Origin: Cyanobacterium aponinum PCC 10605
GTDB taxonomy: Bacteria; Cyanobacteriota; Cyanobacteriia; Cyanobacteriales; Cyanobacteriaceae
DNA length: 64,000 nt
Reading direction: 5' to 3'
Assembly (NCBI RefSeq): GCF_000317675.1
Contig: NC_019776.1
Coordinates: 3,534,001 to 3,598,000 of the forward strand
A program made the translations under genes and the position numbers. Of this stretch, positions 1 to 64,000 are shown in pieces. The notes under the pieces were generated by a model. That model did no database searches. It saw nothing but the letters and a program-made list of their open reading frames with translations, and was not told where the DNA came from. Numbering within the stretch: position 1 is the stretch's first letter; each line of letters opens with the position of its first letter.

Positions 1-2
1 TT

Positions 3-788
3 ACTCCTAGTTGGGAAAATCAAAATTTATCTATTCTTGAAGAGATAAAAAAAACAGGAGTTTTAAAAATTGCTTATCCTCAAAATAATGAGCCTTTAGG
101 ATATATAAATCAAGATGGTGAATGGAGCGGTTTTTGTTCTTTTTTAGGACATAGTTTAGCTGACTATTTAGAATCAAATTTTGACTTTGATTTTGAAATA
201 AAATTGGTATCTATTCCTTCTGATTCAGATAATCTCTTTAATTTAATTACTACTAATCAAGTTGATCTTGAATGTGGTCAAATAATTTCTAAAAATATAG
301 ATAAGATAGTATTTTCTATTCCTTTTATGGTAACAGGAAATCAGTTTTTACTACCCCAGGGGGATACTCAAAATTTTAATCTTAGTAAGTTAAATAGTTT
401 AAATATTGGCAGTATATATAATATTGCTAATGAAAAGTTTTTGGATGAAAACTATCCTCAAGCATCAAAGGTTTACTATAACAGTTTTGAAAATGTATTA
501 ACTGATTTGGAAAATAATAAAATTGATGTTTTTTTAGGAAATAGCTTACTATTAAATAGTAAAATTAGTGAGATTAGTAATCAGAATAAATATAAAATAA
601 ATCCTAAATTTATCTTAAATTGTGATTATTACGGTTTGTCATTACCTAGTTTTGATTCTCAATGGATTGATATTATTAATGGTTTTTTGACAAAAAATAC
701 TTTATCTCAAAATTACTTCAATCAAGAAGCTAACAGTCTTTTATTAGAGCAGTTAAATTACTGTTTAAATTTTCAAAAAGACCCTTGA
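3..788 (+). CDS. Extracellular solute-binding protein, family 3-like (5' end outside window)
   Basis: The reading frame is open from the first codon in the window, so the true start lies to the left; about 262 codons are visible. The visible N-terminal part has the family 3 solute-binding pattern: a phrase like ILEEIKKTGVLKIAY, then EPLGYINQDGEWSGF, and later a stretch describing a population of sites (VDLECGQIISKNIDKIVFSIPF). These are typical of periplasmic amino-acid-binding proteins of ABC importers. No transporter permease or ATPase gene follows, so it may be an orphan binding protein or a periplasmic sensor part. The ligand cannot be told. A shorter start at 204 is possible on paper but would cut the domain. 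Confidence 0.7.
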   Translation, partial: TPSWENQNLSILEEIKKTGVLKIAYPQNNEPLGYINQDGEWSGFCSFLGHSLADYLESNFDFDFEIKLVSIPSDSDNLFNLITTNQVDLECGQIISKNIDKIVFSIPFMVTGNQFLLPQGDTQNFNLSKLNSLNIGSIYNIANEKFLDENYPQASKVYYNSFENVLTDLENNKIDVFLGNSLLLNSKISEISNQNKYKINPKFILNCDYYGLSLPSFDSQWIDIINGFLTKNTLSQNYFNQEANSLLLEQLNYCLNFQKDP

Positions 789-856
789 TTTTCTTCGAAT
801 AGAATATATATAAATCAAGAATGGTATTTAAGTGTTTAATAAAATTTAACAATACA

Positions 857-1222
857 TCAGCAAATTTCTTTAATAAATAGTTTTAGTTTTTCTCTCGCTA
901 ATTTTAATTTATCATCATCAAATTCAAAATCACTTAAATTAACTAAAAATTCAATATATTCTGTATCTAAAACTATTCTAAAATCTTTTATATTCCATAA
1001 TAAATCTGAGGTAAACCTTAGATCGTAAATGTCATTTTTATCTGTTAAATAATCAGTTTTTTCTGTCATTTTATCTACCAAAATAATTGGGCGAACCCAA
1101 CATAAATCACGAGATGCGATCCCGAAGGGATCTGCTACGCAGCACGCATCTATTACTTCACAGTATAAAGACTTATTTTGATAATCTAAAGCTACTATTT
1201 GACTGGGAATAAAAACAGACAC
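857..1222 (-). CDS. Hypothetical protein carrying a translated palindromic insertion
   Basis: A 121-residue protein that I do not recognise. It is acidic, with no signal peptide or membrane segment; the C-terminal third is charged and probably helical. Residues about 25 to 38 (DACCVADPFGIASR) are encoded by a GC-rich palindromic element at 1111-1151 that contrasts with the AT-rich gene around it. This suggests a small repeat inserted in frame without breaking the gene. The gene lies convergent with the solute-binding protein and about 140 bp downstream of gshA on the same strand. Whether it is expressed is unknown; the frame stays open through the insertion, which argues for a real gene. Confidence 0.5.
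   Translation of the reverse strand: MSVFIPSQIVALDYQNKSLYCEVIDACCVADPFGIASRDLCWVRPIILVDKMTEKTDYLTDKNDIYDLRFTSDLLWNIKDFRIVLDTEYIEFLVNLSDFEFDDDKLKLAREKLKLFIKEIC
1111..1151. repeat. Small palindromic dispersed repeat inside a coding region
   Basis: A 41-bp GC-rich element within AT-rich sequence. Outer arms GATGCG (1113-1118) and CGCATC (1145-1150) are complementary. Inside are two small hairpins: ATCCC-gaa-GGGAT at about 1119-1131 and CTGC-tac-GCAG at about 1132-1142. The layout is cloverleaf-like. It resembles the class of very small mobile repeats described in cyanobacterial genomes. No second copy was seen in this window. Confidence 0.65.
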
Positions 1223-1358
1223 TTTACCAAAGATAAATATCCTAATTTGTAAAAAAATAACAACAACAATTATAAACTTTTTTGACTGCTCCTTGATACT
1301 CTTGCCTCTCGCCTTTAATCTATCATAATCATTGTAGAAGAACCATAATTAATATGAT

Positions 1359-2513
1359 TTATGCCACCAAAATAGGTTCACAAAGTTTGTCTTCTAATTC
1401 CTTTTCCTCTTGATACACAGATGCGATCGCATCTTCTATAATTGTAGAAATAGAGATACCTTGTTCATATTTTTTCAGCCATTGTTGAGCCTGATTACCT
1501 TCTCGAATTAGACGATTAACAGGAGTTAAAAAACAAGCAAAACCTAAATCCTTAGCAGTAGGATATAACTGGGCAACTAAACTTTCTAACCAATCACGGG
1601 CAACTATTTCCCTACCATCTTGCCAATGATACAAAGTCGCATCTAAACTATTTTTACTCACCGCCTGTTCATTATGACGAACTATTTTTAATAATTCCGT
1701 CTCTAAATCTCCTCGACTAATAGTACTCTGTTGTAGAGGATCTAAAGTACTATCTGCTAAAATCTGAAAAATCCTCGCCTCTAAAATTGCCGTAATGGCC
1801 AATAAATGAATGGGGTTTAAAACTAAATCACAAATTCTCAACTCTAACCGATTAAGACTATAAGGGCGATTATCTCCATTGGGACGCACAGAACACCACA
1901 AATGCCTTACGTTTTGCATTGTCCCTAAAACCAACTGTTTTTCAACCCACTCAACAAAATGGCTATGATTACGAAATAAAGGCACATCGATGGGAGTATG
2001 AGGAAATAAATGCCAACGGGTAGAATGATACCCCGTTACTTGATTATCTAAAAAGGGAGAGGATGCACTCAATGCTAACAATAAAGGTGCTTCCATACGA
2101 ATTAGACGATATGCTTGAATTAATTTTTCCGTGTCTTCAATACCGATATTAATATGAATACTAGCGGTGACAATATTGGTATGGTAAGTATTTTCAATAT
2201 AGTCATGATAATGATTTTGAGGATCAGAGCGGTAAAAACGGCTACTATCACCTAAAGATAAAGTGCTACCTGGTACAATGGTATAATTCCCTAAAGACTT
2301 GAGATATTGACGTAAATCCTTACGAGGGCGTAACAAAGCACATAAGAGGCGATCGTAATTACACAAAGGAGCGGTAGTATATTCTACATTACGACTATCA
2401 GGCTCACGCACAAAACCCTTTAAATCTTGAACAATTTGGCTAGAAAGTCCGATTATTTCACCTTTAGCAGTACCAGTGTAAACTTCAACTTCAAATCCTT
2501 TGGATAACAGCAC
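1359..2513 (-). CDS. gshA: Glutamate-cysteine ligase, cyanobacterial type
   Basis: It catalyses ATP-dependent joining of glutamate and cysteine, the first step of glutathione synthesis, in the cytoplasm. The 384-residue length and whole-protein pattern match the cyanobacterial GshA family: an N-terminal KGFEVEVYTG segment, the FVREPDSRNVEYTT region, GNYTIVPGSTLSLGDSSRFYRSDPQN, the HTNIVTASIHINIG metal/substrate region, and a NRLELRICD motif. The start ATG lies at 2511-2513. The gene is divergent from the membrane-protein gene starting at 2663, with a 149-bp shared upstream region. An ORF on the minus strand overlapping the start (2453-2773) is a shadow. High confidence in the family. Confidence 0.92.
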   Translation of the reverse strand: MLLSKGFEVEVYTGTAKGEIIGLSSQIVQDLKGFVREPDSRNVEYTTAPLCNYDRLLCALLRPRKDLRQYLKSLGNYTIVPGSTLSLGDSSRFYRSDPQNHYHDYIENTYHTNIVTASIHINIGIEDTEKLIQAYRLIRMEAPLLLALSASSPFLDNQVTGYHSTRWHLFPHTPIDVPLFRNHSHFVEWVEKQLVLGTMQNVRHLWCSVRPNGDNRPYSLNRLELRICDLVLNPIHLLAITAILEARIFQILADSTLDPLQQSTISRGDLETELLKIVRHNEQAVSKNSLDATLYHWQDGREIVARDWLESLVAQLYPTAKDLGFACFLTPVNRLIREGNQAQQWLKKYEQGISISTIIEDAIASVYQEEKELEDKLCEPILVA

Positions 2514-2662
2514 ATTTTTTCCTCTATCATGACTCTATCTATTCTATTATCAAGGATAATAATTGTCTTGACAAGATTTACAATTTCTAAATTGCTATAG
2601 TAAAAAAAGAAAATGTTTTCCGTCATCAAAAATATCTTAGAGGAGAATAGAGGGGAGTAACA

Positions 2663-3961
2663 ATGGCAAGTCCTAATTCTGCGATTATGCAATCCGTTGA
2701 AAAACTTAATTACCGAGTGACTGTGGGTGATGTCGCAACTCAATCTGGCTTGGATGTCAAAATTGTTCAACAAGAATTATTACAACTAGCCAACGATACC
2801 AGTGGACATTTGCAAGTAGCAGAAACAGGAGACATTGTCTATTTATTTTCTTCTAATTTTCGCTCAATTCTTCGGAATAAATACTGGCAATTACGATGGA
2901 AAAAATGGTTACAAAAAGCATGGGATATAGTTTTTTATTTAATTAAAATATCCTTCGGAATTATCCTGATTTCTTCTATTATTATTATGTTACTAGCCAT
3001 TATTGTTATTGTCGTTGCCATAAGTAGTAGCAAAGACGGGGATAACAATGGAGGGGATTCTCGGAGAGGGGGAGGTTTCTTTTTTCTACCTCAATTTTGG
3101 ATTTCCCCAGATTTTTTCTGGATGTTTTCCCCCAATTATGAAGAAAGACGTTATCAAAGACAACGTAATAATAAAACAGAAAATGAGCTTAATTTTTTAG
3201 AATCAATTTATTCTTTTCTATTTGGCGACGGTAATCCTAATCGCAATTTAGAAGAAAGACGTTGGCGAGAAATTGCTACAGTAATAAAAAATAATAATGG
3301 TGCAATTATCGCTGAACAAGTTGCCCCCTATTTAGATAATATTAGCAATCAAGAAGATGAAGATTATATTTTACCCGTTTTAATTCGTTTTAATGGTTAT
3401 CCTGAAGTGTCAGATAAAGGAGAAATTATTTATTATTTTCCTGAATTACAAGTAACAGCAAAAGAAAGAAATAAAGCTAGTGTTGCTCCTTACTTAAAAG
3501 AAAATTTATGGCAGTTTAGTATTGCTAGTAGTGGTCAAAAAATAGGTGCGATCGCGCTTGGGGGAGTTAATATAGTATTAGCTTTAATGTTAGGTACATT
3601 ACTCACTCCCGAATTAGCCCAAGAAATCGGAGGATTTATTCTATTTGTGAACTCCATTTACGGCATTTTAGTCGCTTACGCAGTTAGTTATTTAACTATT
3701 CCCTTAATCCGTTATTTTTGGTTACAAAACCGCAATAAAAAAGTAGTAGAAAGAAATAATCAAAGACAAAATCGAGCCAACATACTAGAATCTAATTCTC
3801 AATTACAAAATAAAATTAATTACGCTCAACAATTTGCCCAACAAAAAGTAATTACAGGAGAAGACTTAGCTTATTCCACAGAAAAAGACTTGTTAGACCA
3901 AGAAATAGAACAGAGAGATAAGATAGATGAAGAATGGAGAAAAAAATTAATGGATAATTAA
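2663..3961 (+). CDS. Cyanobacterial/plastid conserved membrane protein (At5g03900-like)
   Basis: A 432-residue protein with an N-terminal winged-helix-like segment (residues about 8-60, EKLNYRVTVGDVATQSGLD), a hydrophobic helix near residues 95-120, a glycine/aspartate-rich linker, a second repeat of the N-terminal theme (about 205-270), two membrane helices near 290-350, and a charged coiled C-terminal tail. The architecture recalls a chloroplast protein of unknown function, At5g03900, and its cyanobacterial relatives; this match is from memory. Its role is not established. A good ribosome-binding site (GGGGAG) precedes the ATG. The start was chosen by the N-terminal domain beginning there. 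Confidence 0.6.
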   Translation: MASPNSAIMQSVEKLNYRVTVGDVATQSGLDVKIVQQELLQLANDTSGHLQVAETGDIVYLFSSNFRSILRNKYWQLRWKKWLQKAWDIVFYLIKISFGIILISSIIIMLLAIIVIVVAISSSKDGDNNGGDSRRGGGFFFLPQFWISPDFFWMFSPNYEERRYQRQRNNKTENELNFLESIYSFLFGDGNPNRNLEERRWREIATVIKNNNGAIIAEQVAPYLDNISNQEDEDYILPVLIRFNGYPEVSDKGEIIYYFPELQVTAKERNKASVAPYLKENLWQFSIASSGQKIGAIALGGVNIVLALMLGTLLTPELAQEIGGFILFVNSIYGILVAYAVSYLTIPLIRYFWLQNRNKKVVERNNQRQNRANILESNSQLQNKINYAQQFAQQKVITGEDLAYSTEKDLLDQEIEQRDKIDEEWRKKLMDN

Positions 3962-4254
3962 TTTATTATGTTTTGATTAAGCTAGTTTATTTTTAAATTA
4001 ACTAGTAAAAAATTATTTTAATTTTATTCATTTTTTTACTAATATTTAATTATTGTATTTCTATTGAATTAATATAGTTTTTTGTTGATTTTTTAAACTA
4101 ATTAAAATTGAAAAAGAGCCAAAACTTAAAATTTATTTTGATGACTTATAATAAGAAAAATATAACTAAACTATTAATTAATAATTCTCTTTCGTTCTTT
4201 ACTACTTGTTAATATTTTTTGCAAACTTTTAAACTTTAAGATTTCTTGAAACTG

Positions 4255-5121
4255 ATGGATAACCTCAAAAAAAATCAAATAGAAGTGGTGACAATCGACA
4301 CAAATCAAAACCAATACCAAGATTACCCCACTTTAACCCTTCGGAAACAAACAAAAGAAATAGAATATTTTTCTGTGAATTTAGATGAAAAAGTAACCCT
4401 TGACATGGTTAGTATTCATGGTGGTAAATTTAAAATGGGGACACCAACTCAAGAGCAAGGACGAAGCAAAGATGAAACCCCAGAACATGAAGTCGAAATC
4501 AAAGATTTTTTTGTTAGTAAATACCTTATCACTCAAAGTCAATATCAAGCGATAATGAAAGAAAATCCTTCTTTTTTTGCTGGAGATAATAAGCCAGTAG
4601 AAAATATTTCTTGGTTTGATGCCCACAATTTTTGTCAACAACTATCGCAACTTACAGGTATAAAATATCGTCTTCTTTCGGAGGCGGAATGGGAATATAT
4701 TTGTCGGGCAGAGACTACCACATCCTTCTGTTATGGTACAACTATCACTTCCGAATTGGCAAATTATAAAGCTAGTTTTGGTTATGGGTTAGGGGGAAGC
4801 GGAAAATGGAGACAAGAAACAACTGAAGTGGGAATTTTTCCTGCAAACAATTATGGTTTATATGATGTTCATGGTAACGTTTGGGAATGGTGTGAGGATC
4901 ATTGGCATGAAAATTACATCGAAGCTCCCACCAATGGGCAACCGTGGCTCGAAAAAGAAACTTCTTTAGACTCAGAGGAGGAAATTCCTAGAGTAATTCG
5001 TGGAGGTTCTTGGGATGACACAGCCTACTATTGTCGTTCTGGGGTTCGTTTGTGGGCTTTACCGAGCTTTAAGGGCAAGTTAATTGGTTTTCGCATTGCT
5101 TGTGACTCAATGAGTACTTGA
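4255..5121 (+). CDS. FGE-sulfatase (SUMF1) domain protein
   Basis: A 288-residue protein dominated by the formylglycine-generating-enzyme fold: VSIHGGKFKMGTP (start of domain), DETPEHEVEIKDFFVSKYLIT, PVENISWFDAHNFC, YRLLSEAEWEYICRA, YGLYDVHGNVWEWC, and the C-terminal RVIRGGSWDD...GFRIA. These are the hallmark phrases of the family. Many bacterial members do not activate sulfatases and act as binding or signalling domains; no sulfatase gene is adjacent, so the function is open. The ATG at 4255 is preferred over the TTG at 4246. It stands alone, with a 293-bp AT-rich gap upstream. Confidence 0.85.
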   Translation: MDNLKKNQIEVVTIDTNQNQYQDYPTLTLRKQTKEIEYFSVNLDEKVTLDMVSIHGGKFKMGTPTQEQGRSKDETPEHEVEIKDFFVSKYLITQSQYQAIMKENPSFFAGDNKPVENISWFDAHNFCQQLSQLTGIKYRLLSEAEWEYICRAETTTSFCYGTTITSELANYKASFGYGLGGSGKWRQETTEVGIFPANNYGLYDVHGNVWEWCEDHWHENYIEAPTNGQPWLEKETSLDSEEEIPRVIRGGSWDDTAYYCRSGVRLWALPSFKGKLIGFRIACDSMST

Positions 5122-5240
5122 GTTCGATATAAAATTGGATGTTTTTACTGTATTTTAGACTTTTGCTAAATTCATAGAGAAGTCTCTTAAATTATCAATA
5201 TTATGGATTATGAGCTAACTCTTTAAAAAATATTGTCATC

Positions 5241-6020
5241 ATGAATAAAACTATTTTATTGACCTCCACTTTATTAATGAGCTTGATAGCTACTTTCCCC
5301 TGTCAAGCTGAAAATATTGAACATCTCAATCAATTACTGCAAACTAAGCAGTGTGAAAATTGTGATTTAGCCGATGCAGGTTTAGTAATGATTAATTTGC
5401 AAGGAGCTAACTTAAGAGGTGCAAATTTAGTCGGTGCAAACTTATCCCGTGCCGATTTAACTGGAGCAGATTTACGAGGAGCAAATTTAACTAACGCTTC
5501 TTTTTTCGGTGCAAATCTCTCTGGGGCAAATTTATCAGGAGCTAATGCCTATAATACTGACTTTAGAAACAGTTATGTGCAGGGGGTTATTATTGAAGGA
5601 TTAGACCTCAGTATGGCTCATATACAAGGCACTGTAGGTATTCCCGCCACTGCCGCCAGTGCAGAGCAATTTTATGTGTGGGGATTATCTGAAGATAAAG
5701 ATGGTAATTATAAAGCGGCGGCTGATTATTACTCTCAAGCAATTAATCTTAATCCAGAATTAGCTCAGGCTTATTTAGGAAGAGCAGTGATTAAATCCCG
5801 TTACGGACAAGTGAGTGCCGCTATCAAAGATGCAGAAACCGCTCAAGGGTTATTTGAAACTCAAAACAATTCCGAGGGTTATTTATTGTCCAGTCGTTTT
5901 GTTCAATTAGTGAAAGCAAGAGCCGAAGCCGAAGAAAAAGATGGTAATCAGGGAAGTCCTCAGTTCGTCCAAATAGTAAATTCGATCGCACCTATGGTCT
6001 TGAAATTATTTCTCCCTTGA
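5241..6020 (+). CDS. Secreted pentapeptide-repeat protein with C-terminal TPR
   Basis: It begins with a signal peptide (MNKTILLTSTLLMSLIATFPCQA). Next comes a short CENCDLADAGL motif typical of cyanobacterial pentapeptide proteins, then about ten A(N/D)LxG pentapeptides (residues about 50-115) forming a right-handed quadrilateral helix. A tetratricopeptide unit follows (about 150-215: YVWGLSEDKDGNYKAAADYYSQAINLNPELAQAY). Likely exported to the periplasm or thylakoid lumen, where such repeats serve as protein-binding scaffolds. The specific role is unknown. The next gene begins only about 45 bp downstream of the stop. Confidence 0.8.
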   Translation: MNKTILLTSTLLMSLIATFPCQAENIEHLNQLLQTKQCENCDLADAGLVMINLQGANLRGANLVGANLSRADLTGADLRGANLTNASFFGANLSGANLSGANAYNTDFRNSYVQGVIIEGLDLSMAHIQGTVGIPATAASAEQFYVWGLSEDKDGNYKAAADYYSQAINLNPELAQAYLGRAVIKSRYGQVSAAIKDAETAQGLFETQNNSEGYLLSSRFVQLVKARAEAEEKDGNQGSPQFVQIVNSIAPMVLKLFLP

Positions 6021-6064
6021 TATTACGATATGGAAAAGAAAAATTATGATTGAAATTTGATTTC

Positions 6065-6319
6065 ATGGCTTTACCAGAAACCATTGTTGAGGTGAAAATT
6101 ACGAGTCAATCTTGGAGTAAAGGAGAAATAAAAGGAGAAGTTAATGCGGGTAGCTACCAATGGTATTTTAAGTGGCACTTTCCCGCAGGAAAATTATCGA
6201 TCACTCCCACATTGGGACGTAGCTTAATAAAAGAACCCCTCTGCCGTTTTTTAGAAAGCCATGACTACCAACTAGAAGCAGGGGGAGATTATCAATTTTG
6301 TTTACGAGCAAAACTTTGA
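6065..6319 (+). CDS. Small conserved cyanobacterial protein (DUF3146-like)
   Basis: An 84-residue cytoplasmic protein: MALPETIVEVKITSQSW, GEVNAGSYQWYFKWHF, PLCRFLESHDYQLEAGGDYQF. It has the look of a beta-rich domain conserved in cyanobacteria, and from memory resembles DUF3146. Function unknown. The ATG at 6065 is preferred to a TTG at 6050, because the conserved pattern begins at PETIV. It lies 44 bp after the pentapeptide gene on the same strand, so co-transcription is possible. Confidence 0.6.
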   Translation: MALPETIVEVKITSQSWSKGEIKGEVNAGSYQWYFKWHFPAGKLSITPTLGRSLIKEPLCRFLESHDYQLEAGGDYQFCLRAKL

Positions 6320-6412
6320 TAACCTCTGTTCAACTTAAGAATCTCTGACTGAGATCTGTAGTTTAGACTAAATGTAGAGAAAAATGAGGAAGGACAAGAC
6401 AAAAAAGAAAAA

Positions 6413-6452
6413 TAGAGAGAAAATAAAATAATCACCAATTAAAATCTCTCTA
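6413..6452 (+). promoter_or_regulatory. Leader hairpin in front of transposase start, copy 1
   Basis: TAGAGAGA (6413-6420) pairs perfectly with TCTCTCTA (6445-6452), directly before the ATG at 6454. The same 8-bp stem exists in copy 2 although the loop differs. This suggests a conserved element limiting translation of the transposase. Confidence 0.5.
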
Positions 6453-6453
6453 C

Positions 6454-7320
6454 ATGAACAAATATAACAGACTAAAAAATTTTCGTCATGATACCTATGA
6501 AATGTTAGTCAAAAGTAAAGATGCCACATTTGAGCTAATGGACAGCATCATGACCAGAGAAAATGCTCGTAGTTTGGCACAATTTTCTTTATCGCCTTTT
6601 TTCCAGAGACAATGGTGTAGCACCTATGAAGCGATAGAGGATAGTCGTCCCAATGGCAACAAATTGATGAAACGATACACTCAAGAAATAGACACTTTAG
6701 AATATACGTTATTAGGCATAGATCATACCCAGTGGGAATGTAAAGATAGTCCCACGATGAAAGATAGAGGTTATCAATATTCTCATTCATCCCTAAATTC
6801 ATCAGTAGTAGGACAAGGATATAGCACCATAGCATGGTTACCACCATTAAAGGAGAAAAAAACAGGGAGTTTACATCGTCCACTTTGGTTAATCTGGGTA
6901 GGAGAGGAATTTTTATCTTTGGAGTATATTTGGAGTCAATATAAGCGAAGGTTTGGATTAGAACACTGGTATCGTTTTGCCAAGCAGAGGTTGCATTGGA
7001 CTTTGCCAAATTTTCGCACTCCTGACAGGTGTCAAAGATGGAGTAATTTAATCGTCAATATCACTTGGCAATTATGGCTCTCAAAGGATTTAGTCCAAGA
7101 ACACCATTTGCCGTGGCAAAAACCACAACAGAATTTAACTCCTGGAAGGGTTGCTCTATCTATGACTTCATTATTGATAGAGATTGGAAGTCCTACCCTT
7201 TCTCCTAAAAGTCGGGGAAAATCCCATGGCTGGCCTCAAGGGGGAAAAAGAAACAAAGCTAAAGTTTATCCCACCATTAAAAAACAGCAATCCAAAAGTA
7301 AAAAAAGGGGAAAAACCTAA
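6454..7320 (+). pseudogene. Transposase with in-frame internal deletion (DDE type)
   Basis: 288 residues are present against about 435 in the related copy at 52986-54292. The N-terminal part (to STIAWLPPL) and the C-terminal part (from KKTGSLHRPLWLIWVGEEF) align with the other copy, but the middle, including the LVVLDCEYG block with the second acidic residue, is missing. The deletion joins near 6845-6860 and keeps the frame. The catalytic triad is therefore incomplete and the product should be inactive as a transposase. The DNA-binding N-terminus is retained, so it might act as an inhibitor of transposition; this is inference. Confidence 0.85.
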
Positions 7321-7482
7321 CTTTGAAGGAATAGTTAACTCAATTTATTTTCTCCGTAAGCTAATTTTTGTTAGCTTATTGATTGTCTTGCAATTTTTTC
7401 TTAGTCTAAACTACAGTTATAATGATTGAAAAAAAAAAATCAATAAATATAAGTTTTTTGTAAATTATTATCAATTTTATCT

Positions 7483-7502
7483 TCTCCCTTTTGAAGGGGA
7501 GA
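7483..7502. repeat. Small hairpin downstream of the hybrid kinase gene
   Basis: TCTCCC (7483-7488) and GGGAGA (7497-7502) form a 6-bp stem with an 8-nt loop, 20 bp past the stop of the large kinase gene on the minus strand. No T-run follows on that strand, so it is a weak terminator candidate. Confidence 0.3.
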
Positions 7503-7521
7503 TTAAAGAGGATTTTGCCTT

Positions 7522-10500
7522 TTAATGATTAATTGTCAGAAAAATATTGAGTAATGAATTAATATTTTTATTCATTTTTTCTAAATCAAAATTATCAAAA
7601 TTAGCTCTAATTTCTTTTATTTTCATACTTATTTCACTATTTTGCGCCATTGCTTCAACTTTTTCTAATTTATTTTGTGCCTCCATTAAGTCTATTTCCG
7701 ATACTTTTATAATCTCAATTAATAATTCTTTTATTTGCGAATAGTCAATATTCTGATTCTTAGCTATATTTGTAGATGACTGTAGAGGTTTATTTTCTAA
7801 TTTTTTCAGGGAATTTATAACTAAGTCAAAAGATAAGTAAAATTTCTCTGCTAAAGATGGTATCTTTTCAATATCTTCTTGTCTTAATGCTGATTCTAAT
7901 TCCTGGGCAATATTAAAAAGATTTTCTGCCCCAATATTTCCTGCTGTTCCTTTGATAGAATGAACTATCTCCCTAGTTTTACGATAATCGTTTTTTGCGA
8001 TGGCAGATATTATTAATTCTTTTTTTCCAATGTTATGGGAAGTAAATTGTTTTAATAATCTTAAATATAACTCCTTATTGCCCACAAGACGTTGTAAAGC
8101 ATTTTCAATATTAATCTCTGGCAAAGGGGGAATATGTATATCTTCATTTTGGTTGCACTTAAAAGTGGATGAAGATTGATTGGTTTCTCCCGATTGTATT
8201 TTATTTTGAGGTAGCCACTGCATCAGAGTTTCTTTAAGTTGATTAGGGTTAATAGGTTTGGTAATATGGTCATTCATACCTGCTTTGAGGCTCAATTCTT
8301 TATCTCCCGTCATGGCATGGGCAGTCATGGCAATAATGGGTAATTTTTGAAAATATTCTCCTTCCAGTTTCCTAATTCTTTTTGTAGCTTCTAGTCCATC
8401 CATTTCAGGCATAGATATATCCATTAATATAGCATCATAATTTTGTGTCATCACTTTTTCTAAGGCTTCTAAGCCGTTGTTTGCCACATCTATATCAATT
8501 TCTTGTAATAACTCCACTACAATTTCTTGATTAATTTCATTATCTTCTACCAGTAAAAGATGACAATTCTGGAAGCACTGAAAGGAAGGATAGGTATTAA
8601 CCATAACACAAGAACTGTCTTCGAGATAGCTTTTGTGATTAAATACTTCGAGAATGGCATTAAAGAGACTTGATTTGGTTATCGGTTTACTTAGAAAATG
8701 TTGTAACTCCTGTTTTTTCTTTAACTCCTCTAGTTCACTGATATGGTGAGCCGTTATCATTAAAATCAGTGGGATATTCGTAATATTGGGATTGGCTTTA
8801 ATAGCTTGAATAGTTTCAATGCCATTGAGATAGGGCATTTGCCAGTCGATAATAATTAATTTATAGTCTTTTTCTCCTTTTTCTAATTCCTTAATGGCTT
8901 CTAATCCAGAATTAACTGCTTTAACAGCAAAAGAAAAAGATTCTAAAAAGCGAGTAATTACCTGACGAATTATTGAGTTGTCGTCAACTACTAAAATGGG
9001 ATTAGAGGTTAAGTGAGATAGATTACGAGGGATAAGATTAGAATTAGAATTACCTTTGTTAAGATTGATGGTGAAATGAAATTTACTACCCTTATTCTCT
9101 TGACTTTCTGCCCAAATTTTCCCCCCCATTATTTCGATTAAACGACGGCTAATCACCAATCCTAAGCCTGTGCCGCCATATTTACGGGTAATAGAATTAT
9201 CAGCTTGAGAAAAAGGTTTGAATAAAAGAGAGAGTTTATCTTTAGCAATACCAACTCCTGTATCTTCCACACAAAAATATAGGGTTATTTTGTCTTCGGT
9301 AATTTGTTGTCGTCGCACTGTTATGACAATTTGACCTTTTTCTGTAAATTTGATGGCATTATTAATTAAATTAGTCAGGATTTGGGATAAACGGAGAGAA
9401 TCCCCTAAAAAACTGCAATCTAAATGGTCATCTATATCAAAAACTAATTCTAGTCCTTTTTCTTGAATTCTGGGATGAAGTAAATTTGCAACATCTGTTA
9501 GGATATTATCCAGTAAAAAATTATCTGCCTCTAAATCTAATTTCCCTGCTTCTATTTTAGAAAAATCGAGAATATCGTTGATGATAAGTAATAAAGACTC
9601 ACAGGCTTTTTGGATTTTTACTAAGTAACTTTTTTGCTTATTGCTTAAATCTTCTTGCAAAGCAAGGTGGGTGAAACCCTGAATTGCATTCATGGGAGTG
9701 CGAATTTCGTGACTCATACTAGCTAAAAACTCACTTTTGGCTTTGTTAGCAGAATCGGCTTCTTCTTTTGCTTTTTCTAATTCTTCTTGTACTCTTTTAA
9801 TTTCGGAAATATCACGAGAAATAGCCAAAACCATTTTATTTTTTTGGTTAGGAATAGCACTTAGAGAAACTAAACAAGGGAAAATAGTGCCGTCTTTTTT
9901 TTGTAAATTCCACTCAAACAAACTTCCTCCATTGTTTGCCGCTTGATGAATATATTTCAAAGCTAGATTATGTGATAATTCTCCGTTGGGTTGACGTTGA
10001 GGGGAAAAATCAGGGGGTGTTTTACCGATAAATTCCTTACGACTAATGCAGTCATGTAGTCTTATGGAGGCTTCGTTGCAGTCTATGTATTTACCCGTTT
10101 CTGCGTCAATTAAAGATAAAGCATCGTGGGAAGATTCAAATAGTGTTCTATATCTAATTTCACTCTGTTGTAACTTGTTGTATATTTTCTCTCGTTCTTT
10201 TACTTCCTCCATTAAAATTTCATTGGTGGCGGATAAAGCCTCTTGGGCTTCTTTGAGGGCAGTTTCAGATTTTTTCCTCGCAATGGCATTACTAAAAAGT
10301 TTTCCTGTTAACTGTAGTAGGTTGGTTTCTCCTTGATTCCATTCATGATGATTTTTGGCAGAAATTGCGGTTAAAAAACCGACTACTCGTCGAGAAAATT
10401 CGATGGGTAAGGCAATAAAGGATTTGAGGTTAAGTTGCTCAAATAATATTCTTTCGTTGACGGCTAACTCTGGTAAATCCTCTGCCGAGTTAATCATGAC

Positions 10501-12306
10501 TATCCATTTTGTTTGCAGTTGGTTAACTAACCATGAAATTACACGGGTGGATATGTGCCATTCTCTCAAATCTTGATTAATTAAGGATGATTGACTTTGA
10601 TGGGATAAACAAAAAGTTTCATTTTTTTGATCAAATTCAAAAATACTAATTTGCTCTACTTTTAAGAATGAGGCAATAGCTGTTAAAGCATCATTTATAT
10701 ACTCATCTACTTTTTCTGCTTCTACCATGAATAGGCTGGTGGAAATATCCGAGAGTAATCTTTCTATTTCATTAAGATAGCGCAGTGCGATCGCTTTTTC
10801 TTCGGCATTTTCTTTGGCTTCTTCTAATTCAAGGGTGCGTTGTTTTACTTTGGCTTCTAACTGTTGATTAAATTCTTCTAATTGTAGTCTTGCTTTTCTT
10901 CTTTCTAATTCCCCAGAAGCACTAGAGGCAAATATTTGGAAAATTTCTCGATTAATAGATGTATTGGGAATAGACTTACTACTCAGGGCAACTAAACAGC
11001 CAATGGGTTTTTGATTACCGTCAAATAAGCCCATACCCATATAAGTTTGAGCATGAATGGTTTGCAGTAATAAACTATGGGGATATTCTCTTTGAATATT
11101 ATCGGAATATAGGCAGAAATTGAAATTTTTTTGGTTGACAACTTCTTGACAAGGAGTATTTTTTATTTGATAGGTGAAGTTATCTTTAAATTCCTGTTGA
11201 TGATAATAGACTAATGTAGTGGCAGAATCAGAAGTTTCGGGCTTAATTTCGGAAAGAAAAACAACGTCTGCCTGTAAAACTTCGGCTAGGTATTTTACTA
11301 GAGATTGGAAAAAAGTTTCTTCTGATTTAAAGGAAACAGCTTTTGCTATATGACGAATGCCTAATTCAACACGTTTGCGATCGCATATATTTGTCACAAC
11401 CCCTGTGACTTTTTTTAAATTTCCCTCATCGTCATATTCCATAACTTCTTGTTCCGTTTGTTTTGTTGAGGTTATATTATCTTCTATACCTCTAAAACCG
11501 AGTAATTTTCCCTCTTGGCTAAAAATAGGTAATCCTTTTGAATCTAACCAAATATCTTGTTGTATAGGCAATAAATAATAGCGTTTAACACGGTGAAAAA
11601 ACCGAGGATTTTTTAATAAATCATCCCAAATTTCTTGCATTTCTGCTCTATCTGATTCTTCAATAATTTCAAAAACACTTTTACTGATTAGTCGCTCTGG
11701 TTTTAAACCTAAATGCTCTTCAATTTTAGGACTTACATAAGTAAAAATTCCCTCTAAATTAACCTCCCAAAACCAACCATTAATTAATTGAATTATACTA
11801 TTAAAACGTTCTTCACACTCAGTTATAATCCTCTTTTCTCTCTTATCCTTTTCTTTTTTGTTGTCCCATTCTTTTTCTTTTATTTCTCCATTAAGAATAG
11901 ATGAATTTAGTTTGATATTTTTACAAATTGATAACTCTTGCCAATAGGATATTTTAGTTAATATTTCTTCCCTACATAAAGGCTTAGTCAAAAATTCGAT
12001 CGCACCTAATTTAAACACTAATTCCTTATTATCGTGATTATTACTTATAAATGCGATAAAAATTTGCTTATTTTTTGAAAAACAATTAGATGAATTTAGG
12101 TTATTTTTTAAATCAAAAAAAGACTCAGTAAAGCTAGTAAAAATAATAGGAATATAATTAATTTCTTGTAGATAATTAAAAATATCTTGCTCAGTTTGAA
12201 AATGTAAATAAGTAATATTATTTTCCTCAAGAATCACTCTCAAAGAATGCAAAGAATAGTGGCTATTATCTAAAATTAAGACGGGATGAGCATTAGAGTG
12301 AGACAT
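7522..12306 (-). CDS. Large hybrid sensor histidine kinase (REC*-PAS-GAF-GAF-PAS-HK-REC-REC-HPt)
   Basis: A 1594-residue cytoplasmic phosphorelay protein. Order: an N-terminal receiver-like domain (about 8-125) with the C-terminal TKPL lysine but no phospho-acceptor Asp where expected (IPIIFTSF), so probably non-phosphorylatable; PAS (165-285); GAF (about 315-470); coiled coil; second GAF (about 515-680); PAS (about 715-830); HisKA with SMSHEIRTPM (His near 868); HATPase with NLINNAIKF and GGTGLGL; receiver 1 (IIIDWQMPY, Asp near 1153); receiver 2 (ILMDISMPEM, Asp near 1295); and an HPt domain with IVHSIKGTAGNIGA (His near 1448). All parts for an internal multistep relay are present. No DNA-binding response regulator is next to it. 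The stimulus is unknown. Confidence 0.93.
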   Translation of the reverse strand: MSHSNAHPVLILDNSHYSLHSLRVILEENNITYLHFQTEQDIFNYLQEINYIPIIFTSFTESFFDLKNNLNSSNCFSKNKQIFIAFISNNHDNKELVFKLGAIEFLTKPLCREEILTKISYWQELSICKNIKLNSSILNGEIKEKEWDNKKEKDKREKRIITECEERFNSIIQLINGWFWEVNLEGIFTYVSPKIEEHLGLKPERLISKSVFEIIEESDRAEMQEIWDDLLKNPRFFHRVKRYYLLPIQQDIWLDSKGLPIFSQEGKLLGFRGIEDNITSTKQTEQEVMEYDDEGNLKKVTGVVTNICDRKRVELGIRHIAKAVSFKSEETFFQSLVKYLAEVLQADVVFLSEIKPETSDSATTLVYYHQQEFKDNFTYQIKNTPCQEVVNQKNFNFCLYSDNIQREYPHSLLLQTIHAQTYMGMGLFDGNQKPIGCLVALSSKSIPNTSINREIFQIFASSASGELERRKARLQLEEFNQQLEAKVKQRTLELEEAKENAEEKAIALRYLNEIERLLSDISTSLFMVEAEKVDEYINDALTAIASFLKVEQISIFEFDQKNETFCLSHQSQSSLINQDLREWHISTRVISWLVNQLQTKWIVMINSAEDLPELAVNERILFEQLNLKSFIALPIEFSRRVVGFLTAISAKNHHEWNQGETNLLQLTGKLFSNAIARKKSETALKEAQEALSATNEILMEEVKEREKIYNKLQQSEIRYRTLFESSHDALSLIDAETGKYIDCNEASIRLHDCISRKEFIGKTPPDFSPQRQPNGELSHNLALKYIHQAANNGGSLFEWNLQKKDGTIFPCLVSLSAIPNQKNKMVLAISRDISEIKRVQEELEKAKEEADSANKAKSEFLASMSHEIRTPMNAIQGFTHLALQEDLSNKQKSYLVKIQKACESLLLIINDILDFSKIEAGKLDLEADNFLLDNILTDVANLLHPRIQEKGLELVFDIDDHLDCSFLGDSLRLSQILTNLINNAIKFTEKGQIVITVRRQQITEDKITLYFCVEDTGVGIAKDKLSLLFKPFSQADNSITRKYGGTGLGLVISRRLIEIMGGKIWAESQENKGSKFHFTINLNKGNSNSNLIPRNLSHLTSNPILVVDDNSIIRQVITRFLESFSFAVKAVNSGLEAIKELEKGEKDYKLIIIDWQMPYLNGIETIQAIKANPNITNIPLILMITAHHISELEELKKKQELQHFLSKPITKSSLFNAILEVFNHKSYLEDSSCVMVNTYPSFQCFQNCHLLLVEDNEINQEIVVELLQEIDIDVANNGLEALEKVMTQNYDAILMDISMPEMDGLEATKRIRKLEGEYFQKLPIIAMTAHAMTGDKELSLKAGMNDHITKPINPNQLKETLMQWLPQNKIQSGETNQSSSTFKCNQNEDIHIPPLPEINIENALQRLVGNKELYLRLLKQFTSHNIGKKELIISAIAKNDYRKTREIVHSIKGTAGNIGAENLFNIAQELESALRQEDIEKIPSLAEKFYLSFDLVINSLKKLENKPLQSSTNIAKNQNIDYSQIKELLIEIIKVSEIDLMEAQNKLEKVEAMAQNSEISMKIKEIRANFDNFDLEKMNKNINSLLNIFLTINH

Positions 12307-12537
12307 TTTGAAAAAGCATAAAAATCCTATTCAATTTACTCACACTATAACAATCCCATTTAAGTTATGGCGAGATTTTAACAAATATTTGCGATCAACC
12401 TCAACTTAGTCACACCTTTAGTAATGGAGGCTTTTGGTTTTATAGGGTTGCCTAACTGTGACATAAAACATCATTAAATTACTTAAAATATATTGCTTCT
12501 AACCCCAGCTAAAGGAAGAAAAATCATATCTAAGGGC

Positions 12538-13188
12538 TTAGGTTAACTTACGACAAGGTTGACTGGTAACACTAGCGGTTGGACAAATATGCTTTAAACA
12601 AGACTGCCGACTAGCCTCTTCATCCTCAAAAGCAGGAGGCACTTGCCCAAAAACCATCTCACAACTAAAATCATCAAAATTAGGAGTCATAGTCAAAGGA
12701 ATACCAAAAGACTTTGTAAAAAACTCTTGAGTGGGCAATTTACACATATTCACGCACATTCCCACACATCCACTAGCTTCTAAATAACGACATTTTTTGA
12801 TATAAACACCGCTTTTGAGTATCGTTACCTGATTATCCTCCGTAACAATTTCTGCCTCTCTAATTTCTGACTCCCCCACCAACCACTCAAATAAAACTGT
12901 CGCAAACCAAGCATTAGATTCACATACCCATTTAGTAGGAGAAAAGAGATTACGAATTAGAAATAAAACAGGAGAAGGCACAAGAGATTGTAAAACAATA
13001 GCCACTAACTCTTGTTGTTGTTGAGAATTGCGCCCTTCCATTATTTGCATCGACAAATCCACAAAACCCTCATAACCTTTCTTTTGACTCTTTTTCCCCA
13101 CCGCCTTCGCCATTTTTCGGGAAAACAAAGCAATAAATAGTCTATCAAACCAGTTATCTTTATATTCTGTTTTATCTGTAACATTCAT
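12538..13188 (-). CDS. D27-like (DUF4033) protein, beta-carotene isomerase family
   Basis: A 216-residue protein with the DWARF27 signature: WFDRLFIALFSRKMAKAVGKK near the N-terminus, GYEGFVDLSMQIMEGR, a helix VVLQSLVPSPVLFLIRNLF, and the cysteine-rich block CRYLEASGCVGMCVNMCKLPTQEFF, then MTPNFDDFSCEMVFGQ. Plant D27 isomerises all-trans to 9-cis beta-carotene using iron. Cyanobacterial members share the fold, but their substrate is not generally established. Other carotenoid genes are not adjacent. The family call is firm; the reaction is inference. Confidence 0.85.
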   Translation of the reverse strand: MNVTDKTEYKDNWFDRLFIALFSRKMAKAVGKKSQKKGYEGFVDLSMQIMEGRNSQQQQELVAIVLQSLVPSPVLFLIRNLFSPTKWVCESNAWFATVLFEWLVGESEIREAEIVTEDNQVTILKSGVYIKKCRYLEASGCVGMCVNMCKLPTQEFFTKSFGIPLTMTPNFDDFSCEMVFGQVPPAFEDEEASRQSCLKHICPTASVTSQPCRKLT

Positions 13189-13569
13189 AAAATAATTATC
13201 CGATTATTCCTAATAACATTAATCCTATCTTAAGTCTCTTGCCCAAACTTGTTAATATTCTTGCTCGGGTTAGAATAGAATAAGCTAAAAAAAGGTTCTA
13301 GGTGGCAGGTTTCAGGTTTCAGGTTTAGGGGAGTAATGAGTAATGAGAGTTAGGAGTTTTTAATTCATTAGACCTCTCCATAAATTATTTTTCGTTGGCT
13401 CGTAGTAAGGGCTTCAGCCCTTAAAATGTCTATTATTGGAGATGTCTATTATTCATAATTTTTAATTGCCTATTGCCCATTCCCTATTCCCAACCTAAAC
13501 TAAAAATCATAATCTTAATTCAGCAACGCTAAAAAACAATTATAGGAAAATATCCAATTCATATTAACT
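13189..13569. other. Intergenic region with composite repeat
   Basis: About 380 bp without a gene. It holds a heptamer array (13306-13328), AT-rich filler related to other intergenic regions, the hairpin AAGGGCTTCAGCCCTT near 13408-13423, and a stretch (about 13460-13500) closely resembling 42105-42145. The region is built almost entirely from dispersed repeats; a promoter for the small gene at 13570 must lie near its right end. Confidence 0.6.
13306..13328. repeat. Heptanucleotide array (AGGTTTC/CCTGAAA type)
   Basis: Three tandem copies of a 7-bp unit read as AGGTTTC on this strand. The same unit recurs in at least nine other intergenic places in the window. Confidence 0.8.
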
Positions 13570-13755
13570 ATGACTAATTCTAGTAAAATTGAACCAGAAA
13601 ACATCGACAATTCCCAAGAAAAAGGAAAAGATAGCTATGTAAAATTAGCTATGCGTAATATGGTAAAAAAAAGAGGAACATCATTAAAACACTTTTTTCT
13701 AACTACATTTGGTTTATTAGTTTTTCTTGTGGGAATTTCTTACTTAACTCGTTAA
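13570..13755 (+). CDS. Small single-pass membrane protein (DUF3285-like)
   Basis: 61 residues: an acidic N-terminus, then DSYVKLAMRNMVKKRGTSLKHFF and a single C-terminal transmembrane helix (LTTFGLLVFLVGISYLTR). The pattern YVKLAMRNMV followed by one helix is characteristic of a small cyanobacterial family that I recall as DUF3285. Function unknown. ATG start in a clear position. It converges with murJ. Confidence 0.75.
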   Translation: MTNSSKIEPENIDNSQEKGKDSYVKLAMRNMVKKRGTSLKHFFLTTFGLLVFLVGISYLTR

Positions 13756-13812
13756 AAATAGAATAAGGAATTAGGAAATAATTAAATTAAAAATTAGTCA
13801 AATAAAAGTAAA

Positions 13813-15408
13813 TTAAGACTTAGAAATTTTAGCATTAATTTTACTTAATAAGATACTTAACTCTGGTAACTTTAAAGGAATAGTAAATAATAAAAATATC
13901 CCTAAAGCAATTAAACAAGAAAAAAGTAAATTAACACCTTGTAATAATAGACTTTCTTTAACCCATAAAGAGGATATTAACCCATAAAATCCCCAACAGC
14001 TAAAACCTGAGATAATAGTTGCCACAATTAAACCTAGAAAGATAACAGTCCATTCTTTTAACGGTAAGCCGTTAAGTCTTTTATTTAAAATAAATAACAT
14101 AATTATCATAGAAAAAATATTAACCCCAATAGTGGCAAAAACTAATCCTTGGGTTGCAAAGCTCTTGACTAAAAAATAATCTAAAATGACGTTAATAAAG
14201 ATATTGATAATACTAATTTTAAAAGGAGTTTGTCCATCTCCTAAAGCATAAAAAACCCTTACCAAAACATCTCTGGCTAAATAAAAAAACATACCTATAC
14301 CATAGGCAAATAAAACAGGGGCAACAATGGCAGAAGCCGAGGATTTAAACACCCCTCTTTCATAAATTAAGGCAACAATTGGTTGAGATAAAGCGACAAA
14401 AATTGCGGTTAAAGGTAGCATTGTTAAAGCTGTTAAAATTAAACCCTGTCTAATTCTTAACTTTAATTCATCCCAATTTTCTGGACTTGCTAAACGAGAA
14501 AAAATGGGTAAAAAAGGTACTAAAATCATGTTAGAAATAATACCCAATGGAGTTAAAACAATGAAATTGGCGTAACGCATTGCCGCCGCCGCATTTTCAA
14601 TGTAAGAAGCAAAATATAAGTCTGTATAAACGTTAATATGCAACATCCCAGAAGATAGAGTCGCAGGTGCCATAACTTTAACAACTTCGTTAACTCCTTC
14701 TTGACGAAAGTTAAATCTTAGTTTTAGGGTGCTAATACCGCTTTTGATTTGGGCGGTTTGTTGTGCTAACCACTGCCAAATACCTCCAGCTAGGGTTGTA
14801 CCTGCTAACATAATGCTACCCCATTGTAAGTATTCAGGGGCGTTAATTTTTTCTCCTAAAAACCAAAATAGTCCGCCAACACCCACAACTATTGTTAAAC
14901 TAGAAAATAGAGGGCTAATACTAGGTAGCCAATATTGATCTGAAGCGTTAAGACTACCAAAGCCAATGCCAATTAATCCGGCAAAGATTGCCAAAGGTGC
15001 CATAATTTGTAATTGCAGAATCGCCATTTCTCGCACATTGCTTTCTAATCCGGGGGCGAGTAAGTCGATAAATTTGTCTGCATAGATGATTAAAATAACC
15101 GTAACTAAGAGTAAAATTCCGCTAACTAGAGTTGTGACGGTTTCGATGAGAGGGGCTGCGGATTTTTGATCTTTTTTGGCCAAAACGCTAACTAAGGCAC
15201 TATGAAATGGCCCATTAATGCCTCCCAGAAGGATTAAAAGAAATCCGGGGATAACATAAGCGTAAGCATAAGCATTAACAACGGGGCCTATCCCAAAAGC
15301 GGCGGCAACAATTTGCTCTCTGACTAAGCCGAATATTTTGCTGATGAGGGTGGCAACTGCCACGATTCCCGCTATTCCTGCTAAGGATTTTTTCCTTTTT
15401 TTATTCAC
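13813..15408 (-). CDS. murJ: Probable lipid II flippase MurJ
   Basis: A 531-residue polytopic membrane protein of the MOP superfamily with about 14 helices. The N-terminus (SLAGIAGIVAVATLISKIFGLVREQIVAAAFG) carries the conserved helix 1 of MurJ/MviN; central helices contain FFYLARDVLVRVFYALGDGQTPF, the family signature. MurJ moves lipid-linked peptidoglycan precursors across the plasma membrane. It starts with GTG at 15408. It stands alone between repeats. High confidence for the family and good confidence for function. Confidence 0.9.
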   Translation of the reverse strand: MNKKRKKSLAGIAGIVAVATLISKIFGLVREQIVAAAFGIGPVVNAYAYAYVIPGFLLILLGGINGPFHSALVSVLAKKDQKSAAPLIETVTTLVSGILLLVTVILIIYADKFIDLLAPGLESNVREMAILQLQIMAPLAIFAGLIGIGFGSLNASDQYWLPSISPLFSSLTIVVGVGGLFWFLGEKINAPEYLQWGSIMLAGTTLAGGIWQWLAQQTAQIKSGISTLKLRFNFRQEGVNEVVKVMAPATLSSGMLHINVYTDLYFASYIENAAAAMRYANFIVLTPLGIISNMILVPFLPIFSRLASPENWDELKLRIRQGLILTALTMLPLTAIFVALSQPIVALIYERGVFKSSASAIVAPVLFAYGIGMFFYLARDVLVRVFYALGDGQTPFKISIINIFINVILDYFLVKSFATQGLVFATIGVNIFSMIIMLFILNKRLNGLPLKEWTVIFLGLIVATIISGFSCWGFYGLISSLWVKESLLLQGVNLLFSCLIALGIFLLFTIPLKLPELSILLSKINAKISKS

Positions 15409-15457
15409 ACCATTAAAATTAATAACTATTTGGTCTATTATTATAATGGTCAGGAGA

Positions 15458-15631
15458 TATATAATCTCAGTTCGGTTTAAGAATATCGGATAGATTTCAG
15501 GTTGTAGGTGTTGGAGTATTAGGGGGATGAGGGGAGAGGGAGAGGTGGAGGCTTAGGGTGATAGGGGTTGAATATATTCAACCCTGACGGGAAATTTCTT
15601 TTTTATCTTAATTCCGAACTCAGGTTAATAT
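15458..15631. repeat. Composite intergenic repeat bounded by inverted modules
   Basis: The left end carries CTCAGTTCGG followed by TTTAAGAATATCGGATA (about 15466-15492). The right end carries the inverted form CCGAACTCAGGTTAA (15614-15628). Between them are a decayed heptamer array (15495-15515) and purine-rich G/A sequence. The same ends and contents occur at 30017-30280. Confidence 0.6.
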
Positions 15632-15636
15632 AGTCT

Positions 15637-16089
15637 TTAGCTTAATTGGCGTATCGATTCAAATAAAACTACAGAAACACTGACGGATAAGTTTAAGCTG
15701 CGCACATTGTTGCTTTTCATGGTGATATAAGAGGTTAAGTCACACTCTTTTAATACGAATGGTGGTAAGCCGTCTATTTCACTGCCAAACAGTAACCAAT
15801 CATCTTCTTGATATTGACATTTGAGGTAGTTTTCTTTTCCCCTAACGCTTAAGCCTATTATTCTTCCCCCTTTTTCTTTGGCAAATTGTAGAAACTCTGA
15901 GGCACTAGAATGGTACGTTAATTTTACATGAGGCCAGTAATCTAGTCCAGCTCTTTTTAAGGTGCGATCGCTTATTTCAAATCCTAAAGGTGCAACTAAG
16001 TGTAATTCTGTTTCTGTAGCGGCACAAGTTCTGGCAATATTACCAGTATTGGGAGGAATCTGAGGATGAACTAAGACAACTCTGGGCAT
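15637..16089 (-). CDS. trmL: tRNA (cytidine(34)-2'-O)-methyltransferase TrmL
   Basis: A SPOUT-class methyltransferase that 2'-O-methylates the wobble nucleotide of certain leucine tRNAs. Motifs: MPRVVLVHPQIPPNTGNIART at the N-terminus, PLGFEISDRTLKRAGLDYW, LLFGSEIDGLP, and the C-terminal trefoil-knot motif NNVRSLNLSVSVSVVLFE. The length of 150 residues fits the family. The ATG at 16089 is chosen over 16113 because the conserved MPRVVL begins there. It lies about 55 bp downstream of the histidine-kinase gene's stop on the same strand. Confidence 0.9.
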   Translation of the reverse strand: MPRVVLVHPQIPPNTGNIARTCAATETELHLVAPLGFEISDRTLKRAGLDYWPHVKLTYHSSASEFLQFAKEKGGRIIGLSVRGKENYLKCQYQEDDWLLFGSEIDGLPPFVLKECDLTSYITMKSNNVRSLNLSVSVSVVLFESIRQLS

Positions 16090-16145
16090 AGTATGACAAT
16101 GAATAATGAACAATTAATAATTAATAGTTAAGTTACGGTGAATTG

Positions 16146-18413
16146 TCAATCTTCTAAGCAACAATGCTGATTAATCACTTGATTGATTTTCTTGAGAAAG
16201 ATGCGAGGTTGTAAAGGTTTTAGTAAATACTCATCAATACCTGAGCTTACTAAATTTTCCCACTCATTTCCCTGTATTTGGTCTTTTATGACAATCAGAT
16301 AGAGGGGATAATCGGCTTGAGATTTAATGCTTTCGGCAATAGTTAAAGAAATATCTTGCTCTTGTTGTAAAATTACGATCGCAGGATTAATAAGATTAAT
16401 TCTACTAATGGCTTCTTGAACATCTACTAACCAAATTACCTGATAATCGGCGGCGGTTAATAACTCACACAGAAATGTACCAACTTCCTCATCATCACAA
16501 ATAATTGCAATGGTTTTATTAACTTTAGATTGATTGATAACATTCTGATTACATTCATTTTTCAGACTATTTTTTTGTTCGTAATTGGGTAAAAAAACTG
16601 TAAAAGTTGAACCACTTCCAATAATGGATTCTACTTCAATCATACCCCCGTGTAATTCCACCAAATGCTTTGTTAGTGCTAACCCTAAACCTGTACCAGA
16701 ATAACTACGACTACGATAATTTTCTAGTTGTTGAAATTCAGTGAATAATAAAGGAATTTGTTTTTTATCAATACCAATACCTGTATCTTCTACTTGAAAA
16801 ATGGCTTGATGTTGATTTCTCATTACTCTGATAATAACTTGTCCCCCACTAGGAGTAAATTTAATGGCATTATCTACAAGATTTAATAATATTTGATATA
16901 GTCTTTCTTCATCGGCATAAAATAGATCTAATTCTGGAGAAACTTGATAGTCTAATCTTACTTTTATTCCCTGATTTCTAGCTATTTCTAAACCTGAAAT
17001 ATAAACAAATTTGCTCAAATTTTCTAAGGAAATTCTTTCAATATATAACAAAGACTTTCCCGCTTCTAAGTCGGCAAAATCTAGCATATTATTAATTAGT
17101 TGAAGCAGTTTTCTGCCACTATCTTGAATAATTTGTAAGTATCTAACTTGTTTTTCTGGAGATAAATTTTCTCTTTTTTTCTCTTTCGACCAGTGTAGTA
17201 GTGTTCCTGATAAACCAATAATACAAGTTAAAGGAGTTCTCAACTCGTGGCTAATACTTCCTAAAAATTCTGTTTTGGATTGATGGGCTATTTGTGCCAC
17301 TACTAAGGCATCTTGCAATTGTTTTGCTTTTTTTTCTATTTGTTGTTCTAGCAAATTTTTTTGTTCTTCTAGTTTTTGATAGGAGTTATATTGATATATA
17401 GCTAAAGATAAATATTCAGCAATATTTTTAAGGAATTTAATTTCACTATTTTTCCATTTTCTTATAGTAAAACATTGATGAGCAATCAATAAACCCCACA
17501 GTTGATTTTTAACGATAATGGGAATAGCAACTTTTGCTTTTATTTCTAATTTCTCCATCATCATTTTTAAACAAATATCCATATTTGACTCATGGATATT
17601 ATCAATAACTAAGGTATATCCTTCTAAATATTTTTTTTGAAATTCTTGGTTATTATGAAAACAACTTTCTTCATTAAAATTTAGAACTGAGGGAATTACA
17701 TTTGATGCTTTTGCTTCATAGGTTACGGTGTCTATAAAACTGATATTATTTTCTGATTTCCCTTTAACGGGAACATTTATTTGATATACTAAGAGGCGAT
17801 CGAGCTGTAATAATGACTGCACTTGTTCAATGGTCATTTTGACGATAATTAAAGGGTCTAAATCCTGCTGAATTTGTTGAGTTACTTGTCTAATAATTCT
17901 TTCTTGAGCTATTTTGTTTCTTAAAATAACTTCTATGGGCTGACTTTGATAATGTTCGTTAACATAACTTTCTTGTAGCTCTAAAGGTTCAGTGAGAATT
18001 TTGAGCAGAGAAAAAATAAAATTTTGTTTAATAATATGATGATTTTTTTTCCGATGAAGAACAGTTTTTATTGTGGTTAATTCTTCGTTAGAAATAGATA
18101 ATTCTGATTGACTAATTTCTAAAAAGTCTAATATTTCTTCTGTTTCTAAAGTGATAGTTATTTGGTAATATAACTCATTAATTTGCTTTTCAACTATTAA
18201 AAGACACTGTAATTCTTCTGAGATAAAAAGCTGAAAACTATGAAATTTTTGCCCCTTATTTCTAATATTTGTAGTATTGAGTAATTTTTCTTCGTTCAAA
18301 TATATTGCGCCATGACAATTTTCTTTTACTAATTTTCGCCAAAGATGAGATATTTTAGTAAATATAGGATGAGATATGATGATACTAATTAAAGATTGAT
18401 TAGAAATAAACAT
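16146..18413 (-). CDS. Hybrid histidine kinase with cyanobacteriochrome-like GAF and degenerate receiver
   Basis: Counted from the first ATG, an unassigned N-terminal domain (about 1-150) is followed by a GAF domain (about 165-345) of the phytochrome/cyanobacteriochrome kind: LQLDRLLVYQI, EESCFHNNQEFQKKYLEG, NQLWGLLIAHQC. A cysteine near residue 281 falls where CBCRs attach bilin, but the next residue is Leu instead of the usual His. Then come a coiled coil, HisKA (SISHELRTPL, His near 388), HATPase (GTGLGL) and a C-terminal receiver with a Gln where the phospho-Asp is expected (AIVILQQE). It is probably a sensor kinase whose receiver is not phosphorylated. Light sensing is possible but unproven. 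A TTG at 18455 is an alternative start. Confidence 0.85.
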   Translation of the reverse strand: MFISNQSLISIIISHPIFTKISHLWRKLVKENCHGAIYLNEEKLLNTTNIRNKGQKFHSFQLFISEELQCLLIVEKQINELYYQITITLETEEILDFLEISQSELSISNEELTTIKTVLHRKKNHHIIKQNFIFSLLKILTEPLELQESYVNEHYQSQPIEVILRNKIAQERIIRQVTQQIQQDLDPLIIVKMTIEQVQSLLQLDRLLVYQINVPVKGKSENNISFIDTVTYEAKASNVIPSVLNFNEESCFHNNQEFQKKYLEGYTLVIDNIHESNMDICLKMMMEKLEIKAKVAIPIIVKNQLWGLLIAHQCFTIRKWKNSEIKFLKNIAEYLSLAIYQYNSYQKLEEQKNLLEQQIEKKAKQLQDALVVAQIAHQSKTEFLGSISHELRTPLTCIIGLSGTLLHWSKEKKRENLSPEKQVRYLQIIQDSGRKLLQLINNMLDFADLEAGKSLLYIERISLENLSKFVYISGLEIARNQGIKVRLDYQVSPELDLFYADEERLYQILLNLVDNAIKFTPSGGQVIIRVMRNQHQAIFQVEDTGIGIDKKQIPLLFTEFQQLENYRSRSYSGTGLGLALTKHLVELHGGMIEVESIIGSGSTFTVFLPNYEQKNSLKNECNQNVINQSKVNKTIAIICDDEEVGTFLCELLTAADYQVIWLVDVQEAISRINLINPAIVILQQEQDISLTIAESIKSQADYPLYLIVIKDQIQGNEWENLVSSGIDEYLLKPLQPRIFLKKINQVINQHCCLED

Positions 18414-18722
18414 TAATAAGAATTTGTGCCAAGAATTTTGTTTGACCAGCCCCAACCATAGTTATCTATTATTATGATGTCTTCTTTTTTTTTATTTTGG
18501 ATAAACTGTAATCTTTTCTAAAGATTAAACAATATTTTAGTTAAGATTTTTTACTTATTAAGTAAGCTAATAGTAACAGACTATGAGTTATTATTCAATA
18601 GGACTATTAATTTCAACTAAATAATTCCTTATCAAGGAAAAAAATCAATAAAAATGAAAAGATTAAGCCAATAAAATTAGACGATAACGTTTCTTGGTAA
18701 TTCTCGAAATATCATCTTAAAG

Positions 18723-19805
18723 TCACAGTTCAATTATAGTATTATTATCCTTCTTAACAGGTTTTCCTTGTTCATCAATGGCACCAAATGCTTGAAAATA
18801 CTTATTTATTTCTGGGGGAAATTGGGGAAAGTCAAATTGTTTATCGCCATGGGCAATGTCAGCCCAAAAATTTCTTAATATAGGTGCATATTCTTTCGCT
18901 TTCTCTTCTTTGAGATTTAGAGGGGGAGAGGTTAACATCATCATCATAAAAGAAAAAGAGCGATCGCCCATCCATTTTTGAGAAAATTCGGCGAAATCGT
19001 CCATTTCTGGCAGTTTTGTGATATGATGGGACTCAATAATTAGCCTATCCCGTGTCAATGTAAGAATACGGTAAGGATGAGGGTAGGTGATTAATGAACC
19101 AGTAGTAATTTCCTGTATATCTCCATACTTAGCAACATCTTGAATGTGTAAATGTCCTGTAAAAATCAACTTTACTCCATACTTTTCTAAAATAGATAAT
19201 AAACGAGGGGCATTATCTAACATATACCTTCTTCCGAGAATATGAGTTGACTGTTGAGGTAAATGTTCAATTACATTATGATGAATCATCAACAAGACTA
19301 ATTTATCGGTAAGATTAGCTAAAGTTTGCTCTAACCATGAAAATTGCTCATCTTTTAAATACCCTTGCTGTTTACCATCTCGATCGAAATTGTTAGAATT
19401 TAAAGCTACTAACTGTAAATTGGGTGCAATCTCACAAGTGTAGTCAAGATTTTTTGTCGCACTTTGATAACCGCACTTTTGATAGTAGAGAGGAAAATCT
19501 TGAAAAGCAATTATATCCTCATTACCTTTGATGCTAGGTATATCATGATTACCCGGTATCACATACACAGGGAAGGGTAATTTCTCCAATTGAGTCTTCA
19601 GCCAACAGTGATTAAGTATTTCCCCATCTTGAGTTAAATCCCCCGGCAAAAGAAGAAAATCTAAATTCAGGTTTTGGAGATGTTGTAAAACTACTTCTAA
19701 GGCTGGTATGCTGAATTGAGTTAAATGAAAACGTTTAGCCTCAGCATCAATAGTTTCTGGCAAGGCAATATGTAAATCACTAGCAATAGCAAAACGAATA
19801 TTCAT
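18723..19805 (-). CDS. Metallophosphoesterase (calcineurin-like, CpdA-type)
   Basis: A 360-residue protein with the dimetal phosphoesterase motifs in order: ASDLHIA, LLPGDLTQDGE, IPGNHDIP, MIHHNVIE and FTGHLHIQD. These bind two metal ions for phosphomono- or diester hydrolysis. The C-terminal 100 residues are outside the catalytic core. Cyclic nucleotide phosphodiesterases have this layout, but the substrate cannot be told from motifs. The ATG at 19805 starts right at the conserved MNIRFAIASDLH; an upstream start at 19832 is less likely. It is divergent from trmB. Confidence 0.85.
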   Translation of the reverse strand: MNIRFAIASDLHIALPETIDAEAKRFHLTQFSIPALEVVLQHLQNLNLDFLLLPGDLTQDGEILNHCWLKTQLEKLPFPVYVIPGNHDIPSIKGNEDIIAFQDFPLYYQKCGYQSATKNLDYTCEIAPNLQLVALNSNNFDRDGKQQGYLKDEQFSWLEQTLANLTDKLVLLMIHHNVIEHLPQQSTHILGRRYMLDNAPRLLSILEKYGVKLIFTGHLHIQDVAKYGDIQEITTGSLITYPHPYRILTLTRDRLIIESHHITKLPEMDDFAEFSQKWMGDRSFSFMMMMLTSPPLNLKEEKAKEYAPILRNFWADIAHGDKQFDFPQFPPEINKYFQAFGAIDEQGKPVKKDNNTIIEL

Positions 19806-19836
19806 AAAAATTGAAAATAAAGATAACGTCAAGATT

Positions 19837-19843
19837 AAGGAGG
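19837..19843 (+). promoter_or_regulatory. Ribosome-binding site deciding the TTG start of trmB
   Basis: AAGGAGG lies 8 nt before the TTG at 19852, supporting that non-ATG start. Confidence 0.75.
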
Positions 19844-19851
19844 AAAATTCA

Positions 19852-20487
19852 TTGGCTAGAGTGAGAGTGCGTCAACACGTTAATCCCCTGAGTAGTAAAT
19901 ATCAACAATCTATTTCTTTCCCTGATTGGAGTCAAGTATATTCTAATCTATCCTTGCCCTTTTATCTTGATTTAGGTTGTGCAAGGGGGCGTTTTTTATT
20001 ACAGATGGCACAACAATATCCTGAGAAAAACTATTTGGGTATAGAAATCAGAGAGGCTTTAGTGGATGAAGCTAATGAAATAAAAACCGATCATAATCTT
20101 ACCAATCTTCATTATCTATTCGCTAATATTAATTCTTCTTTAGAAAAACTATTGACCTCTTTACCTCCGAATAGTTTAGAATTAGTTATGATTCAATTTC
20201 CTGATCCTTGGTTTAAGAAGAAACATCATAAGCGTAGAGTTGTACAACCTGAGATAGTAGAAATTTTAGCTGAATTTTTGAGAAAAGACGGACGTATTTT
20301 TATTCAATCTGACATAAAAGAATTAGCAGAGGAAATGTGCCAGATATTTTTAGAAAATCCTAATTTTCTCTCTCTCTCCCCTAACATTTGGTTGCTAGAA
20401 AATCCGTTAGGAATAATGACAGAAAGGGAAATTGCTACCTTGAATAAAGGGGAAAATGTTTACCGTGCAGTTATGATGATGAAATAA
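19852..20487 (+). CDS. trmB: tRNA (guanine(46)-N7)-methyltransferase
   Basis: A SAM-dependent enzyme making m7G at position 46 in the variable loop of tRNA. Motifs: LDLGCARGRFLLQMA (SAM site), NYLGIEIREALV, and the family signature FPDPWFKKKHHKRRVVQP. The C-terminal INKGENVYR-like ending (TLNKGENVYRAVM) is typical. 211 residues, normal length. It starts at TTG with a strong Shine-Dalgarno. It is divergent from the phosphoesterase gene with only 46 bp between start codons, so the promoters overlap. Confidence 0.93.
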   Translation: MARVRVRQHVNPLSSKYQQSISFPDWSQVYSNLSLPFYLDLGCARGRFLLQMAQQYPEKNYLGIEIREALVDEANEIKTDHNLTNLHYLFANINSSLEKLLTSLPPNSLELVMIQFPDPWFKKKHHKRRVVQPEIVEILAEFLRKDGRIFIQSDIKELAEEMCQIFLENPNFLSLSPNIWLLENPLGIMTEREIATLNKGENVYRAVMMMK

Positions 20488-20598
20488 GGCAAACTAACTG
20501 ATAATTTCTTGTTAATCTCAAGTTATACTTAGAAAGAATATAACTCGTATTTTCTCACTATTTTTTCTTGCTTTAATAATCCTAGTGTAACAACTAAC

Positions 20599-21168
20599 AT
20601 GACTAGAGAATCACAAATTACTCAATCTTTGCCTCCGGCAATTCAAAAAGTGTCAAGGAATCTTCAATTGTGGGGATTTTGGAGTTTTTGGTTACAGCTA
20701 GTCTTGGGGATTATTTCTGCTGTCACCCTTCTTTTTGCAACACCAGCTTTATTCGAAGCGAAGGAAAATACGAGGGGAATTCAGTTTGGTATTTTTTCAG
20801 CTTTTATCAGTGTGTTGTTATTAACGGCAGCTATTGTTTTAGCTTTTCGTTATGGTAAAATAGGGAGGAAAATAGAAAATCGTGATCCTGCTTTACGTCC
20901 GAAGAAATCAGAAACGATACGTCTAATCAGAATTGGTTTGATTTTTAATTTAGTGGGAATGGTGTTTGCCATTATTGGGGCAGAAACTCTCGTGGGATTG
21001 GCTTTAGCAAAGTTATTAACTTTAGCACCTCAATTAATTAGCCCCAATCCTCAGCAGTTTGTTAACTCTCTTGATTTATTGATTATTCAGGCAAATACTA
21101 ACACTATTACCGCCCATTTTACAGGTATTGTGACATCTTTAATTTTACTCGATCGCATCAGCAATTAG
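20599..21168 (+). CDS. DUF3611 membrane protein
   Basis: 189 residues with four predicted membrane helices (about 28-50, 64-85, 112-136, 160-180). The pattern PPAIQKVSRNLQLWGFWSFWLQLVLG and the helix-3 region IRLIRIGLIFNLVGMVFAIIGAETLVG match a family shared by cyanobacteria and plant chloroplasts. Function is unknown. ATG start, 111 bp after trmB on the same strand. Confidence 0.8.
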   Translation: MTRESQITQSLPPAIQKVSRNLQLWGFWSFWLQLVLGIISAVTLLFATPALFEAKENTRGIQFGIFSAFISVLLLTAAIVLAFRYGKIGRKIENRDPALRPKKSETIRLIRIGLIFNLVGMVFAIIGAETLVGLALAKLLTLAPQLISPNPQQFVNSLDLLIIQANTNTITAHFTGIVTSLILLDRISN

Positions 21169-21315
21169 TGTTGGGGTGAATAGTGAATAGTGAATAGTGA
21201 ATAGTTGATAATTAATAATTTAAAACCCCTAACACCCTAAGCCCTTATCTTCCCCTCTCACACTATCTCTCTACTTATTACTTCCTTCTTACTCCTACTT
21301 ATTTATTTCAACATC

Positions 21316-21822
21316 ATGGAAGAATTAGAAAATCATCAATATTGGATGAGTCAAGCCTTAATTATGGCAAAAGAAGCAGGAAATAGAGGAGATATTCCCG
21401 TTGGGGCGATAGTTGTTGATAATTACAATAATTTAATTGCAAAAGCGAGTAATCAAAAAGAACTACAAAAAAGTGCGATCGCCCATGCAGAAATTTTAGC
21501 GATAAACCAAGCTAATCAAAAGTTAGGCAAGTGGCGTTTAGACAATTGTACATTATATGTCACTCTTGAACCATGTCCCATGTGTATTGGTGCAATCATT
21601 CAAGCTAGAATCAAAACTCTTGTTTATGGGGTAGATGATTTCAAAACAGGTGCAGTGCGCACTATTTTAAACATTCCAGACAGTGAAGTTTCTAACCATC
21701 GCTTACAAGTTTTTGCGGGGATTCAAGCAGTCGCCTGTGGAGATTTATTGAAATCATGGTTTAATCAATTAAGACAAGGCAAGAGGCAAGGGGCAATGGA
21801 AAAATTAAGAATTAAGAATTAA
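21316..21822 (+). CDS. tadA: tRNA-specific adenosine(34) deaminase
   Basis: It converts wobble adenosine to inosine in tRNA-Arg(ACG). Zinc-deaminase motifs are intact: HAE (His57, Glu59) and PCPMC (Cys87, Cys90). IPVGAIVVDNYN and the FNQLRQ C-terminus are typical. 168 residues, normal length. The stop is followed at once by composite repeats. Confidence 0.93.
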   Translation: MEELENHQYWMSQALIMAKEAGNRGDIPVGAIVVDNYNNLIAKASNQKELQKSAIAHAEILAINQANQKLGKWRLDNCTLYVTLEPCPMCIGAIIQARIKTLVYGVDDFKTGAVRTILNIPDSEVSNHRLQVFAGIQAVACGDLLKSWFNQLRQGKRQGAMEKLRIKN

Positions 21823-21837
21823 AAACTCCGAACACCT

Positions 21838-21865
21838 GTACGGGCGAATGGCCATTCGCCCCTAC
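21838..21865. repeat. 28-bp palindromic dispersed repeat
   Basis: GTAC-GGGCGAATGGCCATTCGCCC-CTAC: a perfect 20-bp palindrome (21842-21861) with near-matching flanks. It can form a strong hairpin just after tadA and may help end transcription, but there is no T-run. Confidence 0.7.
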
Positions 21866-21897
21866 TTCCCCCTCTCCCCTCATCCCCCTATCCCTAA

Positions 21898-21930
21898 TAC
21901 CTGCAACCTGACACCTGAAACCTGAAACCT
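21898..21930. repeat. Heptanucleotide array (CCTGAAA type)
   Basis: About four imperfect to perfect 7-bp units (CCTGCAA, CCTGACA, CCTGAAA, CCTGAAA) between tadA and the LysR gene. Confidence 0.8.
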
Positions 21931-22010
21931 CATCTCCCCTAATGCCCTAATATCCTCATCTCCTTTTCTCTCTACCCATCTATTACCTCTTATTCTCTCT
22001 TGATTTGATA

Positions 22011-22039
22011 TTGACAAAAGTCTATCCATTGATTATTAT
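22011..22039 (+). promoter_or_regulatory. Sigma-70-type promoter of the LysR regulator gene
   Basis: TTGACA (22011-22016), a 17-nt spacer, and TATTAT (22034-22039) match a housekeeping promoter closely. An inverted pair ATTGA (22028-22032) and TCAAT (22053-22057) overlaps the -10 and start region and could be an autoregulatory site; that part is inference. Confidence 0.6.
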
Positions 22040-22075
22040 GGATTAACAAAGGTCAATAGATAAGGAGATAGATGT

Positions 22076-22975
22076 TTGATACAAGCCACCCTACATCAAT
22101 TAAAAGTATTTGAAACCACTGCTAGACTAGGCAGTTTTACCAAAGCCGCAGAGGAGTTAGAAATAACTCAACCCACCGTGTCTAGTCAAGTGAAGCAGTT
22201 AACAAAAACCGTTGGTTTACCTTTATTTGAACAAATTGGCAAGCAACTTTATCTCACCGATGCGGGAAAAGAATTATTAAAAACCTGTCAAGATGTCTTT
22301 TCCCAGTTAGAAAACTTTGAGATGAAAGTCGCTGATTTAAAAGGCACGAAAGAAGGTAAATTACGTTTATCAGTGATTACCACAGCTACCTATTTTATGC
22401 CTCGTATTTTGGGGGCTTTTTGTCAGCTTTATCCCAATATTGATGTTGCTCTACAAGTTACAAATCATGAGCAAATGCAACAAAGGATGAGTAATAATCA
22501 GGATGATTTATATATTTTAAGTCAACCGCCAGAGGATATGGATTTAAAAAGCCAACCTTTCATTGATAATCCCTTGGTTATGATAGCAAGAAAGGATCAT
22601 CCTTTGGCTAGTCGTCAAAATATTTCTCTTGAGGATTTACAATCCTATCCTTTTATTATGCGCGAATCTGGTTCAGGTACACGTCAAGCTGTACAAAATT
22701 TGTTCAAGGAGCATAATATCAGTGTTAAGGTGCGATTGGAATTAGGTAGTAATGAGGCAATTAAACAAGCAATTTTAGGTGATTTAGGAATTTCTGTATT
22801 GTCTAAACATACCCTTACTACTGCTTGTCATGAGGATTTAACTATTTTAGACGTTCAACATTTTCCCATTTCTCGACACTGGTATATTAACTATTTAAGT
22901 GGCAAACAATTATCTGTTATTGCTCAAACTTTCCTCGATTTTTTATTAGATAGAACTCAGTTAATGGAGGTTTAA
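22076..22975 (+). CDS. ndhR: LysR-type regulator of the CO2-uptake operon (NdhR/CcmR)
   Basis: 299 residues: an N-terminal winged helix-turn-helix (LHQLKVFETTARLGSFTKAAEELEITQPTVSSQVKQL) and a periplasmic-binding-like effector domain. NdhR/CcmR represses the ndhF3 operon when inorganic carbon is plentiful, and related CmpR/CbbR proteins share this architecture. The gene is directly upstream of and parallel to ndhF3-ndhD3-cupA-cupS, which favours NdhR over CmpR or CbbR. It starts at TTG (22076) with AAGGAG 8 nt upstream; the nearby ATG is out of frame. Family call is firm, subtype from context. Confidence 0.85.
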   Translation: MIQATLHQLKVFETTARLGSFTKAAEELEITQPTVSSQVKQLTKTVGLPLFEQIGKQLYLTDAGKELLKTCQDVFSQLENFEMKVADLKGTKEGKLRLSVITTATYFMPRILGAFCQLYPNIDVALQVTNHEQMQQRMSNNQDDLYILSQPPEDMDLKSQPFIDNPLVMIARKDHPLASRQNISLEDLQSYPFIMRESGSGTRQAVQNLFKEHNISVKVRLELGSNEAIKQAILGDLGISVLSKHTLTTACHEDLTILDVQHFPISRHWYINYLSGKQLSVIAQTFLDFLLDRTQLMEV

Positions 22976-23473
22976 ATATTTAATGAAAAGCACTTATACT
23001 TATGTTTTAACTATTCTCTAAATTTACTACTTATTTTAACTCAAGTATTTTTATATCAACATATTTAAGGTTATTTAATAGCTATAAATTCTCTTGAGTG
23101 TGATAGAGTTTCTATTATCTATTTATGGTAGCACAAAATAGATAACAATACTCAAATGCTAAAAACAGATTTCTAATTTTTAGCTTAAGAAGTCTATATT
23201 TTTTATCTTTATAGGTTCAAGGAAATTGTTATTTTTGAATAAGTCTGATAGCTTATTTGAACAATAATTTTGCTCTTGTTTCATGTCGTTTCTTCAAAAG
23301 AAATGAGTTTACTTTTGCTTAAATAGACTAGGTAAAAATACTCTTATTTATTATTTTGATGTCTAGTATAAAATAATTCTTATCCAAAAAGTTGGACAGA
23401 AGAAAGAAATTTATGATTAAGTATAGATAGATTTTTAAATACACAATTGCTGTAAGTAAATGATATAAAAAAC
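22976..23473 (+). promoter_or_regulatory. Upstream region of the ndhF3 operon
   Basis: 498 bp, AT-rich and without a gene. It should hold the ndhF3 promoter and regulator sites. The best symmetric site I see is AATAAG (23238-23243) and CTTATT (23252-23257), spaced 8 bp, which is LysR-like. No strong ribosome-binding site precedes the ATG at 23474. Confidence 0.45.
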
Positions 23474-25294
23474 ATGAATTTTTTTAGTGAAACTATCTGG
23501 TTTATCCCTTGTTATACCCTGATTGGGGGCTTGATTGCACTATTATGGTCGCCCGGTATCATACGCAAAACGGGATCTCGCCCTGCAGGTTACGTTAACA
23601 TTGTGATGACTTCTCTTGCTTTTATCCATAGCGTTGTTGCTTTGTACCAAATTTGGGAAAAACCTGCCCAAGAATTTCGGTTTACCTGGTTAGAAGCGGC
23701 AGGAGTAAATATTTCTTTTGATTTACAGATTTCTTCTGTGAGTGTCGGTGCTTTGGCGTTGATTACGGGATTAAATGTTTTATCTCAAATTTATGCCATT
23801 GGTTATCTGGAAATGGATTGGGGATGGGCAAGATTTTACGCCCTCATGGGTTTCTTTGAAGCCGGGATGTGTGGTTTAGTTTTGTGTAATTCCCTTTTCT
23901 TTAGTTATGTTTATCTGGAAATTCTAACTCTAGGTACATATTTATTGGTTGGGTTTTGGTTTGCACAACCTTTAGTTGTTTCTGGGGCTAGGGATGCTTT
24001 TTGGACAAAGCGAGTGGGTGATATTCTATTATTGATGGGAGTAATTGCTATTTATCCTTTTTCTAATACATGGAATTATAATTATTTAGCTTTTTGGGCG
24101 GAAAACTCTCCAATAGATAACACTTTCTCTACTTTACTTTGTTTAGCTCTGATTTCAGGTCCGATCGCAAAATGTGCCCAAATACCGCTACAATTATGGT
24201 TGGATGAGGCCATGGAAGGTCCTTTACCTGCTTCTATCCTTCGGAATGCCATTGTGGTGACGGTTGGTGCTTATGTTATTATCCAGTTACAGCCTGTTTT
24301 GGCAATGTCTCCTATTGCTTCTCAAGCAGTAACAATTATTGGGGTAATAACTGCCATTTTGGCTAGTTTGATTTCCATTGCCCAAGTGGATATAAAACGA
24401 GTTTTATCTTATCTTGTTAGTGCTTACATGGGGTTAGTTTTTATCGCCGTTGGTACAAATCACGAAAAAACGGCATTAGTTTTAATCGCAGTGTATGCAG
24501 TGGCAATGGCTTTGTTATACATGAGTATCGGTGCAATTATTATTAGTAATATCACTCAGGATTTAACCCAATTGGGGGGATTATGGAAAAAGCGCCCCTT
24601 AGCAGGTATTGCTTTTTTGGTGGGTAGTTTTGGTTTAGTGGCTTTTCCTCCTTTGGGTGGTTTCTGGATATTACCCCAGTTAGGCAATGATTTTTTTGTT
24701 TCTCAACCTTGGTTAGTAGGGGTGTTATTAATTGTTGATGCTTTAACAGCTTTTTCTCTCCTGCGAACTTTTTGCCTCATATTTCTAGGCGACTCCAAAC
24801 AAATGACAGTGCGATCGCCTGAAGTTTTGTGGGCGATGGTATTACCAATGATGATATTAACGGGGGTGACATTACATTTACCTTTAGTATTAGCCCAATT
24901 TAATTTAATTAGTTTCCAAGGAAATTTAAACATTTTCTTTAGTGTTTCGACTTTAATTGGGGTGGTATTAGCAATGTTAATTTATGGCAAAAAACCAGCC
25001 GATAAAAGTGTTGATGTAGTGCCTGAATTTGTTCGTAATTTCTTTGCGAATGATTTATATATTCAAGACATTTATAAAGTCACAGTTGTGGGTATAGTAA
25101 ATGTTACTGCAAAATTAGCTTATTGGTTCGATCGCTATATTGTTGATGGAGTCGTTAATTTAGTGGGTTTAAGCACTATTTTTGGTGGACAAGCCTTAAA
25201 ATATAGCACATCTGGGCAATCGCAATTATATATTTTTTCTATTCTTTTAGGCTTAATATTTGTTGCCATTATTTTTGGTCTAACTCAGTTTTAG
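23474..25294 (+). CDS. ndhF3: NDH-1MS subunit NdhF3
   Basis: A 606-residue NuoL-like antiporter-type subunit with about 16 membrane helices. The low-CO2-inducible NdhF3 is the distal membrane subunit of the NDH-1MS complex in the thylakoid, paired with NdhD3 and CupA for CO2 hydration. The sequence keeps the helix-7-to-8 core (ISGPIAKCAQIPLQLWLDEAMEGP). Its place just before ndhD3 and cupA defines the subtype. A 272-bp gap with a hairpin follows before ndhD3. Confidence 0.9.
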   Translation: MNFFSETIWFIPCYTLIGGLIALLWSPGIIRKTGSRPAGYVNIVMTSLAFIHSVVALYQIWEKPAQEFRFTWLEAAGVNISFDLQISSVSVGALALITGLNVLSQIYAIGYLEMDWGWARFYALMGFFEAGMCGLVLCNSLFFSYVYLEILTLGTYLLVGFWFAQPLVVSGARDAFWTKRVGDILLLMGVIAIYPFSNTWNYNYLAFWAENSPIDNTFSTLLCLALISGPIAKCAQIPLQLWLDEAMEGPLPASILRNAIVVTVGAYVIIQLQPVLAMSPIASQAVTIIGVITAILASLISIAQVDIKRVLSYLVSAYMGLVFIAVGTNHEKTALVLIAVYAVAMALLYMSIGAIIISNITQDLTQLGGLWKKRPLAGIAFLVGSFGLVAFPPLGGFWILPQLGNDFFVSQPWLVGVLLIVDALTAFSLLRTFCLIFLGDSKQMTVRSPEVLWAMVLPMMILTGVTLHLPLVLAQFNLISFQGNLNIFFSVSTLIGVVLAMLIYGKKPADKSVDVVPEFVRNFFANDLYIQDIYKVTVVGIVNVTAKLAYWFDRYIVDGVVNLVGLSTIFGGQALKYSTSGQSQLYIFSILLGLIFVAIIFGLTQF

Positions 25295-25464
25295 ATGTTA
25301 GATTTTTGCTAAATATTACATAGTAAATTTTCTCAAAGTAATACTTTTTTTAAAAGTAAGAAAAGAGAAAAAACTAAAGATTTAATTATTCGATTTTTTC
25401 TGTGATGCCTAAGATTTTTCAGCAATTATTCTTTTATTGCAACTCCAAATCACTTGTCAAAGTT

Positions 25465-25501
25465 ACTCCTCCTTTAACCGCTCAAAGTTTTTTGGAGGAG
25501 T
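25465..25501 (+). promoter_or_regulatory. Hairpin between ndhF3 and ndhD3
   Basis: ACTCCTCC (25465-25472) and GGAGGAGT (25494-25501) form a perfect 8-bp stem with a 21-nt loop. It contains a Shine-Dalgarno-like GGAGG but lies too far (about 65 nt) from the ndhD3 ATG to serve it. It may act in mRNA processing or stability. Confidence 0.5.
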
Positions 25502-25566
25502 GTCCTCAAATCATTTAGGACTGATATATTAAGTCAACCAATAAACATTATTACAATGCTATCATC

Positions 25567-27081
25567 ATGATTAATTTGTTGTTAATTTTACCAATTTTAG
25601 GGGCGATTTTAATTGCAATTTTCCCCTCACAAAAAGAGAGTAATATTCCAAAAAAGATTGCTTTAATAACAAGTGCGATCGCCTTTTTTATTAGTATAAT
25701 AATAGGCTTAAATTTTGACTATCAAGCAGTAGGATTACAAGAGTCTTTATCCTTAGACTGGCTAACCTTTTTAGGTTTAAACTACACCGTAGGTATAGAC
25801 GGCTTATCTTTACCCTTAATTATTTTGAATTGTCTAATTGTCACCCTGACATTTTACAACGGAGAATTAGACAGTAAAACTCTTAATAAGCCTAAACTTT
25901 ATTACATCCTCATTTTACTTTTAACTACCTGTGTTAATGGTGCGTTAATTGCTCAAAATCTACTACTATTTTTCATCTTTTATGAAATTAAATTAGTACC
26001 AATTTATCTTTTAATTTCCATTTGGGGTAGAGATAAAAGAAACTATGCGGCAACCAAATATTTATTATATACAGCCTTTTCAGGAATTTTCGTTTTAACT
26101 GGTTTCTTAGGCTTAAATTTTCTCACTAATGCCAATACTTTTGATATGGAGATGATTTCCAGTGGAGTCTTACCCCAAGCGAAACAAATTCTTTTACTAC
26201 TCACCATTGTTATTGGTTTTGCCATTAAAATCCCCATTTTCCCCCTTCATACATGGCTACCTGATGCCTATACCGAATCCTCAACTCCTTTATCTATGTT
26301 ATTAGGGGGGGTTATCTCAAAATTAGGCACTTATGGTTTAATTCGTTTTGGTTTACAGCTATTTCCAGATGTTTGGGGTGATATATCTCCTTATTTAGCT
26401 ATTTTAGCTGTATTTAGTGCTATTTACGGCTCATTAGTAGCAATTTCTCAAACCGACATCAAAAAAATGGTTGCTTATGCCTCTCTCGCCCATATCAATT
26501 TTGTGGTGTTAGCGACGGCGGCGGGTTCATCCCTAAGCATATTAGGAGCAATTTGTCAAATGTTTGCTCATGGTTTAATCGTGGCTTTACTATTCCACTT
26601 AGTAGGTATTATCGAAGCGAAAACAGGCACAAGGGAATTATCAGAATTACACGGTTTAATGAATCCCTATCGAGGTTTACCTTTTGTGGGGGGTTTAATG
26701 ATTGCCGCCGTTATGGCTAGTGCGGGAATTCCGGGGATGATTGGTTTCATCGGAGAATTTCTTTCTTTTCAGGGTAGCTTTAGCGTCTTCCCTATCTACA
26801 CCCTAGTTTGCCTAATTGCAACAGGTTTAACGGCTGTTTACTTTGTCATTCTCCTCAATCGTGTTTTCTTTGGCAGAATGGAGAATAAGACAGGGTATTT
26901 ACCGAAAGTAGAATCTTTTGAGCGTTTACCCGCAGTTATTTTGGCGGTGATGATTATTTTCTTCGGTTTACAACCTTCCTTTTTAACTAATCTTAGCGTT
27001 AATACTAGCAGTGCCATCAGTATCAATGTGCCTTCAGCAACCGCACAAAGTGTAGCACCGCAAACCGCACTTTTTCAGTAA
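25567..27081 (+). CDS. ndhD3: NDH-1MS subunit NdhD3
   Basis: 504 residues, a NuoM-like proton-translocating subunit with about 14 helices. Conserved features: YEIKLVPIYLLISIWG (the key glutamate helix), FAIKIPIFPLHTWLPDAYTESSTP and SQTDIKKMVAYASLAHINF. It is the partner of NdhF3 and CupA in the inducible CO2-uptake NDH-1 complex. The gene order identifies it as D3 and not D1 or D4. cupA follows within about 110 bp. Confidence 0.9.
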   Translation: MINLLLILPILGAILIAIFPSQKESNIPKKIALITSAIAFFISIIIGLNFDYQAVGLQESLSLDWLTFLGLNYTVGIDGLSLPLIILNCLIVTLTFYNGELDSKTLNKPKLYYILILLLTTCVNGALIAQNLLLFFIFYEIKLVPIYLLISIWGRDKRNYAATKYLLYTAFSGIFVLTGFLGLNFLTNANTFDMEMISSGVLPQAKQILLLLTIVIGFAIKIPIFPLHTWLPDAYTESSTPLSMLLGGVISKLGTYGLIRFGLQLFPDVWGDISPYLAILAVFSAIYGSLVAISQTDIKKMVAYASLAHINFVVLATAAGSSLSILGAICQMFAHGLIVALLFHLVGIIEAKTGTRELSELHGLMNPYRGLPFVGGLMIAAVMASAGIPGMIGFIGEFLSFQGSFSVFPIYTLVCLIATGLTAVYFVILLNRVFFGRMENKTGYLPKVESFERLPAVILAVMIIFFGLQPSFLTNLSVNTSSAISINVPSATAQSVAPQTALFQ

Positions 27082-27194
27082 TAAACTATCAATTTTCATC
27101 CTGAAAAGGTGAGTTAGAACTTGAAAAATATTCAAATCTTATGGAATTAGGATATTCAAACGATTTAGATGTCATTAATTATCAATTATCAATC

Positions 27195-28481
27195 ATGAAA
27201 ACAGCAACTAAAATTCCTCCTTCCACTCACGAATTTGCCGAAGTTATCCATCGTTTGGAAGCTGGTGGCTCAATGTTACCAGATACCCCAGAAAATTTAA
27301 TGCAAATTATCGGTATCTACAAGGCTTATGCTATCCCGATGGATTTTTACTGGCGAGATTTACTCTATATTGCCGAAAGAGTTTTTCTTAATCCCCTTCC
27401 TTTCTTTAAATATTTTATTTCTCAAGAATATCTCGATTTACCCAACCATTACGCTGGGGATACTGCCGATTTGAGAATATGGCGGGGGCAAGCTAGCGCT
27501 CATCCTGAATTACTTGCCTTCATGGAAAAAGGGGAAACAAGTAAAATGCCTAAATTATTCCATCATTTGATGCACGATCGCGTTAATATGGAGTTTGCTG
27601 AGGCTTGTATGCGGGCGATGTTATGGCATGGTAGAGATATGGGTATGGGCAAGTTTGATGCTTATCTCGACAGTGATGAGTATAAAGCCAATGCTGATAA
27701 AGCCATAAAAGCCTATTTTAAGGGCAATCCTCTGATGTTGGGTTTATATAAATTGTTCCCTGAAATGTTCCTAGAACAAGTACGCCAACTATCCTATTAT
27801 GCTAATCTGGGTTTATTCTGGGAAATTATGACCGCAGTGTTTCTGGAAATGTCAGATATTTACGATGAGGGCGGTTTTAAAGGAGTGCCTGATGCAATGG
27901 ATTTTCTGGTTAACGGTATATTTGCGATCGCAGGTCGTCCCATATATCATAATGTATATATAAAGGGAGAATGCTATGAAATTATCCCCAAATCCAAAGG
28001 TTTTACATGGCTATATGAAGCCGCTCTTCCCTATGTAGAAGCGGTATTTTATCGCACTGCCCCCTTCCGAGGTACAAAATCTTACAATGCCCAAGCCCAT
28101 CAAGTACCCCGGGAACAAAAAGACTTCCATTATGGTATTCTCTATGCAGATGTTTTCCCCGTTGGTAGTGCAGGAATTCCCCCCACATTACTAATGGATG
28201 ATATGTTGCATTTTCTCCCTGACTATTTAGTGGAATACTATCAAAAACACTGTCGAGGGGAAGATGATATGTTAATTCAATTAGGGGTAACATTCCAACG
28301 CTCAATGTATAATGTTACTTCGGCGGTAATCCAAGCATTACGCACTGCCCTTTTGTATCCCCTTGATGACGATAATCCCAAGCACTTAATGAAAAATCGT
28401 CAATTCTTTGAAATGCAAATGGATAGATTTAAGCGCCCAGAAGCAAGATTAAGAGATATTCAATCTCAAGATTACCGTTAA
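27195..28481 (+). CDS. cupA: CO2 hydration protein CupA (ChpY)
   Basis: 428 residues from the preferred ATG at 27195. CupA is the hydrophilic subunit of NDH-1MS that converts CO2 to bicarbonate with a carbonic-anhydrase-like reaction coupled to electron flow. The family pattern begins right after this start: PPSTHEFAEVIHRLEAGGSMLPDTPENLMQ, and continues MDFYWRDLLYIAERVFL and FHHLMHDRVNMEFAEACMRAMLWHGRDMGMGKFD. An upstream ATG at 27141 adds 18 unmatched residues. It is part of the ndhF3-ndhD3-cupA-cupS set. Confidence 0.92.
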   Translation: MKTATKIPPSTHEFAEVIHRLEAGGSMLPDTPENLMQIIGIYKAYAIPMDFYWRDLLYIAERVFLNPLPFFKYFISQEYLDLPNHYAGDTADLRIWRGQASAHPELLAFMEKGETSKMPKLFHHLMHDRVNMEFAEACMRAMLWHGRDMGMGKFDAYLDSDEYKANADKAIKAYFKGNPLMLGLYKLFPEMFLEQVRQLSYYANLGLFWEIMTAVFLEMSDIYDEGGFKGVPDAMDFLVNGIFAIAGRPIYHNVYIKGECYEIIPKSKGFTWLYEAALPYVEAVFYRTAPFRGTKSYNAQAHQVPREQKDFHYGILYADVFPVGSAGIPPTLLMDDMLHFLPDYLVEYYQKHCRGEDDMLIQLGVTFQRSMYNVTSAVIQALRTALLYPLDDDNPKHLMKNRQFFEMQMDRFKRPEARLRDIQSQDYR

Positions 28482-28540
28482 TACAAGAATTCGGAGTTCG
28501 GAGTTAAAGAAAGTAGGGAGTGGGGAGAAAACTTGTTCAT

Positions 28541-28584
28541 CTGAAACCTGAAACCTGAAACCTGAAACCTGAAACCTGACACCT
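28541..28584. repeat. Longest heptanucleotide array (CCTGAAA)n
   Basis: About six tandem 7-bp units, five of them exact, in the 151-bp gap between cupA and cupS. It is the longest and cleanest such array in the window and lies inside an otherwise conserved operon. Confidence 0.9.
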
Positions 28585-28632
28585 TGTTTTCCTAACTAAT
28601 AATTTACACACAGTAAGAGAACCATTTTTATT

Positions 28633-29034
28633 ATGCCTACCATCGTTGACATTGCCGTTAATAACGATAACTTTAAAACTTTAGTTGCCGCAGTTCAAGC
28701 CGCTAACCTAGTGGATGTATTACAAAGTGAAGGACCTTTTACCGTGTTTGCCCCTACCGATGATGCTTTTGCGAAACTACCTCCGGGCACAGTTACCACT
28801 TTAGTACAAAATCCCCCTCAACTGGCTCGAATCCTAACTTATCATGTGGTTGCAGGAAAACTAATGAAAGCTGATTTAGAAAAAGTTGACTCTGTCATTT
28901 CTGTGGAGGGTTCACCAATTACTATTGATTGTAGTGATAGTTTTGAGGTAAAAAATGCAACAGTTATTATGGCGGATATTGAAGCAGATAACGGAGTTAT
29001 TCATGTGATTGATAATGTTATTTTGATGGGGTAG
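28633..29034 (+). CDS. cupS: CupS, fasciclin-domain subunit of NDH-1MS
   Basis: A 133-residue protein made of a single fasciclin (FAS1) domain: [63 protein letters not shown]. CupS is known as a small fasciclin-like subunit attached to the CupA-containing arm of NDH-1MS. Position directly after cupA supports this over a generic secreted fasciclin, and there is no signal peptide. Confidence 0.85.
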
Positions 29035-29110
29035 ATTGAGGTTTTGGAGTATTGGGGAGATAGAGGAGGCGATCGCCTTTATTTTTCTGTTAAAATTTGA
29101 AAATGAAACA

Positions 29111-29136
29111 GCCCTGCCCTAAATAGGGGGGAGGGC
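29111..29136. terminator. Strong hairpin after cupS
   Basis: Nested arms GCCCT/AGGGC and CCCTA/TAGGG (29111-29136) make a GC-rich hairpin about 77 bp beyond the cupS stop, followed by AAAAGTGTTT and not a clean T-run. It could end or protect the 3' end of the operon transcript, or be a dispersed repeat. Confidence 0.35.
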
Positions 29137-29254
29137 AAAAGTGTTTAATTAACTGACGTTATTTATATTTCTTAATTCTCCTCGTTTTTCCCACCTAGTA
29201 ATCAATACAACTAAAATAGAATTGCTATATAGCTAATAGTTAATATTCGTTGGA

Positions 29255-29941
29255 ATGAATCAGAATCAATTGGTAAAAAATTTAGATGAAATCAGAAATA
29301 CTATTCCTACCTCTGTGAGATTGGTGGCGGTAACAAAGAAAGTTGATGTTGAGGTCATGAAATGGGTTTATGAGCAAGGAATCAAAGATTTCGGAGAAAA
29401 TAAGTTACAAGAGGCGATTAATAAACAGGCTCAATTACAGGATTTAAATGATATTACTTGGCATTTTATTGGGCATTTGCAGAGTAATAAGGCAAAAAAA
29501 GCGGTAGAGTCTTTTGCTTGGATTCATTCGGTGGATAGTCTGAAAATTGCTCAACGTCTTGATTTTTATGCACAACAGGCATTGAACGAAAAGGTCATTA
29601 TAAAAAAACCTCAAGTGTGCTTACAAGTTAAGCCGTTACCTGATGATAATAAATATGGTTGGACCACAGAACAACTGTGGAATGATTTACCTTTACTGCA
29701 AGAGTTACATTATCTTAGTGTTAGAGGTTTGATGGTGATTTTACCTTTAGGTTTGTCTCAAGAGGAAACTCTTTCTACTTTTAAATCGTTGAAAGTTTTA
29801 CAGGAAAAAATTAAAGATAAGGGTTATTTTTCAGATAATTTTAATCAACTATCTATGGGAATGTCAGAAGACTATTTATATGCGATCGAGGCTGGAGCTA
29901 CTATGATTCGCCTAGGTAGAGTTATATTTAATGATAGTTAA
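29255..29941 (+). CDS. YggS/PLPBP-family pyridoxal-phosphate homeostasis protein
   Basis: 228 residues, single-domain TIM-barrel PLP-binding protein. The lysine of VAVTKK (Lys28) should hold PLP; FGENKLQEA, WHFIGHLQSNKAKK, IHSVDSLKIAQRL, LSMGMSEDYLYAIEAGATMIRLGR are the family motifs. It buffers PLP and affects amino-acid and keto-acid balance. In many cyanobacteria it precedes the septum gene sepF, but here a diguanylate cyclase follows after a 513-bp repeat region. Confidence 0.92.
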   Translation: MNQNQLVKNLDEIRNTIPTSVRLVAVTKKVDVEVMKWVYEQGIKDFGENKLQEAINKQAQLQDLNDITWHFIGHLQSNKAKKAVESFAWIHSVDSLKIAQRLDFYAQQALNEKVIIKKPQVCLQVKPLPDDNKYGWTTEQLWNDLPLLQELHYLSVRGLMVILPLGLSQEETLSTFKSLKVLQEKIKDKGYFSDNFNQLSMGMSEDYLYAIEAGATMIRLGRVIFNDS

Positions 29942-30454
29942 TATTTTCTTTTTTCTATTTTAGTTGATATTATTTATTGGTAAATAGGATGATAAATATT
30001 TTTCAGTTCTGTTTCTAAATTAACCTGAGTTCGGGATAAATTTTCATCTATGAATGATGGAGAAAAAGGCAAAGGGCAAGGAGAAAATTTAAAAGGACAA
30101 TGGGCGAAGGTAAATAGTGAATAGTTGATAATTAAGGATTAGGAATAAAAAACCCCGAACACTCATTATTTATTACTCATTACTCGTTACTTATTACTTT
30201 CTCTCAACACCTGCAACCTGCAACCTGAAACCTGACACCTACCCTTATCCAATATTCTTAAACCGAACTGAGGTTAAATTAAGGATAAATTGGGTAAATA
30301 AGCTGAGTTTTGGAGCAATTTTCTTCGCTATGGTAGCGTTTTGGCAAAAGGAAATTAAATTTTCTTATCCTTGTACTATGATTGCAAAAAATTTCCTAGA
30401 ATATGGAAGAATTACTTTTAATATAATACTATCTGTATTTTTTAATAGGGAAAG
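29942..30454. other. Intergenic region dominated by a composite repeat
   Basis: 513 bp without a gene. A composite repeat occupies 30017-30280; the remaining right part is AT-rich, including a stretch near 30405-30445 that should contain the promoter of the diguanylate cyclase gene. Confidence 0.6.
30017..30280. repeat. Composite repeat with inverted ends
   Basis: The left end AATTAACCTGAGTTCGG (about 30018-30034) is the inverse of the right end CCGAACTGAGGTTAAATT (30263-30280), with one mismatch. The inside contains AT-rich filler shared with other gaps and a heptamer array (30208-30240). This is the clearest example of the composite family and looks like a small non-autonomous element. Confidence 0.65.
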
Positions 30455-31969
30455 TTGAAAAATCAAAGCCAGAAAGGTCGTCAGTTAGTTTTTCTGAATG
30501 GAGGAATTGCGATCGCATATATAATTGCGATTCAAATTAGCCATGCTTTTACGACTCTACCCGGAGAAGTGGCATCGGTTTGGTTTCCTTCTGCTATAAC
30601 TCTACCGATGGTTTATTACTATGGGACAAAAGTTTTTTCAGGTATAATCATTGGTTCTATTGTTGGTCTAATTCCTGCTTTATCTAGTTTAGATCCTCCT
30701 TTATCTTTGATAAATAGTCTTCTTCTCAACACTATCTGTGTAATTGCTAATTGTTTACAACCTTGGTTCGCTAGATATTTGTTGAATAAATTTTCTCGAC
30801 ATCAAGAGATTTTTACTCATTTATCTTCAGTTTTAGTTTTTATCGTTGCTTCTTTTGTTGCTCCTTTAATTTCTGCCATGTTAGGAGTGACAGGTTTATT
30901 GATAGTAAATGCTTTAACCATTGGAGAATATCCTCTTGCTTTTATTACTTGGTGGTTAGCATCGGCTTTAGCTCACATTTTATTTTCTCCGCCCATGATA
31001 ATTTATCGAGAAAAAGAAGTTTTACATCAAAAAGCAAGTTATGGAGAAATAATTATCAACTTAAGTATTTTATGTGTTATATGTATAATTATTTTTCAAT
31101 TTGCCTATCCTCTCGAATATTTACTATTACCGATTTTGATTTGGGGAGTATTTCGTTTAAATCGTTGCAATTCTAGTTTATTAGTGAGTTTTGTTGCATT
31201 TGTGGCTATTACCGCCACAGGCAAGGGTTATGGAATATTTGTCAAAAGTTCTGTGAATGATTCTTTAATGTTGTTACAGTCTTTTACTGCCATGCTTTCT
31301 TTAACGACATTAATTTTATCGGCGGTATTAAGTGAGAGACAAATTGCACAGCAATCTTTAAAAGAAACTCTGGAAAACTTAGAAATAAAGGTATTTGAGC
31401 GTACCAGAGAATTAACTCAAGCACAACTTAACCTCAAACACGCTAACCATACTTTAAAAAAAATTGCTAATACCGATAGTCTAACTCAAGTGGCTAATCG
31501 TCGGTACTTCGATCGCCGTTTACGGGAAGAATGGCATAATATGTTAGTAATAGCACACCCTTTATCTTTGCTATTGATTGATATTGATTGTTTTAAACAA
31601 TATAACGATACTTATGGACATCCCCAAGGAGATGAATGTTTAATCCAAGTAGCACAAACTTTTAAATCTGTTACCCGTCATAATTCTGACTGTATAGCTA
31701 GATATGGTGGGGAAGAATTTGCCATTATTTTACCCAATACAAATCAAAAAGAAGCCCAATTTATAGCAGAGAAAATTCTTAAAGAAATACGCAAGTTACA
31801 AATTGACCATAAAACCTCCACTGTATTAAAAATTGTTACCTTAAGCATTGGCATTACCACATCTACTCCTCAAGCTAATGACTCTTTAGAAGATTTTATT
31901 CAAAAAGCTGATAAGGCTTTATATCAAGCAAAACAGCAAGGGCGCGATCGCTTCGTAATTTTAGTGTAA
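30455..31969 (+). CDS. Membrane diguanylate cyclase, MASE1-GGDEF
   Basis: 504 residues: eight or so N-terminal helices (about 10-285) of the MASE1 sensor type (GEVASVWFPSAITLPMVYYYG), a linker coiled coil, and a C-terminal GGDEF domain (about 335-500) with ANTDSLTQVANRRYFD and the active-site ARYGGEEFAIILP. The GGEEF form is catalytic, making cyclic di-GMP. The usual product-inhibition RxxD motif is not kept (HNSD at that place), so feedback control may be weak. It starts at TTG with a weak upstream AGGG; no close ATG fits. Confidence 0.88.
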   Translation: MKNQSQKGRQLVFLNGGIAIAYIIAIQISHAFTTLPGEVASVWFPSAITLPMVYYYGTKVFSGIIIGSIVGLIPALSSLDPPLSLINSLLLNTICVIANCLQPWFARYLLNKFSRHQEIFTHLSSVLVFIVASFVAPLISAMLGVTGLLIVNALTIGEYPLAFITWWLASALAHILFSPPMIIYREKEVLHQKASYGEIIINLSILCVICIIIFQFAYPLEYLLLPILIWGVFRLNRCNSSLLVSFVAFVAITATGKGYGIFVKSSVNDSLMLLQSFTAMLSLTTLILSAVLSERQIAQQSLKETLENLEIKVFERTRELTQAQLNLKHANHTLKKIANTDSLTQVANRRYFDRRLREEWHNMLVIAHPLSLLLIDIDCFKQYNDTYGHPQGDECLIQVAQTFKSVTRHNSDCIARYGGEEFAIILPNTNQKEAQFIAEKILKEIRKLQIDHKTSTVLKIVTLSIGITTSTPQANDSLEDFIQKADKALYQAKQQGRDRFVILV

Positions 31970-32027
31970 ATTGAAGATGACTAGAAAAATGTTTAAGTAA
32001 TAGTGGAGAAGGGTAAATATATTTAAA

Positions 32028-32681
32028 TTATCTTCCGTAAATTGCGGCTAACTCTCTACGAATATCCAGAAAAACATCCCTACGTAGATAAGGATATTCT
32101 CCTAACCAAAGTTTATTGCGGGGAATATAAACATCAGTAATTTGAGCAATATTCATAAAATCAGGATCATTAGTTAATAATAAACCCTCTACTGCTTGTC
32201 CTCGATTAATAGACTTATAAATTCTTTTGACTGGGGTAGTAATAGTGGCACGAAAACCGCTTTTATCGGCAATCTCCATATTAAACAAACGACGACGATT
32301 TTCTACTATAATCACTCTACCTAATTTATCGATCGCAGATTCTTCTTTAACGATTTCTTCAGTCAAATAAACATCTAAAACTTTACCTCGCCAGAAACCA
32401 CAATAACGATAACGACGAAAACGATTATTTCTCACACTCGCCCAATAAATAGGACTCCACAACCAATATAGCCCCATCACAATACGAAAAATTAAAGAAA
32501 TATTATCCCCTGCCCGTCCAAAAAATGATCCTAATAACCAGAAAAAAAGCACTCCAACTAGGGAAATAAAGAGATTTTTTAATAATGTAGGAAAATTTGC
32601 CCAATAATAAGCATATTGCTTTCCAGTTGCGATCGCAGGTATTAAATCATTGATGGCATCTTGTTTGAGAGGAATAAGCAT
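32028..32681 (-). CDS. Conserved cyanobacterial membrane protein, unknown function
   Basis: 217 residues with two or three N-terminal helices (about 32-60 and 66-82) and a soluble C-terminal part with NRGQAVEGLLLTNDPDFMNIAQITDVYIPRNKLWLG. Relatives in cyanobacteria are sometimes labelled phosphate transporter permease, but I see no support for that. It is downstream of rpoC1 on the same strand with a 229-bp repeat-filled gap, so it is not clearly co-transcribed. Confidence 0.65.
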   Translation of the reverse strand: MLIPLKQDAINDLIPAIATGKQYAYYWANFPTLLKNLFISLVGVLFFWLLGSFFGRAGDNISLIFRIVMGLYWLWSPIYWASVRNNRFRRYRYCGFWRGKVLDVYLTEEIVKEESAIDKLGRVIIVENRRRLFNMEIADKSGFRATITTPVKRIYKSINRGQAVEGLLLTNDPDFMNIAQITDVYIPRNKLWLGEYPYLRRDVFLDIRRELAAIYGR

Positions 32682-32813
32682 AATTAGGGTTCGGAGTTCG
32701 GGGTTCAGAGTTAGGAAAGAGGTGTCAGGTTTCGGGCTTAGGGGAGTAATGAGTGATGAGGATGAGAGTTAGGAGTTTTTAATTCTTAGTTATTCACTAT
32801 TTACTATTGCCCT

Positions 32814-32831
32814 CCCCCCTCTCGAGGGGGG
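32814..32831. repeat. C/G-rich palindromic repeat
   Basis: Six C's (32814-32819) and six G's (32826-32831) flank CTCTCGA-type sequence to form a compact hairpin in the gap after rpoC1, followed by more G-rich sequence. It is a dispersed-repeat type and not a clear terminator. Confidence 0.5.
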
Positions 32832-32910
32832 ATAAAGGGGGGTTTCTTTTAAGGGGAGACACAGAGAGGTTTCCCTATTGCCTTGTCTTAATTCCTAATT
32901 CCTCATTATA

Positions 32911-34803
32911 TTAATGGACTGTCTCTGTTTCTAAGGCATCCATGATGGTTTTATTGTAAATAATACGCCCAGGAGTAGTGTAAACATACTGAGCTAACAC
33001 TTCGCCATCAGCAGTTTCTCTCACTTTGCGCCCTTCGTAATATTTCCAGACTGTGCCATCGGCAAGAGTTTCTTCTCTTTCTAGTTCATTCGCACCTTTT
33101 CCGTTTTCCACTTGTCCATCAAAGCGTACCCAAACATAGGCGTGTAAATCCACTAAGCCTTGTTCATAAGCCCGTAAAGCATCATCGAGGTTAGCATAGT
33201 AACCATCTTTACCTTTAGTGGCATAAGGATTTTCGGCAGTTAAATAGTAACAACCTAAAACCATATCCTGAGAAGGAGCAATAATCGGCTTACCAGTTGC
33301 AGGAGAGAGAATATTATGACAAGCCATCATTAACAGACGAGCTTCTGATTGGGCTTCAATGGAGAGAGGTACGTGTACCGCCATTTGGTCTCCGTCAAAG
33401 TCAGCGTTAAAGGGAGGACATACCAACGGATGAAGTTGAATCGCTCTTCCTTCTACTAATACAGGTTCAAAAGCCTGAATCCCTAAGCGGTGTAATGTAG
33501 GCGCACGGTTTAACAAGACGGGATGTCCTGAAATTACTTCCTCTAATACCCTCCAAATACCCGGATCTGCCTTTTGAATCATCTTTTTCGCCGCTTTGAT
33601 ATTATTGACAATACCAAGACGAATTAAGCGGTTAATGACGAAAGGTTGGAAAAGTTCGATCGCCATTTCTCTGGGTAAACCACATTGATAAATCTGTAGC
33701 TTAGGACCCACAACGATTACGGAACGTCCAGAATAGTCAACCCGTTTACCGAGGAGGTTTTGACGGAAACGACCTTGCTTACCTTCAATAATGTCAGAAA
33801 GAGATTTTAAAGGACGAGAATTACCACCGACAACAGTTCTTCCTCTTCTACCATTATCAATTAAAGCATCCACCGCTTCTTGTAACATCCGTTTTTCATT
33901 ACGAATGATGATTTCAGGAGCAAGAATTTCTTGTAAGCGATTTAAACGATTATTACGGTTGATAACTCGACGATAAAGATCGTTTAAGTCAGAAGTAGCA
34001 AAACGCCCACCATCTAACTGTACCATCGGACGTAAATCAGGGGGAATAACAGGAATGACACTTAAAACCATCCACTCAGGTTTTGCCCCAGTAGCTACAA
34101 AGTTATCAATTAAGCGTAATCTTTTGATTAATTTTGCTCTTTTTTGCCCTTTGCTGTTAACAATTTCCTCTCTTAGTTTTTCGGCTTCTTCTTCGAGGTT
34201 AATATCCTGTAAGAGTCTTTCTACCGCTTCTGCCCCGATTCCAACTTCAATACCTTCTAACTCAGAATCTTCTGCGTAAATTTGTTCCTCAATTTCCATC
34301 CACTGGTCTTCAGTGAGTAATTGACGATAGCTTAAATTACTAGCGTTTCCGGGGTTTAAGACCACATGGGCGTTAAAATAAACTACTTGTTCCACATCAC
34401 GCAAAGGCATATCTAGCAAAATGCTTAAGTAACTAGGAATACCTTTCAAATACCACACATGGGTAACAGGGGCGGCTAACTTAATATAACCCATGCGATG
34501 ACGGCGTACTCTTGACTCGGTAACTTCTACACCGCAACGCTCACAAACAATCCCTCTATGACGTACTCTTTTATATTTTCCACACCAACATTCCCAATCT
34601 TTAGAAGGTCCAAAAATTCTCTCACAAAATAAACCATCCATTTCGGGTTTTAGGGTACGATAGTTAATTGTCTCAGGAGTGGTTACTTCTCCTACTACTG
34701 TACCATTTGGAAGGGTTCTTTCTCCCCATTGTCGGATACGTTCGGGGGATGCAATCCCAATTTTAACGTAATCAAACTGTCTCTCTTGTTGTTGATTTGG
34801 CAT
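32911..34803 (-). CDS. rpoC1: RNA polymerase gamma subunit (N-terminal beta')
   Basis: 630 residues, the split N-terminal beta' subunit unique to cyanobacteria and plastids. It has the zinc-binding [20 protein letters not shown], the clamp and rudder regions, and the catalytic [14 protein letters not shown] motif that holds the active-site magnesium. Complete at both ends (ATG at 34803). Unusually, rpoB is not upstream and rpoC2 is not downstream, although these genes are clustered in many cyanobacteria. Confidence 0.97.
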
Positions 34804-35278
34804 ATTCAGCTCTGGCTTAACCCTTTGAATATTAATATTTATTCAGTTAGTTATAATGTTAATCTATATGCAATTACCGACTATATGAATTTAGACATTA
34901 GAGATAATTGTCAGATTGTCCATTATACTATACTTTGGTTAAGGTAGGGGCAAGGATAATTTATAAACTGACGTTACGCACTTATTCATGCGTTAAGTTT
35001 TGGTAGGTTTCAGGTTTCAGGTAACAGTTAGCAGGTTTAATTTTCATAAGATTACATTATTTTATCCAAGAATTTAAAACAAGAAAATCAATTAATATAT
35101 TTTTTTTATCAATTCTTTAACCTAATACCTAACACCCGATACCTGACACATCAAAACAACAACTAATTATCTTTTTGCGTAACATCAGTTACAAACTTAA
35201 AACTTACATTAGAAACTGATGAGATAAGCTAAAAGCTCATTAATAACCTTGCTGATGACGGTTTAGAAATAGAGAATA
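34804..35278. other. Intergenic region upstream of rpoC1 with MITE-like element
   Basis: 475 bp without a gene. The left 160 bp is AT-rich and should hold the rpoC1 promoter on the minus strand. The element at 34966-35190 fills most of the rest. Confidence 0.55.
34966..35190. repeat. MITE-like element with 15-bp inverted ends
   Basis: AACTGACGTTACGCA (34966-34980) and TGCGTAACATCAGTT (35176-35190) are inverted copies with one mismatch, 225 bp apart. The element contains heptamer arrays near both ends (35005-35022 and 35120-35148) and a small hairpin ACGCA/TGCGT next to the left end. No clear target duplication. No coding capacity. Confidence 0.6.
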
Positions 35279-35686
35279 TTATTCCAGTCCAAAATAGTGG
35301 AAATTATTTTCATATATATCCTCTTGATTGGTGTAAATCTTCGGTTGTAAATCTTCGGTAGCGGGAGATGATGTAAATGTGGATTTTATTATCAAATTAT
35401 CTTCGCTGATACTTGAAGGTTCAACACCTCTGACTATTAAAGGATTTAAGTTTTCGTCATTTTTTCTTAAAAGATCATGGTTAACTATCAAACGAACACC
35501 ATTCATATCATTGAAAGTATCTACATCAACCATATACTGTACAGTAGTGTAAAAAGTACTACCATCCATTCTCGATTCCATGTAGTAAGCATTTATCGGT
35601 ATTTGAGCAACTGATGAAATAGCAGATGTCAACCACAAAACAACCGTTAAATTTAAACTAGAGGCGAAGTAAAGTAGTTTTTTCAT
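35279..35686 (-). CDS. Hypothetical secreted protein
   Basis: 135 residues. It has a signal peptide (MKKLLYFASSLNLTVVLWLTSAISSVAQ, cleavage after about residue 28) and a polar, beta-type mature part rich in Asn and Asp. I do not recognise a family. An ATG and an upstream GGGGTGAGACC segment give a plausible start. It is divergent from glgA. Confidence 0.55.
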   Translation of the reverse strand: MKKLLYFASSLNLTVVLWLTSAISSVAQIPINAYYMESRMDGSTFYTTVQYMVDVDTFNDMNGVRLIVNHDLLRKNDENLNPLIVRGVEPSSISEDNLIIKSTFTSSPATEDLQPKIYTNQEDIYENNFHYFGLE

Positions 35687-35922
35687 GGTCTCACCCCTTT
35701 TTTATCTCTCTTTATCTCAATTCTACTTATTCTGTAGTAACTATAACTACGGGATAATTACGCAAAAAATAAATAGTATCAATCGTAGAAATATGTAGTT
35801 AATTCTCTGTATATTTTCTTAGTTAGAGAAAAGATTTTCTACTGGTATTAAGATTGACTAAGATTATGTCAAAATGACCCTAATCTGATTTTAAGGAAAC
35901 AGTTACAGGTAATTAAACAACT

Positions 35923-37341
35923 ATGAAAATTTTATTTGTGGCGGCGGAAGTCGCTCCTATTGCTAAGGTTGGGGGTATGGGTGATGTAGTGGGTTCATTA
36001 CCCAAAATTTTGAGAAAACAAGGTCATGATGTACGTATTTTTATTCCCTACTATGGTTTTTTACCTGATAAATTAGATATTCCTGCTGAACCAATTTGGT
36101 GGGGAGATGCTATGGGGCAGGAATTTACTGTCTATTCCACTTTATTACCTGAAACGGATATTCCTTTATATCTTTTTGGTCATCAAACTTTTGCCCGTCG
36201 TAATATTTATGGTGATCATGATGAGTATTGGCGCTTTACTTTTTTTGCTAATGGTGGAGCGGAGTTTGCTTGGAATTATTGGAAACCTGATATTGTTCAC
36301 TGTCATGATTGGCATACGGGAATGATTCCTGTGTGGATGCACGAAACTCCAGATATTAGCACTGTTTTTACGATACATAATTTGGCTTATCGGGGTCCGG
36401 GTCGGGACTTATTACAGCAGATTACGTGGTGTCCTGAATATATGCGAGGGGAAAATGCGATCGCAGCCGCTTTACATTTTGCGAATGTGGTTAATACGGT
36501 TTCTCCTACCTATGCCCGTCAAATTCAAACCCCTGAGTATGGAGAAGGTTTACACGAATTATTGTCATGGATTAATGATAAATTAATTGGTATTGTTAAT
36601 GGCATTGACACTGATAATTACAATCCAGCTACGGATAGATTTATTGCCCAAAACTTTACTATCCAAACCTTAGATCAACGCTTTCGGAATAAAGTTAAGT
36701 TACAAGAAGAATCGGGATTAGAAATTAATCGTAGTACTTTTCTTGTGGGTATGGTAAGCCGTTTAGTTGAACAAAAAGGTATTGATTTAGTCTTACAGAT
36801 TATAGATCGCTTTCTTGGTTATACTGATGCTCAAATGGTAATACTAGGAACGGGCGATCGCAACTATGAATCCAAATTATGGGATATATCCAACCGCCAT
36901 CGAGGAAGAATTTCCGTGCAGATAGTTCACAACGAAGCATTATCAAGACGTTTATATAGTGGTGTTGATGCTTTTTTGATGCCTTCTCGGTTTGAACCCT
37001 GTGGCTTAAGTCAACTTTTAGCTATGCGTTACGGTGCAATTCCTATTGTGCGTAAAACAGGAGGTTTATTAGATACGGTATCTTTTTTTGATCCCCATAA
37101 TGAACAGGGTACAGGTTATTGTTTTGATCAGTATGATGCCCTAGATTTATATACAGCCTTAATTCGTGCCTACGAGGGTTATCGCTTTAAAAAAGACTGG
37201 CAAAAATTGCAGGTAAGGGCGATGAAACAAGATTTTAGTTGGGATAAATCAGCCCAAAAATATATAGAAATATATAAACAAGTGATGCCCCTAGTAAATA
37301 TCTCTGAGGACGAAAAACAGGAAATTGCTATTGCCTCATAG
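35923..37341 (+). CDS. glgA: Glycogen synthase (ADP-glucose)
   Basis: 472 residues, GT5 family. It extends alpha-1,4-glucan from ADP-glucose. N-terminal KVGGMGDVVGSLP (the KxGG motif for ADP-glucose), HCHDWHTGMIPVW, GIVNGIDTDNYNP, and the C-terminal MPSRFEPCGLSQLLAMRYG and KTGGLLDTV are all intact. A ribosome-binding site (AAGGAAAC) precedes the ATG. It stands alone; the following gap is repeat-rich. Confidence 0.95.
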   Translation: MKILFVAAEVAPIAKVGGMGDVVGSLPKILRKQGHDVRIFIPYYGFLPDKLDIPAEPIWWGDAMGQEFTVYSTLLPETDIPLYLFGHQTFARRNIYGDHDEYWRFTFFANGGAEFAWNYWKPDIVHCHDWHTGMIPVWMHETPDISTVFTIHNLAYRGPGRDLLQQITWCPEYMRGENAIAAALHFANVVNTVSPTYARQIQTPEYGEGLHELLSWINDKLIGIVNGIDTDNYNPATDRFIAQNFTIQTLDQRFRNKVKLQEESGLEINRSTFLVGMVSRLVEQKGIDLVLQIIDRFLGYTDAQMVILGTGDRNYESKLWDISNRHRGRISVQIVHNEALSRRLYSGVDAFLMPSRFEPCGLSQLLAMRYGAIPIVRKTGGLLDTVSFFDPHNEQGTGYCFDQYDALDLYTALIRAYEGYRFKKDWQKLQVRAMKQDFSWDKSAQKYIEIYKQVMPLVNISEDEKQEIAIAS

Positions 37342-37771
37342 TTAACCTCGGTTTGGTTTAAGAATATTGGATAAGGGTTCGGAGAGTTCGCTGCGCTCGT
37401 ACACTCCTTTCAGTCGTGAACGGAGTTCAGAGTTTTTAATCTGAAAGGGGGACAATAACTCTAAAAACCTTATAGGTAGCAGGTAGCAGGTGTTAGGTGT
37501 TAGGTTTTGTATCCACTAATATTTATCATTATCTCCATTTACTCAATGGTTCAAATAATAGGCGAAACTATTGGATTATCAACATTTTGAGATAATATGT
37601 CTGGCTATTTATTTCGTAAATACAAAATACTGTTCATGTATTTGAAACCTGCAACCTGCAACCTGAAACCTGAAACCTACCTTCATTGCAGTTTCATTGT
37701 CTCCCCGTCAGGTTTTTAATTCTTAATTCTTAATTATTCACTATTCATTTTTGCCCCTTGCCCTTTTCTTA
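37342..37771. other. Repeat-rich intergenic region between glgA and nadB
   Basis: 430 bp without a gene, where both flanking genes converge. It begins with a diverged CTCGGTTTGGTTTAAGAATA module (about 37349-37368), then a palindrome-like TTCGCTGCGCTCG stretch, two heptamer-type arrays (37468-37505, 37642-37680) and AT-rich filler. Confidence 0.6.
37642..37680. repeat. Heptanucleotide array (CCTGCAA/CCTGAAA)
   Basis: About five tandem units, mixing CCTGCAA and CCTGAAA. Confidence 0.8.
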
Positions 37772-39490
37772 TTAATTGATTTCTCCCAAAAACCATTTAT
37801 TTTCTTTGACAAGAGTATGATGTTGCCAAGTATCATCAGTGTTAGGAAAATCAAGGCGATAATGGCCTCCTCTGCTTTCAGTGCGGAATTTGGCACTTTT
37901 TAAGATTAAATAGCCAATATCAAGTAAATTCAAAGTTTCTGCCCCTAGTTTTAACTGATTTTCACTGTCAAGGGATGTGAGTTGATAATTATTGTTAGGA
38001 GATATATTTCTAATTAATTGGCAAATGGATTGATTTTCTAATTCTTCTTTCCATGTTATCAAAGAAGCGATCGCATCTTCTAAACCTTTTTGAGTACGAC
38101 AAATCCCAGCCCCTTCCCACATAAGAGTTGGTAATTGATTTCTAATGGATTGAATCAAAGGAATTTCTGCACTCCAATCATGATCAAATGTCTTAGTATC
38201 AAAGAAAATATCAGGAGTAGGGGCTAAGTCTTCCACAGACAAATTTCTGAAACTTTCCCCAAAAACCACACATTCCAACAACGAGTTACTAGCTAAACGA
38301 TTTGCCCCATGAACTCCTGTACTAGCAGTTTCTCCAATGGCATATAAACCTTGAATCGAACTTTGATTATTAACATCCACTGCCACTCCTCCCATCCAAT
38401 AATGAGCCGCAGGAGAAACAGGTATTGGTTGACAAAACAAATCAATGCCCCATTGTTGACACTTATTAATAATATTCGGGAAACGATATTCGATGCGCTT
38501 TCTGTCTATGGGGCGTAAATCCAAATATACTTTACCATGAGCAGGATTAGGGCAGGTTTTCTGTAGATGGGAATAAATCGCTCTACTAACTACATCTCTG
38601 GGGGCTAATTCTCCTTTAGGATGATAATCAAAGGCAAAGCGTCTTCCCGTCTCATCAATTAAGTGCGCCCCCTCTCCTCTCACTGCTTCACTAATTAAAA
38701 AACGAGGTGCATTGACAACATTTAATGCCGTAGGGTGAAATTGGAAAAATTCTAAATCCCTCAACAATGCCCCCCCACGCCAAGCTAAAGCCACTCCATC
38801 TCCTGTACTAACAGTGGGATTAGTGGTATGTGCAAACACTTGTCCTCCTCCCCCAGTGGCTAAAATGACTCCTTTTGCCAGTAGCCATTGAATTTTATTT
38901 TGGTGTAATAAACACAATCCCTGACATTTATTTTCTTCATGATTAATCCACAAACTTAGGGCGTATGCCTGTTCATAAACCTGAATATTTTTACTTTCTA
39001 ATACCTTTTGTCTTAAAATAGATGCGATCGCTTTTCCCGTGGTATCTGCCGAATGAAGCACCCTCGGAAAAGAGTGGGCGGCTTCTAATGTCATCGCTAA
39101 ATCCCCATTGGTGCGATCAAATTCTACCCCCATAGCAATCAGAGATTGAATAGATGTAGTCGCATTTTCTACTAAATATTGAACCGCAGTTTCATCACAC
39201 AAACCAGCACCGGCTTTAAGAGTATCTTGTAAATGCAACCAAGGAGAATCATCTGAATCAATAGCCGCCGCAATACCTCCCTGAGCCCAATTACTTGCAC
39301 CTTTTTTGAGCTTATCCTTAGTAATTAAGGCAATACGAAAATGAGAAGGCAAACATAAAGCGGCATATAAACCAGCCGCACCAGAACCAACAATAATAAT
39401 ATCAAATGGGGGAAAACAAGGGTTATTAGCGTTCAAGGTCAGGATTTTTTGCAGACTATATAAATATTGTTGCTCATTGTACCTAATCAA
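37772..39490 (-). CDS. nadB: L-aspartate oxidase
   Basis: 572 residues. An FAD enzyme oxidising aspartate to iminoaspartate, the first step of NAD synthesis. FAD-binding GSGAAGLYAALCL, the substrate-binding GASNWAQGGIAA and QFHPTAL, EAVRGEGAHLID, and AIGETASTGVHGANRLASNSLLE are all present, with a C-terminal helical domain. The ATG at 39490 precedes FDIIIVGSG by about 30 residues, an acceptable leader. Confidence 0.93.
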   Translation of the reverse strand: MIRYNEQQYLYSLQKILTLNANNPCFPPFDIIIVGSGAAGLYAALCLPSHFRIALITKDKLKKGASNWAQGGIAAAIDSDDSPWLHLQDTLKAGAGLCDETAVQYLVENATTSIQSLIAMGVEFDRTNGDLAMTLEAAHSFPRVLHSADTTGKAIASILRQKVLESKNIQVYEQAYALSLWINHEENKCQGLCLLHQNKIQWLLAKGVILATGGGGQVFAHTTNPTVSTGDGVALAWRGGALLRDLEFFQFHPTALNVVNAPRFLISEAVRGEGAHLIDETGRRFAFDYHPKGELAPRDVVSRAIYSHLQKTCPNPAHGKVYLDLRPIDRKRIEYRFPNIINKCQQWGIDLFCQPIPVSPAAHYWMGGVAVDVNNQSSIQGLYAIGETASTGVHGANRLASNSLLECVVFGESFRNLSVEDLAPTPDIFFDTKTFDHDWSAEIPLIQSIRNQLPTLMWEGAGICRTQKGLEDAIASLITWKEELENQSICQLIRNISPNNNYQLTSLDSENQLKLGAETLNLLDIGYLILKSAKFRTESRGGHYRLDFPNTDDTWQHHTLVKENKWFLGEIN

Positions 39491-39536
39491 TGGTCAGTTT
39501 GCCATGATTTTATTACCAAGTTGACTTGTTAGATCA

Positions 39537-39923
39537 TCATCTGTTGACGTACGCATCAGCCTCAATTTCGACGAGCAGTTCAGGAGAGATTAGCTTACTT
39601 ACTTCTACCATACTAGAAGCTGGACGAATCTCGCCAAAAAACTTTCCATGTGCTAAACCCACCTCTTCCCATCGAGAAATATCTGTGACATATATGCGAG
39701 TACGAACGACCTGAGTTAGCTTGGCACCAGCTTCTTCCAGAGCCGCTTCGATGTTCTTTAGTGCCTGAATTGTTTGTTCGTATGGATTATCAATACCAGT
39801 AATTCCTTCTGGTGTTGTTGCTGTAGTTCCCGATACATGAACATATGGACCAATTTTTACAGCTCGGGAGTAACCAACTAAGGATTCCCAAGGTGTTCCC
39901 GATGAGATGTTATAGCGTGTCAT
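39537..39923 (-). CDS. RidA/YjgF/YER057c-family protein
   Basis: 128 residues from the ATG at 39923. The family hydrolyses reactive enamine/imine intermediates. Motifs: [23 protein letters not shown], the conserved arginine region [18 protein letters not shown], and [22 protein letters not shown]. The frame is open 35 codons further upstream (to 40028), but the family begins near [22 protein letters not shown], and GAGGAC precedes it. The gene is more GC-rich than its neighbours, which hints at acquisition. Its place behind nadB is interesting, since imino acids are a RidA substrate class, but no operon is certain. Confidence 0.85.
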
Positions 39924-40063
39924 TTTTTGTCCTCTAAATAATGTAAGTTTCCAATTGCGAAGTAAATCAATAGTTTCATTGACATTAACTTTTAACCTAG
40001 CAAACAATGCCATAGTTAAATCAACCATTTTTTTTATTTTTTTGATTAATGATTCTCAACTTT

Positions 40064-41707
40064 TTATTTTTTAATACTTTTTTCATCGAACTCTGGTTCT
40101 GTCTTAATTTCGTCACGAAGTTTAACTTCCCACAACCATAAATCTCTATCGAAGAAAGACTCTTTAAAAACTATATTTTCGTTAGATTTTAACTCCAATT
40201 TCAAACTATCAGGCATATTTAAAAAATAAACTTTGTTAAAATCAGCAGGATATTGAAAATTTTGTAACTCTCTTTGATGGGAAAATAGTTGTAAATTTAC
40301 ATTTTCATTCAGTAGATAGCTAAGAGCGAAAAATGTACCAAAATGATAACCAAAGTCATTCCCGATAATTAAAGAAGGAGTATCATTATTAACAATATTA
40401 GCTACTGCAGTTAAATTGTAGTTAATATCTTTTGTCCATGCGGTAGTTGCATACATATTTTTAATATTTGCAGATAGTCCTAATATCAATAGAAATGCTA
40501 ATAGTATTTTGGCAATTTTATATTTATAATAATTAATGCCTAAAAAGTAAGAAATAATTAACAATAAACCTAACTGACTAGGTACTAAGTAGCGAGATAT
40601 AGTTCCCCGAATTCCCCCTAGCAATAAATCAGGAATAATAAGCATTAGTATGGGAGTTAAGCTAAAACAAAGAAGAAAAATTTTGATGTTTTTTTGACAA
40701 TTTAACACTATATAAATAAAGGAATTAATAAGTAAAATAATGATTATACTAACTATATAAATATTTAGATGATAATTAAGGCTTGTTACTTCATTTAATA
40801 ATAAAAATAAACGACCTACATTAATAAACAAATATTGAAAATAAATATTTAGGGGTAGTTGGGTTTCAGAAATCCATGCAGTAGCAATTTTATAAGTCTG
40901 AAAATTATTAAGAAAACCTATTAACCAAGGTAAAAAAGCAAAAAAACTTAGACTTAGAGAAAGAAAATAACAAAATAAATTTCTTCTATTCCATTGATTT
41001 AAGATAACTAAATAAATCCATTGAGAAAAAATGACTATCAACATTAAAGCTGATGTATAAATACCTGCGATTATGGATAGTGTATAAATACCCCAATATA
41101 AACAAGCTAATTTAATGGATGTTGTTTTTAATGCTTTTAATAAATATAAATAGGAAGTAAGAATAAATAATGTCCACAAACTATATTCTCTTGCTTCTTG
41201 AGAAAATAAAATAAAAAAAGGAGAATTGGCAATGAGTAGGGTAAAAATTAAATTAATTTTTTGATTATTAAATATTTGCTGACTTAAAAGATAAGCAATT
41301 GGTAAAATTAAAACACCACTAATGATAGATAAAACTCTGGCAGAAATAATATTATCACCCCAAATATATAACCAAAATCTAGCCAATAAATAATATAAAG
41401 GTGGATGGTGAGGATCATCGATTAATAGTCCTTTTATGGTATCAACAAAAGTGCTATCTTGGAGATTATTTTTCAGTGTTAAAGATGAGAATAAATCTTG
41501 AGGGTGAATAATGCTACCATTAAAAAAATGTGCTTTTAATTCTTGAGAATAGTAGCCAACAATATGTAATTGACTATGGATTTCATCATGCCAAATTATT
41601 TTCGATGTTAAATTCGTTAAACGAAACAATAAAGCAAATAAAATAATCAAAATAATGGCGAAATTAATCCGCCTGAAAAATAAGTTTATGAAGATGTTTT
41701 TTGACAC
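40064..41707 (-). CDS. Glycosyltransferase family 39-like membrane protein
   Basis: 547 residues with about ten to twelve membrane helices. The first loop has the family pattern with acidic residues WHDEIHSQLH, and then DDPHHPPLYYLLARFWLYIWGDNIISARVLS, which fits PMT/ArnT-type enzymes that move sugars from lipid carriers. The substrate is unknown. It starts with GTG. Very AT-rich compared with nadB and ridA. Confidence 0.75.
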   Translation of the reverse strand: MSKNIFINLFFRRINFAIILIILFALLFRLTNLTSKIIWHDEIHSQLHIVGYYSQELKAHFFNGSIIHPQDLFSSLTLKNNLQDSTFVDTIKGLLIDDPHHPPLYYLLARFWLYIWGDNIISARVLSIISGVLILPIAYLLSQQIFNNQKINLIFTLLIANSPFFILFSQEAREYSLWTLFILTSYLYLLKALKTTSIKLACLYWGIYTLSIIAGIYTSALMLIVIFSQWIYLVILNQWNRRNLFCYFLSLSLSFFAFLPWLIGFLNNFQTYKIATAWISETQLPLNIYFQYLFINVGRLFLLLNEVTSLNYHLNIYIVSIIIILLINSFIYIVLNCQKNIKIFLLCFSLTPILMLIIPDLLLGGIRGTISRYLVPSQLGLLLIISYFLGINYYKYKIAKILLAFLLILGLSANIKNMYATTAWTKDINYNLTAVANIVNNDTPSLIIGNDFGYHFGTFFALSYLLNENVNLQLFSHQRELQNFQYPADFNKVYFLNMPDSLKLELKSNENIVFKESFFDRDLWLWEVKLRDEIKTEPEFDEKSIKK

Positions 41708-42316
41708 TATTTTCTCTTAACATATATTTAGTCTATTTTTATAGACAAATTTTTTTATCTTTTGTTTCAACTTTTATTCAAGATTAATTTTTGCCAACAC
41801 AGGACAACATAAATTCCGAGTTAAACTAAAAGTGATAAGTTCTTTAATTTTATTCCTTATTGCTAGTTAATGTTTGCTGTTGGGAATCAAAAAGCCATAA
41901 AACGAAAAATTGAGACATAATTATATTATTCAAAAAATGAGTAATTTTCAGCAATTTTACTCAAAAACTATTCATACAGCCTACGATCGCATTTATCGCG
42001 ATGAAATACATTTTAATTACAAAATTTAAAATTGGTTAATTGTGACATAAATTATTATTGAAAAACTCGAAACATCTAACACTCACTCAAAATATTATTA
42101 TCGTTACCATTGCCTATTGTCTATTTCCTATTCCCAATCTAAATTTAAAATCATCGCTTAATTCACCAATACCCAAAACTCTTATTTCTTACCCTCATCT
42201 AAACAGTTTTAAAGCACCTTTAATAAATTTCCCCCAATCCTAAGAAATCACACAATAATGTGATTCTCCAATGTCAACTTTGCTTGAGGTGTGGAAATGA
42301 GGGAAAAATATTAGTC
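41708..42316. other. Gene-free intergenic region
   Basis: 609 bp. I see no convincing gene. A 61-codon open frame at 42058-42243 overlaps sequence shared with 13460-13500 and looks like repeat, not protein. One HIP1-like CGATCG near 41984 and AT-rich DNA fill the rest. Confidence 0.5.
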
Positions 42317-42535
42317 TTAGGGAATAACTTCTAATTGATCTAAACGAAACCATGTGCTAGGAGTAGGGGTATAAAATCTCACTAAAGCATATTCATCGTT
42401 TAAATCTAAAATTTCTCCCTTGCTTTCAAAAATATATGCAGGAAAACGAACATCACTAGCTTTTGCTTCCAAGCTACCTTCTAGTTTTTCCTTGATAACT
42501 TTGACGAAAGTGCCTTTTTTGATTTTGGTTGCCAT
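42317..42535 (-). CDS. ndhO: NAD(P)H-quinone oxidoreductase subunit O
   Basis: 72 residues from the ATG at 42535. NdhO is a small cyanobacteria/plastid-specific subunit of the NDH-1 complex on thylakoids. The pattern MATKIKKGTFVKVIKEKLEGSLEAKASD, RFPAYIFESKGEILDLNDEYALVRF and WFRLDQLE is diagnostic. The longer open frame to 42586 adds an unmatched hydrophobic stretch and is not the start. Confidence 0.92.
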   Translation of the reverse strand: MATKIKKGTFVKVIKEKLEGSLEAKASDVRFPAYIFESKGEILDLNDEYALVRFYTPTPSTWFRLDQLEVIP

Positions 42536-42712
42536 ATTAGTAATTACTAAATTTATAACAATAATTAATTTGTAAATAGAATACACTCAACAAGGTTATA
42601 GTTTAAGTTCTCTAACTCTTTTCTTTATTTTCTGACCTTTACTATTAGGTTTTATTTTCCTTACCGAGTATAAATAATTACCTCATCATTCTGCCATTTT
42701 TCTTGCTCAACT

Positions 42713-44020
42713 TCAAAAATCAATATATTTTGGCAAAGAATTTTTTTCTATTTTACCATTCCTAATTAAGATGCGGTTGCACTGTGCCATTTCGTGACCA
42801 AATCCCTGACTGAATCTTGTTCTTGATAATAACTCGCTAAAATAACGGGCAGGAAAAATAATTAAATCTGCGGGGCTTTGTAAGGCTATTTTCCCCAGAT
42901 GGGGTAAATTCATTAAATTTGCTGGAATTTCTAAAACAGAGGCAATCCAGTCTTCATAAGGGGTGTCTAAATGAGCAATTCGCACTGACTCTCTGAACAC
43001 TTCTAATAAATCATGATCCCCAAAGGCGAAAAAAGGATCTCGACAATTATCACTGGCAAAAGCAACCCTAACCCCTGCTTGTTTTAATTCTTTAACTCTC
43101 GTCACACCGCGCCAAAAAGGAGTTTTTCCTGCTTCTCTGTCTTGTAAATATAAATTACACATAGGAAGACTTACAACGGCAATATTTGCTTCTTTAACTA
43201 ACTTAATAATCTCATCAGCTTTTTCGGGGCTTTGAACTGCTAAACTACAACAGTGACCACAGAGAATATCTTGATTAAAATTTGTTTTTAAGGCGGTTTC
43301 GGCAATTTTTTGCAAACATATTGACTCAACTTCTCCACTCTCATCAGCATGAAAGTCTAAGGCTAGATTTCTCTCTTTTGCTAACTCAAACACTTTTTCT
43401 ATCTGGGTATCAATCTCTGGATTCATGTAGGCGACTCCCCCCAATACGCCCCCCATTTCCGCAATTTTATCGGCTAATTTTTCTCCTTCAGGGGTAAGGA
43501 AATAGTCCAAACTAACTAGAGGCACTACTTGTAAGCTGATTTTTCCTTGCCATTCTTGTCGTAACTGTTGCCATACTTTAAGACTAATCTCCGCCTGATT
43601 GTCGTGACAGTCTAAATGAGTGCGAAGTGCAATTGTACCTTGACTATAACTACATTGTAAACCAAAACTCATCCGCCGATACAAGTCTTCTTCATTCCAT
43701 CGTTGACTATCTTCCCTCACGGTTGCTAAGGCTGTCTGGAAATCTCCCTGTAAGTTAGGGCTTCGCTCCCAAATATGTCCTTTATCAAGGTGAGTATGAA
43801 TATCAACAAAACAGGGTAAAACAATTCCTTTTTTTAAGTCGATACCAATGGTATTTTCACAAGCAGGAATAATTTGAGTTATCTTACCCTGACTAATTTC
43901 TATATCACATAAACATAAATTTTCTCTTGTAGTATCAGAAAATAAATGCAAATTATCTTTAATTAAACATAGGGGAATATGAGCATTTTTCAGCCAATAT
44001 CGAGGATGACTAACCAACAT
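42713..44020 (-). CDS. Amidohydrolase, cytosine deaminase (CodA)-like
   Basis: 435 residues. A metal-dependent amidohydrolase: HTHLDKGH (metal His), RTHLDCHD, DFHADESGE, LCGHCCSL, VAFASDNCRDPFFAFGDHDLLEV (metal Asp). The domain order fits cytosine deaminase and its relatives, which hydrolyse amino groups from cyclic amides. The exact substrate is not certain. The start ATG at 44020 is supported by an N-terminal LKNAHIPLCL beta-sandwich. Confidence 0.8.
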   Translation of the reverse strand: MLVSHPRYWLKNAHIPLCLIKDNLHLFSDTTRENLCLCDIEISQGKITQIIPACENTIGIDLKKGIVLPCFVDIHTHLDKGHIWERSPNLQGDFQTALATVREDSQRWNEEDLYRRMSFGLQCSYSQGTIALRTHLDCHDNQAEISLKVWQQLRQEWQGKISLQVVPLVSLDYFLTPEGEKLADKIAEMGGVLGGVAYMNPEIDTQIEKVFELAKERNLALDFHADESGEVESICLQKIAETALKTNFNQDILCGHCCSLAVQSPEKADEIIKLVKEANIAVVSLPMCNLYLQDREAGKTPFWRGVTRVKELKQAGVRVAFASDNCRDPFFAFGDHDLLEVFRESVRIAHLDTPYEDWIASVLEIPANLMNLPHLGKIALQSPADLIIFPARYFSELLSRTRFSQGFGHEMAQCNRILIRNGKIEKNSLPKYIDF

Positions 44021-44071
44021 AATAAATTTGTGACTATTACTATCAAATACTATTATCCCCTAGTAACGTAA

Positions 44072-44386
44072 TTATTCCCAGTCAAAAAGAGGATCATTTT
44101 CTTCTTGTAAATCTCTACTAAATTCTGTTCTTTGACGATTGCTTCTATTAAGATTTTTTCTTTTATTGTCAGCACTTTTATTAGTAAAAAAAACAGGTAA
44201 TAACCACCCTAAAATAAATCCTATAGCTACCATTATCGATAATAATACCCCAATAGGAATAGAAATTGATTCAAACATGAAAAATTTAAGGCTTACTTTA
44301 TCTATATTTTGAATAGAAAATACCGCTATTAAAATAAGCCAAAAACTAATTATTAAATTAATAAATAACTTTTTTGTTATTCCCAT
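44072..44386 (-). CDS. LapA-domain (DUF1049) membrane protein
   Basis: 104 residues with two membrane helices (about 9-28 and 42-66) separated by IQNIDKVSLKFFMFESISIPIGV, the LapA pattern, then a polar tail. E. coli LapA takes part in LPS assembly; cyanobacterial members have no shown role. It lies 51 bp upstream of the amidohydrolase gene on the same strand. Confidence 0.75.
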   Translation of the reverse strand: MGITKKLFINLIISFWLILIAVFSIQNIDKVSLKFFMFESISIPIGVLLSIMVAIGFILGWLLPVFFTNKSADNKRKNLNRSNRQRTEFSRDLQEENDPLFDWE

Positions 44387-44554
44387 CTTTTTTAATTTTC
44401 CAATAACTGATTAAGTTAGGACACATTAAATTTACCTTGTTTATTAATTGTAAAAATGATTCAAGTGCTTATCTGTTGCCCGTTGCCTAGTGCCTAACGC
44501 TCCTGATAATTTAGATGCGTCCTAGTTGACTGATAGCTGATAGCGATAAAACCT

Positions 44555-46150
44555 TTATTTCATGTATTTTACTTGTAAATTACTAGGAGAGATGCGATCG
44601 CCTTCTAAGTGAATACCTCTGTTATTAGCAGAAAGATGACGTAAAATTTTATAAATAGCTTCTATATCCTGTGATTTGTCTATTTTATCCGCTATTTCTT
44701 GGATTGTAAGAGATTGACTATTATTTTGAATCAAATCCAATACTTCTTTTTGCAAAGCTAAAATTGATGCGGCGGCTTTTTTCCCTGCTTCTACCCCGGG
44801 TTGATGGTAAGCATTGATATTAACTAAATAAGCATAAATACTTACGGCTCTCTCGTAAAGGGCAATTAACGCACCAACAGTATAGGGAGTAACTTCATTC
44901 ACCGTGACAGTAATGGAATCTCTACCATTATCATAAAGGGCTTGACGAGTACCTTGTAAGAAGCCAGACAGATAATCACCGCTAGTAACATTTTTCTCTA
45001 ACTCAATAGATTTAGTTTCTCTATCTTTTAAAACCTCAATAAAAGTAACAAAAAAGTTGCTGATGCCTTCTCTTAATTGTTGTACATAGGCGTGTTGATC
45101 TGTAGATCCTTTGTTACCATAAACAGCAATACCTTGATAAACGCTATTACCATCTAAGTCTTTTTCTTTGCCAAGGGATTCCATTACTAACTGTTGCAGA
45201 TAACGGCTAAAGAGCAAAAGGCTATCTTTGTAGGGCAACATAACCATATCTTTTTCACCCCTTCCATTTCCTGCATAGTACCATGATAGTGCTAACAAAG
45301 CAGAAGGATTATTTTTAACATTAGTTTCTCTGGTGGCAATATCCATTTCCTTTGCCCCTGCCAACATGGCATCAATATCGATACCTTCTAAAGCGGCTGG
45401 TAATAGACCCACGGAGGATAGTTCTGATGTCCTACCGCCTACCCAATCAAACATGGGAAAGCAATCTAACCAGTCTTCTTCTTGAACGATTTGATATAGT
45501 TTACTACTATCATCCATCATGGTGATGGCAACTGCTTGACGAGCAAAATTTAATCCTTGTTTCTCGTAGGCGTGTTTTGCTTCTAGCATTCCGTTACGGG
45601 TTTCTGGAGTACCGCCAGATTTACTAATAACTAATACTAAAGTTGTCTTGAGACGGTCTTTAATTTGTGTTAAGGTGCGATCGATTCCATCCGGATCTGT
45701 GTTATCAATAAAGTGAATCTTTAACTGAGGATTAATATCTGCTAAGGCTTGGGAAACGAATTGAGGGCCTAAAGCAGAGCCTCCAATACCAATAGAGAGT
45801 AAATCGGTGAATTTTTCTCCGAATGGTGTTTTTATCGCTCCTGAATGAACTTTTTGGGTGAAATCTTTAATTTTTACGAGACAATCTTCTATTTCTCTTT
45901 TAATTTCCTGATTAGGTGCAATATCTGTATTTCTTAGCCAATAATGTCCCACCATTCTTTTTTCATCGGGATTTGCGATCGCACCCTGTTCTAATTTTGC
46001 CACAGATTCAAAAGCAACAGCAAATTTAGGAAGCATAGATTCATAAAAACTATCATCAAAACCCATGCGACTAACATCAATATATAAATCTAAAGTGGGG
46101 TGATAATAAAGCCAATCTTGATAACGTTGCCAAAGTCGTAAATTGTCCAT
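44555..46150 (-). CDS. pgi: Glucose-6-phosphate isomerase
   Basis: 531 residues. Interconverts glucose-6-P and fructose-6-P. The motifs [31 protein letters not shown], the catalytic [20 protein letters not shown], and the later [18 protein letters not shown] (active-site His/Gln) are present. Length and start are usual for cyanobacterial Pgi. Confidence 0.95.
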
Positions 46151-46387
46151 AAACTTAATCCTGATATTTACCTATCATTTTCTCATTATTACCCACATTT
46201 TTTATGTAGAACTAAGAATATCACATATATTGTATAGATTTTCAAGGATATTTACGGGTCAAACTCATTTGAGTTCGATATAAAATTATCGCTTAAGTTA
46301 GGTAAAAAGCAAGAGGCAAAGGTAAAGATAAATTGAAAAGAGTGTAGGAGTGCAACGAACTCTCATTACTTGTTTCTCCCTAACACC

Positions 46388-46419
46388 CCTGAAACCTGAA
46401 ACCTGAAACCTGACACCTA
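46388..46419. repeat. Heptanucleotide array (CCTGAAA)
   Basis: Four tandem units, the last CCTGACA, followed by CTACCCTTAT as at 30239-30248. Confidence 0.8.
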
Positions 46420-46462
46420 CCCTTATAGGTAAACTCAGGTATTAGATAAAAAAATAGACAAC

Positions 46463-46499
46463 AAAAAAGGGGCTAACCAAAATTAACTGATTAACCCCC
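46463..46499 (-). terminator. Rho-independent terminator after ycf35
   Basis: On the minus strand an 8-bp stem (arms 46491-46498 and 46469-46476, one G-U) is followed by six T's (the A-run at 46463-46468). It lies about 40 bp after the ycf35 stop. Confidence 0.75.
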
Positions 46500-46538
46500 A
46501 CTATTGGGAACGCACTTTTTTTTAGCCAGAAAATGACA

Positions 46539-46889
46539 TTATTTAAGAACTAACTTGACGTTAGCGTTTTGTAAACCACGTTGCTTAACTTCGCTTAAAG
46601 TTTTGTTAACCGCATATTTTTGGTTAATAGAGTTGATTAACTCAGTTTGATTATGCTTTTTAGCAACGCCCCAGAGATCAGCGATTAGATCAAAGCTACC
46701 ATCAGCATTACGAGACCAACCGAGATCATATTCTCCATCTAATACTGCCACGATGTCAGCACGAATGCGTTGGCTGTTGTAGCCACGAACATCAGCGTCA
46801 GTTTTGACATTAATACCTAAGTCTTTTAAAGAATTAGTTAAGATTTCAGCATCTGTGATTTTGGTTCTTAAGGTGCTAAAATGAGACAT
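46539..46889 (-). CDS. ycf35: Ycf35 (DUF1257) protein
   Basis: 116 residues: MSHFSTLRTKITDAEILTNSLKDLG, VRGYNSQRIRADIV, DLGWSRNADGSFDLIADLWGV. The pattern matches the conserved plastid/cyanobacterial family. Function is unknown. A strong AGGAGG lies before the start. It is downstream of ycf46 on the same strand, with hairpins between. I infer an operon. Confidence 0.88.
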   Translation of the reverse strand: MSHFSTLRTKITDAEILTNSLKDLGINVKTDADVRGYNSQRIRADIVAVLDGEYDLGWSRNADGSFDLIADLWGVAKKHNQTELINSINQKYAVNKTLSEVKQRGLQNANVKLVLK

Positions 46890-46970
46890 GGGGAATTCCT
46901 CCTAAAAGATTAATAAAAACAACAAACAATTAAAAAGTAAGTAAAAAGCACATAATGTGCTATGAAAACT

Positions 46971-47007
46971 GTTAGCCTAAGCTAACCTTTCTCCGAAGCA
47001 GAGAAAG
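46971..47007 (-). promoter_or_regulatory. Two adjacent hairpins between ycf46 and ycf35
   Basis: GTTAGC-ctaa-GCTAAC (46971-46986) and CTTTCTC-cgaagca-GAGAAAG (46987-47007) are perfect stems back to back, with no spacer. They start about 5 bp past the ycf46 stop. No strong T-run follows, so partial termination or mRNA processing is more likely than a full stop. Confidence 0.55.
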
Positions 47008-47011
47008 CCTG

Positions 47012-48532
47012 TTAAAACTCCATGCGTTGATATTCCGCTATGGAGGACGAAGCAGGTCGGGCGCGTTGTCTTGCCCAGTCTCGTAGTGCAGAGACCTGCT
47101 CAGTCATGGTACGGGATAGGGGCAATGTAGCCTTGATAGCGGCAATGATGTCTAGCTGTGTAAACTCTCGCTCTTGGGCAAAAGCCTCATACATAGCCGC
47201 TACGATCGCTTGTTCTATTTCTGCCCCTGAAAACCCGTCGGAAACTTTTGCTAATTGATCCAGATCAAATCTGTCAATATCATGGCGACGTTTTTTGAGG
47301 TGAATATGGAAAATCGCTTCTCTTTCTTGGGCATTAGGTAAATCGACGAAAAAGATTTCGTCAAAACGACCTTTGCGTAAAAACTCACCGGGCAATTTTT
47401 CTAAACGGTTAGCCGTTGCCATTACGAATACAGGAGATTGTTTTTCCTGCATCCATGTGAGGAATGAACCGAAAATACGACTAGATGTTCCTCCGTCGGA
47501 ATCTCCAGACCCTGCACTACCAGCGAAGGCTTTGTCTAACTCATCGATAAAGAGTATAGCAGGAGAAATTGATTCTGCGGTTTTTAAGGCACTGCGTAAA
47601 TTGGCTTCAGATTTACCAACCATCGAGCCATCATAGACTCTACCCATATCTAAGCGAAGTAAGGGTAAACCCCACAATTTAGAAGTGGTCTTGGCAATGA
47701 GTGACTTTCCACACCCAGGTACGCCTAGAATCAGCATTCCTTTGGGTTGAGGTAGTCCATAATCTCTTGCTTTTTCGGTGAAAGCCTGAGAACGTTGGGT
47801 TAACCAGTGTTTCAGTTCTTCTAAACCACCTACTCCGTTGATAGTTTCATCCTCTTCGATATAGTCTAGGATACCGTTACGACGGATTAGTTGCTTCTTC
47901 TCAGAAAGGACAATCTCAACCTCTTCATCGCTTAATTTTCCTGCCTTGACTAAGGCTTTACGATATACCTTTTCCGCTTCATCGATGGTTAAACCTAATG
48001 CGGCACGACGCAGTCTTTCCTTAATTTCAGGCTGTAACTGCTTTCCTCTGGCTCTTTTGAGGGCTTTTTCCAAAACCTGATCCAATTCACTGGCTTGGGG
48101 CAAGGGAAAATCCAAAACCACGAGGTCTTTTTCCAATTCCAAAGGGGTTTGTTGATAAGGGGACATTAATATAATGATCTTATCTGTACCTTTGAAAGAG
48201 GCGATCGCATCTCTTAACCAACGGGTAACGGGGGGAGACTCCAAGTAAGGATGTAAGTCTTTGAAGATATAGATTCCTGCTTCTTTTTGTCTGACAACCC
48301 ACTCGATCGCCGCTTCAGGGGACACAGTGTTATGTTGTACAGAACTGCCATTAGGATTATCTAACTCTACCAGACCACGAGTAACAGTCCAAGCATAAAT
48401 GCGAGGGGGATTCTTGTCATTGGACTCTGCCACTATATCGGCGATCGCCTTTTCAGCTCTTTCTTCCTCGGATGTCACCAAGTAGATGAGAGGATATTGA
48501 GCTTTAATGAGAGTGTTTAGTTCTTCTTTCAT
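47012..48532 (-). CDS. ycf46: Ycf46 AAA ATPase
   Basis: 506 residues. An N-terminal domain (about 1-200) and a AAA core: Walker A GVPGCGKSLIAKTTSK, Walker B AILFIDELDKAFAG, sensor MATANRLEKLPGEFLRKGRFDEIF. Cyanobacterial Ycf46 has been connected to inorganic-carbon use and stress response; this is from memory. Partner genes are an upstream RHH-type protein and downstream Ycf35, an arrangement I recall for a Synechocystis stress-responsive operon (slr0373/slr0374/slr0376). Confidence 0.93.
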   Translation of the reverse strand: MKEELNTLIKAQYPLIYLVTSEEERAEKAIADIVAESNDKNPPRIYAWTVTRGLVELDNPNGSSVQHNTVSPEAAIEWVVRQKEAGIYIFKDLHPYLESPPVTRWLRDAIASFKGTDKIIILMSPYQQTPLELEKDLVVLDFPLPQASELDQVLEKALKRARGKQLQPEIKERLRRAALGLTIDEAEKVYRKALVKAGKLSDEEVEIVLSEKKQLIRRNGILDYIEEDETINGVGGLEELKHWLTQRSQAFTEKARDYGLPQPKGMLILGVPGCGKSLIAKTTSKLWGLPLLRLDMGRVYDGSMVGKSEANLRSALKTAESISPAILFIDELDKAFAGSAGSGDSDGGTSSRIFGSFLTWMQEKQSPVFVMATANRLEKLPGEFLRKGRFDEIFFVDLPNAQEREAIFHIHLKKRRHDIDRFDLDQLAKVSDGFSGAEIEQAIVAAMYEAFAQEREFTQLDIIAAIKATLPLSRTMTEQVSALRDWARQRARPASSSIAEYQRMEF

Positions 48533-48589
48533 GGGATCAACCTCTTTAGTATAGGCAGTTTACTGTCGTTACCGACTATGAATCACCGT

Positions 48590-48934
48590 TTAGCAGGGAA
48601 TTAACTCCTCTTGCCCTTCTGTACCAGTAGTCACGGAAGATTTTTCGCCAATTAAGGGAAACTCTTCATCAACAATACTAGGTTGGTTTTTCAACGAAAT
48701 CATTTTGCCATCACGCATTACCATTGCGGCATTACACTCAGGGCAAACGTGTACTTGGTGAGTTTTGCCATAACTGGCCTCTACTTCCTCCACGGTTTCC
48801 GGATGTTGAAGATAAAAGCTAATAGCTTTTTCGACTAAAGCTGACATGGAATCAGTTTCGATCGCCGCCTTTACTTTCAATTGACGGTGTAAGGTAGGTG
48901 GAAGATAAAGAGTAACTTTTTGCTTATCTTGCAT
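48590..48934 (-). CDS. Ribbon-helix-helix-like protein with CPEC zinc-type motif
   Basis: 114 residues. The N-terminus QKVTLYLPPTLHRQLKVKAAIETDSMSALVEKAI has the RHH DNA-binding pattern; it is followed by HVCPECNAAMV, half of a possible zinc ribbon, and a C-terminal Cys. It may be an autoregulator of the operon; inference. Only 57 bp separates its stop from the ycf46 start. Confidence 0.65.
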   Translation of the reverse strand: MQDKQKVTLYLPPTLHRQLKVKAAIETDSMSALVEKAISFYLQHPETVEEVEASYGKTHQVHVCPECNAAMVMRDGKMISLKNQPSIVDEEFPLIGEKSSVTTGTEGQEELIPC

Positions 48935-49128
48935 ATTCGCTTTATTTTGATATGCCCAAATTGCGATGTTTTTAATTTAACTGCTTTTTTTTCATCTGTC
49001 AAGATGTCAACCCGTTATAACGGTAATATTGTTACAAAACTTTACATTAATCTGATAAAATCATCTCAGTTTGACGCAATAATACCTTAATTTAGAAAGG
49101 TTTGAGGGCATAGGAATTGAAATTAGTT

Positions 49129-49770
49129 TTAAAGAATATTGAGATATTTATGAGTTTGCAAACTCATCCGCCATTGTGAATGAGAAAGAATATAGTCTAT
49201 GACTAATTTTTGACTAGCAGGATTTTCCCACTGAGGTTGTAAGTATTTGACTGTATATTTAGGTAGTTTTTCCGCCTCTGAAGCCGCCCATTTTAAATCG
49301 TTTTCATTATCAATAACTACCTTTAATTCATCTACGTGAGCATAAATACTTTCATGGGGCTTTTTATATGGTTTAGGAGAAAGAGTTACCCAATCAAATT
49401 CCCCAGTAAAAACATTGCTTCCAGAAGTTTCTAAATGAGTTTGATAACCTCCATATTTCAATATTTTAGTTAAAGGTAGAAGATTGTGTAACAAAGGCTC
49501 TCCTCCGGTGATAATAATATGTTTAGTCTCAACCGTATTGATTTCATTCAATAAATTTTCTACCGTAAACAGAGGGTGTTTTTTCATTGACCAAGTTTCT
49601 TTTTGATCACACCAAGGGCAGTAAACATCACATCCTGCCAGGCGAATAAAAAAAGCATTAACCCCTGCCCAAAAGCCTTCCCCTTGTAAAGAATGAAAAA
49701 TCTCCACCACAGGATACTCTACTTTTAAATAGTCTTTTATATCTTCTTCTTTTTTATTAAATAAAAGCAT
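49129..49770 (-). CDS. queE: 7-carboxy-7-deazaguanine synthase
   Basis: 213 residues, radical SAM enzyme of the 7-deazaguanine (queuosine) pathway. The CX3CX2C cluster-binding motif is CDVYCPWC (Cys47, Cys51, Cys54), preceded by FHSLQGEGFWAGVNAFFIRLAG; IITGGEPLLH, THLETSGSN and VTLSPKPYKKP follow. It makes CDG from carboxy-tetrahydropterin. Product could go to tRNA (queuosine) or, in some bacteria, to DNA. A cupin gene ends 25 bp upstream, so the two are probably co-transcribed. Confidence 0.93.
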   Translation of the reverse strand: MLLFNKKEEDIKDYLKVEYPVVEIFHSLQGEGFWAGVNAFFIRLAGCDVYCPWCDQKETWSMKKHPLFTVENLLNEINTVETKHIIITGGEPLLHNLLPLTKILKYGGYQTHLETSGSNVFTGEFDWVTLSPKPYKKPHESIYAHVDELKVVIDNENDLKWAASEAEKLPKYTVKYLQPQWENPASQKLVIDYILSHSQWRMSLQTHKYLNIL

Positions 49771-49795
49771 TGACCTTACTCCTATATTAAAAATA

Positions 49796-50131
49796 TTAGT
49801 TTATAACGCCGAAATAATTAATGATTAAGTTATCATCACTATTGTTAATGATTTCGTGATTTTCTTTTGGTTCAACTAAGACACAAACACCTTTTTCTAA
49901 AATATATTCTCGCTCATTAATTTTAATAATTCCCGTTCCTTGTTCTACATAAAAAACTTCCCACATATCATCATGATTATGAACATATGCAATTTGTTGA
50001 GGAGCGAAAATAGCCTGTGAAAAATTAGTAATATGGGGTAATTTTCCCTTGCTTAAAATAGTCTTTTTTTTTATAGATTGATTATGAGATACTGACTGAT
50101 TAGGTAAATTTTTTAGAGAAATATATTCCAT
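49796..50131 (-). CDS. Small cupin-domain protein
   Basis: 111 residues. A single Cupin_2-type domain: IAYVHNHDDMWEVFYVEQGTGIIKINEREYILEKGVCVLVEPKENHEIIN, with His/Glu metal ligands (HNHDDMWE, H in NHEI). Function unknown. Its place just before queE with a 25-bp gap suggests shared expression. The ATG at 50131 is taken rather than a TTG at 50140. Confidence 0.7.
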   Translation of the reverse strand: MEYISLKNLPNQSVSHNQSIKKKTILSKGKLPHITNFSQAIFAPQQIAYVHNHDDMWEVFYVEQGTGIIKINEREYILEKGVCVLVEPKENHEIINNSDDNLIINYFGVIN

Positions 50132-50214
50132 ACTGACCAAGGAATTTATATTTTTATAGACATATTATTATAAACTATTTTAAACCTCAGATGTAATGTA
50201 AATACAGAAAACTT

Positions 50215-51249
50215 TTATTTGCTTTTGTCACCGGCAAAACTTGAGAGTGAAACAACTTTAGGATGAAAAGTCACCAAATTATCAACGGCAAAAATTTTTT
50301 CTACTATTGACTTTAAAACATTAACCACGACACTATTGCCAAATTGTTTATAGGCAATATTTTTACTATCACTAATTACAAAATCGTCGGGAAATCCCAT
50401 AATTCTGGCACATTCTCTTGATGCTAATTTCCTGATTTTACCATTGATTAAATAAATTCCTGTTTTCGCACCGGCGCCACCACCATAAGCTGATAGAGTG
50501 ATAGCATGACCAAATTGATGATATATTCTTTCTCCCTGTCCACCTTTATTAATCATCCCGATTCTGATGGGTTTTTGTGGATAATTACCGAAAATATCTC
50601 TATTTATCTCTAAATTATTCTTAATTTTTATATCACTTCTATTAATAATAAAATCTTTAATTTCTGAGTCATCTAAACAAAAATCGATTAAACTGGTTGC
50701 TTTACTATAACTATGAGGAAAGATAAACTTTTTCACGTTTAAATCTTTTCTAAAACCTAGAATATAGATTCTTTCTCGCTTTTGAGGTACACCAAAATTA
50801 GAAGCATTTAACACTTTATAAAAAACATCATAACCAATCTCATTTAAACTATTTTCAACAACTTTTAAAGTTTTTCCCTCATCATGCCTGGCAAAATTTT
50901 TCACATTTTCTAAGATTAATAATGACGGTTGATGATATTGAGCAATTCTCACAATATCAAAAAATAAAGTACCCCTAGTATCATTAAACCCTAATTGTTT
51001 TCCCGAAATACTAAAGGCTTGACAAGGAAAACCAGCACACAAAATATCATGACTAGGAATCTCATTTTCGGGAATTATCGTTATATCTCCTTCGGGTAAA
51101 ATTCCATAATTTTTTAAGTAAATTCCCTGACAATGTTTATCCCATTCAGAAGCGAAAACACATTTAGCACCATAATAACTTAATGCTTGGTGAAAACCAC
51201 CAATTCCTGCAAATAAATCGATAAATTTTACATATTTTAAAACTTTCAT
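50215..51249 (-). CDS. C5-cytosine DNA methyltransferase (first)
   Basis: 344 residues. Motif I FIDLFAGIGGF, motif IV AGFPCQAFSISGKQ (catalytic Cys), motif VI LLILENVKNF, motif VIII NFGVPQKRERIYILGF, and C-terminal motifs IX/X (KLASRECARIMGFPDDF, KQFGNSVVVNVL). Complete, so probably active. The recognition site cannot be told from sequence. No restriction endonuclease gene is adjacent. Start ATG at 51249. Confidence 0.92.
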   Translation of the reverse strand: MKVLKYVKFIDLFAGIGGFHQALSYYGAKCVFASEWDKHCQGIYLKNYGILPEGDITIIPENEIPSHDILCAGFPCQAFSISGKQLGFNDTRGTLFFDIVRIAQYHQPSLLILENVKNFARHDEGKTLKVVENSLNEIGYDVFYKVLNASNFGVPQKRERIYILGFRKDLNVKKFIFPHSYSKATSLIDFCLDDSEIKDFIINRSDIKIKNNLEINRDIFGNYPQKPIRIGMINKGGQGERIYHQFGHAITLSAYGGGAGAKTGIYLINGKIRKLASRECARIMGFPDDFVISDSKNIAYKQFGNSVVVNVLKSIVEKIFAVDNLVTFHPKVVSLSSFAGDKSK

Positions 51250-51283
51250 TCAATTATTTTAAAGAGATTGTATCAACATATTA

Positions 51284-51472
51284 TTAAAGAATAATAGTTT
51301 CAATAAAATTTATTATATCATTGTGAAAATTATCATAACATTTTTCAAATTTTTCTCCTAAATCAATGATTCTTTCTGGTTTTAATTCATAAGTATATAA
51401 ATTTCTTGCTACATGAAGAAAACCTCTAAATTCATTAATTTGTCGGTAAGTATCATTTCTAATCTTTTTCTT
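51284..51472 (-). pseudogene. 3' remnant of a HepT-like (HEPN) toxin gene
   Basis: A frame of 62 codons ending at 51284 overlaps the 3' end of the second methyltransferase in another frame. It encodes TYRQINEFRGFLHVARNLYT, then YELKPERIIDLGEKFEKCY and NFHNDIINFIETIIL. This is the C-terminal half of HepT-like RNase toxins (helix with R-x-x-x-H and RNxY, followed by L-x-P-E-R). The N-terminal half is missing and the frame begins right after a stop, so it is a fragment. No cognate MNT antitoxin gene is seen. Confidence 0.6.
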
Positions 51473-52680
51473 TTAGGAATTATATCATTAGAAACATTCC
51501 AATAATTTGATGCTTTGTCCATATTATATGCCATAAATTCTAGATCGATTTTTTCTAATTTTCTCACTTCTAATTGGTTAATATCTATTTCTAAAACTTT
51601 AATTATTTCGTCACCAATTGCTTTAGCTAACATCGGAATAACAGCATTGCCAATTTCTCGAAAACCATGCCAAATTGTCTCGTGAAACAAAAACCAATCA
51701 GGAAATGTGTGCAGTCTTCCAGCTTCTCTAACTGTAATACATCTTGGCTGATTGTAGTGGATGGGACGAGCGGCTGTGTAAGCCCCTTTATCTCTGGCTG
51801 TTCCAGCCCTTAATGTATTACATAATCCTGTAGGTGAAAGTTTCAAGAAACGACTGGTTTTCTCCACTTCTCCTTGATGGGTATTTTGAAAACGTTGTTT
51901 TGATTTTTCTGTATGATTTGAGCCAACATGATTATAAACGAAATTATCTCGTTGTCGATCGTGGCATAATCTATAAATCCCTTGAGGGGAAGGAGCAAAA
52001 TTACGTCTAAATCCTGAATAATCGAGTTTATTTGCGTCTATACTTTCATTTTTACCGATAAAAGCAGGAATATTGCTTAAATCATTGATAGTATTCTCCA
52101 CATCATTATATTCACCTGTTTCGAGGGGATAGTTAACGGGTTGCATATCATGACGACTACCCATGAGGATAAGGCGTTTTCGCTTCTGGGGTGCACCGAA
52201 AAGACTTGCATCGAGGATTTGAATGGGTTTTGCAATGTGATAACCCAATGATTCAAATTCGTTAATTAATTCTTCTAAAAATTGTTTGTGATTACCAACG
52301 GCGATACCGGGTACATTTTCAAAGATAAAATATTTCGGTTGTAAATCTCGAATCACTCGCACATATTCAAATACCAATGAATTACGAGGATCATCTAATT
52401 GTCTTTTTCCCATGAGAGAAAAACCTTGACAGGGTGGGCCTCCTGCGATTAAATCGACTTCATCAATACCTTTATTCTGGAGAATACCTTTTAAGTAGTC
52501 TGTTTTGAGATGGTTTATATCTTGACAAATAGTATGAGTGTAGGGAAAATTCAAATGATGAATTAAGGCATGGATTGCGTCAAATTCTACAGCTACGATA
52601 ACATCAAATCCAGACGCTTCTAAACCTAATGACATTCCTCCGCATCCCGAAAAAAGATCGATCGCAATTGGTCTTTTCAT
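51409..52680 (-). CDS. C5-cytosine DNA methyltransferase (second), candidate CGATCG-type
   Basis: 423 residues. Motif I IAIDLFSGCGGMSLGLE, motif IV AGGPPCQGFSLMGKRQ (catalytic Cys), LQPKYFIFENVPGIAVGNH, FGAPQKRKRLILMG, and C-terminal REAGRLHTFPDWF, REIGNAVIPMLA. The style DDPRNSLVF resembles cyanobacterial methyltransferases such as M.Ssp6803I, which modifies CGATCG, the core of HIP1. That link is inference. The last residues overlap the HepT remnant and may not be native. No restriction gene. Confidence 0.88.
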   Translation of the reverse strand: MKRPIAIDLFSGCGGMSLGLEASGFDVIVAVEFDAIHALIHHLNFPYTHTICQDINHLKTDYLKGILQNKGIDEVDLIAGGPPCQGFSLMGKRQLDDPRNSLVFEYVRVIRDLQPKYFIFENVPGIAVGNHKQFLEELINEFESLGYHIAKPIQILDASLFGAPQKRKRLILMGSRHDMQPVNYPLETGEYNDVENTINDLSNIPAFIGKNESIDANKLDYSGFRRNFAPSPQGIYRLCHDRQRDNFVYNHVGSNHTEKSKQRFQNTHQGEVEKTSRFLKLSPTGLCNTLRAGTARDKGAYTAARPIHYNQPRCITVREAGRLHTFPDWFLFHETIWHGFREIGNAVIPMLAKAIGDEIIKVLEIDINQLEVRKLEKIDLEFMAYNMDKASNYWNVSNDIIPKRKRLEMILTDKLMNLEVFFM

Positions 52681-52880
52681 TTAATATAAAATATACAGTT
52701 AATATAAAATATACAGTTAGGTTTTTTGTTATAGTTTTAATTATAAATTTATGTACTGGTTCTAAATATATCTAAATATAAAATGAGATGAAAATATTGT
52801 AATTCTTTCTACTAAAATTATTCAACATTTTTCGAGATTTTTAGACAGTGCTAATTTTCATTTTATTAAGGATAGATATT

Positions 52881-52887
52881 TATTTCA
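52881..52887. repeat. Target-site duplication, left copy
   Basis: TATTTCA immediately outside the left end of the IS, repeated exactly at 54389-54395. This shows a relatively recent insertion. Confidence 0.85.
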
Positions 52888-52943
52888 CTGTACTTTAGAC
52901 TAAATAAAAAGGAAATCAGGATACAAGAGACTTTTAAAGAAAA

Positions 52944-52986
52944 TAGAGAGACAATAAAAATAACCACAAATTTGATTCTCTCTCTA
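52944..52986 (+). promoter_or_regulatory. Leader hairpin in front of transposase start, copy 2
   Basis: TAGAGAGA (52944-52951) pairs with TCTCTCTA (52979-52986), the last A being the first base of the ATG. It is preserved relative to copy 1 despite loop changes, so it likely hinders translation from readthrough transcripts. Confidence 0.55.
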
Positions 52987-54292
52987 TGAACAAATATAGC
53001 AGACTTCAACAATTTCGTTTTGACACTCATCAAATGTTGGTCAAAAGTAAGGATGCCGCTTTTCAGTTAATGGATAGTATCATGGCTACTGAAAATGCTC
53101 GTAGTCTGGCAGAATTTTCTTTGTCCCCCTTTTTTCACCGCCAATGGTCTAGTACATATGAAGCAATAGAAGATTGTCGTCCTAATGGCAACAAATTTAT
53201 GAGAAGATATATTCAAGAAATTCCCATTTTAGAATATTTTTTATTTGGCATCGACCATACTCGGTGGGAATTTGAAGATAGTCCCACCATGAAAGACAGA
53301 ACTTATCAATATTCTCATTGCTCTGTCCACTCATCAGTAATAGGACAAGGGTATAGTACCATTGCATGGTTGCCCCAATTAGATCATCAAGGTAGTTGGA
53401 CATTACCTTTAAGACATGAAAGAATTACATCCTTTGAAACTCCTTTAAATAAGGCAACGTGGCAACTCAAACAAGTTTGTCAAAAATTACCATCCAACAT
53501 CCCCAAATTAGTGGTCTTAGATTGCGAGTATGGGAACGCTACTTTCCTTAAACAAACGGCAAATGTTAAGGTGAGCAAACTAATTCGAGTTCGTTCTAAT
53601 CTCTGTTTTTATGGAAATCCTGAGCCTTATAGTGGTAGAGGAAGACCAAAAAACATGGTGACAAATGGAAGTTAAATGAGTCTGATAATTTCCCCTGTGC
53701 GGATGAAGTCTTGGAAATGGAAGATCCATCTTTGGGACAAATACGAGTCAGTAAATGGACACAACTCCATTTTTACAACGCACCATTACAAACACTGACT
53801 TTATTGAAAATTGAACGATTAAACCCAAAAAAAACGGGAAGTAAACATCGCCCACTATGGTTAATCTGGGTAGGAGAGGAGTTTTTATCATTAGAAAAGA
53901 TTTGGAGCCAATACAGTAGAAGGTTTGGTGTAGATCATTGGTATCGTTTTGCCAAACAGAGATTGCATTGGACTTTACCCAATTTTCGCACTCCAATCCA
54001 ATGTCAAAGATGGAGTGATTTAATTGTTAATATTACTTGGCAATTATGGCTTTCAAAGGATTTAGTCCAAGAACACCATTTACCATGGCAAAAACCACAA
54101 GAGAATTTAACCCCTCAAAGGGTAGCTCGGTCAATGATTTCATTATTGATGGAGATTGGAAGTCCGACCCAAACTCCCAAAAGTCGGGGAAAATCCAATG
54201 GTTGGCAAAAAGGGAGAAAAAGAAATAAAGCAAAAGTTTATCCCACCATCAAAAAACGGCAATCCAAAAGTAAAAAAAGGCGAAAAACGTAA
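52986..54292 (+). pseudogene. Transposase split by a -1 frame change (DDE type)
   Basis: Part one (52986-53675, 229 residues) contains the first acidic block IDHTRWEFEDSPTMKD and the second LVVLDCEYGNA. Part two continues in the -1 frame to 54292 and holds LWLIWVGEEFLSLEKIWSQYSRRFG with the final acidic residue. The switch lies at an A-run, 53648-53653, read as cca-aaa-aac; slipping back one base gives KKHGDKW and a continuous protein of about 435 residues. It could be a one-base deletion or a programmed frameshift (A AAA AAC is a classic slippery heptamer in the right phase). Confidence 0.8.
53648..53654 (+). promoter_or_regulatory. Candidate -1 slippery heptamer A AAA AAC
   Basis: It lies in the phase X-XXY-YYZ relative to the upstream frame and exactly at the point where the homologous protein changes frame. 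Confidence 0.45.
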
Positions 54293-54395
54293 CTTTTAAG
54301 AAATAACTAACTCAATTTATTTTCTCTGAGGGCTAATTTTTATTAGCTTACTTATTGCCGTGCAATATTTTCTTAGTCTAAAGTACAGTATTTCA

Positions 54396-54594
54396 AGTAC
54401 GATGCCAAATATACTGCCATAATTATTGTTTCTAATTGTTTGCCTCTAATTTTTTTGTTTATGGTTTTATAGCTTTTAATAAAAGAAGGAAATAAAATTT
54501 TAAAGAAAAGATGGAGACCGTATTGAAACTTATGTATAACTGACGTAATCTTATTTTTTAAAATAACTGTTTAAGTAAAAATATTTTTTATTTT
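54396..54594. other. Short gene-free region after the IS
   Basis: About 200 bp of AT-rich DNA between the IS and the lipoprotein gene. It contains a partial TAACTGACGTAA (54538-54549) reminiscent of the MITE-like ends at 34966. No gene seen. Confidence 0.4.
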
Positions 54595-55077
54595 ATGATT
54601 AAAAATCTTTTGGTAATATCTCTGTTAATTATTTTCTTATTTGGTTGTAATTCTTCCCATAAATTTGGCGGTATAAATGCACAAATAAATAGAGTCATAA
54701 GTGGACAAACCATAGAAATTTTTGTTGATAAAAAAAACGTTTCTTTTAGGTTAATGGGGTTAAGAATACCATCAAATATTAATTATGATAAAAAGTTAGC
54801 TCAACAGCATTTAATTCAATTATTGACCAGTAATTATCATTATCCGCTTAATTCAGTAATTGTCAAAGTTGAAACAAAATTAAATCAAAAAGATAAATAT
54901 GGACGTTTGACAGGGTATGTTTGGTTAAATAATCAATTGATTAATCGCAAAGTTTTAGAGGGAGGATGGGCGATCGCATCTTTAGAATACACTGATGGAA
55001 AGTACGATCGAGATTTATTGCAAGGAGAAGAATACGCTCGAATTATGGGGAATGGAATCTGGAAAATTAATCATTGA
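54595..55077 (+). CDS. Thermonuclease (SNase)-like lipoprotein
   Basis: 160 residues with a lipoprotein signal (MIKNLLVISLLIIFLFGC, lipobox Leu-Phe-Gly-Cys at about 15-18) and a staphylococcal-nuclease-like OB fold: RVISGQTIEIFVD, VSFRLMGLRIPS, KDKYGRLTGYVWL, EGGWAIASLEY, EEYARIMGNGIW. It would be anchored outside the plasma membrane. The GDT metal-binding motif is changed to SGQT, so nuclease activity is doubtful. Confidence 0.75.
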   Translation: MIKNLLVISLLIIFLFGCNSSHKFGGINAQINRVISGQTIEIFVDKKNVSFRLMGLRIPSNINYDKKLAQQHLIQLLTSNYHYPLNSVIVKVETKLNQKDKYGRLTGYVWLNNQLINRKVLEGGWAIASLEYTDGKYDRDLLQGEEYARIMGNGIWKINH

Positions 55078-55121
55078 CAGACTTAAAACTCAAGATTTAG
55101 TAGTCAAATCTCTTTAATATT

Positions 55122-55150
55122 TTGATATAATATCCTGATCACGATATAAT
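55122..55150 (+). promoter_or_regulatory. Sigma-70-type promoter of rpsU
   Basis: TTGATA (55122-55127), 17-nt spacer, TATAAT (55145-55150). Transcription would begin about 32 nt before the ATG of rpsU. Confidence 0.65.
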
Positions 55151-55188
55151 TGGAAAAGTAGTAAATTTTAGAAAAAGGAGGATATTGC

Positions 55189-55365
55189 ATGACCCAAGTG
55201 GTTGTGGGACAAAATGAAAATATAGAATCAGCTTTACGTCGTTTTAAAAGACAAGTTTCCAAAGCGGGTATATTCGCTGATATTAAGCGTTTACGTCACT
55301 ATGAAACCCCCATTGAGAAGAAAAAACGCAAAGCCGTTGCTCGTCGCAAAAAACGTTTTCGTTAA
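55189..55365 (+). CDS. rpsU: Ribosomal protein bS21
   Basis: 58 residues: [39 protein letters not shown], ending in a Lys/Arg-rich tail [15 protein letters not shown]. This is the small-subunit protein S21 that sits near the anti-Shine-Dalgarno end of 16S rRNA and aids initiation. AAGGAGG lies 7 nt before the ATG, a strong ribosome-binding site. Length is normal. Confidence 0.95.
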
Positions 55366-56073
55366 GGTTTAGATTTAATCATATTATCTTAACTTTTAAA
55401 GTTAGTTTAATCGTGGGGTTGATTTACTTGAAAGTCGTACACATCTAAGCCCCAGATACCTTCGGCAAAGCATCACTCTTGTTGATTGCTTCAGAATATG
55501 TCCCGAATTATAATATCAAGGGATAAAAGATAAGTTAAATTGTTATTTTTAAGGTTTGGTGATTTTTTTGAATATATAAGGTAAGGGAAATCTCCCTTAA
55601 AACAGTTCAAAGGCAACAAATAAACAAAACATTGCTTTTGACTGTTACTTTAAGTTTTTGTTTCTAGTCATCATCAAAACTAGCAGAAAAACTTAGAGAT
55701 ATGTTAAATTTTATTTAGTAATTGAAGAATAGTTGTCTTATACTTTTTCTTTTTTTACTAAAACGTCATGATATAATCATCCAATTGATTAATTGTCGTT
55801 GTTAACTAGAGATAACTTAAAGAATTGTGTCTAAAATTCTCAGGTTTTCTTGTAGCACACAATTAAGACGTTTTAGGCGGTAACTAACGTAAGTCCTAAA
55901 AAACAATTATCCTAAAAGTGAGAAAGAGAAACTGAGTAACACAATTAGGTGAAAGCCTTGCCGTTAGGCTTTTAGTTCAAAACTGGACTAGAGAAGATAC
56001 TTGTATATTTCTATAGGTTTTCTAAACGGCACTTAACTGTACATAAATAATAATATATTTAGCTTAGGGCTTA
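55366..56073. other. Long non-coding region between rpsU and petB
   Basis: 708 bp without a recognised gene. A GC-richer, structured stretch (about 55413-55510) follows rpsU: GGGG (55415-55418) can pair with CCCC (55450-55453), and AAGCA-TCA (55468-55475) with TGAT-TGCTT (55483-55491). Further right, AAAGCCT (55952-55958) and AGGCTTT (55966-55972) form a hairpin in the likely petB leader. Promoters for petB must be here. Confidence 0.45.
55952..55972 (+). promoter_or_regulatory. Hairpin in the petB leader
   Basis: Perfect 7-bp stem AAAGCCT/AGGCTTT with a 7-nt loop, about 100 nt before the petB ATG. Not followed by a T-run. Possible mRNA stability element. Confidence 0.4.
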
Positions 56074-56742
56074 ATGTTTACTAAACAAGTAACCGATTCA
56101 CCTGTTTATAAATGGTTTAATGATCGTTTAGAAATCGAAGCGATCTCCGATGACATTAGCAGTAAGTATGTTCCCCCTCATGTAAATATCTTTTACTGTC
56201 TTGGTGGAATCACTTTAACTTGCTTTTTAATTCAGTTTGCCACTGGGTTTGCCATGACTTTCTACTACAAACCCACTGTTACCGAAGCGTTTTCTTCTGT
56301 TCAATTCATCATGAATGAAGTTAACTTCGGTTGGTTAATTCGTTCTATCCATCGCTGGTCTGCTAGTATGATGGTCTTAATGTTAATTCTCCACGTTTTC
56401 CGTGTTTATTTGACTGGTGGTTTCAAAAAACCTCGTGAGTTAACTTGGATTGTGGGTGTAACCATGGCAGTTATCACCGTTTCCTTTGGTGTTACTGGCT
56501 ATTCTTTACCTTGGGACCAAGTAGGTTATTGGGCGGTTAAAATCGTTTCTGGTGTACCTGCGGCGATTCCTGTAGTGGGAGATCAAATGGTAGAACTGTT
56601 GAGAGGTGGTGCGAGTGTTGGTCAAGCAACTTTAACTCGTTTCTATACTATTCACACTTTCGTTTTACCTTGGTTAATGGCAGTGTTTATGTTATTACAC
56701 TTCCTCTTAATTCGTAAGCAAGGTATTTCTGGTCCTTTGTAA
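56074..56742 (+). CDS. petB: Cytochrome b6
   Basis: 222 residues, four helices, core of the thylakoid cytochrome b6f complex. It keeps the heme-ci cysteine (NIFYCLGG, Cys42), the heme-bH/bL histidine helices ([28 protein letters not shown] and [13 protein letters not shown]), and the Qp-site [17 protein letters not shown]. Exactly the usual length. petD follows 151 bp later with its own ribosome-binding site. Confidence 0.97.
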
Positions 56743-56901
56743 ATTGATAGTTAACGTTGAAGGCGATGACAATATGTCTCGTCTTTTTCAATATTGGTTA
56801 ACAAATTGACAGGAAATAAGGATGTTCGGGATAAAATAAAACATATTCTTGAATTGTCTTTATTCCTTTTTCTCATTCATTTAAGGAGATAATTGCATAC
56901 T

Positions 56902-57399
56902 ATGTCTAATCCTAATTCTCAGTTAATTAAAAAGCCAGATCTTAATGATCCTAAATTGAGAGCAAAATTGGCTCAAAATATGGGACATCATTACTACGGT
57001 GAGATTGCGTGGCCTAACGATATTCTTTATATGTTCCCTGTATGTATTTTGGGTGCATTAGGTTTAATTGTTGGTTTAGCAATTTTAGATCCTGCTATGA
57101 TTGGTGAACCTGCTGATCCTTTCGCAACTCCTTTGGAAATTTTACCTGAATGGTATTTATATCCTGTATTCCAAATTTTGCGTATTTTACCTAACAAACT
57201 TTTAGGTATTGCTTGTCAAGCGGCTATTCCTTTAGGTTTAATGCTTGTTCCTTTCATTGAAAGCGTTAATAAGTTCCAAAATCCTTTCCGTCGTCCTATT
57301 GCGATGACTGTATTTTTATTCGGTACTTTAGTTACCCTTTGGTTAGGTGCTGGTTCTGTATTCCCCATTGATAAGTCTTTAACTTTAGGTTTATTCTAA
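56902..57399 (+). CDS. petD: Cytochrome b6f subunit IV
   Basis: 165 residues from the ATG at 56902, three helices. [32 protein letters not shown], the Qp-site PEWYLYPVF and [19 protein letters not shown] are all conserved. It forms the quinol-oxidising core with petB. An in-frame TTG at 56893 lies too close to the AAGGAG to be convincing. Co-transcription with petB is expected. Confidence 0.96.
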
Positions 57400-57932
57400 G
57401 TTCTAGTACTTTGATTTTTTTTAATTATCTTAAGTGAAAAAGGTCTGTGATTGCTTTATAGCCTGAAGTTGGTTAGATGCGATCGCAGCCTTTAATTATT
57501 TTAACCTCAGTTCGGTTTAAGAATATCGGATAAGGTTAGGTTTCAGGTTTCAGGTTTCAGGTTGCAGGTGTTAGGGGATGGGAGGATGGGGGGATGAGGT
57601 GATGAGGGGAAAGGGGGAAACAAGTAATAAATAATAAATAAGTAGTAAGTATTCGTGGTTTTTCATTCTTAATTCTTAACTATTTAACGTCAGTTCAGGT
57701 TAAAGCAATTTTATTGTTATTTATAAGAAGCGATAAGGTTTTCCGACTACGAAAAAATAACGCTTTCAGCTTATCCAAAACTCAGGTTATTTTAATCTCA
57801 GCTCGATGTAAAGCCCTATTTATTCAATAACTTTTTAGTTATATTTTGTTACAAAGATTGTTTTTTAATCTTAAAAAAAGTTAAATATATAAGGATTATA
57901 AATAATCAATTGTAAGTGATAAATAATTTAAC
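57400..57932. other. Repeat-rich intergenic region after petD
   Basis: 533 bp without a gene. Contents: a HIP1 site, the CTCAGTTCGGTTTAAGAATA module (57506-57525), a heptamer array (57537-57575), G-rich filler, AT-rich filler, and a diverged module copy near 57794-57810. The last 90 bp is AT-rich and should hold the promoter of the methyltransferase gene. Confidence 0.6.
57537..57575. repeat. Heptanucleotide array (AGGTTTC type)
   Basis: About five tandem units, ending in AGGTTGC and AGGTGTT variants, directly after the CTCAGTTCGG module. Confidence 0.85.
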
Positions 57933-58856
57933 ATGACTATTAGTGCTACCTCTCCAGAAACGACCCTAAGTACGAAAATCATTAATGGTTTATTAGCTAT
58001 AAAACCTCTGGCAGAATTTGCCAAAAACAGAGCTAGAAACATGATTATCAAACGGGCTTATTCCATTGGGGTAAACTGGCAAGAAAATATCAATTCCTTA
58101 CAAAATCACGATTGGGAACAAGAAATAAATTCCTTAACCAACGCTAATATAAGTTACCCAGAATACTATCTTAACTCTTTCCATGCCTACGAAAAAGGAA
58201 ATCTGCAATGGGAAGCGGCTTGGGAATTAGAGTCTGCGGCTTATAGCGTTCATTCTACCATCTATAGTAAAACTCCTCAAAAAGAGGGCGATCGCACCCT
58301 CAGAAATAACTATCATCAAGTATTAAAAGAAAAGTTAGCTATTACCCCTCAAAATATTCTTGATATTGGTTGTGGAGTAGGTTTAAGTACCTTTGCATTA
58401 AAAGAGCAGTATCCAGAAAGTAAAATTTCAGGATTAGACTTATCTCCCTACTTTCTTGCCGTTGCCAACTATCAAAGCCGACAAAAAAATCAAAATATTC
58501 AATGGTTACACTCTCAGGCTGAAAAAACAAATCTTCCCTCAAACTCCCATGATTTAGTCTCCGCCTTTTTAATTTTCCATGAATTGCCCCAACTAGCCGC
58601 AAAAAACATCATCCAAGAAGCCCATAGAGTCTTAAAAACAGGGGGATACTTTTCCATGATGGACATGAATCCCCAATCAGAAGTTTATAAAAAAATGCCT
58701 CGTTATGTGTTCACCCTTTTGAAAAGCACTGAACCTTATTTAGACGAATATTTTAGCTTGAATATGGAATCAGTTTTTCTCGATGCTGGATTTGAAAAAC
58801 CCTCCATTATTCCCATTAGTATTCGTCATCGTACAATTATTGCCCGAAAGAGATAA
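57933..58856 (+). CDS. SAM-dependent methyltransferase (class I)
   Basis: 307 residues. An N-terminal helical extension (about 1-130, with WEQEINSL and AAWELESAAYSVHSTIY) precedes a Rossmann-fold domain: ILDIGCGVGLSTFALKEQYP (SAM motif I), ISGLDLSPYFLAVA (motif post-I), LPSNSHDLVSAFLIFHELP (motif II) and VLKTGGYFSMMDMNP. Substrate unknown. It stands alone. ATG start at 57933. Confidence 0.85.
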   Translation: MTISATSPETTLSTKIINGLLAIKPLAEFAKNRARNMIIKRAYSIGVNWQENINSLQNHDWEQEINSLTNANISYPEYYLNSFHAYEKGNLQWEAAWELESAAYSVHSTIYSKTPQKEGDRTLRNNYHQVLKEKLAITPQNILDIGCGVGLSTFALKEQYPESKISGLDLSPYFLAVANYQSRQKNQNIQWLHSQAEKTNLPSNSHDLVSAFLIFHELPQLAAKNIIQEAHRVLKTGGYFSMMDMNPQSEVYKKMPRYVFTLLKSTEPYLDEYFSLNMESVFLDAGFEKPSIIPISIRHRTIIARKR

Positions 58857-59079
58857 CAAACCCCTGTTGGGCTTAAAAAATCGGCTCAGGATGGTTTCAC
58901 CTTATTTCCATATAAAGTGTTGGAGAATGAAGCTATGATTTTTGGTTGAGATTGGGAATAGGCAATAGGCAAGGGGCAAAGGTAAATAGTTAAGAATTAA
59001 GAATTAAACACTCCAAACTGATTTCCCTTCTCACTCCCTCCCCTCATCTTCTGAACTCCGAACTCAGATAATATTGGGA

Positions 59080-59415
59080 TCAAATTAGAGAGTCAAAGTC
59101 TCTTCTCAAAAGATTAACATTTGCAATTCTCCCAATGATTAAGATTTCCTCTTTTGTCTTGGTAAAACTGCTTCTCCATTTCTCAATTTCTTTTTCCTGA
59201 TGTAACCAAAAATCAATGATACTTTCTATCACCTGATCCCAGTTCCAGTCTGGCTTTTGAAGAATCATCTCTGTTGATTGAATAAAACTATCTAAAGTAC
59301 ACTCATAGCTTCCTAAATAGGCTTTACTACGATGAGGACTCTGCTCGACTTTTTGTTGATAGTAGAAAAAATCTAATACGGGGGCAATTCCCACAATATC
59401 AAAACAGTAGGTCAT
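59080..59415 (-). CDS. Conserved hypothetical protein
   Basis: 111 residues, no signal or membrane segment, Trp-rich helical: FDIVGIAPVLDFFYYQQKVEQSPHRSKAYLGSYECTLDSFI, DWNWDQVIESIIDFWLHQEKEIEKW. I recognise it as typical cyanobacterial conserved hypothetical sequence but cannot name a family. GAGGAG precedes the ATG (59415), which supports expression. Confidence 0.6.
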   Translation of the reverse strand: MTYCFDIVGIAPVLDFFYYQQKVEQSPHRSKAYLGSYECTLDSFIQSTEMILQKPDWNWDQVIESIIDFWLHQEKEIEKWRSSFTKTKEEILIIGRIANVNLLRRDFDSLI

Positions 59416-59921
59416 TGTTTGATTTTCTCCTCAATTTTAAACGACAATAATTATTGAAAAATTTTTTGTTATTTTTCTTAAAGCTGATTTGAAAAAAAGG
59501 ATTGATTCTGGGAAAAGAAAGAATCTAATATCCTATACTATAACCAAAACAAAGATGTAATTTTGTTATTTACGAACTTTTTAAGATTTTCAAGGTTTCT
59601 TCATCATCATTATTAAGAATAAACAATAAAAAATTAATACGTAATTTCCCTTAGATGATGAAAAATAAATTAAAAATCAATAGCTATTCAGCCTTCTAAT
59701 CTATATTAATGAACATAAACAGAGAAATAAATTTTTAATGGTTAATTACAATATTACCTAACACATATAAGAAATTTATATCATTAATTTAAAAAAAAAT
59801 TTACATTTATTGATATATTGGGTTAGAATTTAGTCTAAAAAAAGACATCCATTTATAATTAATTGGAGTCAATTAATTTTACTAAAAAAAATAGTTGCCC
59901 ACGAATAATTTTATTTAGCGT
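59416..59921. other. Gene-free AT-rich region
   Basis: 506 bp between divergent genes. I see no gene, strong hairpin or known riboswitch core. It should contain promoters for both sides. Confidence 0.5.
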
Positions 59922-59948
59922 GTGACGAGTAACAAGGAAACTAAATCC

Positions 59949-61199
59949 ATGAAATTAAAGTGTCTATCTCAGAGATTATCTTCTGCTGGATTCATTCTAG
60001 CATTAGGATTAATCGCATCACCTGAATCAGTTAGTGCTACTGTCTTAGAGTCTGTTAAGACAAACACTCAAGAATTTTTCCAACCTACTTTATTGGTTAA
60101 TAGTGCCGAACAGGTTTCTATTTTGACGGAGAATACTTCAGGTTTAAAAACTGATTCTAACAGTAACTCTATAGTTGCAAGAGCAACTTCTAATTCATCT
60201 AATATCAATAATGGTGTTGTCACTGAAAACAATGTTTCCAGAGTCATTACTCCTTCTTTTGATCAAAGATTAAAAACATCAGCCACTTCTTTTAAGTCGG
60301 CGGGAAAATTTACGGTTGCTGATAATCACATCATTTCTGGAAATCAAGGGCAATCTTTGAGTATTCCTGTTAATTCTGTGGAATCTCCCAATTTGATCAA
60401 AACTGAGTCTGTTTCTATTCCTATTGCGATCGAAAACTCTGACAATAGTGCTGGGGTTAGTGCTGTTAATATACCTGTTGTACCTTCTGCGAAGGATTCT
60501 TTTATAAAACAACAGACTGAAAGTAATACTACCAACAATGTAATTACTTTAGATGTAGAAGAACCAACATTTATTTCTAATGGTGATATAAATGCTAATT
60601 CTACCGCAAACGAGAATAACATCAATCTGATTAGTGCTTCGAGTCAAGACAATTTTGAAGATAGCTCTCAAAACAGTAATCTAGTTAGTGTTGTTCCCAT
60701 TCAAATAGAATACTATGATCCGACTATGAGTCCTGCGGTGGGAGATATAGGTTCTCCAAATTTACCACAACTGAATTCTCCCGATCCTTATTTACCTGAA
60801 AGTCAAAGACCTTTTCGAGGTTACATTTGGCCCGCTAAAGGGGTGTTTACTTCTGGTTATGGTTGGCGTTGGGGTAGAATGCACAGGGGTATAGATATTG
60901 CCGCACCAGTGGGAACTCCTATTTTTGCGGCGGCTGATGGAGAAGTTATCACTGCTGGTTGGAATTCTGGTGGTTTTGGTAATTTAGTCAAAATCAGACA
61001 TTATGATGGTAGCGTTACCCTTTATGCTCACAATAGCAAAATTCTGGTTCGTCGTGGACAAAACGTCACCCAAGGGCAACAGATAGCCAAAATGGGTAGT
61101 ACTGGTTTTAGCACTGGTCCTCACTTACATTTTGAAATTCATCCTAATGGTAGTAAAGCGGTAGATCCGATCGCATTCTTACCGAAAAAAGGAAGATAA
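59949..61199 (+). CDS. M23-family (LytM-type) metallopeptidase, exported
   Basis: 416 residues. Signal peptide-like start (MKLKCLSQRLSSAGFILALGLIASPESVSA), a long Ser/Asn-rich, low-complexity stretch (about 30-300), and a C-terminal LytM domain: FTSGYGWRWGRMHRGIDIAAPVGTPIFAAADGEV (metal His/Asp) and HLHFEIHPNG (metal His). Likely a peptidoglycan endopeptidase or an activator of amidases. An ATG at 59949 with AAGGAA 9 nt before is preferred to the upstream GTG at 59922. It ends against a strong bidirectional terminator. Confidence 0.88.
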   Translation: MKLKCLSQRLSSAGFILALGLIASPESVSATVLESVKTNTQEFFQPTLLVNSAEQVSILTENTSGLKTDSNSNSIVARATSNSSNINNGVVTENNVSRVITPSFDQRLKTSATSFKSAGKFTVADNHIISGNQGQSLSIPVNSVESPNLIKTESVSIPIAIENSDNSAGVSAVNIPVVPSAKDSFIKQQTESNTTNNVITLDVEEPTFISNGDINANSTANENNINLISASSQDNFEDSSQNSNLVSVVPIQIEYYDPTMSPAVGDIGSPNLPQLNSPDPYLPESQRPFRGYIWPAKGVFTSGYGWRWGRMHRGIDIAAPVGTPIFAAADGEVITAGWNSGGFGNLVKIRHYDGSVTLYAHNSKILVRRGQNVTQGQQIAKMGSTGFSTGPHLHFEIHPNGSKAVDPIAFLPKKGR

Positions 61200-61262
61200 A
61201 AATAACTGACAGCAGGCTAATGTTTCCTGCTTTCTACTACTATTCAATGAGACAAAAAAAGT

Positions 61263-61286
61263 CCCCTCACCAAAAAAGGTAAGGGG
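61263..61286. terminator. Bidirectional terminator between the M23 peptidase and the aldolase
   Basis: CCCCT-CACC (61263-61271) and GGTA-AGGGG (61278-61286) form a stem with an AAAAAA loop and one mismatch. A T-run follows on the plus strand (TATTTTTATT) and, read in reverse, a run of T's lies on the other side (plus-strand AAAAAAA at about 61254-61260). It serves both convergent genes. Confidence 0.8.
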
Positions 61287-61323
61287 TATTTTTATTCACG
61301 ATACTATTTAGTTCACAAACAAA

Positions 61324-62397
61324 TTAAACCGCAACAGTGGTTTTAGCAGATAATTCACCTTTAGCATATTTAGCGGCAAATTCATCTAAGCTGATTTGCT
61401 TGATCTTACTAGCATTACCAGCAGTCCAGAATTGTTGATAACGATCTGCACAAACTTGTTTCATGTACTTCATAGAAGGTTTCATGAAGTGACGAGGATC
61501 GAAGTTAGAAGGATCTTTAGCAGCAGCTTCACGAATAGCGGCGGTAATAGCTAAACGGTTGTCAGTATCAATATTTACTTTGCGAACACCACTCTTAATA
61601 CCTTTTTGGATTTCCTCTACAGGTACACCATAGGTTTCACGGATTTGACCACCATATTGGTTAATCATTTCTAACCATTCTTGAGGTACAGAAGAAGAAC
61701 CGTGCATTACTAAGTGAGTGTTGGGTAATTTAGCATGGATTTCTTCGATACGGCTAATAGCTAAGATTTCACCAGTAGGTTTACGGGTAAATTTGTACGC
61801 ACCATGGCTAGTACCAATAGCAACAGCTAAAGCGTCAACTTGAGTACGTTCTACGAATTCAACAGCTTCATCAGGATCAGTTAAAAGTTGAGAATGATCT
61901 AATTTACCTTCAAAACCGTGACCGTCTTCCGCTTCACCCATACCAGTTTCTAGAGAACCTAAGCAACCTAATTCACCTTCAACACTTGCGCCAACGGAGT
62001 GAGCAACTTTAACTACTTCTGCAGTAACACTAACGTTATAATCGAAGCTAGAAGGGGTTTTAGCATCTTCTTGCAATGAACCATCCATCATTACGCTGGT
62101 GAAACCATTACGAATAGCACTATAACAAGTTGCAGGGCTGTTACCATGATCTTGGTGCATAGCAACGGGAATATGAGGATAGGTTTCCACAGCCGCTAAG
62201 ATTAAATGACGGAGGAAGTTTTCTCCAGCATAAGAACGAGCACCACGAGAAGCCTGTAAGATAACGGGACTATCAGTTTCATTAGCCGCATTCATAATGG
62301 CTAAGATTTGCTCTAAGTTATTAACGTTAAATGCAGGGATACCGTAATCATTCTCGGCGGCGTGGTCTAACAATAACCGCATGGGGACTAAAGCCAT
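61324..62397 (-). CDS. Class II fructose-bisphosphate aldolase
   Basis: 357 residues, metal-dependent aldolase that cleaves or forms fructose-1,6-bisphosphate (and sedoheptulose bisphosphate) for the Calvin cycle and glycolysis. [27 protein letters not shown], the metal-binding [15 protein letters not shown] and [11 protein letters not shown] are all conserved, and the length fits the Calvin-cycle-type subgroup (cbbA/fbaA in related genomes). AAGGAGG before the ATG (62397). It ends at the shared terminator. Confidence 0.94.
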
Positions 62398-62516
62398 AAA
62401 TATCCTCCTTAAGTTTTTCTTTATTTTATTTTAGAATTTTCTTTGTTAAGAATCTTAACCTATTATGGGTCGATCTTAGGATATTTTTTGACTTTTGTGT
62501 AGCTTCTTGAGAGAAT

Positions 62517-63029
62517 TTAGCGATTTTGTCCTTGACGAGACATCTTTCTGTCCGCCATCATGTTTGCCCATTCTTGTCTTTGTTCAGGGGTTAATACGGC
62601 CCTCATTTCTAACATACTTTCAAATCTCAAATTATGAATTTGTTGATCTAGGGTAACTATTTTTTGATGCTGCGATCGCAATTGAGACTCATTTTGATTA
62701 TTACGCATCATTTGACTAAGAGTATTTCTTTCAGTGCGAATTTGTTCTCTTAAACTATTAAACTGAGGTTGATACTTATTACGTATCTGAGTCATTTGAT
62801 TTCGTTGTTCAGCAGTCAAGTTCAATCTTTCGATTAATTTTTCTCCCTTATATTCTTTATCATCATCACCCCATCTCTTTTGGGCAACAATTTGGGAAGA
62901 CTCAGTGGAAACACTTAAACGAGAATTTACATTAAGATTCTGTTCATAATTAGAAGCCGAAGCATTGCCAGTAAAACCAAAACCAGCTATAGTAACAAAA
63001 ATCAAGGAATGACGAATTAAATTATTCAT
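62517..63029 (-). CDS. Spy/CpxP-like periplasmic protein
   Basis: 170 residues. Signal peptide (MNNLIRHSLIFVTIAGFGFTGNASA), then a charged helical domain with two LTxxQ-like motifs (LNLTAEQRNQM and VLTPEQRQEW) separated by a helical RTERNTLSQMMRNNQN and an interhelix region. The pattern matches Spy/CpxP proteins: periplasmic chaperones or stress sensors binding envelope proteins or metals. Specific role not known. Confidence 0.8.
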   Translation of the reverse strand: MNNLIRHSLIFVTIAGFGFTGNASASNYEQNLNVNSRLSVSTESSQIVAQKRWGDDDKEYKGEKLIERLNLTAEQRNQMTQIRNKYQPQFNSLREQIRTERNTLSQMMRNNQNESQLRSQHQKIVTLDQQIHNLRFESMLEMRAVLTPEQRQEWANMMADRKMSRQGQNR

Positions 63030-63415
63030 AATTAAAACCCTCCATAAAAATACAAGTATTTAGTTAATAAGCCCCCAATAAATTAAAATAATCACTCAGT
63101 TATTTAATATCGTGGTTGCTATATTTTTAGACCGTCGATTTTTACAAAAAGTTCATCCCAAAATTTCAGCTAAATAAAATATTAAGCGTTGGTGATTTGA
63201 GCTATTATTTTTTGTTGTAAGTCGAAGGCAAGAACGGGACTTACAAGCATCGCTCACAGTTAGCAGTGACACCCCCTTGGCAAAGGGCAAAAATAACCCA
63301 TATTTAGACTTTGGCTTTATATCTTCACATAGTTTTTTCTGTGTTTCATATCTTTATTCAGCAATATCCTAGGCTAGAATAGAAATAATATAATGTCGAT
63401 AAGAAAGATAGAATT
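63030..63415. other. Intergenic region with candidate structured RNA
   Basis: 386 bp between divergent genes. Its centre (63215-63287) is GC-richer and can form three hairpins in a row: TTGTAAGTC (63215-63223)/GACTTACAA (63238-63246), perfect 9 bp; TCAC/GTGA (63254-63257/63266-63269); and CCCTT/AAGGG (63274-63278/63283-63287). It may be a non-coding RNA or a leader, or remains of a mobile element. I do not recognise a known family. Confidence 0.4.
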
Positions 63416-63622
63416 ATGAGTTCGATCAAAATTTTAAAAGCAAAAAATAAAGATGCTAATTATTATCGCAAAAAAATAGGAATTAAAAAAAAAGATCCAG
63501 AAAAACTAAAAAAATTATTTGACTCTTTAAATAAAGATTTAGAAGAAATGGCAAAAAGTAGTAATATGACTGTTGAAGAATTAGTCAATATATTAGATCC
63601 TAGTAATCCATTTTCTTTTTAA
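63416..63622 (+). CDS. Small basic protein, probable antitoxin partner of the PIN-domain gene
   Basis: 68 residues with many lysines: MSSIKILKAKNKDANYYRKK, then a helical C-terminus (DSLNKDLEEMAKSSNMTVEELVNIL). The first half is very basic, the second acidic; such layouts are common in antitoxins with a DNA-binding head. It ends 2 nt before the start of the PIN-domain gene, the usual spacing for a toxin-antitoxin pair. No family recognised. Confidence 0.55.
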   Translation: MSSIKILKAKNKDANYYRKKIGIKKKDPEKLKKLFDSLNKDLEEMAKSSNMTVEELVNILDPSNPFSF

Positions 63623-63624
63623 CG

Positions 63625-64000
63625 ATGTTTTTAGTTGTAGATGCCAATATCTTAATTGGTGAATTATTAAGAAAAAGAGGACAAGAAATAATCTTAAATC
63701 CGATGTTAACTCTTTATGTCTCAGAAAGAGTATTTAGTGAGGCAAATTATGAATTAGATAAAAGGGTTAACTTTATGATTCAACAAAAACGATTAACTCA
63801 AAATGAAGGAAAGAAAAGATTAGGGGATGCGAAGTTAATTGTCGAAAGTCTTAATATGGTCATTTTTTCTGACTATCAACATTTAGAAAATCATGCAAAA
63901 AATTTAATTCCTAGAGACTTAAATGACTGGGAAACAGTAGCGATTTCAATTCTACTTGATGTTGATATTTGGACTAAAGATTCTGATTTTATTGGTTGTG
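63625..64000 (+). CDS. PIN-domain protein, VapC-like toxin (3' end outside window)
   Basis: 125 codons are visible. PIN-nuclease acidic residues: MFLVVDANIL (Asp6), VSERVFSEANYEL (Glu39), DWETVAISILLDVDIWTKDSDF (Asp101 and Asp119/121). This is the fold of VapC RNase toxins. The first ATG follows the small gene's stop by 2 nt, with the ribosome-binding site probably inside the upstream gene. Function as a toxin is inferred from the pairing. Confidence 0.75.
   Translation, partial: MFLVVDANILIGELLRKRGQEIILNPMLTLYVSERVFSEANYELDKRVNFMIQQKRLTQNEGKKRLGDAKLIVESLNMVIFSDYQHLENHAKNLIPRDLNDWETVAISILLDVDIWTKDSDFIGC

Follow-up and report, generated by a model that had tools for sequence, protein, structure and literature searches.

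How does an array of seven-base repeats come to lie between the inverted ends of a small element? The question arises at one intergenic locus of a 64,000-nucleotide stretch of DNA (the window; G000:C1:3534001-3598000) from a two-contig genome of 4,176,973 bases (G000). The origin of many heptamer arrays in cyanobacterial intergenic DNA is an old puzzle. Such arrays, the STRR among them, consist of seven-base direct repeats between genes, and heptamers of other kinds are often interspersed. An earlier note on this DNA had proposed that the locus carries a member of a small non-autonomous element family that picks up or generates such arrays. The explanation that we consider best, with a probability of about 0.8, is a MITE of the IS982 type, mobilized in trans, whose heptamer-cassette interior has been remixed by recombination.

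The element and its neighbors

The interval first assigned to the element, 30017-30280, is made up of 254 bp plus AAATT on both sides, a perfect 5-bp duplication. The element itself is real: the inverted ends, the duplication, the heptamers and copies throughout the genome are all seen. Its parts, and the basis on which each was placed, are as follows.

30022 to 30275, plus strand: MITE of the IS982 type, A-type (GGGATAAATTTTCATC), 254 bp; from reading the sequence
30017 to 30021, no strand: left target-site duplication, AAATT; from the sequence and the duplication statistics of the family
30276 to 30280, no strand: right target-site duplication, AAATT; on the same two grounds
30022 to 30034, plus strand: left terminal inverted repeat AACCTGAGTTCGG, exact, followed by GATAA; 18 of 20 bases are those of the IS982 left end in genome G003
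30263 to 30275, minus strand: right terminal inverted repeat AACCTCAGTTCGG, one mismatch to AACCTGAGTTCGG, followed by TTTAAG; 17 of 20 bases are those of the G003 IS982 right end
30066 to 30082 (approximate), plus strand: module A, a stretch of GGCAAAG-type heptamers; from sequence and module order
30110 to 30134 (approximate), plus strand: modules B and C, GTGAATA and TTGATAATTA; from sequence and module order
30161 to 30199 (approximate), plus strand: module D, an array of TTACTCA-type heptamers; from sequence and module order
30206 to 30240, plus strand: module F, an array of AACCTGC, AACCTGA and GACACCT heptamers; it contains AAACCTGACACCT, the stretch that joins hybrid elements

No open reading frame of at least 60 aa lies within 30022-30275. 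One neighbor (29255-29941) is a gene with an alanine-racemase-like N-terminal domain (PF01168), and the other neighbor is a MASE1-GGDEF gene (30455-31969; PF05231, PF00990).

A family of MITEs

Two further copies were found in the window.

15463 to 15626, minus strand: second element, 164 bp; the orthologous site in the nearest genome (G001) is without it
57503 to 57788, minus strand: third element, 286 bp, B-type (GGATAAGCTGAAAGC), target-site duplication ATTTT; it has two ends and was absent from the earlier note

The former had been claimed at 15458-15631 and was indeed found there, within the slightly narrower bounds given; its left end reads AATCTCAGTTCGG and its right end is exact. Matches of the AACCTGAGTTCGG type with at most two mismatches number eight in the window, whereas 100 shuffles gave 0.66 on average and 4 at most. 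At 46388-46418 and 58980-59070, heptamer arrays or strings stand beside single degenerate ends (AAACTCAGGTA; CCGAACTCAGATA); these are probably decayed elements.

In the whole of G000, exact AACCTGAGTTCGG occurs 69 times and AACCTSAGTTCGG 242 times, and neither pattern occurs in reversed form. From 80 fetched stretches and the window we assembled 64 two-ended elements of 125-299 bp. As the stretches were picked around exact left ends and BLAST hits, these 64 are a sample and not a census. By the sequence adjoining the left end, 41 are of type A (GGGATAAATTTTCA), 16 of type B (GATAAGCTGAAAGC), two of type C (GAGTTAAAC) and five of other types; five of the 16 B-type elements have TTTTGG in the end. 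For the duplication statistics, copies with common flanks were removed, which left 57 elements. Identical flanks of 4 bp were found in 25 of these, of 5 bp in 16, and of 6 and 7 bp in one each, so that 43 of the 57 have a duplication of at least 4 bp and 14 do not; only 3.3 of 57 are expected if the left flank of one element is compared with the right flank of another. Six identical copies of 207 bp occur at six sites and three of 250 bp at three sites, which indicates that the movement was recent.

Target duplications of IS982 elements are of variable length, 3-9 bp. The duplications here vary likewise, being 4-7 bp in the 43 elements. The members are shorter than 600 bp, have no transposase gene, are present in many copies and have defined inverted ends, duplications and empty sites in relatives, as MITEs do. 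We regard it as nearly certain that they form an IS982-type MITE family. The earlier proposal of a small non-autonomous family is thus borne out by shared boundaries, target duplications, empty sites and, in relatives, an IS982 partner with the same ends. The note had named as grounds against it a lack of shared boundaries, or ends found singly with no insertion polymorphism; boundaries are common to the copies and insertion polymorphism is observed. Single ends also exist, as is expected for decayed or hybrid copies.

Empty sites and gene order

The joined flanks of every second element with a duplication of at least 4 bp (22 of the 43) were searched in G001. A site was called empty when the match covered at least 30 bases on each side of the junction, differed in length by no more than 5 and was at least 85% identical. 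Eight of the 22 gave clean empty sites. By query start, five of them are 161 (93% identity), 321 (96%), 1761 (91%), 1921 (98%) and 2081 (87%); at the other three, 641 (90%), 1601 (96%) and 2561 (92%), the flanks are repeated, so that an element-free flank is shown and the orthologous place is not certain. The remaining 14 were without a clean empty site: at 961, 2241, 2401 and 3361 the match crossed the junction with an identity of 74-77%, differing in length by 8 and 33 bases at two of these four, and ten joined flanks gave a partial match or none. No element-occupied site was seen in G001 among the 22 flanks, in a search not designed to prove that; 40 of 751 candidates were scored, so that misses are no evidence of occupied sites.

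The flanks of the second element in the window meet in G001 with a 4-base overlap (G001:C1:1512797-1513462 and 1513459-1514033), and the junction reads GATATATAATATAG. This element has a left end that appears slightly eroded and a duplication that is imperfect, and the junction is no textbook duplication. Another copy (G000:C1:3011177-3011411) begins 6 bases behind a tRNA-Leu gene (791-871 of locus L084); G001 has the empty form of this site, 98% identical.

Internal palindromes and inverted ends are also what one would see in an immobile structural or RNA element, such as a hairpin or a non-coding RNA. The single-strand DNA fold, however, has a z of -0.71, and no Rfam family reached its gathering score in the window or at four related loci. 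Duplications and empty sites exclude such an element as the main explanation, and we give it practically no weight beside a mobile MITE.

At the element of 30022-30275 itself, the two flanks are found separately in G001, the left one at G001:C1:2310816-2311605 (minus strand) and the right one at 844313 (plus strand), which means that the gene order is broken at this element. The order of G000 and G001 breaks twice within 1.3 kb (29045-29237 and 30023-30354), once at the element. A break in this position fits the idea of repeats serving rearrangement; one case is no proof.

The transposase partner

A partner for the MITE is found in relatives. In G003, a 970-bp element between two exact ends encodes an IS982-family transposase (NF033520, 266.4 bits with a cut-off of 130; PF13612, 237.6 bits with a cut-off of 27). 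In G001, which is of the same genus, an open frame of 304 aa is found 11 times, always within a 966-bp element with ends that differ from AACCTGAGTTCGG at 2-3 bases. Over 20 bases, A-type ends share 18 positions on the left and 17 on the right with IS982 of G003, but only 15 of 20 on either side with the intact IS982 of G001, although this is the nearest genome. In G000, IS982 genes are represented by three remnants only, of 34-60 residues. The NF033520 cut-off was not reached in G000 (best score, 14 bits), and in the same search it was passed in one of 14 control genomes. With no IS982 gene over the cut-off, the present mobility of the family in G000 is doubtful, and the MITE was probably moved by an enzyme that is no longer encoded intact there.

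A scan of named genomes yielded 125 IS982 relatives, of which 80 loci were kept and 36 of those checked for ends. Both ends were within two mismatches of AACCTGAGTTCGG at 26 of the 36, and 12 were exact at both 13-base ends, including loci of Nostocales cyanobacterium HT-58-2 and Anabaena azotica. When a shuffled motif was used as control, two mismatches were reached on the left side at one locus of 36. The ten loci that failed comprise five from other phyla and five cyanobacterial ones (one at a contig edge). In six draft contigs of one genome (G030 C3, C38, C59, C103, C110 and C118), the exact end stands at position 116-128 in each; this looks as if the assembly had broken in a repeated IS.

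The likeness between MITE and IS982 ends after about 18 bp (judged by eye), and neither of the IS982 copies checked, one from G001 and one from G003, has an ACCTG[AC]A heptamer. These two results rule out the interior as a simple deletion derivative of IS982 and leave the use of IS982 ends unaffected. An IS982 remnant with recognizable ends (3 and 2 mismatches) and a mostly deleted gene is present at G000:C1:1060909-1061088 (L141). It is the expected intermediate for a classical MITE, yet its interior is unlike that of the family.

The interior of the element

The interiors consist of GGCAAAG, GTGAATA, TTGATAATTA, TTACTCA, CATCCCC and AACCTGM modules together with short palindromes, and 58 of the 64 MITEs have at least two adjacent ACCTG[AC]A units in the right half. 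The units are tandem, seven bases long and intergenic; we take them to be STRR heptamer arrays of cyanobacteria, which are here the cargo of an element. A scan of GTDB contigs with the core pattern gave no match. The palindrome CCCCCCTC-NN-GAGGGGGG has 24 matches among element copies, with the loop GA in 16, TC in 4 and AA in 4. Since GA and TC are mutual reverse complements, the hairpin loop looks as if it were flipping.

The modules have a standard order, which was studied in 81 stretches (199,980 bases), most of them fetched around elements. Inside elements, 173 of 187 pairs within multi-module clusters are in this order. Outside elements the fraction is 0.88 (142 of 161 pairs; the highest value reached in 500 shuffles of the outside clusters is 0.64), where it should be noted that pairs within a cluster are non-independent and that the outside clusters may hold unrecognized elements. 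At several orthologous places without full elements, the strings of G000 and G001 are alike in style and different in content, and the neighboring aligned DNA is 93-97% identical.

How much of this could have arisen in place? A plain IS982 MITE made by internal deletion might have gained its heptamers from replication slippage on the spot, the arrays found elsewhere being due to convergence or to decayed copies. Array length does differ between otherwise near-identical copies, a variation for which ordinary slippage would account. But no IS982-like DNA was seen inside past the terminal 18 bp or so, neither IS982 copy has the heptamers, and the order of the six modules is kept outside elements too. 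We consider the plain deletion account unlikely.

TIR2 elements and hybrids

Two other kinds of ends besides the IS982 type (TIR1), ACTGACGTTACGCA and GGGTCTGCTGAATAAATC, were found. An element of the former kind lies in the window.

34967 to 35189, plus strand: TIR2 element, 223 bp, with the unrelated ends ACTGACGTTACGCA and TGCGTAACATCAGT; not in G001

It has inverted heptamer arms, and its core resembles the cores of TIR1 elements from other genera. In G000, TGACGTTACGCA has 20 exact matches, and both TIR2 ends are present at 11 loci. One intact locus encodes a 124-aa protein of the 23S_rRNA_IVP/four-helix-bundle kind (PF05635, 136.1 bits; TIGR02436, 132.3 bits). At four loci a whole IS982-type MITE is inserted in the IVP gene; one locus has the MITE right end alone, and one, that of the window, is a short derivative. 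The full TIR2 form with a 5-bp duplication is seen at L240, where an IVP gene travels in a transposon-like element.

The other four of the 11 loci (L222, L229, L234 and L236) are hybrids, with a MITE left end and a TIR2 right end. The longest stretch common to the right halves of MITE and TIR2 elements is AAACCTGACACCT, of 13 bases, and by eye it is here that the hybrids switch from MITE to TIR2 sequence. Duplications of 5-6 bp are present at nine of the 11 TIR2 loci, including three of the four hybrids (5 bp). Having duplications of their own, the hybrids moved after forming. The junctions are few, and they may have originated in one or two events.

That hybrids are joined within arrays goes against the account by deletion and slippage in place. 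As these arrays are also found between other ends, recombination inside arrays could remix parts, and on balance we favor the view that the interior is a cassette built of modules, which are remixed with those of other element families by way of the common heptamers. Of the earlier suggestion that the elements pick up or generate arrays, the picking up is favored by an interior that is missing from the two IS982 copies checked, by the elements with other ends and by the hybrids; generation was not demonstrated.

Arrays in other genomes

Forty array loci were read in other genomes, 21 in G006, ten in G012, eight in G008 and one in G011, and their ends were scored by a motif test; each motif, shuffled once, matched none of the 40. 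In G008, the IS982-type right end is present at all eight loci, and a left end was scored at three. In G006, the IS982-type right end is present at five loci, and a third kind of end, TIR3 (CTGCTGAATAAATC), is found on the left at six and on the right at four. The single locus of G011 has both IS982-type ends. The arrays adjoining right-end variants at eight of eight G008 loci and five of 21 G006 loci suggest that the right-hand array is old in the family, which would suit a MITE formed by deletion with its array growing in place.

Exact pattern hits in 40 relatives had first hinted at a double dissociation of ends and arrays: exact ends and arrays, with overlapping hits counted separately, numbered 0 and 69 in G006, 1 and 48 in G008, 0 and 44 in G012, 44 and 0 in G009, and 14 and 0 in G003. 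We dropped this idea because the G008 arrays and several of the G006 arrays adjoin variant ends, and only G012 still speaks for arrays without recognized ends. Eight of its ten loci have none of the tested ends, although two of the eight (L218 and L324) may, by eye, have variant ends that the motif test missed.

The G012 loci are what would be expected if heptamer strings were an independent intergenic repeat class, STRR-like, that transposons have hit, the interior of the MITE being captured target DNA. Some MITE copies do lie within external strings of the same kind (e.g., 3423541 and 3794567), and the orthologous strings without full elements that differ between G000 and G001 agree with such a class as well. 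Yet the interior is missing from the empty sites, and the AACCTGM array adjoins the right end in several genera, so that it is a standing part of the element with no fresh capture at each site. Capture of target DNA therefore has, in our judgment, a rather low probability.

The sharing of parts between elements with different ends extends beyond the heptamers. The module GAAAATTACACCTG is present at 19 of the 40 array loci, eight with TIR1 ends, five with TIR3, none with both and six with neither. Core motif m3 is present at nine of the 40, and TIR3 was scored at none of these nine. The heptamer-free core of the TIR2 element in the window aligns with that of a TIR1 element of G008 with a score of 39.5 (the maximum of 100 shuffles being 13) and with that of a TIR1 element of G006 with 30.0 (shuffle maximum, 14.5). 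The cores of two TIR3-type loci match each other (73) and not the TIR1 and TIR2 cores (9.5-16.5, at or near shuffles); one locus, L216, was taken as TIR3 by eye in this comparison and was not scored TIR3 by the motif test. Most other core pairs scored near shuffles; the comparison leaves out L207 and two C-type elements. From these counts, the arrays and one adjoining module are common to TIR1 and TIR3, and the long core is common to TIR1 and TIR2. TIR3 has one single match in about 200 kb of G000, so a TIR3 family is argued from G006 only. A non-heptamer core occurring with both TIR1 and TIR2 ends, and GAAAATTACACCTG with both TIR1 and TIR3, again run counter to formation of the interior by internal deletion, and they are consistent with the remixing of a modular interior that we prefer.

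Could the arrays be kept by selection? The heptamers might be additional sites to which the transposase or a host factor binds. The first seven bases of the end are the same as the unit AACCTGA, and in elements that differ in their ends the arrays have subterminal positions and are often inverted. An identity of seven bases may be due to chance, however, the two IS982 copies have no heptamers, and arrays shared by elements with unrelated ends are not specific to one transposase. A functional array of this kind seems to us improbable.

Comparison with known systems

Nezha, reportedly described by Zhou in 2008, is said to be a short non-autonomous MITE of cyanobacteria. Cyanobacterial IS982 elements (NF033520; Nostocales HT-58-2, Anabaena azotica FACHB-119) have the same terminal sequence, AACCTGAGTTCGGGATAA / AACCTGAGTTCGGGTTAA, but they encode a transposase, are about 0.95-1.1 kb long and, in the G001 and G003 copies, have no ACCTG[AC]A heptamers.

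According to the available part of its description, MITECca01 of the Cardinium endosymbiont of Oedothorax gibbosus is a small, abundant MITE derived from IS982, with ends like those of its parent IS, and like the present family it sits between genes and inside other mobile elements (PMC9769881). It differs in that the parent, ISCca4, is intact in the same genome, and the same part of the paper mentions no tandem repeats, no interior common to other element families and no hybrids (PMC9769881). BrickBuilt of Porphyromonas gingivalis, as presented in the portion available, has a tandem repeat inside it and ends that resemble those of resident insertion sequences; its duplications vary, and its sites are filled in some strains and empty in others, all of which recall the family described here (PMC4596501). 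In contrast, it has one 23-nt unit and 19 copies, its ends are closest to ISPg1 and ISPg9, and that portion describes neither ordered heptamer types nor a cassette common to differently ended elements (PMC4596501).

The type II MITEs of Anabaena sp. 90 number 147 complete or partial copies of 77-541 bp; they are likewise short and non-autonomous, their ends match no resident IS, and a heptamer cassette is not described in the accessible sections (PMC3542288). For the TAACTGA repeats, which are intergenic heptamer repeats, carriage by a mobile element is merely raised in the excerpted text, whereas the arrays here lie inside elements with ends and duplications (PMC4679880). In the accessible parts of the open-access literature, we found no description of a heptamer cassette common to MITEs with different ends.

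Mechanism and significance

The steps that we propose are the following. An IS982-family transposase would act in trans on the ends of about 18 bp, cutting out or copying the MITE, and insertion would take place in A+T-rich DNA with a short duplication. The recent movement would have occurred before the transposase was lost or via a transient source; in the former case the loss would have followed the last burst. Recombination at short homologies within arrays, by RecA or by slippage, would delete, join and swap interior parts, and the hybrids would move again under whichever ends they now have.

A more far-reaching reading, which we offer tentatively, is that the heptamer cassette is itself the persisting unit, which swaps ends by array recombination and is moved by IS982 and at least two other putative transposases. 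If so, the cassette would outlive the loss of any one transposase, and the MITE families of these cyanobacteria would be exchangeable coats around a single mobile, intergenic cassette that is quickly remodelled. Such a change of coats would explain both how MITEs outlive their parent transposase and why families with different ends are alike inside. As to the old puzzle of the heptamer arrays, some of these can now be assigned to defined mobile elements whose enzyme family is known, and a step in their remodelling can be read from the sequence: recombination inside arrays appears to make a new mobile hybrid.
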